From: Polaromonas sp.
GTDB taxonomy: Bacteria > Pseudomonadota > Gammaproteobacteria > Burkholderiales > Burkholderiaceae_C
NCBI GenBank assembly: GCA_004293655.1
Contig: RDZZ01000126.1
Coordinates: 1-32,838, forward strand
Direction of reading: 5' to 3'
Length of the DNA: 32,838 nucleotides
Numbering within the stretch: the first letter of the stretch is position 1; every line of letters begins with the position of its first letter. The translations under genes and the position numbers were made by a program. Of the stretch, positions 1 through 32,838 are shown piece after piece. The notes under the pieces were generated by a model. The model saw only the letters and a program-made list of their open reading frames with translations. It had not been told where the DNA came from and ran no database searches.

Positions 1-176
1 CAAAATCAGAGGGTCAGGTCTTTCATTAATGTATTTTGATGTCGAACATGAAGAATTTTGCAGCTGATTTTTCGACACGGCGGGCGGCAATCATCATTAT
101 TTCCTGCTTCAAAGCGATGTGAGCAGACCCTTCGGTTAACCGTTGCCATCCGGACGTTTTAGACCGAAAATATGCC

Positions 177-389
177 ATGTCTGGAAATGAATTTATTCGT
201 AAGTTAAAGGTACTGGCAAAGCTGCGCGGCCTACCCTTCAGACTGGATGCTTCACGCGGTAAAGGCAGCCACCAGACGATTTATTACGGTTGCTCCTTTA
301 CTGTCGTTCGTAACCCAAAGGATGAGCTTAAAACCGGTACGTTGCACGGGATGTGTGCTCAATTAGGTATCAAAGTCAACGACCTGTAA
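177..389 (+). CDS. hicA: HicA-family toxin (type II toxin-antitoxin)
   Basis: 70 aa ORF with a HicA-like KGSHQTIYY (conserved His) motif; directly followed by a HicB-like ORF. Confidence 0.8.
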   Translation: MSGNEFIRKLKVLAKLRGLPFRLDASRGKGSHQTIYYGCSFTVVRNPKDELKTGTLHGMCAQLGIKVNDL

Positions 390-401
390 GGAGTAAACAA
401 C

Positions 402-833
402 ATGGAACGATTCGAGTTTGCAGTTCGACTCAAAGCAGCTGAAGAAGGGGGCTTTGTAGTAACGTGCCGGGACTTGCCCCAGCTGATCACCCAGGGCGAT
501 AGTTTGGCGCATGCGCTGGCTGAAGCGGCTGACGCGATGGATGAGGTCTTCGCGGCCTATCTCATAAACGGCATGGCGTTTCCCCGGCCCACGAGGGCAA
601 AAGCGGGCGAAGTGCTCGTCAGTCCACCAGCTACCACGGTAGCAAAAACCGCCCTTTACGTCGCCATGCGGGAATCAGGAATCACCAAGGTGCAACTGGC
701 CGAACGTTTGGGCGTGGACGAAAAAGAAGTAAGACGGCTGCTTGACCCGCACTACAGCTCGAAATTACCTCGAATCGCTCAAGCTATTGCGCTGCTTGGC
801 AAACGCTTGGTTATAGGGCTGGCACCTGCCTAA
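402..833 (+). CDS. hicB: HicB-family antitoxin with C-terminal DNA-binding domain
   Basis: N-terminal FEFAVRLKAAEEGGFVVTCRDLPQLITQGDSLAHALAEAADAM is HicB-like; C-terminal HTH-like ITKVQLAERLGVDEKEVRRLL; 12 nt after hicA. Confidence 0.8.
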   Translation: MERFEFAVRLKAAEEGGFVVTCRDLPQLITQGDSLAHALAEAADAMDEVFAAYLINGMAFPRPTRAKAGEVLVSPPATTVAKTALYVAMRESGITKVQLAERLGVDEKEVRRLLDPHYSSKLPRIAQAIALLGKRLVIGLAPA

Positions 834-946
834 CAGCGGCTTGGCCGCAATACGGCAGCAAGTCGCGGATCAAGTCTTTTGTTGATGCTTTCCCCGTCCG
901 TCTGATCAAAAAAAGGCACCTACGGCAGTATTTACGGAGGCTTATT

Positions 947-963
947 GCTATTGAAAATATAGC
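947..963. repeat. 17-nt palindromic element copy (GCTATTGAAAATATAGC)
   Basis: Stem extends to ATTGCTAT/ATAGCAAT at 944-966. Confidence 0.7.
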
Positions 964-997
964 AATCAACAAAAAATACCCGCCAAGGCGTCTGGGG

Positions 998-2056
998 TCA
1001 GGGAATCAGACCCATGGCGTGCATGTAGGCCGGGTGCAGCATCAGCTCGTCCCACTCGTGGGCGGGGGTGGTGGGCAGCAGGTCGAGCCGACGCATGTCG
1101 CTGGCTTCCAGGGCTTCCCACTGGCCTTTGAGCAGTGCCTCGGTCATGCCATCGAGCAGGTCATCGACAGCCTTGCCGCCATCCGTTGACTGGTTGCACA
1201 GCAGCACCATGTCGCAACCTGCGTTCAGGGCCACCACTGCGGCCTGGGTGTAGCTGACTTGCTGGCCGTCAATCAGGCGGGCACCGGCCATGCTGAGGTC
1301 ATCGCTGAAAATCGCGCCGCCAAAACCAAGCTGGCCACGCAGGATGTACGTCAGCCATTTTTCTGAAAAACCGGCTGGCCGGGCATCAACCTTGGGGTAG
1401 ATGACATGGGCTGGCATGACGCTGGCAAGGGTGGTGTTGAGCCACTCGTAAGGTGCAGCGTCGTCTGCCAAAATTGCCTTGAGACTGCGTTTGTCCACCG
1501 GAATTTCCAGGTGCGAGTCGGCCTTGACAAAGCCGTGGCCGGGGAAATGTTTGCCGCAGTTCATCATGCCGGCTTGCAGCAGGCCGTGCATCAGGCTTTT
1601 GGCGAGCAGCGTCACCACGCGCGGGTCGCGGCCAAAGGCGCGGTCGCCGATGACGCTGCTCGCTCCAAAGTCCAAGTCCAGCACGGGCGTGAAGCTGAAA
1701 TCTACCCCACAACTGCGCAGCTCGGCAGCCAGCACATAGCCGCAGGCGGTGGCGGCATTGGTGGCAGCTAACTGGTCTTTCGCCCACATCTCTCCAATCG
1801 CACGCATGGATGGCAGGTGGGTAAAACCGTCGGTTTTAAAGCGCTGCACACGCCCGCCTTCGTGGTCTACACAAATCAGCAAGTCCTCGCGCACGCTTTT
1901 GATGGCGGCGCACAGGCTGGCCAGCTGCTGGCGGCTTTGCCAATTGCGGGCAAACAAAATAATGCCGCCTGTGAGCGGGTTCTTCAGGCGGCGACGGTCG
2001 TCCTTGGTCAGGGCGGTGCCGGCGATGTCGATGATGAGCGGGGCGTGCTGGGTCAT
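998..2056 (-). CDS. nagZ: beta-N-acetylhexosaminidase (GH3)
   Basis: NagZ motifs ICVDHEGGRVQRF, NCGKHFPGHGFVKADSHLEIPVD, FSDDLSMAGA. Confidence 0.95.
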   Translation of the reverse strand: MTQHAPLIIDIAGTALTKDDRRRLKNPLTGGIILFARNWQSRQQLASLCAAIKSVREDLLICVDHEGGRVQRFKTDGFTHLPSMRAIGEMWAKDQLAATNAATACGYVLAAELRSCGVDFSFTPVLDLDFGASSVIGDRAFGRDPRVVTLLAKSLMHGLLQAGMMNCGKHFPGHGFVKADSHLEIPVDKRSLKAILADDAAPYEWLNTTLASVMPAHVIYPKVDARPAGFSEKWLTYILRGQLGFGGAIFSDDLSMAGARLIDGQQVSYTQAAVVALNAGCDMVLLCNQSTDGGKAVDDLLDGMTEALLKGQWEALEASDMRRLDLLPTTPAHEWDELMLHPAYMHAMGLIP

Positions 2057-2079
2057 GAATGTCCAATTACCATTAATTT

Positions 2080-2096
2080 ACTATTAATTTGATAGC
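2080..2096. repeat. 17-nt palindromic element copy (ACTATTAATTTGATAGC)
   Basis: Same length and half-site spacing as the other copies. Confidence 0.6.
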
Positions 2097-2177
2097 TATA
2101 AAGCCAATAGGAGATTGCGGTGGGGCTACTTTTTATCTGTATTTTTGTGACTACAAAGGTCGAAGGCAGTGAAGTCA

Positions 2178-2281
2178 TTCAACGCAGAGACGCAGAGAAC
2201 GCAGAGCAAGACGAGGGGGGAAATAATTTTTTGTCTTTCTCTGCGGTTCTCTGCGTACTCTGCGCCTGAAGCGTTGAAGGT
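2178..2281. repeat. GCAGAG-type imperfect inverted repeat, copy 1 (nagZ/acpS junction)
   Basis: Left arm ttcaacgcagagacgcagagaacgcagagcaaga pairs with right arm tctttctctgcggttctctgcgtactctgcgcctgaagcgttgaagg. Confidence 0.85.
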
Positions 2282-2298
2282 TTCCTGATTCCTCAAAG

Positions 2299-2700
2299 TT
2301 AGTAGTCACCTATTTTTTCTACAACACAGAAGCTGGCGGCGTAGTGGGTCTCGTCGGTCACGGTGATGTGGGCACTGAGCTGCTGGGCCTCAAACCAAAC
2401 CTTGAGCGCGCCGTGCAGAACAATCTCTGGCTTGCCGCTTGCAGCCTTGGCAATCTCGCAGTGGCGCCAGGTCATGGGCATGCGCATGCCGGTGCCGATG
2501 GCTTTGCTGAAGGCTTCTTTGGCTGAAAACCGGGTGGCCAGGTAGCTCACGCCACGGTCTGGCCAGCGCGCGCTGCGGTCACGCCAGGTAGCAAGCTCGC
2601 CATCACTGAGGATTTTTTCCGCAAAGCGCTCGCCATGCCGGGTCAGGCTGGCACGGATGCGGCGAATGTCACAAATGTCGGTACCAATGCCGTAGATCAT
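2299..2700 (-). CDS. acpS: holo-[acyl-carrier-protein] synthase
   Basis: [15 protein letters not shown] and [19 protein letters not shown] motifs. Confidence 0.95.
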
Positions 2701-2710
2701 AAGAAGAAGA

Positions 2711-2826
2711 AAACCTTCAACGCTTCAGACGCCGAGAACGCAGAGAAAACAAGCCAGAGGAAAACCTGACAATTCTCCGTTTTTCTCTCTGCGGCCCTCT
2801 GCGTTCTCGGCGCCTCTGCGGTGAAT
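2711..2826. repeat. GCAGAG-type imperfect inverted repeat, copy 2 (acpS/pdxJ junction)
   Basis: aaaccttcaacgcttcagacgccgagaacgcagagaaaa ... ttttctctctgcggccctctgcgttctcggcgcctctgcggtgaatg. Confidence 0.85.
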
Positions 2827-2853
2827 GACTGCGATTGCGGCCGCGAATCTCAT

Positions 2854-3651
2854 TCAAACACCCGCATGGTCAATACATCGCAAGTAGTCTTTGACCGTCG
2901 CCGCGTAGCCCAACTCCAGCGCATCGGCGACCAGTGCATGGCCAATCGACACTTCACGCACGCCGGGCACCGCCTTGAGGAATTCAGTCAGGTTGTCGCG
3001 GTTTAAGTCATGGCCCGCGTTGACGCCCACACCGACAGCGTGCGCAGCCAGCGCGGCCTGCGTGAAGTGGCTGAGCGCCTCGGCGGCCTGGGAGGTTCCC
3101 CAGGCGCGGGCATAGGTTTCGGTGTAGAACTCGACGCGATCTGCGCCGATGGCTTTGACCGCTGCCATGGCTGAAGGGGTGGGGTCCATGAACAGGCTGA
3201 CGCGAACATTGCGGTGCTGCGCGGCTGCAATCAACGGGGCCAGGCGTTCGGCATCTGCCGGAAAGCGCCAGCCGTGGTCGCTGGTGAACTGGTCTTCGCT
3301 GTCGGGCACAAAGGTGCACTGGTGCAGCGGCAGGCCGCGTGCCGTGAGGTCTCGCACGAAGTGCATCAGGTTCTGGTGTGGGTTGCCTTCAATGTTGAAC
3401 TCGCGGTCTGGCCAGTCTTTCATCATGGCGGCGATCTCGTACACATCAGCGCTGCGGATATGACGCTCATCGGGCCGGGGGTGTACGGTGATGCCCTGCG
3501 CGCCCGCTTCCAGGCACAGCCGAGCCGCACGCACGACATCGGGAATGCCAAGGTGGCGGGTGTTGCGCAGCAGCGCGACCTTGTTGACGTTGACCGACAG
3601 TGCGGTTTTGCCGGGGTGTTCTGGTGGGTGGGGGACAGAAATGTTTGGCAT
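2854..3651 (-). CDS. pdxJ: pyridoxine 5'-phosphate synthase
   Basis: LSVNVNKVALLRNTRH, GITVHPRPDERHIR, GVGVNAGHDLN motifs; start chosen at MPNISVPH, inside the longer ORF (3726). Confidence 0.93.
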   Translation of the reverse strand: MPNISVPHPPEHPGKTALSVNVNKVALLRNTRHLGIPDVVRAARLCLEAGAQGITVHPRPDERHIRSADVYEIAAMMKDWPDREFNIEGNPHQNLMHFVRDLTARGLPLHQCTFVPDSEDQFTSDHGWRFPADAERLAPLIAAAQHRNVRVSLFMDPTPSAMAAVKAIGADRVEFYTETYARAWGTSQAAEALSHFTQAALAAHAVGVGVNAGHDLNRDNLTEFLKAVPGVREVSIGHALVADALELGYAATVKDYLRCIDHAGV

Positions 3652-3668
3652 GGCGTGTTGCACAGTGT

Positions 3669-4418
3669 TTAAAGCGCTTGCAGGTCTATCATCATTTGCC
3701 GGGTTTTCAGGACTTTCACATCGCAATGGTAGTGCAGCAAGGCGCGGAGCTGGTGTTTGAGCTCGGGCAAGTGGTTGACACAGGCGTGCATGGTGTCTGC
3801 AAACGGCGAATCACCATCGAGTGCCTGCTGCAGTGCAAGCCACTGGGCACCGCTCAGGGCATTGCGGTCATCGTCGTGCGCCTCGCGCAGGCCAGCCTCG
3901 GCCAGCAAGACGTAAGGCGTATCTGGCTCAAGTGCAGCCAGTGTTGCGGTTTGCGTGTCCAGCACCGGCAACAGGCCAATGTCGCGCAGCAGGCGCAGCT
4001 CAAAGGCTCGCAGTGCGACCTGCAGCGTGTCGATGCGCTGGTTGGCCAGCAGTTGCACGGTGGCGGCATAGGCATCAAACAGCGCCGGGTGCGGGTCGTC
4101 ACGCGCGAGCAGCCGCATGAGCAACTCATTGAGGTAGTAGCCCGACAGCAGCGCGTCCCCCGTGGGCATGACATGGCCGCCCTGCCACTCGGCGCTTTTG
4201 AGGGTGCGAATCTCGGCATCACCGCCAAAAGACACATGCAGGGGCTGCAATGGCAACAAAATGGGCCGAAAACTCGAACTGGGCTTTTTGGCACCCCGCG
4301 CCACCAGTGCCACCCGGCCATGGGTGCGGGTGAACACCTCCAGAATCAGGCTGGACTCGCTCCAGTCATAGCGGTGCAGGACGTAGGCGGGTTCGTCTGA
4401 AATGCGCTTGAGAGCCAA
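3669..4418 (-). CDS. recO: DNA repair protein RecO
   Basis: [46 protein letters not shown] is RecO-like; position between era and pdxJ. Confidence 0.92.
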
Positions 4419-4457
4419 AATGGTTACTCAGACTGTCGATTCAAACACGGGGTCAAT

Positions 4458-4578
4458 AAACGCAGAGGCGCAGAGTCCGCAGAGACAGCAAGTCAGAGAA
4501 AAAACATTCCGAATATGTCCCTAAATTCATCTCTGCGGCCCTCTGCGTTCTTTGCGTCTCTGCGTTGAAAGTTTTCTT
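4458..4578. repeat. GCAGAG-type imperfect inverted repeat, copy 3 (recO/era junction)
   Basis: aaacgcagaggcgcagagtccgcagagac ... tctctgcggccctctgcgttctttgcgtctctgcgttgaaag; right arm ends just before the era stop codon. Confidence 0.85.
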
Positions 4579-4579
4579 T

Positions 4580-5644
4580 TTATTCATACCCAAAGGTCTT
4601 GACGCGCGCCTCATCGTCCGCCCAGCCCGACCGAACCTTGACCCAGATTTCCAGAAACACCTTGCCGCCCGTGAGCGCTTCCAGCTCATGCCGGGCTTCG
4701 GTACCAATGCGTTTGAGTTTTTCGCCGCCCTCGCCGATGATCATGCCTTTGTGACCGTCGCGTTCGACCACAATGGTTGCAGCAATCTTGCGCAGATTGC
4801 CCTCTTGCTCGTATTTGTCGATGATGACAGTCGATGTGTAGGGCAGCTCGTCACCCGTCAGGCGGAACAGCTTTTCGCGAATCATCTCGGCGGCCATGAA
4901 ACGGTCACTGCGGTCTGTCAACTCGTCCGCTGCATACATCCAGGGCTGCAGCGGCAGGTATTTTTCACAAATGCCAAACAGCCGCTCAATGTCTTTGGCG
5001 TTGTTGGCCGACATGGGTACAAACTCGGCAAAGCTGTGGCGCGCCTGCATGGCCTGAAGCCAGGGCGCGATGTCTGCGCGGCGGTGGATCAGGTCAAATT
5101 TGTTGGCCAGCAAAATGGCTGGGGTTTTGGCTGGCAGAAGACTCAGAACTTTTTCATCCGCCTGATTGAACTGCCCGGCCTCGACCACAAACACGATCAA
5201 ATCCACATCATTGACGGCGCCCACCACCGTGCGGTTGAGCGAGCGGTTCAGCGCATTGCCATGGCGAGTTTGAAACCCGGGTGTGTCGGCAAAGACAAAC
5301 TGCGTCGGGCCAACGGTGCGCATGCCGGTGATGCGATGCCGCGTGGTTTGCGCCTTGCGCGAGGTGATGCTGACCTTCTGGCCGACCAGTGCATTGAGCA
5401 GGGTTGATTTGCCCACGTTGGGCTTGCCCACAATCGCGATCAGGCCGCAGCGCTGGGTGGCTTCTGGCGGTTTGTCTGGCACCGCTGGCTCTGCAGCGCC
5501 CGCTGCCGGCGCCATGCTGGTGCGGGCAGACAGTGCCCTGGCCAGCATGGCATCGATAGCCTGTGCCTGCGGGTCAATTGCGGCCTGTGTCGTCTGCTCT
5601 GCGGGCGATGGCGTTGGGAAAGGCTTGCTTTTACGAGTAGTCAT
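4580..5644 (-). CDS. era: GTPase Era with N-terminal extension
   Basis: [26 protein letters not shown]-domain [15 protein letters not shown]; start set at MTTRKSKPF (ORF opens at 5716). Confidence 0.95.
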
Positions 5645-5739
5645 GGTCTGCCGATGTTGGGTTTTGTGCCTGAAAGGCTGTGATTCGTCATGAACGGCAG
5701 GCGCCAAGAACTGCACGTTGGTGTTGCTTTTTCTGGCGT

Positions 5740-6435
5740 TTAAAGCGTTTTTACAAAGGCCAGCATGGCGGTTGCGGCGGCCTGCTCACCAGCCCGGCGG
5801 GAGCCACCAATGCCCCGCTCGGCGCGCCGGTATTCAACAATCTCACACTCGACATCAAAGGTCTGCTTGTGTGCCGCGCCCTGTGTACCCACAACCCGGT
5901 AGATGGGCAGGTTCATCTTGCGGCCCTGCAGCCACTCCTGCAACTCGGTCTTGGGGTCTTTGCCTATCGCAGACATGCGGGCATTGATCTGGACGTCTTT
6001 GAAAAGGCGGCGCACCAGCGACGAAGCTGCATCGAAACCCGCATCAAGATAGACAGCGCCGATCAGAGCTTCGACCGCATCGGCCAGGATGGATGGGCGC
6101 TTTTGCCCGCCCGACCTGGCCTCACCCTCGCCCAGACGCATCATGTCTGGCAGCCCCAGCGATATGGCCACCTGGTGCAGCGTGTCTTGTTTGACCAGAT
6201 TGGCCCGCACTCTCGACAGGTCCCCTTCTGGCAAATCGCTCAGCTGCTCGTACAGCAAGCCTGCTACAGCCAAGTTCAGGACCGAATCCCCCAAAAACTC
6301 AATCCGCTCGTTGTGATCTGCCGAAAAACTGCGGTGTGTCAGTGCTTGCACCAACAGTTTGGGGTGGGTAAAGACGTGCTCAAGACGCTTTTGCAGCGCC
6401 AACAGATGAGGGCTTAAGGTTTGACTGGTGCGCAC
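5740..6435 (-). CDS. rnc: ribonuclease III
   Basis: [16 protein letters not shown] signature and C-terminal dsRBD; GTG start. Confidence 0.95.
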
Positions 6436-6486
6436 TTATTGTCTGTGGGGTACTTGATCGGCACTTGCTCGGCACTTATTTAACAT

Positions 6487-6762
6487 TCACTTGGCATTCA
6501 CTTCGGTCTTGTCGCCCTCTTTGGTCACTTCAAGGTCTTTACCCGTGATGGATTTGATGTCGTCAATTTGCGCAGCCTTGTCAAAAGTGCTGCGCACTTC
6601 CGCGACAGTGCCTCCATCCTTGGACTTGCTGGCAGCTTTGGTGATGGCTTGGTACTCGATCAATGTCGGGAAGACCTGCGCGGCAATGATTCCGGAAAAA
6701 GCCAGCACCCCGCCGACAAACAAAATACCGATAAACGAAACGCCGCGTTGTTGATTTCTCAT
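6487..6762 (-). CDS. DUF4845 domain-containing membrane protein
   Basis: MRNQQRGVSFIGILFVGG single-TM small protein between lepB and rnc, the usual betaproteobacterial position. Confidence 0.8.
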   Translation of the reverse strand: MRNQQRGVSFIGILFVGGVLAFSGIIAAQVFPTLIEYQAITKAASKSKDGGTVAEVRSTFDKAAQIDDIKSITGKDLEVTKEGDKTEVNAK

Positions 6763-6796
6763 GTGTTCGTCCTGCTGAAGTGTGAAGGTTTATTCT

Positions 6797-6840
6797 GAAT
6801 TTGTTATGAATTTATTATGAACTTGTTCTGAATGAACCTG
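6797..6840. repeat. short imperfect tandem repeat, 11-nt unit (GAAYTTGTTMT-like)
   Basis: gaatttgttat|gaatttattat|gaacttgttct|gaatgaacctg. Confidence 0.7.
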
Positions 6841-6848
6841 TGGTGCGA

Positions 6849-7844
6849 TCAATCAAAACCGCCAATACGCTTGAAGTTTCCGAAATTCATCCAGACAAAA
6901 AACGCTTTGCCGACGATGTTTTTCTCTGGCACGAATCCCCAGTAGCGCGAATCAAGGGAGTTGTCCCGGTTGTCGCCCATCATGAAATACTGTCCTTCGG
7001 GCACCTTGCAGACGACACCTTCGCTGCTGTAGCGACAATTTTGCTTGTTGGGAAAATCATCTGCACCCGGAATGAAGGCGGGCCTGTCATCGTCATTGAG
7101 CAAGCGGTAACGTCTGTCATTGGTGGTGATCTCTTCAAACTGTTTGGCGTACCGCATGCTGTCTTCGTCGAAAAAATCAGGCAGTGCGGTCTTGCTCAAG
7201 GGTTTGCCGTTGATGGTCAGCTTTTTATTCAGGTAAGCCACCTCATCGCCTGGCAGGCCGACGACACGTTTGATGTAGTCCAGGCTGGGTTTGGGGGGAT
7301 AGCGAAACACCATGACATCACCGCGCTGGGGGCTGTGGTTGTCCAGCACCTTGAGGTTGATCACGGGCAAGCGCACGCCGTAGTGGAATTTGTTGACCAA
7401 AATAAGGTCGTTGATAACCAAAGTCGGGATCATGGAGCCGGACGGGATTTTAAACGGCTCAAACAAAAATGAGCGGAGCAAAAACACCACAATAATGACC
7501 GGAAACAGCCCCGCAGTCCAGTCCAGCCACCAAGGCTGCATGATGAGGCGGCTCTGGGCCTCTTCGGTGCCCTGGTCGACCTGCGTAATGCCCATGCTGG
7601 CCAGCTCTTCTCGTCGCCTTGAGGCACTGGCCTGCAGCGCAGCGGCAGCCCGGTGGCGCTGTGGCAAAAAGTAAAACCGCTCAGCCACCCAGTAAATACC
7701 TGTGACCGTTGCAGCCAAAAAAAGTAACAGTGAAAAGTTGCCCTCCACCATGCCCAAATACCATGCAGCGCCATACCCTACGAACACGGCCAATACAACC
7801 GCCGTGATGGTGCCCATTGATTTTGTAAGCGTCGTGGACATCAA
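6849..7844 (-). CDS. lepB: signal peptidase I
   Basis: [10 protein letters not shown] catalytic Ser, [28 protein letters not shown] motifs. Confidence 0.96.
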
Positions 7845-9655
7845 TCTTCAACCTGCAAGATGGCCAGGAAGGCCTCTTGCGGCACTTCCACTGAACCGAT
7901 TTGTTTCATGCGTTTTTTACCCGCTTTTTGTTTCTCTAACAGCTTGCGTTTGCGTGAAATATCGCCGCCGTAACACTTGGCAATCACGTTTTTGCGCAGG
8001 GCTTTGATTGTCTCACGCGCAATAATGTTGGCCCCAATGGCCGCTTGAATGGCAACATCGAACTGCTGGCGCGAAATGATCTCGCGCATTTTGGCCACCA
8101 CTGCCCGCCCGCGGTAAGCCGACTGGCTGCGGTGAACAATGATCGACAGCGCATCGACCTTCTCGCCGTTCAACAAGATATCAACCTTCACCACGTCTGA
8201 TGCACGGAACTCTTTGAAGGTGTAGTCCATCGACGCATAGCCACGCGAGACGGATTTGAGCTTGTCAAAAAAGTCCAGCACGATCTCGCCCAGCGGCATT
8301 TCATAGGTCAGCATGACCTGCTTGCCGTGGTAGGCCATGTTCAACTGGATACCGCGCTTCTGGTTGGCCAGCGTCATCACAGCGCCCACGTAATCCTGCG
8401 GCATGTACAAATGCACGGTAACGATGGGCTCGCGAATCTCGTTGATGCGCCCGCCGTCCGGGATTTTCGATGGGTTTTCCACCATGATGAGCTCGCCGTC
8501 CGACCTGAGCACTTCATAGACGACGCTGGGCGCGGTGGTGATCAGGTCCTGGTCAAATTCACGCTCCAGTCGCTCCTGCACAATTTCCATGTGCAGCAGG
8601 CCCAGAAAGCCGCAGCGGAAACCAAAACCGAGCGCTTCGCTGACCTCAGGCTCGTAGTGCAGCGACGCATCATTGAGCTTGAGCTTTTCAAGCGCATCGC
8701 GCAGGGATTCGTATTCACTGGCCTCGGATGGGTACAGACCTGCAAACACCGCAGGCTGGATTTCTTTGAAACCCGGTAGTGCCTGGGTCGCCGTGAAGGC
8801 CGCGCCGCCGCTGCCTGGCTTGACAAGCGTTATGGTATCGCCCACGCGCGCAGCCTGCAGCTCTTTGATGCCGGCAATGACGAATCCGACCTCGCCAGCT
8901 TCAAGTGACGTGCGTGGTTCGTTGTGTGGTGTGAAAACACCCAGTTGCTCAGCGTTGTACATGGCTCCGCTGGCCATGAGTTTGATGCGTTCGCCCTTGG
9001 CCAGACGGCCATCGACCACACGCACCAGCATCACCACGCCCACATAAGCGTCATACCAGCTGTCAATGATCATGGCACGAAGCGCACCTGTGGAGTTGCC
9101 CTTGGGCGGCGGGATGCGCGCTACCACCGCCTCAAGAATGTCGTCGATACCCATACCGGTCTTGGCGCTGCAGGCAATGGCGTCGGTTGCATCGATACCG
9201 ATGACCTCCTCAATTTCCTGCCTTGCGTTGTCCGGATCAGCGTTCGGCAGATCCATTTTGTTGAGTACTGGGACGACTTCCACACCAAGCTCCAGCGCGG
9301 TGTAGCAGTTGGCGACCGTCTGCGCTTCTACGCCCTGCGATGCATCAACCACCAGCAATGCGCCTTCACAGGCCGACAGCGACCGGCTGACTTCATACGA
9401 AAAGTCCACGTGACCTGGTGTATCGATCAGATTGAGGTTGTAGATGTGGCCGTCGAGCGCCTTGTATTTGAGCGCAGCAGTCTGAGCCTTGATGGTTATG
9501 CCTCGCTCTTTTTCAATGTCCATGGAGTCAAGAACCTGCGCACTCATCTCCCGGTCTTGCAGGCCACCACAACGCTGAATCAAACGATCGGCGAGTGTGG
9601 ATTTACCATGATCAATGTGCGCAATGATCGAAAAATTTCTGATGTGATTCATCAA
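7841..9655 (-). CDS. lepA: elongation factor 4 (LepA)
   Basis: [32 protein letters not shown]-terminal [21 protein letters not shown]; 4-nt overlap with lepB. Confidence 0.98.
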
Positions 9656-9696
9656 CGGGAACGCCTAAGTGCTTGTTTGTATGACGACGAGAGCTC

Positions 9697-9714
9697 GGTC
9701 ATTCATCAATGACC
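9697..9714 (-). other. short perfect hairpin in lepA 5' region
   Basis: ggtcatt-catc-aatgacc, 7-bp stem and 4-nt loop. Confidence 0.6.
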
Positions 9715-9715
9715 A

Positions 9716-9747
9716 TAAAAAAGGGCGCGTCGGTGAGTGACGCGCCC
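9716..9747 (-). terminator. rho-independent terminator upstream of lepA
   Basis: Minus strand GGGCGCGTC-ACTCACC-GACGCGCCC followed by TTTTTT. Confidence 0.9.
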
Positions 9748-10252
9748 TGAACCAACAATCTATGGCAACTGCGAAGGTTGGATCTTCATTGTAGGCAAAA
9801 AGTTGAAAGCCGGCAGAGCCAAAATTCCCAAATGTTTGTCGTTGTGAACGAGCAACGAAAATCTTGTGTACAACTTGTCCACGATTTTAAACTGCGCAGC
9901 TCTGGACAACGTGTGGGCGATGTGTAGATCAAACAGTGGACAACCAAAATGACGCAATAGTGAAACGTGTTGCACGGTCTGATATGCCTGAAAGCTGTAG
10001 AGAACTTACTTTATTCTAATCAACTCCGTGGTTTTTGATTTTCACAGTTGGCGTTTACTAACAAATCTACTGAGAGATTCACACATCAAAACTGTCAAAA
10101 TAATTCAGAACCCAGAGAAAAAGCCACAACTTGACGCTTCAACCTCCCCCCCCCTTTTTTTCAGTAGGGATATACCCGATATGAAGGGTCTTGAGGTGAA
10201 CAAAGAGGGCCTGAAGAATCACGCATGCCCAATTCAATACCTCTTGCGCCCC

Positions 10253-11737
10253 TCAGCGTTGTGGGCGTATGAGTGCGTATTGCGCCCATTCACCACGTCT
10301 GAAAAGCACATTGATCGCTTTGGTCTTATCCACTTTTGCAAGCGCTGCTTCAAATTCTTTGACAGTACTGACTTCAATATTGGCAACCGACATGATCACA
10401 TCGCCCTCGCGCAGACCCGCCCGTGCAGCGGCACCCTCCGCCCCATCGACCTTGACGCCGCCTTTGATTTTGAGTTCTTTTTTCTGCGCGTCAGGCAGAT
10501 CACTCACGAGCAGTCCCAGCACCTGTGCTGCACCCGCAGCAGGTGCTTTGGGTTCAGGGGCTGATGCCTTGCGTACTGGCTTTTCAGGCTCCACTTCAGC
10601 AATGACAACCGACAGATCTCTGCTGGCACCGCGTCGGAACACAGTCACGACTGCCTTGGTGCCCGGTTTTACATTGCCCACCAGACGCGGCAAATCACTG
10701 GATTTTTCAACCGGTTTGCCATCGAATTTGGTAATGATATCCCCAGCCTCAATACCCGCTTTTTCTGCTGGCGCGCCACTCTCTACACCTCTGACGAGCG
10801 CACCCTGTGGCTTGCCCAGCCCAATGGATTCAGCAATTTCCTTGCTGACCGATTCAATCTGCACCCCAATGCGTCCCCGCACTACCTTGCCAGTAGCTCG
10901 CAACTGGTCAGCCACCCGCGCTGCTTCGTCAATGGGAATGGCAAACGAGATGCCCTGAAACCCGCCTGAGCGCGAATAAATCTGGCTGTTGATGCCAACG
11001 ACTTCGCCGCGCATGTTGATCAGCGGGCCACCTGAGTTGCCGGGGTTAATCGCCACATCCGTCTGGATAAATGCCAGATAGTCGCCTGTGTCACGCTGCT
11101 TGGCACTGACGATACCTGCGGTGACAGTGTTTTCAAGACCAAAAGGTGAGCCGATGGCCATGACCCATTCGCCAACCTTGAGGCGGTTCACATCGCCAGT
11201 TTTTACAGCAGGCAATCCAGTAGCTTCGATTTTTACAACGGCCACATCGCTGCGTTTGTCGGCGCCAATGATTTTGGCTTTGTACTCACGGTTATCTGTC
11301 AGGGTGACGATGACTTCATCAGCACCCTCCACCACGTGCGCGTTGGTCATCACAAAGCCATCTGAAGTCAGGATGAAGCCAGAACCGACGCCGCGAGGCT
11401 GCGCATCTTCTTGAGGCACCGGTGCCCTGTCCGAGCGTGGGCTTCGCGGCATGTTGGGTGGCACTGGGATTCCAAAACGCCGGAAAAACTCCAGCATTTG
11501 CTCGTCAACGCCGCCAGACGCACCAGTTTTCGCCTTTTCAGATGTTCTGATGTTGACAACCGACGGGCCGACCTGTTCCACAAGATCGGTGAAATCAGGC
11601 AGCGCACGCGTTTGCGCCCATAACGGCTCAGCAGGCAACAAAGTGGCGCTTGCTGCTATTGCCAAGAACCCTGCACTTAGGCAAGAACGCAGTGACTTCC
11701 AATTCAATTCAAACATCATCAACCTCGTTGTAAACAA
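10253..11737 (-). CDS. mucD: DegP/MucD-type periplasmic serine protease with two PDZ domains
   Basis: TNAHVVEGADEV, SDVAVVKI, INPGNSGGPL triad motifs, two PDZ-like regions, last in rpoE-rseA-rseB cluster; actual start may be MMFELN (11719). Confidence 0.93.
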   Translation of the reverse strand: MFTTRLMMFELNWKSLRSCLSAGFLAIAASATLLPAEPLWAQTRALPDFTDLVEQVGPSVVNIRTSEKAKTGASGGVDEQMLEFFRRFGIPVPPNMPRSPRSDRAPVPQEDAQPRGVGSGFILTSDGFVMTNAHVVEGADEVIVTLTDNREYKAKIIGADKRSDVAVVKIEATGLPAVKTGDVNRLKVGEWVMAIGSPFGLENTVTAGIVSAKQRDTGDYLAFIQTDVAINPGNSGGPLINMRGEVVGINSQIYSRSGGFQGISFAIPIDEAARVADQLRATGKVVRGRIGVQIESVSKEIAESIGLGKPQGALVRGVESGAPAEKAGIEAGDIITKFDGKPVEKSSDLPRLVGNVKPGTKAVVTVFRRGASRDLSVVIAEVEPEKPVRKASAPEPKAPAAGAAQVLGLLVSDLPDAQKKELKIKGGVKVDGAEGAAARAGLREGDVIMSVANIEVSTVKEFEAALAKVDKTKAINVLFRRGEWAQYALIRPQR

Positions 11738-11836
11738 TAAAAGTCAGGCCAGTGAAGCTGGCAACAGTTTCTGGGGCAGCCAACTCGAAGCAATATCTTG
11801 AAGTCAAGCTACCTGCCTTGGATATCAATCTGTGGT

Positions 11837-12862
11837 TTATTTTTTGTACTCAAGACTGTTGGCAAAAAGCCGTAACGTGGACATGGGTACTTCGCCCATA
11901 GCGGTCAACCAGTGAGACCCGATTTGTCGGGTCATGGTTTGGGTGGCGCCCATTGACATACTGGATTCTTTGTCATGGCGCTGACGATCAAAAGGTTCAA
12001 CAAAAAGCGAGACTGAGGCCAGACCATCCGAGAAAATCCATTGCAAAGAGTCATGACTGTTGGCTGGATTGGTTTGTGTTGCAGGTCGTCTGTAACAGCT
12101 CATGGGTTTGAAGCCAGCTACAGGGGCTTTGAGTAACCAGCCTTCAGCACTCGCCGTGGTTTTAATCAGTACGGGCTGCTCTACACGGTAGCCCTCCACA
12201 CGTCCCATCATTTGAAGAAGCTTGTCCAGCTTCACGGGCGCATCAAGCTGTAATTCTGAAAATGCGGCCTGCTCAAGCACCTTGCTGTCGATATCCAGTG
12301 TTTGCAGCTTGACTACCAGACCTTTTTTCTGTTCAGTCCAGACCCGGTAGCCAAAGCGCATGGTGTCTTTGGGCACCAGAGTGACCACATCGGCTTCTAC
12401 GCCCCCAACACGCTCCACCCCTTCCGTGCGGAGCTTGTAAAAATCTGCGATCCGGCTGTCCGTTGACTGCAGCAGCTCAGGAAACATTCCCAGCGACTCA
12501 CGCTTTTCATGCCGGACCAGTTTGTGGTCAGGCATGAATGTCATGACCCGGTCGTTGTGCCGAAAAATAGAACGCGGTGCTCCTGTGAGCGTCTCGACCC
12601 GCTCTATTTGCTGGTTACCCTCACAAACATGCCAGATTTTCGCACTCGATATAAACCCGCCGGAGGACACCACATAGGTGCCGATGTACGTGCGGTTTCT
12701 GGAGGACTCATGCATGCGCATCAGCCAGTCGTTGATGTTTCTGGAATCGGCTGCGGCCGGGGCAACAGGTGCGTTTGAAAGATATGCTTGTGCCGCTACA
12801 AAATTTGTAGCAAAAAGTACTGTAAAAGCAAGCACAAGAGACGTGAAAGGCTTGAAGTACAT
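11837..12862 (-). CDS. rseB: sigma-E regulatory protein RseB/MucB
   Basis: Signal peptide then WLMRMHESSRNRTYIGTYVVSSGG..SAKIWH; between rseA and mucD; start at MYFKPF (ORF opens at 12934). Confidence 0.9.
   Translation of the reverse strand: MYFKPFTSLVLAFTVLFATNFVAAQAYLSNAPVAPAAADSRNINDWLMRMHESSRNRTYIGTYVVSSGGFISSAKIWHVCEGNQQIERVETLTGAPRSIFRHNDRVMTFMPDHKLVRHEKRESLGMFPELLQSTDSRIADFYKLRTEGVERVGGVEADVVTLVPKDTMRFGYRVWTEQKKGLVVKLQTLDIDSKVLEQAAFSELQLDAPVKLDKLLQMMGRVEGYRVEQPVLIKTTASAEGWLLKAPVAGFKPMSCYRRPATQTNPANSHDSLQWIFSDGLASVSLFVEPFDRQRHDKESSMSMGATQTMTRQIGSHWLTAMGEVPMSTLRLFANSLEYKK
12795..12811. repeat. 17-nt palindromic element copy (GCTACAAAATTTGTAGC), inside rseB
   Basis: Perfect palindrome with 1-nt centre. 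Confidence 0.7.
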
Positions 12863-12896
12863 GGTTTTTATGGAGCTGTCCCCTGCCTGATGCGGC

Positions 12897-13574
12897 TTAA
12901 CGCCCTGGGTTCTGTGGCGTTTCAAAAGTAGCATGTCGCAAAAAGCCTGACGGTACGGGCCATGCAGATGTTGTGCCTAATTGCTTGTGTGCAGTCAGCA
13001 ACTCTTCCAGACGTGCGTCGCGCACCATGAGGCCTTGCGGTGAAGCCACCACCACCTGCTGGGGCTCGGTGCCCCCTGTCAGCGTGCCTGATTGTGCCAA
13101 TTGCGGTCCGGCAGCAGGCAACATTGAAACGCTTGCATTCCAGGCTACAACACAAACGACTGCAGCACAGGCGAAGCCAGCGACCCTTTTCCAGCGAAAG
13201 TGGCTGTCATTTGAAGCGGGTTTTTGGCGATCATCCGCAGCTGTGGTCGGTACCGGGTCGCAAACGACACCAAGGTAAGGCATGGGCATCTGCATGGGCA
13301 TGGTTGTCTGAAGCTCTGGCCCAACACCGGGCTGCTTGGCGAGCTGGCGGTTCAATCGTGTCAAAAACGAGGCATCAGTCAGTTGGACAGCACTGCCAGG
13401 ACGGCGCAATGCTTCACCAATCACGTGGTAAGTGTCCCAGTGACCAGATGCTGCAGGGTCATGACCACAAGCTTGCAACATAGCAGCCCACTCTTGATGC
13501 AGCAGTTCGCCATCGGCCAGAGCGGACAAAAGTTCACAGTTTTGAGGTGACGGTGACAATTCAGGAGTTTGCAT
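12897..13574 (-). CDS. rseA: anti-sigma-E factor RseA/MucA
   Basis: N-terminal ELLSALADGEL..WDTYHVIGEALR, single TM; downstream of rpoE. Confidence 0.9.
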   Translation of the reverse strand: MQTPELSPSPQNCELLSALADGELLHQEWAAMLQACGHDPAASGHWDTYHVIGEALRRPGSAVQLTDASFLTRLNRQLAKQPGVGPELQTTMPMQMPMPYLGVVCDPVPTTAADDRQKPASNDSHFRWKRVAGFACAAVVCVVAWNASVSMLPAAGPQLAQSGTLTGGTEPQQVVVASPQGLMVRDARLEELLTAHKQLGTTSAWPVPSGFLRHATFETPQNPGR

Positions 13575-13680
13575 GGATCAGGAATGCGGCTTTACGCGCG
13601 GCACAAAAATTGAAAATGAGCATTGCTTGTCGAGTTATGAATCAGTTATGTGCATTTGGTTCTGCCACACCACAAGAATT

Positions 13681-14316
13681 TCACCAACGTTTTCCTGATT
13701 GGTTTTCCAGCAAGGGTTTGATTTTCTCCGAGATGGCCTCGCGTGCTCTGAAGATACGGGAGCGTACTGTTCCTATCGGGCAACTCATCACCTCAGATAT
13801 TTCTTCGTAGCTGAGCCCTTCAATTTCCCGAAGTGTGATGGCTTGGCGAAGCTCTTCAGGCAAAGCCTCCATAGCTGAATTCACCATCTCCGCGATTTCC
13901 TTGCTGGCTAAGACCGCATCAGGTGTCTCAGAGCTTGTTAGGTCATTTTCAAGTGGGGAAGTTTCGTCGTCATCACCGGATTTGAAGAAGTTCTCTGACA
14001 CTGTGGGATTGCGTTTGAGATCCATCAGGGCTTTTTTGGCTGTATTGATGGCAATCCGGTACAGCCATGTGTAGAACTGGGCTTCTCCTCTGAACTGTGC
14101 CAATGCCCGGTATGCCCGGATAAATGTCTCTTGTGCGATGTCTTCAACCAGATCGACATCCCGTACCATCCGCCCGATCAAGCGCTGAATGCGCCGCTGA
14201 TATTTGATCACCAGCAGCTCAAATGCTTTTTCATCACCAGCTACAGCGCGCTCCACCAGCATGGCGTCGGCATCACCAGGTTTTTCACCCTGAAAGAGCG
14301 TCGCATCAAGCGTCAT
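13681..14316 (-). CDS. rpoE: RNA polymerase sigma factor RpoE/AlgU
   Basis: ECF sigma70 region 2 DLVEDIAQETFIRAYRAL, region 4 LREIEGLSYEEISEVMSCPIGTVRSRIFRAREAI. Confidence 0.96.
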   Translation of the reverse strand: MTLDATLFQGEKPGDADAMLVERAVAGDEKAFELLVIKYQRRIQRLIGRMVRDVDLVEDIAQETFIRAYRALAQFRGEAQFYTWLYRIAINTAKKALMDLKRNPTVSENFFKSGDDDETSPLENDLTSSETPDAVLASKEIAEMVNSAMEALPEELRQAITLREIEGLSYEEISEVMSCPIGTVRSRIFRAREAISEKIKPLLENQSGKRW

Positions 14317-14849
14317 GGTTTGGGTGAAATATCAACGGGTAAATCATGGCCTGATCGTGCCACACCCTGTATTGGTTCCTGTGCTCGCAGGCTATTTTCA
14401 AGGGTTTGTCTGACGGTTCTGTGCGGTGCGTAAACGGCGCGACGCAGATCAAGCCAGCGCTCCGGTTGTACGCTACGCTCCGCCCACAGCCAAAGGTGCG
14501 CGCACGTTGGACTCTCTAGACGAAACAGCAGCAGAGTTTGAAAATCGAAGACAACTGTCAGCTTTTGCTCGGTAACACCAGTCAAATGGCCAGTTTCTTC
14601 CCAACGCCAGCATTGTCCATCCCATGTCAGCTGACCCGCAGGTGTGCTCTTCCAGCCCTTGTAGGCAGCTGCACCTGCCAGCATCACGACAGTCAGTGCC
14701 AGGTACGAACGCCCATCAAAAACATGACTTTCATGGATCCAAAGCAGGGTTGACAGAAAACCCGTCAGCCACAAGCATGACAAAAGATAGCCGTGAAAGC
14801 GGGGGCATCCCAGCGGGTAGGCAACCGACGGGGCATTGTACGGGGTCAA
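14313..14849 (-). CDS. small membrane protein, uncharacterised (possibly YgfX/CptA-like topology)
   Basis: 178 aa; two N-terminal hydrophobic segments, then soluble domain ending LWLWAERSVQPERWLDLRRAVY; 4-nt overlap with rpoE. Confidence 0.7.
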   Translation of the reverse strand: MTPYNAPSVAYPLGCPRFHGYLLSCLWLTGFLSTLLWIHESHVFDGRSYLALTVVMLAGAAAYKGWKSTPAGQLTWDGQCWRWEETGHLTGVTEQKLTVVFDFQTLLLFRLESPTCAHLWLWAERSVQPERWLDLRRAVYAPHRTVRQTLENSLRAQEPIQGVARSGHDLPVDISPKP

Positions 14850-14906
14850 AACAGATGTTGACTTGAGTGGTTTGAACAGGACGCGGAGGAAAGTCGCCCT
14901 GTCGGG

Positions 14907-16151
14907 TCAAACGCGCTTGAACACCAACGTGCCATTGGTGCCGCCAAATCCAAAGTTGTTTTTCACGGCGACATCGATACTCATATCGCGTGCGATATTC
15001 GCGCAAAAATCAAGATCACACGCGGGATCTTGATTGAAAATATTGATCGTAGGCGGGATTTTCTGGTGGTGCAAGGCCAGCACGGTAAAGACTGACTCAA
15101 TACCACCGGCACCTCCAAGCAAGTGGCCCGTCATGGACTTGGTCGAGCTGACCACCATACGCTTGGCATGGCTGCCAAACGCCGCCTTCACTGCATTGGT
15201 CTCGTTCAGATCTCCTAGCGGGGTAGATGTGCCGTGCGCATTGAGGTATTGAACCTCATCAGCATTGATACCTGCATTTTTCAAGGCCATCGTCATGGAC
15301 CGACAAGGACCATCGATATCCGGCGCCGTCATGTGATAGGCATCAGCGCTCATACCAAAGCCGACAATTTCAGCGTAAACCTTCGCACCGCGCGCTTTGG
15401 CGTGTTCGTACTCTTCCAGTACGAGCACACCACTGCCTTCCCCTAAAACGAAACCATCACGGTCTTTATCCCAAGGCCGAGATGCTGTTTTTGGATCCTC
15501 ATTACGGGTGGACAACGCCCGCGCCGCAGCAAAACCACCGATACCCAAAGGTGATACACAGGACTCAGCACCACCGGCGACCATCACGTCGCAATCACCA
15601 TACTCAATCATGCGTGCAGACAGGCCAATCGTATGCAGACCGGTGGTGCAGGCAGTCACAACGGCAAGGTTCGGGCCTTTGAAGCCGAACTTGATGGAGA
15701 CATGTCCGGAAGTCATATTGATGATGGATGCAGGCACAAAGAACGGTGAAATGCGGCGTGGGCCACGGTTGACCAGCTCTGAGTGCGTCTGCTCAATCAT
15801 GGGCAAGCCACCGATACCGGAGCCGATGTTGCACCCAATACGTGTTGCCATCTCACTGCCCAACGCATCACCCGTTGGTAGCCCGCTGTCTGCAACTGCC
15901 TGATATGCAGCAGCCAAGCCTAAATGGATGAAGCGGTCCATGTGTCGGGCTTCTTTTTCGGCAATGTAAGCCCCGACATCAAAGCCTTTGACCTCACCCG
16001 CGAATTTACACGCAAAATTGCTCGCATCAAATTGTGTGATGTGGTCAATACCAGATCGGCCTGCAAGCAGGCTATCCCACGATTGTGCAACGCTGTTGCC
16101 TACAGGGCTGATGCAGCCCAGACCCGTCACAACGACACGACGACGACTCAT
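14907..16151 (-). CDS. fabF: beta-ketoacyl-ACP synthase II
   Basis: [31 protein letters not shown] active-site Cys, [11 protein letters not shown]; start inside the longer ORF (16190). Confidence 0.97.
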
Positions 16152-16259
16152 TGCCTGATCCTGAAAAAAACCTGAAACAGCAGCCTGCAAGGGGCGTTGC
16201 TTTTCAGATTTGATGGTGGGTAAACAGGCAACAGAGTGCCACCTGCCTCAATTTCAGCC

Positions 16260-16556
<297 letters not shown>

Positions 16557-16672
16557 CTAAGCACCGGGCCGGACGGATAAAAGCCGGCATCGATTTACTG
16601 CGCTCTGCTATGACAAATTAGCCATATTTATGGTGTCCACAATGCGAGTCGTCTCCAAAAACTCAGCCTCCA

Positions 16673-17419
16673 CTACATATACATTCCGCCATTCACGTGG
16701 ATTTCTTGCCCTGTGATGTAAGCGGCCTTGGGACTCGCCACAAAAGCTACAGCGTGGGCAATATCTTGCGCCTTGCCGAGATGGCCAAGAGGAATCTGCG
16801 CCAATAACGCTTTTTGTTGTTCCTCGGGCAATTTTGCTGTCATATCGGTCTCAATAAAGCCTGGCGCGATACAGTTGACGGTGATGTTGCGTGAACCCAG
16901 TTCACGCGCGAGCGCACGTGTCATGCCTGCCACACCAGCTTTGGCTGCTGCGTAATTGGATTGCCCGGCGTTGCCGGATGCCCCCACCACGGATGTGATG
17001 TTGATGATGCGGCCATAACGCTGCCTCATCATGGCGCGCATGACGGTGCGGCTCATGCGAAAAACCGCCTTGAGGTTGGTGTCAAGCACAGCATCCCAGT
17101 CATCGTCTTTCAAACGCATTGCCAGCATGTCGCGGGTAATACCTGCATTGTTAACCAGCACATGCAAGCCGCCGTGGTCTTTGACGATACGGTCAACCAG
17201 TGCCTGCGCTGCAATGACGTCATTCACATCCAGGTTCGCACCAGAGCAACCCGGAAAAGCAGCCAGGGTTTGGGTAATTTTGGCCGCACCTTCGTCGCTG
17301 GTAGCCGTTCCAATAACCACCAATCCTTTTTGAGCCAGCTCTAACGCAATGGCAGCGCCTATGCCGCGCGATGCACCTGTGACCAAGGCTACTTGACCTT
17401 CGAACTTTGATTCGCTCAT
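16673..17419 (-). CDS. fabG: 3-oxoacyl-ACP reductase
   Basis: SDR TGASRGIGAAIA, NNAGITRD, SNYAAAKAGVAGMTRALA. Confidence 0.97.
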   Translation of the reverse strand: MSESKFEGQVALVTGASRGIGAAIALELAQKGLVVIGTATSDEGAAKITQTLAAFPGCSGANLDVNDVIAAQALVDRIVKDHGGLHVLVNNAGITRDMLAMRLKDDDWDAVLDTNLKAVFRMSRTVMRAMMRQRYGRIINITSVVGASGNAGQSNYAAAKAGVAGMTRALARELGSRNITVNCIAPGFIETDMTAKLPEEQQKALLAQIPLGHLGKAQDIAHAVAFVASPKAAYITGQEIHVNGGMYM

Positions 17420-18366
17420 GCCAGCACCTCCTCTAAAGACGTCATTGATATGGGGTCAAACAGGGACAAGCCCGTCAACTCTGCGTCAATCCTTTTCACC
17501 AGACCAGCCAGCACTTTGCCCGGCCCACACTCCACAATATGGGTTACGCCCCGCGCTTTGATGGCGCGTACGCACTCTACCCACCGAACAGGGCCAAACG
17601 ACTGCCTGTAGAGTGCGGCTCGAATACGATTCACGTCGGTTTCTACGGCAACGTCGATGTTGTTGATGACCGGTATCAGCGGCGCAGAAAGTACGATGGC
17701 AGCTAATTTTTCTTTCAGCGCTTCGGCAGCTGGTTTCATCAGGCTGGAATGAAAAGGTGCAGAGACAGCCAGCAGCAAAGCGCGTTTGGCGCCATTGGCT
17801 TTCAAGATCTCGCAGGCCTTGTCAACAGCCATCTTGCTGCCAGCGATCACCGTTTGCAGAGGGTCATTGAAGTTAACAGCTTCGACCACTTCGCCGGAGT
17901 CAATGTCAAAAGTAGTCTGTGCTTCGAGACAAGCCTGCATGACTTTATGAGCGTCAAGCCCCAAAATGGCTGCCATCGCACCAGCACCCACCGGTACGGC
18001 GTTTTGCATGGCCTCGGCACGAAAGCGCACCAGAGGTACGGCTTGCGAGAGCGACAGCACACCAGAGGCTACCAGCGCACCATACTCGCCCAGAGAGTGC
18101 CCGGCCATGACCACGGGAGGAATCCCCGTCTCAGACATCCACGCTCGGTACGCAGCAACACCAGCGACCAGCATCACTGGCTGCGTGTTAGTGGTCAATG
18201 CCAGGGCTTCCTTGGGCCCTTCCTTGATCAACAAGGCCAGATCCTGATTCAGTGCATCAGAGGCTTCTGCCAATGTTCGGATGACCTCGGGGTGATCCCC
18301 CCAGGCATTGAGCATGCCCACCGACTGGGAGCCTTGCCCTGGAAAAACAAAAGCGAACGGTAACAA
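17416..18366 (-). CDS. fabD: malonyl CoA-ACP transacylase
   Basis: FVFPGQGSQSVGML, MAGHSLGEYGALVASG; the homologous part begins at TTG (18364-18366) with an upstream GGAG; 4-nt overlap with fabG. Confidence 0.93.
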   Translation of the reverse strand: MLPFAFVFPGQGSQSVGMLNAWGDHPEVIRTLAEASDALNQDLALLIKEGPKEALALTTNTQPVMLVAGVAAYRAWMSETGIPPVVMAGHSLGEYGALVASGVLSLSQAVPLVRFRAEAMQNAVPVGAGAMAAILGLDAHKVMQACLEAQTTFDIDSGEVVEAVNFNDPLQTVIAGSKMAVDKACEILKANGAKRALLLAVSAPFHSSLMKPAAEALKEKLAAIVLSAPLIPVINNIDVAVETDVNRIRAALYRQSFGPVRWVECVRAIKARGVTHIVECGPGKVLAGLVKRIDAELTGLSLFDPISMTSLEEVLA

Positions 18367-18383
18367 AGTAATGACTCCGGTTA

Positions 18384-19031
18384 TCAGTTGAATGCAGGCG
18401 ATGAAGCTCGACGAACTCGGGCCACCGTTTTTTTTAAACCGCGCCTGACACAATAAGAGACAGCAAAAATGGCCAACCAGGGATCCATGAGGTAATCCCA
18501 AAGATTGGTGGACTCCAATATGCCAGCCGTCCAGGCAAGCAAGGCCAAACCCACCAGCGTGGGTAAAAGCCGCAAACCAAACCCCCATGCCAGCAGCGAT
18601 ACAAACAGCAAGCCAGCCCACAGGCCAGGCGCGCCCCATCCAGGGCGATAAGCATCCCAGTCACCCCAGCCAAGCGCCAGCGGATAGAGAAACAGCGCTG
18701 CAACGGCGACCACTGCCAACACTGCAGCGTGCTCGCGGCTGTACACAACGCAGCGTCCAGACAAGCGCTGGCGCAAACCAAGGCATGCGAGTACGACCAA
18801 GGTGATGCTCAAATCCGAGCTGACACCTCTGATGTACGCAAGAATCGGCAGCTGTGCGCCTCCAACGGGCAGCCACAACACCAAAAAACAGGCCAGAGTG
18901 AGGACTTTTCTGCATCGCAAGCTCAAGCGGGTGGCATTGAGCAGCCTCAGGCACCCGGCGCTCAGCACCAGGTCCAGACCCATCAAGGCTACAAAATCAG
19001 TGAGTGGGGGGAACATGGACAACATTGACAC
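18384..19031 (-). CDS. multi-pass membrane protein, unknown function
   Basis: 215 aa with several hydrophobic helices; overlaps the sialidase-like ORF by 35 nt, ends 18 nt before fabD. Confidence 0.75.
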   Translation of the reverse strand: MSMLSMFPPLTDFVALMGLDLVLSAGCLRLLNATRLSLRCRKVLTLACFLVLWLPVGGAQLPILAYIRGVSSDLSITLVVLACLGLRQRLSGRCVVYSREHAAVLAVVAVAALFLYPLALGWGDWDAYRPGWGAPGLWAGLLFVSLLAWGFGLRLLPTLVGLALLAWTAGILESTNLWDYLMDPWLAIFAVSYCVRRGLKKTVARVRRASSPAFN

Positions 19032-20442
19032 CGGTTGGCTGGACTGTGGGCGCAGGCTGCAAAGGGTCCAGGCGAATGTGCTTGATACGGGTACGGTGCC
19101 AGGTGTAGATCAAATGGATATAGCCGTCACGACTTTGCAGCAGATGAGGATAGGAGAACTCCAGCCAGCAACTCTCTGGGCTGCACAGCTGGCGTCTGGC
19201 GCTGGCAACGTAGGCAGAGATTTGATTCTGGGCCACGCCGCTGGCAGCGAGTTCGCGCCCGAGCACACGCTCATAGTCCTCAAAAGGAAGGCGGGTTGTG
19301 GGTGTGGCAGAAGACTCAACAATCCACTGGGAAGCGCCTTCAAAATACCCTTTTTTATCAGTCTGCGATCCGGGCTGTGGTTCAGTGCGTGATCCAGTCC
19401 GCAACAGCGCCAGAATTTGACGGTGGTTGGTTGCCGGGTTTAAAGCCAGCCACTGAACACCGCTGCGCGTGACCACACCAGCTATTGAGGCGTCCGGGTT
19501 GGGCCAAGCTGTGGCGCGAGTCGTTGTCCATGTTTTACCCGCATCATCTGTTGTGGATGCCATCAGTGCTTTTGCATTACCAGAGCGCATGTAAACATCG
19601 GCACTCGTGGGGCTTGTCACCAGAACCACGGGCTGAAGGCTGGTTTGACTGCCCGGAATTCGGACTTTATCGACAACGCGGCCCTGCGCGTCGATACGCA
19701 AAATTTCACCCAGCTTGGTGATGAACTCATGGTAGACAGGCAGGGCAATTTGGCCATCCGCCAGCGCCAGGGGCGCTCCTTTGACCAGCGTGCTGATGTT
19801 CAAAAACGGCGAGGTCACCAGACGCCGGGGCTGACTCCAACTGATGCCCTCATCTGTTGAACGCGACCAAGTGATGGCGCTGCCAGCCCAACCGCCTAGT
19901 GAAACATTGACCATCCACAGCCAGAGAGCGCCATCAGGTGCCCTGGCAATCACCGGATTACCTATTTTTTTGACATAACGCCAAAGACCGCGCTCGATTT
20001 GGTGTCTCTCAAAAAGCGTGCTTTCTACACCCCACTGAAGGGTTGCCGCATCCATGACGGCGGTTTGCACGCTCACATCTCCAGCTCCTTCTCTCGAACC
20101 GGAAAACCACACAGCCCGCAAACTGCCATTGAGCAACTCCACCATGGAAGCTGCATGTACCGCTTGTCCAGGTGTGCTGGAGACAAACTGCGCGTCCAGC
20201 ATAAAGTGTCCGTCAACAGAGCGCTGTAATGGTCTGGATGCGGAGTTTAGGGGGTTTGCAACAGGCTCAGATAGGCGTGCAGAAGCTTCTGGTGATTGTT
20301 GTGGTGATTGTGCAGCAGGCAAGCGTGTGACGGTTTTCCAGCCTGCAAGCGCAAAGGCAAGCACCAGCATCGCGGCAGTCAGATACTCAAAAATACCAAC
20401 GGGCTTGAATCTCAAGCGCCTCCCTTTGTGCTGTATTAGCAT
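18997..20442 (-). CDS. membrane-anchored sialidase/neuraminidase-like (BNR repeat) protein
   Basis: N-terminal TM; VHAASMVELLNGSLRAVWFSGSREGAGDV; BNR/Asp-box-like STDEGISWSQPR and TTDDAGKTWTT. Confidence 0.82.
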   Translation of the reverse strand: MLIQHKGRRLRFKPVGIFEYLTAAMLVLAFALAGWKTVTRLPAAQSPQQSPEASARLSEPVANPLNSASRPLQRSVDGHFMLDAQFVSSTPGQAVHAASMVELLNGSLRAVWFSGSREGAGDVSVQTAVMDAATLQWGVESTLFERHQIERGLWRYVKKIGNPVIARAPDGALWLWMVNVSLGGWAGSAITWSRSTDEGISWSQPRRLVTSPFLNISTLVKGAPLALADGQIALPVYHEFITKLGEILRIDAQGRVVDKVRIPGSQTSLQPVVLVTSPTSADVYMRSGNAKALMASTTDDAGKTWTTTRATAWPNPDASIAGVVTRSGVQWLALNPATNHRQILALLRTGSRTEPQPGSQTDKKGYFEGASQWIVESSATPTTRLPFEDYERVLGRELAASGVAQNQISAYVASARRQLCSPESCWLEFSYPHLLQSRDGYIHLIYTWHRTRIKHIRLDPLQPAPTVQPTGVNVVHVPPTH

Positions 20443-20467
20443 CGCGACATCGCCACCATGCTGTCAC

Positions 20468-21445
20468 TCAATAATTGAGCAACACAGCACCCCAGGTGAA
20501 GCCGCCACCCACGCCTTCGAGCATCAAGGTGTCACCTTTTTTGATCTTGCCACTGCGCACTGCTGTATCCAATGCCAATGGAATGGATGCAGCCGAGGTA
20601 TTGCCATGCTGATCTACCGTGATGATCAGCTTTTCAAGCGGTACCTTCAATTTTTTGGCGGTGCTCTGCATGATACGGATATTGGCCTGATGCGGGATCA
20701 GCCAGTCAATATCGGCATCTGTCAAATAGGCTTTGGCCAGCGCTGCACGCGCCGCGCTTTCAAGCACGCCCACCGCCAGCTTGAAGACAGCCTGACCATC
20801 CATTTTGAGCAGCGGATCACCCAGCACTTTGCCGCCCGACACGCCGCCAGGCACGCACAAAATGTTGACATGCTTGCCATCGGCGTGCAAATCGCTTGCC
20901 AAAATACCAGGTGTCTCTGATGCTTGCAGGACGACCGCACCCGCGCCATCACCAAACAGCACGCAGGTGGTACGGTCCGAAAAGTCGAGAATGCGTGAAA
21001 AAACCTCTGCGCCGATCACCAGTGCCTTGGTAGCCGTACCACTCTTGATGAGCGCATCAGCAACAGTCAGCGCATAGACAAAACCACTGCAAACCGCTTG
21101 CAGGTCAAAAGCCGGACAACCTGCCATGCCGAGTTTGTTCTGCAAAATGCACGCTGTGGAAGGAAACACCATGTCTGGTGTGGATGTCGCCACAATGATG
21201 AGATCAATATCAACGGGCTCTAGTCCAGCGGCCTCCAGTGCCTTTTTGGCAGCCTCTACACCCAGATCACTCGAACACACACCTGCTGCCGCAAAGTGGC
21301 GGGCGTGAATACCTGTGCGCTCGACGATCCAGTCATCAGAGGTTTCTATGCCTTGGGCTGCAAGTTCAGCGGCCAAATCAGCGTTGGTCAGCCGACGCGG
21401 GGGCAAGTAGCTGCCGGTACCGGTGATTCGTGAATATCTGGCCAT
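20468..21445 (-). CDS. fabH: beta-ketoacyl-ACP synthase III
   Basis: [28 protein letters not shown] active Cys, [27 protein letters not shown]. Confidence 0.97.
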
Positions 21446-21457
21446 GAATAAAATCCG

Positions 21458-22570
21458 TCAGTGGGTCGGGGCAAAGACCGTTGCATCCGTTGATATCAAG
21501 TAGCTTGTGGGCACAGCTACAACTGCGGGCAACACTTTGGTCATGACCAGCAAAGGAGCTGCGTGCGTGATGCGTTCGTACACTTTTTCAAGCAGGCTGT
21601 TTCTCGCCGCATCATAAGCTCGATTGAGCGCACGCTCGAAGGCAAAGGCATCGGCAGAGCCATGGCTTTTGAACACCAAGCCCTGCAAGCCCAGTAAAGC
21701 CGCACCGTTGTAACGCCTGTGATCCATTCTGCTCTTAACCGCACTTAGAACCGGATAAGCAACGACACCTGCCATTTTAGTGAAAATGTTGCGTGAAAAC
21801 TCTGTCTTGATGAAACTGCCGATCATACCGGCCAGACCTTCGCTGGTTTTCAAGGCCACATTACCTACAAAACCATCACACACCACAATGTCTGTGGTGC
21901 CTTTGAATATATCGTTGCCTTCAACATTCCCGTAGAAATTGAGATCGCCGGAGTTGGAGGCTGATCGCAACAGTTCACCTGCTTTTTTAATGACTTCACT
22001 GCCTTTTATCGCCTCTTCGCCTATATTGAGCAGCCCGACGCTGGGCGTGAGATTCTCACTGATGGCAGCCACGAGGGCAGATCCCATCACAGCAAACTGG
22101 AGCAAATGGTCTTCGGTGCAATCGACGTTGGCACCGAGATCAAGCACGGTGGTGGCACCGCCCACTGCATTTGGCAATTGGGTCGCAATGGCAGGTCGGT
22201 CTATGCCGTCCATGGTTTTAAGCACGTATCGCGCTACGGCCATGAGCGCACCGGTGTTACCAGCAGAAACGGCCGCTTGTGCGCTGCCATCTTTGACTTG
22301 GTTGACAGCCACACGCATGGAAGAGTTTTTCTTTCGGCGCAATGCGATTTCTATTGAGTCGTCCATGGTGACGACTTCACTGGCCTCGACCATCCGGCAG
22401 CGCGGGTGTGCCAGCAGTTGGGCATACAGTGCGTGAGACTGCAAGACCGGGGTTTGTCCTACGAGTAGCAGTTCGGCATCCGCGTGGTTGCTCAAAAAAG
22501 CCAGACTGGCTGGTATCGTGACAACAACGCCAAAGTCACCGCCCATAGCATCAACGGCGATCCTGATCAT
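21458..22570 (-). CDS. plsX: phosphate acyltransferase PlsX
   Basis: [44 protein letters not shown]. Confidence 0.97.
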
Positions 22571-22634
22571 GAGCAGGCAGCAACGGTCAATTCAATGGCA
22601 AAAGAATGCAACATAAAAACGAGACCCAAAGAAA

Positions 22635-22657
22635 AGCCCGCAGGATAAGTGCGGGCT
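22635..22657 (-). terminator. rho-independent terminator after rpmF
   Basis: Minus strand AGCCCGCA-CTTATCC-TGCGGGCT followed by TTTCTTT. Confidence 0.8.
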
Positions 22658-22675
22658 CATGCTTATGGCGTTGTA

Positions 22676-22858
22676 TTACGCTTCAGATTTGGTTTTCAAG
22701 ACCTTGCGACCGCGGTAAAAACCAGTCGGGCTGATGTGGTGGCGCAAGTGAATCTCACCTGTGGTGGACTCTACTGCCATGCCCGGCACATTCAGTGCGT
22801 TGTGCGAACGGTGCATGCCGCGCTTGGAAGGAGATTTTTTGTTCTGCTGGACGGCCAT
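22676..22858 (-). CDS. rpmF: 50S ribosomal protein L32
   Basis: [42 protein letters not shown]. Confidence 0.98.
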
Positions 22859-23125
22859 GTTCCGCTCCTGATAAACACGCTGATGAACTCATGGCACCAG
22901 CGTATGGGTTGGTAAATTGCGCATCAGATTCTCAAGTGCAAGCAGCTTTGATTTCAGAAAGTCTCATGAAATCCTTGGGCTACCCACATTGCCGTATCAA
23001 TACGCGAAGCCTTGGATTATAGCCCGGATAAGTCATTGCTCTTCATTGCCACGCCTTGGCAAACTGCAGCAAGAGTCGATACCGTGAGGCCTCACAACAG
23101 ATACGTGCCTTATCTTCACACTCCT

Positions 23126-23671
23126 TCACACTTTTTTACCCTTGAGCTGGGCCAGCACTGCAAAGGGGTTGGGCTTTTCAATGGCGATGTCTGTGAGTTC
23201 AGGCTCCCCGACGCTCAACACAGGAGCCACGGGACACTGCGCATGCATGGGCACCAGAGGCAAGGCCATGAGCAACTCGTCCTCCAGCACGCAGAGCAGG
23301 TCAAACTGCGGCACCATGACCAGCAGGTCTTCCTCGCACTGGTCGTCCTCGGCCATGGCGATTTCTTCGGTGGCTACAAACCGGTACCACTGGTCAACCA
23401 CCAGTGGTGCATGCATCAACCCCATACAGCGCTGACATGTCAGGGCAAGCGTGGCAGTGGCCTGCAGATGCAGCCAGATATCGGCCTCAGCCCCGGAGCC
23501 AGTCCGTAACTCGGGATGAGCCTGCCAATTCACAGTCAAATCGGGCTCTAGCGCTTGTGTTTCCAGCGCCAGGCGCTCCATATTTTGTAGCAAAGTAGTA
23601 CCGATCAGAGGGTGACCCTCTGCGGCAAAGGCCTGCATGTTGAGCCTGCTGGCTTGAAGATGTGTGGTCAT
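23126..23671 (-). CDS. YceD/DUF177 family protein
   Basis: LTCQRCMGLMHAPLVVDQWYRFV typical of DUF177; upstream of rpmF. Confidence 0.9.
   Translation of the reverse strand: MTTHLQASRLNMQAFAAEGHPLIGTTLLQNMERLALETQALEPDLTVNWQAHPELRTGSGAEADIWLHLQATATLALTCQRCMGLMHAPLVVDQWYRFVATEEIAMAEDDQCEEDLLVMVPQFDLLCVLEDELLMALPLVPMHAQCPVAPVLSVGEPELTDIAIEKPNPFAVLAQLKGKKV
23575..23591. repeat. 17-nt palindromic element copy (GCTCCATATTTTGTAGC), inside yceD
   Basis: One half-site mismatch; flanked by further palindromic sequence. Confidence 0.55.
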
Positions 23672-23696
23672 GGCGACAGTGTAAGAGAATCAAGCC

Positions 23697-24326
23697 ATGA
23701 ACTCTCTTGCCGTACGCCCTCAAAAAGCCCGTTCCCTGGTGCTGGGCTCCACCTCACCGTATCGCCAGACGCTGTTACAGCGCCTGCAGATTCCATTTGA
23801 AACCGCTGCACCCGGGGTTGACGAAACTCCACACCCAGGCGAGGTACCGCGCATGCTGGCACAGCGCCTGGCACTGGCAAAAGCCAGGGCGGTCGCCCAC
23901 CTGTTTCCTGATGCGGTGGTCATTGGCTCGGATCAGGTCGCTGACCTGTCAGGCATACCCCTGGGCAAACCTGGTACGCATGAAAAGGCCGTAGCGCAAT
24001 TGCGTCAGATGCGTGGGCAAACCGTTATCTTTCAAACAGCGGTGTCGGTGGTGTGCCTGGAAAGCGGGTTTGAAGAGAACAGCCTGGCTGCCGTGAGTGT
24101 GAAATTCCGTGACCTGACAGACATTGAGATTGAGAACTACCTGCGTGCCGAGCAGCCTTACGACTGCGCGGGCAGCGCCAAAAGCGAAGGGCTGGGTATC
24201 GCATTGCTGGCATCCATCGACAGTGATGACCCGACTGCACTGGTCGGGTTGCCGCTGATACGCACTTGCCAGATGCTCCGCGCAGCAGGCATTGAGTTGC
24301 TGTCACCTGCAAAAACCACCATATGA
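23697..24326 (+). CDS. Maf family nucleotide pyrophosphatase
   Basis: LVLGSTSPYRQTLLQRL, VIGSDQVADL, YDCAGSAKSEGLG. Confidence 0.93.
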   Translation: MNSLAVRPQKARSLVLGSTSPYRQTLLQRLQIPFETAAPGVDETPHPGEVPRMLAQRLALAKARAVAHLFPDAVVIGSDQVADLSGIPLGKPGTHEKAVAQLRQMRGQTVIFQTAVSVVCLESGFEENSLAAVSVKFRDLTDIEIENYLRAEQPYDCAGSAKSEGLGIALLASIDSDDPTALVGLPLIRTCQMLRAAGIELLSPAKTTI

Positions 24327-25102
24327 ATACAACCGCCACCATGAAAGCCAAAGGCAAGCTTTATTTAATACCCGCTCCGCTTGACTTTGGCTGTGATGTC
24401 CAGGCACCGCTACAGGATGTGATGCCGCTGGCCACGTTGCAGATGGCAGCGCGCCTGCCCTGCTGGATTTGTGAAAATGCCAAAAGCACGCGTGCCTACC
24501 TCAAGCGCATCAACGACCTTCAGCCCTTGACCACGCCCGTGCAGTCGCTGCAAATTCAGGAGCTTCCCCGAGAAGTCCACAAAAAAGGGGATCACCATGG
24601 CAACTTCGATGCCCGTCCATTGTTGATGGCTGCCCTGGAAGGCCGGGATACGGGGCTGGTCAGCGAAGCCGGTATGCCCGCAATCGCTGACCCAGGCTCA
24701 TCTGTTGTACGGGCTGCGCATGATCTGGGTGTTGAGGTGATTGCGCTGACTGGGCCTGTGTCGTTGATGCTCGCGCTGGCATCGAGTGGCATGAGTGGCC
24801 AGAACTTTGCCTTTGCAGGCTATTTACCGCAAGATGCAGGCGAGCGATCACAACGTATTCGCGAGCTTGAATCTTTGGCTTTGAAGACGGGCCAGACCCA
24901 GATGTTCATTGAAACACCCTACCGCAACACGGCGCTGCTGCAGGCGTTGCTGCAAACACTGCAGGGCAATACCCGGCTGGCGCTGAGTTGCGGTTTGACG
25001 CTTGAAAAAGCCTGGAACTTCAGCGCTCAGGCTAACCACTGGAAGAAAACCAAGCCCGTTGTACCGCTGGATTTACCAACGGTATTTGGTATCGGGCGTT
25101 AG
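24323..25102 (+). CDS. SAM-dependent methyltransferase, RsmI-like (tetrapyrrole methylase fold)
   Basis: GKLYLIPAPL, GLVSEAGMPAIADPGSSVVRAAHDLGVEVIALTGPVSLMLALASSG. Confidence 0.88.
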   Translation: MNTTATMKAKGKLYLIPAPLDFGCDVQAPLQDVMPLATLQMAARLPCWICENAKSTRAYLKRINDLQPLTTPVQSLQIQELPREVHKKGDHHGNFDARPLLMAALEGRDTGLVSEAGMPAIADPGSSVVRAAHDLGVEVIALTGPVSLMLALASSGMSGQNFAFAGYLPQDAGERSQRIRELESLALKTGQTQMFIETPYRNTALLQALLQTLQGNTRLALSCGLTLEKAWNFSAQANHWKKTKPVVPLDLPTVFGIGR

Positions 25103-26190
25103 CGCAGAGGCGGGATCGTACTGAATGCCTTCATCGCGCCCTCGCCTATCGACGCACCAAACCGCTTGACCAGCCGCTCGGCCACGTTGTCTCGTCGCGT
25201 GTAGTCTACGATTTCATCGGCCTTGACGATCTCACGGGCCACATACTCAAGCGAACCCAATTGGTCAGCCAGACCGATTTCAATGGCTTGCTGGCCCGTC
25301 CAGAACAGGCCACTGAACGTTTCAGGCGTTTCCTTGAGCCGCTTGCCACGGCCCGCTTTGACCACGTCAATGAACTGCTGGTGGATTTGGTTGAGCATGG
25401 TCTGGGCAAACGCACGCTGCTTGTCACTCTGGGCACTAAACGGGTCCATAAACCCTTTGTTTTCACCCGCTGTCAGCAAGCGCCGCTCAACACCGAGCTT
25501 GTCCATCAGCCCGGTAAAACCAAAGCCGTCCATCAGCACGCCAATGCTGCCCACAATGCTGGCCTTATCGACAAAAATCTGGTCAGCAGACACCGCAATG
25601 TAGTAAGCAGCAGAGGCACAAGTCTCTTCAACCACGGCGTACACAGGTTTTTTGTGCTTGGCTTTCAGGCGCAAAATCTCATCGTTCATCATGCCGGCCT
25701 GCACCGGACTGCCGCCGGGGGAGTTGATCAGCAACACCACGGCTTTGGCACCTTCGTCTTCAAAAGCAGCGCGCAATGCTGCATTGACAAACTCGGCACT
25801 GGCATCGGCTCCTGCTGCGATTTCTCCCTTGATCTCAACGACTGCCGTGTGCGGCACGGTCACGTCCGTCACAGGCGTGCCGCGGTGCATTGCCATCCAC
25901 ACCAGAATGACGAAAAAAGCCAGCCATGACAGACGCACAAAAGTTTTCCAGCGGCGCGTGGCTTTTTGCTCGTTCAATGATGCAAACGCCAGCTTTTCAA
26001 GCGCTGCCCGCTCCCAGCCTGGGGCATGGGCTGCGTCCACCAAGGCTGCTTTTTTTACTTCTTTTTCAGGATTTTCAGGCGCGACTTGCCCCAGATTTAA
26101 TGGATCATCAGGGCCATTTGGGTCCGCCCCGAAGCCTTTGGAAGGATGGCGTGAGGAGTCGTTCGGGTCAGGGCGGTTTGATTCATTCAT
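25099..26190 (-). CDS. S49 family peptidase (SppA-like signal peptide peptidase)
   Basis: VVLLINSPGGSPVQAG, CASAAYYIAVSADQIFVDKASIVGSIGV. Confidence 0.93.
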   Translation of the reverse strand: MNESNRPDPNDSSRHPSKGFGADPNGPDDPLNLGQVAPENPEKEVKKAALVDAAHAPGWERAALEKLAFASLNEQKATRRWKTFVRLSWLAFFVILVWMAMHRGTPVTDVTVPHTAVVEIKGEIAAGADASAEFVNAALRAAFEDEGAKAVVLLINSPGGSPVQAGMMNDEILRLKAKHKKPVYAVVEETCASAAYYIAVSADQIFVDKASIVGSIGVLMDGFGFTGLMDKLGVERRLLTAGENKGFMDPFSAQSDKQRAFAQTMLNQIHQQFIDVVKAGRGKRLKETPETFSGLFWTGQQAIEIGLADQLGSLEYVAREIVKADEIVDYTRRDNVAERLVKRFGASIGEGAMKAFSTIPPLR

Positions 26191-26214
26191 ATAAGAGGGT
26201 AGTTTAGAGAGGAA

Positions 26215-26583
26215 TTAAAACGTCACCGGTTTGAGGTTGTAAGCGCTGTGCCAATACACGATGGCGTTATTTTCTGAAAGCGTGATTTTCACAAGGCCTC
26301 CGTGGCACGGGCCACCCGCGCACTGGCCGGTATCCGGCAGGTAAGCGGCCCCATGACTGGCACACAGCAACCACTGCCCTGTCGCATCAAAAATGCGGTT
26401 GGGTTGCCAGTCCAGTTCCATCGCCACATGGGTGCAACGGTTCAGGTAGGCATGGGGCTGCCCTTTGTAGCGTATGGCAAAAGCCCGGCACGTCTGACCC
26501 GCGTAGTTGATGTCAAACGGCACAGCTTGACCGCCTTCAATCAAATCACAGCTGTTGCAAAGAGGCAGCAGTTCGTCCATCAA
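26215..26583 (-). CDS. Rieske [2Fe-2S] domain protein
   Basis: CTHVAMELDW...LLCASHGAAY Rieske-like CxH...CxxH. Confidence 0.88.
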   Translation of the reverse strand: MMDELLPLCNSCDLIEGGQAVPFDINYAGQTCRAFAIRYKGQPHAYLNRCTHVAMELDWQPNRIFDATGQWLLCASHGAAYLPDTGQCAGGPCHGGLVKITLSENNAIVYWHSAYNLKPVTF

Positions 26584-26594
26584 GTAAATGGGAT

Positions 26595-27254
26595 TTAACC
26601 GTTGGCAAGAAGCCAGTCCTGCAGATCAGCAATGGAGTGCGCCACATAGTGTGGAGCCAGGGCTTTGAAAGCTGCCGGGTCATGCGCGCCGTAGCTCACG
26701 CCCACACTGGGGCAGCCCGCGTTGACGGCCATCTGCAAATCATGTGTGGTGTCGCCCACCATCAGCACCCGGCCAGGCGGCACGTCAAACTGGGCCATCA
26801 GTTCATGCAGCATGCGCGGATTGGGCTTGCCTGCCGTTTCGTCCGCCGTGCGGGAGCCGTCAAACACGCCTTTGAGTTCAACGCGGTGCAGCACGTCGTC
26901 CAGACCACGGCGGGATTTTCCGGTAGCCACTGCCAATGTGTAGCCACGCGCCTTGAGCGTCTCCAGCAAAGGCAGCACACCGTCAAACAGGCTCAGGTCG
27001 TTGGCGTGTACCTCGTAATGATGGCGGTAACGCTCGCCCAGAGCCGGGTATTTGTCAACTGCCACATCAGGCGCGGCATGGGCCAGCGCCTGCATTAAAC
27101 CCAAGCCAATCACATAAGCGGCAGCCTCGTCGGTCGGCACGGCTCCACCTACATCGCGCACTGCCGCCTGAATGCAGCGGGTGATGATTTTGGTGGAGTC
27201 AAACAGGGTGCCATCCCAGTCGAAGGCAATCAGGTCAAAGTTACGGGGCTTCAT
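26595..27254 (-). CDS. HAD-IA hydrolase, phosphoglycolate phosphatase-like
   Basis: FDWDGTLFDST, ATGKSRRGLD, KPNPRML, MVGDTTHDLQMA. Confidence 0.92.
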   Translation of the reverse strand: MKPRNFDLIAFDWDGTLFDSTKIITRCIQAAVRDVGGAVPTDEAAAYVIGLGLMQALAHAAPDVAVDKYPALGERYRHHYEVHANDLSLFDGVLPLLETLKARGYTLAVATGKSRRGLDDVLHRVELKGVFDGSRTADETAGKPNPRMLHELMAQFDVPPGRVLMVGDTTHDLQMAVNAGCPSVGVSYGAHDPAAFKALAPHYVAHSIADLQDWLLANG

Positions 27255-27270
27255 ACAGGGGATTTCTTCA

Positions 27271-27354
27271 CAAGGACACCAGGGAAATCAAACAGGTCAG
27301 GAGAAAGGACATTTCTTCATTGTATTTTTCTCCTTGGCCTCCTTGATCTCTTTG
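27271..27354. repeat. imperfect inverted repeat, AGGA/CAAGGA-type intergenic element
   Basis: Left arm gaaatcaaacaggtcaggagaaa resembles the reverse complement of tttttctccttggcctccttgatctctttg. Confidence 0.6.
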
Positions 27355-27377
27355 CTCAATGGCTTTTTAAGTGTTTG

Positions 27378-28586
27378 CTACTTTAGCAAGAACTGCTGCA
27401 ACTCAGGCGGCAAATCAGCATTCAGATGCACCACCTTACGCAGCTTGGGGTGGTTGAACTTCAGGCTCCAGGCGTGCAAAAACATGCGTTTCAAAGCAGG
27501 CGCACCGGCAGCTGATTTTTGCAGTGCCTTGTTCAACTCGAAGTCACCGTATTTGTCGTCACCTGCAATCGGGTGACCCTCACCCGCCAGATGCACGCGA
27601 ATCTGGTGGGTTCTGCCAGTTTTAATCGTGACCTCCAGAAGGCTAAAAGGTGTGCCCGGTGCCGACGGGTTGGCGGCAATCGCTGACTTGACCTTGACCA
27701 GCGTCACCGAGCGCAGGCCGTCCGGGTGCTCGTTGGCCACAATCTTGACGCGGCGCTCACCGTTGTCCAGCAGGTATTTGTGCAGCGACTTGTCAATGAC
27801 CCGCTTGTTGGCAGGCCAGGTACCACTGGTCAGCGCCAGATAAATCTTGTCTGTTTCACGCTCCCTGAACTGTTCCTGGAGCAATTTCAAGGCCATGCGG
27901 CGCTTGGCAATCAGCAAAATGCCACTGGTTTCGCGGTCAAGCCGATGCACCAGCTCCAGAAATTCCGCTTCAGGCCGGGCCATGCGCAGTTGCTCAATGA
28001 CACCAAAGCTCACACCACTGCCCCCATGCACAGCGACACCCGCTGGCTTGTCAATAGCCAGCAAAAAATCGTCTTCAAACAGCACTGGAAATTCGGCAGG
28101 AGGCGCATAACCGCCTATTGTTGAACTCGCGCCGTGGCGCACCACTTCTTTGGCAGCAGCGATGGCCTGGGCCTTCTGGTCTGCCCGCTCCGAGGTACGT
28201 ATCGGGGGCAGTCGCACCACATCGCCGGCTTCCACGCGGGTATCGGCCTGCGCCCTGCCTTTGTTGACCCGTACCTCGCCACTGCGAATGATGCGGTAAA
28301 CATGGGTTTTAGGCACGCCCTTGAGCTGGCGGATCAAAAAGTTGTCGAGCCTTTGGCCCGCATAATCTTCGTCCACCGTGACCAAAGTTGCCTGTGGTGA
28401 TGTGAGTTCGGACAGGCTGTGGGCAGGCTGGATGGAGGCAGGAACTGGCTGCTCTTGCCCTTGCTCTTGCCGTTTATGCGGCTTGACCTGCGGCTTGTTT
28501 GGCTGGCTTGAAGCCTCGGGGCGGGCTGGGAATTGCCGTGCTGGGCGGTGTGCCCTGGCTGAAGCTGCCCCTATAATGTGTTTCAC
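27378..28586 (-). CDS. rluC: 23S rRNA pseudouridine synthase, RluC-type
   Basis: S4 domain QRLDNFLIRQLKGVPKTHVYRIIRSGEVRVN; LVHRLDRETSGILLIAK; adjacent to divergent rne. Confidence 0.92.
   Translation of the reverse strand: MKHIIGAASARAHRPARQFPARPEASSQPNKPQVKPHKRQEQGQEQPVPASIQPAHSLSELTSPQATLVTVDEDYAGQRLDNFLIRQLKGVPKTHVYRIIRSGEVRVNKGRAQADTRVEAGDVVRLPPIRTSERADQKAQAIAAAKEVVRHGASSTIGGYAPPAEFPVLFEDDFLLAIDKPAGVAVHGGSGVSFGVIEQLRMARPEAEFLELVHRLDRETSGILLIAKRRMALKLLQEQFRERETDKIYLALTSGTWPANKRVIDKSLHKYLLDNGERRVKIVANEHPDGLRSVTLVKVKSAIAANPSAPGTPFSLLEVTIKTGRTHQIRVHLAGEGHPIAGDDKYGDFELNKALQKSAAGAPALKRMFLHAWSLKFNHPKLRKVVHLNADLPPELQQFLLK
28572..28577 (+). promoter_or_regulatory. candidate -10 box of the rne promoter
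   Basis: Perfect TATAAT in divergent rluC/rne region; no clear -35 found. Confidence 0.4.
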
Positions 28587-28801
28587 TGGTGTTACGCTGT
28601 AAGTGGTTGATTTGTCTGGAGTTTAGTCCACACGAACAGGGTCCGGATCAAAAAATCCAATCCCCAAGCCGCAAACAGCCATACCGGAAGGTCGATGCCC
28701 ATTCAGGCAATCCGTCTAAGCGACCAGTGCCAGGCACTGCGCCCCAGCGAATTGCATGACAGACAAGTCGGCGTTTTGCGATACAACTACGGAAATACCA
28801 T

Positions 28802-28826
28802 GCAGACAGCCCAGCGGGCTGTTTGC
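28802..28826 (+). promoter_or_regulatory. stem-loop in rne leader
   Basis: gcagacagccc-agc-gggctgtttgc, 11-bp stem including one G-U. Confidence 0.6.
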
Positions 28827-28903
28827 GGATCCAGCTGAGAAACAAGTCTTTGAACAGGCCGCCCTCGAATGACAACGCTAACCAGTCTGATTTATCTATG
28901 CCT

Positions 28904-28923
28904 GCAGCGCCTTTTAGCGCTGC
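28904..28923 (+). promoter_or_regulatory. second stem-loop in rne leader
   Basis: gcagcgc-ctttta-gcgctgc, 7-bp perfect stem. Confidence 0.55.
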
Positions 28924-28970
28924 TGATTGGTATGAATCAGCCTGCGCCCCTTGTAAAACTTGCGCGAGCA

Positions 28971-28987
28971 GTTACTCTTTTAGTAGC
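28971..28987. repeat. 17-nt palindromic element copy (GTTACTCTTTTAGTAGC), rne leader
   Basis: One half-site mismatch. Confidence 0.5.
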
Positions 28988-29178
28988 AAGCACCTGTTTG
29001 GCCCCCGCTCGCTCCATCCACGCGCCTACGCTTTCTAACCACTCTTCCAGCTGACTTCCAGCTGGCTGGGTTGCGTTTGAAGCTCTCCGGCAATTCCCCA
29101 CGTTCGCACTGCGCCTTCTTTGGCATCGTTGGCCCATTTTTGGGCTGGAGTGACAACGCATGATTGAAGGAACACCCG

Positions 29179-32100
29179 ATGAAACGGATGCTGATAAACG
29201 CCACGCAGGCAGAAGAGCGCCGCCTGGCGATTGTTGATGGACAAAAACTCCTCGACTATGAAATTGAAATTGAAGGGCGCGAACAGCGCAAGGGCAACAT
29301 CTACAAGGCTGTCGTCACGCGGGTCGAGCCTTCACTGGAGGCCTGTTTTGTCGATTACGGCGAAGACCGCCACGGCTTTTTGCCATTCAAGGAAATCTCG
29401 CGCAATTACTTTGCATCTGGTGTGCCCGTCAGCCAGGCGCGCATCCAGGACGTGATTCGCGAAGGCCAGGAACTGATGGTTCAGGTCGAAAAAGAAGAAC
29501 GCGGCAACAAGGGCGCAGCGCTGACCACGTTTGTCTCACTCGCTGGCCGCTATGTGGTGCTCATGCCCAACAACCCGCGCGGTGGCGGTGTCAGCCGCCG
29601 GATTGAAGGCGAAGACCGGGCTGAACTCAAGGAAAACATGGACCAGCTGGAATACCCGGCAGGCTCCAGCATCATTGCCCGCACCGCTGGTATTGGCCGC
29701 AGCGCCCCTGAGTTGCAGTGGGACTTGAATTACCTGATCAAACTCTGGACCGCGATTGAAGGCGCTGGCAAGGGCGGCAAAGGCGCCTTCCTGATTTATC
29801 AGGAATCGAGCTTGGTCATCCGCGCGATTCGTGACTATTTCAACAGCGACATTGGCGATATTTTGTTCGACACCGATGACGTGTACGAGCAAGCCCGCCA
29901 GTTCATGGCCCATGTCATGCCAGAGCATGAGCACCGCGTCAAACGCTACCGTGACGATGCACCGCTGTTTTCCCGCTTTCAGATCGAGCACCAGATCGAG
30001 TCGGCCTATGCCCGTACCGTGCAGTTGCCAAGTGGCGGCGCGATTGTGATTGACCACACCGAAGCGCTGGTGTCGGTGGACGTCAACTCGGCCCGGGCGA
30101 TCAAGGGCGGCGACATTGAGGAAACCGCCACCCGCACCAATCTGGAAGCCGCTGATGAAGTGGCACGCCAGATGCGTTTGCGAGATCTGGGCGGCATCAT
30201 CGTCATCGACTTCATTGACATGGAGGAGTCCCGCAACCGCCGCGATGTTGAAAACCGCTTGCGCGACGCACTGCGCCAAGACCGGGCTAGAGTCCAGTTT
30301 GGCACTATCAGCAAGTTTGGCCTGATGGAGATGAGCCGTCAGCGCCTGCGCCCGGCGCTGTCCGAAGGTGCCTCGATTCCTTGCCCACGCTGCGGTGGCT
30401 CGGGTCACATCCGTGACACTGAGAGTTCGGCACTGCAGATTTTGCGAATCATTCAGGAAGAGTCGCTCAAAGACAGCACGGCTTCCGTGCTGTGCCAGGT
30501 GCCAGTCGATGTGGCGTCTTTCCTGTTGAATGAAAAGCGCTCGGAGATCAGCAAAATCGAGATGAAGCAACGCATCAACGTGTTGCTGGTGCCCAACAAG
30601 ATGCTGGAGACACCGAACTACAAGCTGGAGCGCCTCAAACATGACGACCCACGTCTGGACAACATCGAGGCCAGCTACAAAATGGCTGACGAGATGGAAG
30701 ACGCACCTGCTGTCACACGCCGCAGCCAGGAAAAGCACAACAAGCAAGAACCCGTCATCAAAGGCGTGCTGCCTGATGCGCCGGCTCCTGTGGCGGTACC
30801 AAAGCAGGTGATTGCACCTGTTACGGCCGCACCTGCACCAGTAGCGGTACCTGTTGCGGCGCCAGCGGTGTCCGCACCCGCAGAAAAGGGCTTTTTTGGC
30901 TGGATCAAAGGCTTGTTTGGTGGTGCTGAAGTGCCGTCGCCTGCGCCCGCACCTGCTGCATCTAAACCCGAAGTCAAGAAAGAAGCAAACACCAGCGCGC
31001 CACTGCCCGATGCGCGCGCAGAAAATCGTCCTGATGTACGCACCGAACGTGGCCGGGATGGTGAGCGCGGTGGCCGCGACAGCCGACGGAATGGTCGCAG
31101 CCGTGGTGAAAGCCGCAATGCCGAAGGCCGTCTGGACGGCCGTGCTGAAAATCGCAACGACAGCCGAAGTGACGGTCGGGGTAACGAGCGCCGGGAGCGC
31201 ACCCACGATACACGCGCCGAAGGTACACGTCAGGAGCGCCCGGCAGGCGATATGCGTGGTGAATCGCTGCGCCATGACAGCCGGGCAGACATGCCGAACC
31301 GTGGTGATGGTCAGCAGCGTGGCGAGAGCCGCAATGAAAACCGTGATCCGCGCGAGTCTCGCGTTGATGGTGCGCGCAGCGAGCGCCCCCGCCGTGAGCG
31401 CGGTGAGCGCACAGAGCGTAGCGACCGCACAACACCACGCGATGCGGCAGAACAAGACCTTGCACTGGCGAATCAAGCCGCCATGGCAGCCGCCGTGCGC
31501 GCCGGTGATGACACCGAACCTGTGCAAGACCGCCCTGCCCCGGACGCTGGCCGCAATGAAAGCCGCCGCGAGCGCGGTGAGCGCAACGGGCGCCGCAACG
31601 ACCGCCGCGCCGAACGCAGCGAAGCGGGTAACGCAGACGCTGAAAAAGAAGGCATATCCAACCCTGAGACTGTTTCATCAGCAGCAACAGTCACGGCAAT
31701 GCCATCGCCGTTGCCCGCGTTCAATGAGAACAGCGCGGAGTCGCGTCAGCCCAGAGAGCGCCGCAGCCGGGACCGTTATGGCCGCGATCGTCGCGAGCGA
31801 GGTGACGGTGCCGAACGTGGCGAACCAGGCGCAGTGACAGAGCCAGTCTTGAGTCGTGATGAAACACCTGCATTTCCAGAACCAAAACAGGCTCCAGCGC
31901 AGCAGGAGACTGGTTTTTTTGCTACTGAAATCATAGCAAATAAACCGCTTGTACCGGCGACTCACGAAAGCCTCATGACATTGCCAGTGGCCCCTACAGC
32001 ACCTTTGAATGTCGCCAATGATGCAGTTGCTGCGACAAAACCAGTGCTTGCTAGCACTGCTGCGGCGGCTGAACCAACACATGGCAGCATGCCCCAAGTT

Positions 32101-32346
32101 CAGTCTTACGAGTTGCCCTTGCAAGACCTGATGCAGATAGCTCAGGCTTCAGGTTTGCAATGGGTCAATTCAGACGCTGACAGAGTTGCGCAAGTCAACG
32201 CGGCCATGGCGCTTGAAGTCAAGCCTACGCGCGCACCGCGTGAGCGTGCTGTTGTTGCCGTATCGAGCCAAGCTCCTCTGATACTGGTGGAGACCAAGCG
32301 CGACTTGCGCGACATGCCTCTGCCGTTTGAGAAACCAGCGCAATAA
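29179..32346 (+). CDS. rne: ribonuclease E
   Basis: [44 protein letters not shown]; Zn-link CPRCGGSG; long Arg-rich C-terminal region; start inside the longer ORF (29164). Confidence 0.97.
31921..31937. repeat. 17-nt palindromic element copy (GCTACTGAAATCATAGC), inside rne
   Basis: Matches half-sites and 7-nt spacing. Confidence 0.65.
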
Positions 32347-32362
32347 AAGCCAGGTTGGCGGG

Positions 32363-32388
32363 CCCTCATCGACGACCCTCGATGAGGG
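32363..32388 (+). terminator. hairpin downstream of rne (possible terminator, no strong U-tract)
   Basis: ccctcatcga-cgaccc-tcgatgaggg, 10-bp perfect stem, 17 nt after the rne stop. Confidence 0.5.
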
Positions 32389-32538
32389 TCACACTGCTCT
32401 TCATTCTGGCTCTTGGCCGACTCATCAGCGAAGACAGCGAAGACTCTTGGGCTCAGGGAAAGTCAAGGTTTTGGGCAGACAGCAATAAAAATTAGTCGCA
32501 CTACTGCCAACGGTTGCCAACTGTTGCGGTCAAGAAAG

Positions 32539-32576
32539 AAAAAAGCCCTGTAAATCAATGATTTACAGGGCTTTTT
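32539..32576 (-). terminator. rho-independent terminator of the tRNA transcript (symmetrical, may be bidirectional)
   Basis: gccctgtaaatca-a-tgatttacagggc flanked by A-run and T-run. Confidence 0.9.
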
Positions 32577-32580
32577 GTAC

Positions 32581-32657
32581 TGGCGGAGCGGACGGGACTC
32601 GAACCCGCGACCCCCGGCGTGACAGGCCGGTATTCTAACCAACTGAACTACCACTCC
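32581..32657 (-). tRNA. tRNA-Asp (GTC)
   Basis: Minus strand GGAGTGGTAGTTCAGTTGGTTAGAATACCGGCCTGTCACGCCGGGGGTCGCGGGTTCGAGTCCCGTCCGCTCCGCCA. Confidence 0.97.
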
Positions 32658-32748
32658 TGGTAGTGGCAACCTCTGCTCTTTCGAGCCAAGTGCCTTCATT
32701 GCTGAAAGCTGTTACCTGCTTGTGCCGTTTGACTTTTCAGTCAAATTT

Positions 32749-32824
32749 TGGCGACCCCACGGGGATTCGAACCCCGGTACTCACCGTGAAAGGGTGATGT
32801 CCTAGGCCTCTAGACGATGGGGTC
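32749..32824 (-). tRNA. tRNA-Glu (TTC)
   Basis: Minus strand GACCCCATCGTCTAGAGGCCTAGGACATCACCCTTTCACGGTGAGTACCGGGGTTCGAATCCCCGTGGGGTCGCCA. Confidence 0.97.
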
Positions 32825-32838
32825 AAAGCCTTGGATCT

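Follow-up and report, generated by a model that had tools for sequence, protein, structure and literature searches.

Results

The window analysed here, a stretch of 32,838 nucleotides from Polaromonas sp. (assembly GCA_004293655.1, contig RDZZ01000126.1), carries on its minus strand a fab operon in which the order plsX-fabH-fabD is interrupted by two overlapping genes. The features of the locus, with their positions in the window and the evidence for each, are as follows.

21458-22570, minus strand: plsX (open reading frame)
20468-21445, minus strand: fabH, the neighbour upstream of the pair in the operon (open reading frame)
18997-20442, minus strand: gene of the KdoH1-like subunit, 481 amino acids, ATG start, with one N-terminal membrane helix and a BNR_2 sialidase-fold beta-propeller (Pfam, AlphaFold, conservation in 39 Polaromonas genomes)
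20329-20394, minus strand: N-terminal membrane anchor of the KdoH1-like protein, residues 17-38 (hydropathy and helix in the model)
19150-19152, minus strand: codon of Tyr431, invariant in 55/55 sequences and at the position of the Tyr in the GH33 sialidase motif GYSCL (alignment)
18384-19031, minus strand: gene of the KdoH2-like subunit, 215 amino acids, GTG start, about seven membrane helices, without a Pfam or NCBIfam family (open reading frame, AlphaFold)
18474-18506, minus strand: signature NLWDYLMDPWL, residues 176-186, which marks the KdoH2-like family across Pseudomonadota (alignment)
18997-19031, minus strand: 35-nt overlap of the KdoH1-like and KdoH2-like genes (open reading frame coordinates)
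17416-18366, minus strand: fabD, the neighbour downstream of the pair, TTG start (start read directly from the sequence)
16673-17419, minus strand: fabG (open reading frame)
14907-16190, minus strand: fabF (open reading frame)

The sialidase-like gene lies 25 nt from fabH, the membrane gene lies 17 nt from fabD, and the two overlap by 35 nt, exactly as given in the preliminary description of this DNA; from this spacing, co-transcription of the pair with the fab genes is plausible. The apparent TTG start of fabD (18364-18366) is preceded, 8 nt upstream and inside the 17-nt gap, by a GGAG Shine-Dalgarno sequence. A TTG start of fabD also occurs in several Polaromonas genomes that do not have the pair. 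A crude promoter scan, which says little, detected no candidate site on the minus strand, and no RNA element was detected at the locus, the Rfam matches in the window being two tRNAs only.

The 481-residue protein matches the Pfam family BNR_2 (PF13088) with 246 bits (E 6e-73, cut-off 31.4). Its AlphaFold model (pLDDT 88.8) consists of an N-terminal helix, residues 17-38, followed by a beta-propeller whose best PDB matches in Foldseek are GH33 sialidases (E 1e-15); according to both hydropathy and the model, the protein has a single N-terminal transmembrane segment, which is a feature of KdoH1. In an alignment of 55 sequences, E118, E239, R286, and Y431 are found in all 55, R341 in 54, and D122 in 52. 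The nucleophilic Tyr of GH33 enzymes corresponds in the alignment to Tyr431, and two members of their carboxylate-binding Arg triad to Arg286 and Arg341; when the alignment is read by eye, Asp122 falls on the GH33 acid/base and a His (H96, 55/55) apparently takes the place of the first Arg of the triad. The BNR_2 match and the predicted fold bear out the earlier claim of a membrane-anchored BNR/sialidase-like protein. A search of a plasmid collection returned distant BNR_2 proteins (27%) only.

For the 215-residue protein, neither Pfam nor NCBIfam gave a match, and Foldseek found nothing in the PDB (best E 3.7). In agreement with the multi-pass partner claimed earlier, the AlphaFold model is polytopic, all-helical with about seven membrane helices (pLDDT 94.8); simple hydropathy gives five membrane segments. 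The family alignment contains a near-invariant signature, NLWDYLLDPWL, in the segment just before the last helix. The absence of this family from Pfam and NCBIfam is a new point, and the signature makes the membrane subunit recognisable where these databases have no model.

We surveyed 87 Polaromonas genomes, in 80 of which fabH was detectable. The sialidase-like gene is present in 39 of the 80, in 38 cases as the next gene after fabH and in one at the end of a contig, and wherever the contig of a carrier continues, the membrane gene and then fabD follow. In the other 41, fabH is followed by fabD, with a gap mostly below 140 nt. Two longer gaps, of 387 nt in G256 and 288 nt in G259 (loci L136 and L152), still encode the N-terminal helix of the sialidase-like protein, e.g., LLLVAAFVLAGWKIFNRLPA; because they retain a remnant of the gene, the absence of the pair from these two genomes is a loss, and the plain junctions in 41 genomes, two of them with a remnant, therefore indicate that the pair was lost repeatedly. 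In a FabH+FabD tree, all 36 carriers tested fall, together with six non-carriers, into one group of 42, the defining branch of which is weak; five changes of presence or absence suffice, three of them forced by well-supported branches. The sialidase-like gene of G284 (L185), a one-contig assembly, lies in three overlapping pieces in different frames, where sequencing error or decay is possible. G312 (L187), a Polaromonas without the pair, encodes elsewhere a distant BNR_2 protein (about 27-31% identity), near which no KdoH2-like gene was found.

The occurrence of the pair at the same site in 39 Polaromonas genomes leads us to reject an isolated event, and the proposed survey of the fabH-fabD site in Burkholderiales was thus answered positively for this genus; among the 251 genomes drawn from the family, no other genus was seen with the pair there. 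The pair is under purifying selection: among eight pairs of relatives, dN/dS ranges from 0.11 to 0.25 in the sialidase-like gene and from 0.15 to 0.46 in the membrane gene. This selection, along with the stable position in the Polaromonas clade, largely refutes a random insertion, in line with what had been argued from the tight spacing. Patchy presence, the remnants in two genomes, and the frame-broken copy in G284 might still suggest a selfish or decaying insertion without function, but the dN/dS values of both genes and the invariance of the active-site columns leave this explanation scarcely credible.

Profiles of the two proteins retrieved the genes side by side in other Burkholderiales, in other Gammaproteobacteria, and, beyond that class, in at least one more class of Pseudomonadota. 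With a single exception, cut off at a contig end, all loci that the membrane-protein profile detected have a sialidase-like gene next to the membrane gene. At all 78 loci matched by both models the two genes share a strand and overlap or almost meet, the spacing ranging from -131 to +95 nt. The distance matrices of the two subunits correlate (r 0.96; 0.91 outside Polaromonas), and a branch with 98 SH-aLRT support divides the BNR_2 proteins into those with the membrane partner and those without it. LPS-type or envelope genes lie beside or near 16 of the 20 pairs surveyed: genes for a GT9 (heptosyltransferase), a GtrA, and an ArnT/PMT-like protein beside the pair in nine Burkholderiaceae, among them the nearest relative outside Polaromonas, G116; a PMT gene alone near it at two loci; sulfatase-fold (LtaS-like) genes near it at four; and two GT9 genes with other glycosyltransferases and O-antigen ligases at one. 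At L094, L099, L108, and L110, an LtaS-like sulfatase-fold membrane protein replaces the ArnT-like neighbour, possibly as an alternative modification partner.

These data bear on whether the first gene encodes a true GH33 exo-alpha-sialidase acting on host or environmental sialic acid, which is the name that automated annotation would give it. The fold, the BNR_2 match, and the conservation of the Tyr and two Arg positions would suit such an enzyme; nevertheless, it is highly improbable given the membrane anchor, the strict pairing with a polytopic partner, the apparent His at the first triad Arg, and the LPS-type neighbours at most loci examined.

The position between fabH and fabD calls for another alternative, in which the pair functions within the fatty-acid operon, sensing or adjusting the envelope lipid supply whatever its glycan substrate. 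The stable position in 39 genomes and the tight spacing agree with such a role and, since lipid A synthesis uses up acyl-ACP, co-expression of the pair with the fab genes would make sense. However, no pair outside Polaromonas was ever seen in a fab operon where the neighbours were examined, and, following repeated losses, the fab operon of 41 Polaromonas genomes lacks the pair. We regard this role as very unlikely, and the tie with lipid synthesis advanced in the preliminary description turns out to be weak, in that the fab-operon location is confined to one clade and about half of the Polaromonas genomes keep an intact fab operon without the pair.

The GT9-GtrA-ArnT-like cluster is present in Polaromonas at a locus separate from the pair (contig 26 of the source genome, L195, about 1339-4904). 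The ArnT-like gene was found in 34 of 36 pair carriers versus 1 of 41 non-carriers, and the sole exception among the latter is G256, which keeps a remnant of the pair. This pattern is strong, but because the carriers are related, phylogeny confounds it and independent contrasts are few (3-5, nearly all in the same direction; sign test, p 0.25). Co-inheritance of the pair with an unlinked cluster that elsewhere adjoins it is a new point. A Kdo transferase of the WaaA type (PF04413) is encoded in all 49 good-quality Polaromonas genomes and in the source genome as well; no LPS structure for Polaromonas was found in the papers searched.

The combination of a membrane-anchored sialidase-like protein and a membrane partner recalls a known system. 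The Kdo hydrolase of F. novicida was reportedly described by Zhao and Raetz in 2010 as a sialidase-like protein with one helix together with an adjacent polytopic protein, the latter said to have seven predicted membrane segments. This hydrolase is a two-protein complex (PMC3342949) that acts on the periplasmic side (PMC12856342), and its genes in H. pylori are HP0579/HP0580 (PMC12342981, PMC3245313). The order in F. novicida is FTN_0493 mtn, FTN_0494 kdoH2, FTN_0495 kdoH1 (BNR protein), and FTN_0496 slt (PMC2928790, PMC4688374, PMC6587636).

Homologues of both subunits are encoded in G1046, a genome of 2.1 Mb and 30% GC from the same class as the source (profile E 1.5e-63 and 6.3e-12). For the G1046 sialidase-like protein, a BLASTP search with P0001 gave E 2e-31, and hhalign linked the membrane family to G1046 with E 7e-19. 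The G1046 pair lies between mtn (NCBIfam equivalog, 274 bits, cut-off 169) and slt. This slt, on the kdoH1 side, agrees with that of F. novicida in being encoded on the opposite strand and in having the same length (660 codons versus 1,977 bp). The G1046 locus departs from that of F. novicida in two respects: slt and kdoH1 are separated by a Frag1-family gene, and kdoH2 and mtn by a second slt-type gene. DUF3281, a Francisella lipoprotein family, was not found in G1046, nor in the controls; because it has no DUF3281, G1046 may be a relative of Francisella and not Francisella itself. At locus L127, two slt-type transglycosylase genes (5029-7008 and 9612-11591) bracket the Kdo-hydrolase-like pair, and a Frag1/DRAM-family gene lies directly upstream.

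Both Polaromonas subunits are thus homologous to a pair whose mtn/slt locus resembles FTN_0493-0496, and this homology and synteny suggest common descent with the characterised subunits. Overall identity to the Francisella-like pair is only 23% for KdoH1 and 16% for KdoH2, and the residues of the G1046 sialidase-like protein that align with Asp122 and Arg341 are N and K, respectively. Since the identity is low and the separating branch very long, substrate drift is possible. One may accordingly ask whether the pair is a KdoH-like hydrolase that works by the same membrane mechanism on another 2-keto sugar, such as Ko, outer-core Kdo, or an O-antigen nonulosonic acid. The long branches, the several well-separated partner-bearing clades, the identity of only 23%, and the outer-core or O-antigen neighbours at some loci (an O-antigen ligase in L111) speak for this view. 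Both subunits and the invariant columns are nonetheless common to the Francisella-like pair, and the Kdo transferase is universal in the good-quality Polaromonas genomes, so that we consider another 2-keto sugar unlikely.

Discussion

Based on these comparisons, we propose that the pair is most likely a two-component Kdo hydrolase of the KdoH1/KdoH2 type, a reading to which we assign a probability of about 70%. In this model, the N-terminal helix would anchor the sialidase-fold subunit to the inner membrane and the propeller would face the periplasm, where the most probable reaction is cleavage of the outer Kdo from Kdo2-lipid A or core-lipid A that has just been flipped. Sialidase-type chemistry is predicted: Tyr431 would be the nucleophile and Asp122 the acid/base, and the Kdo carboxylate would be bound by Arg286 and Arg341. 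Since Kdo and sialic acid are both 2-keto acids, a common carboxylate-binding site is sensible. The polytopic subunit may present the lipid-anchored substrate, activate the propeller, or both, and the two subunits would each be needed. In one Polaromonas clade, the pair seems to have become unlinked from the GT9-GtrA-ArnT-like LPS cluster and to have settled between fabH and fabD. It is probably transcribed there with plsX-fabH-fabD, and this location would couple its expression to acyl-chain supply.

Our tentative working hypothesis, which we hold with less than even confidence, is that GT9-GtrA-ArnT-like-KdoH1-KdoH2 represents an ancestral "trim-and-cap" LPS module of Burkholderiaceae, in which the outer Kdo would be removed before the ArnT-like enzyme adds a polyprenyl-linked sugar to the exposed inner core or lipid A. 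The hydrolase half would have moved to the fab operon in Polaromonas, the two halves remaining linked in function and therefore being kept or lost together.

To our knowledge, most descriptions of outer-Kdo trimming to date come from Francisella and Helicobacter. Our results suggest that it is common in Burkholderiales and other Pseudomonadota, where it may work together with ArnT-like glycosylation of lipid A or the core. Genes usually named "exo-alpha-sialidase" and "hypothetical membrane protein" thereby become candidates for an LPS-core enzyme in environmental bacteria. The new functional link announced in the preliminary description stands as far as a selected, coupled pair of a glycosidase-fold protein and a membrane partner is concerned; it is not new in its components, both of which are homologous to what is most probably the known KdoH1/KdoH2 type. 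What is new is the wide spread of the pair in Pseudomonadota and its location in the fab operon, whereas the type of enzyme is known.

With the GH33 exo-alpha-sialidases (PDB 4FJ6, 4BBW, 1EUR), the sialidase-like protein has in common the propeller fold and, by alignment, the Tyr nucleophile and two of the three triad Arg positions, at an identity of 10-15% in structural alignments; the N-terminal membrane anchor, the constant polytopic partner, and the apparent His in place of the first Arg set it apart. The partnerless BNR_2 proteins of Burkholderiaceae (L029-L033) contain the same Pfam domain but form a separate clade (98 SH-aLRT) with no KdoH2-like gene adjoining. The closest likeness is to KdoH1/KdoH2, with adjoining genes for a BNR/sialidase-like and a membrane protein and a predicted location in the inner membrane. 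The Polaromonas pair, known here from its sequence, differs from KdoH1/KdoH2 in its low identity and in belonging to the fab operon of a free-living betaproteobacterium, and the Burkholderiaceae pairs found elsewhere differ from those of Francisella and Helicobacter in their linkage to GT9-GtrA-ArnT-like genes.
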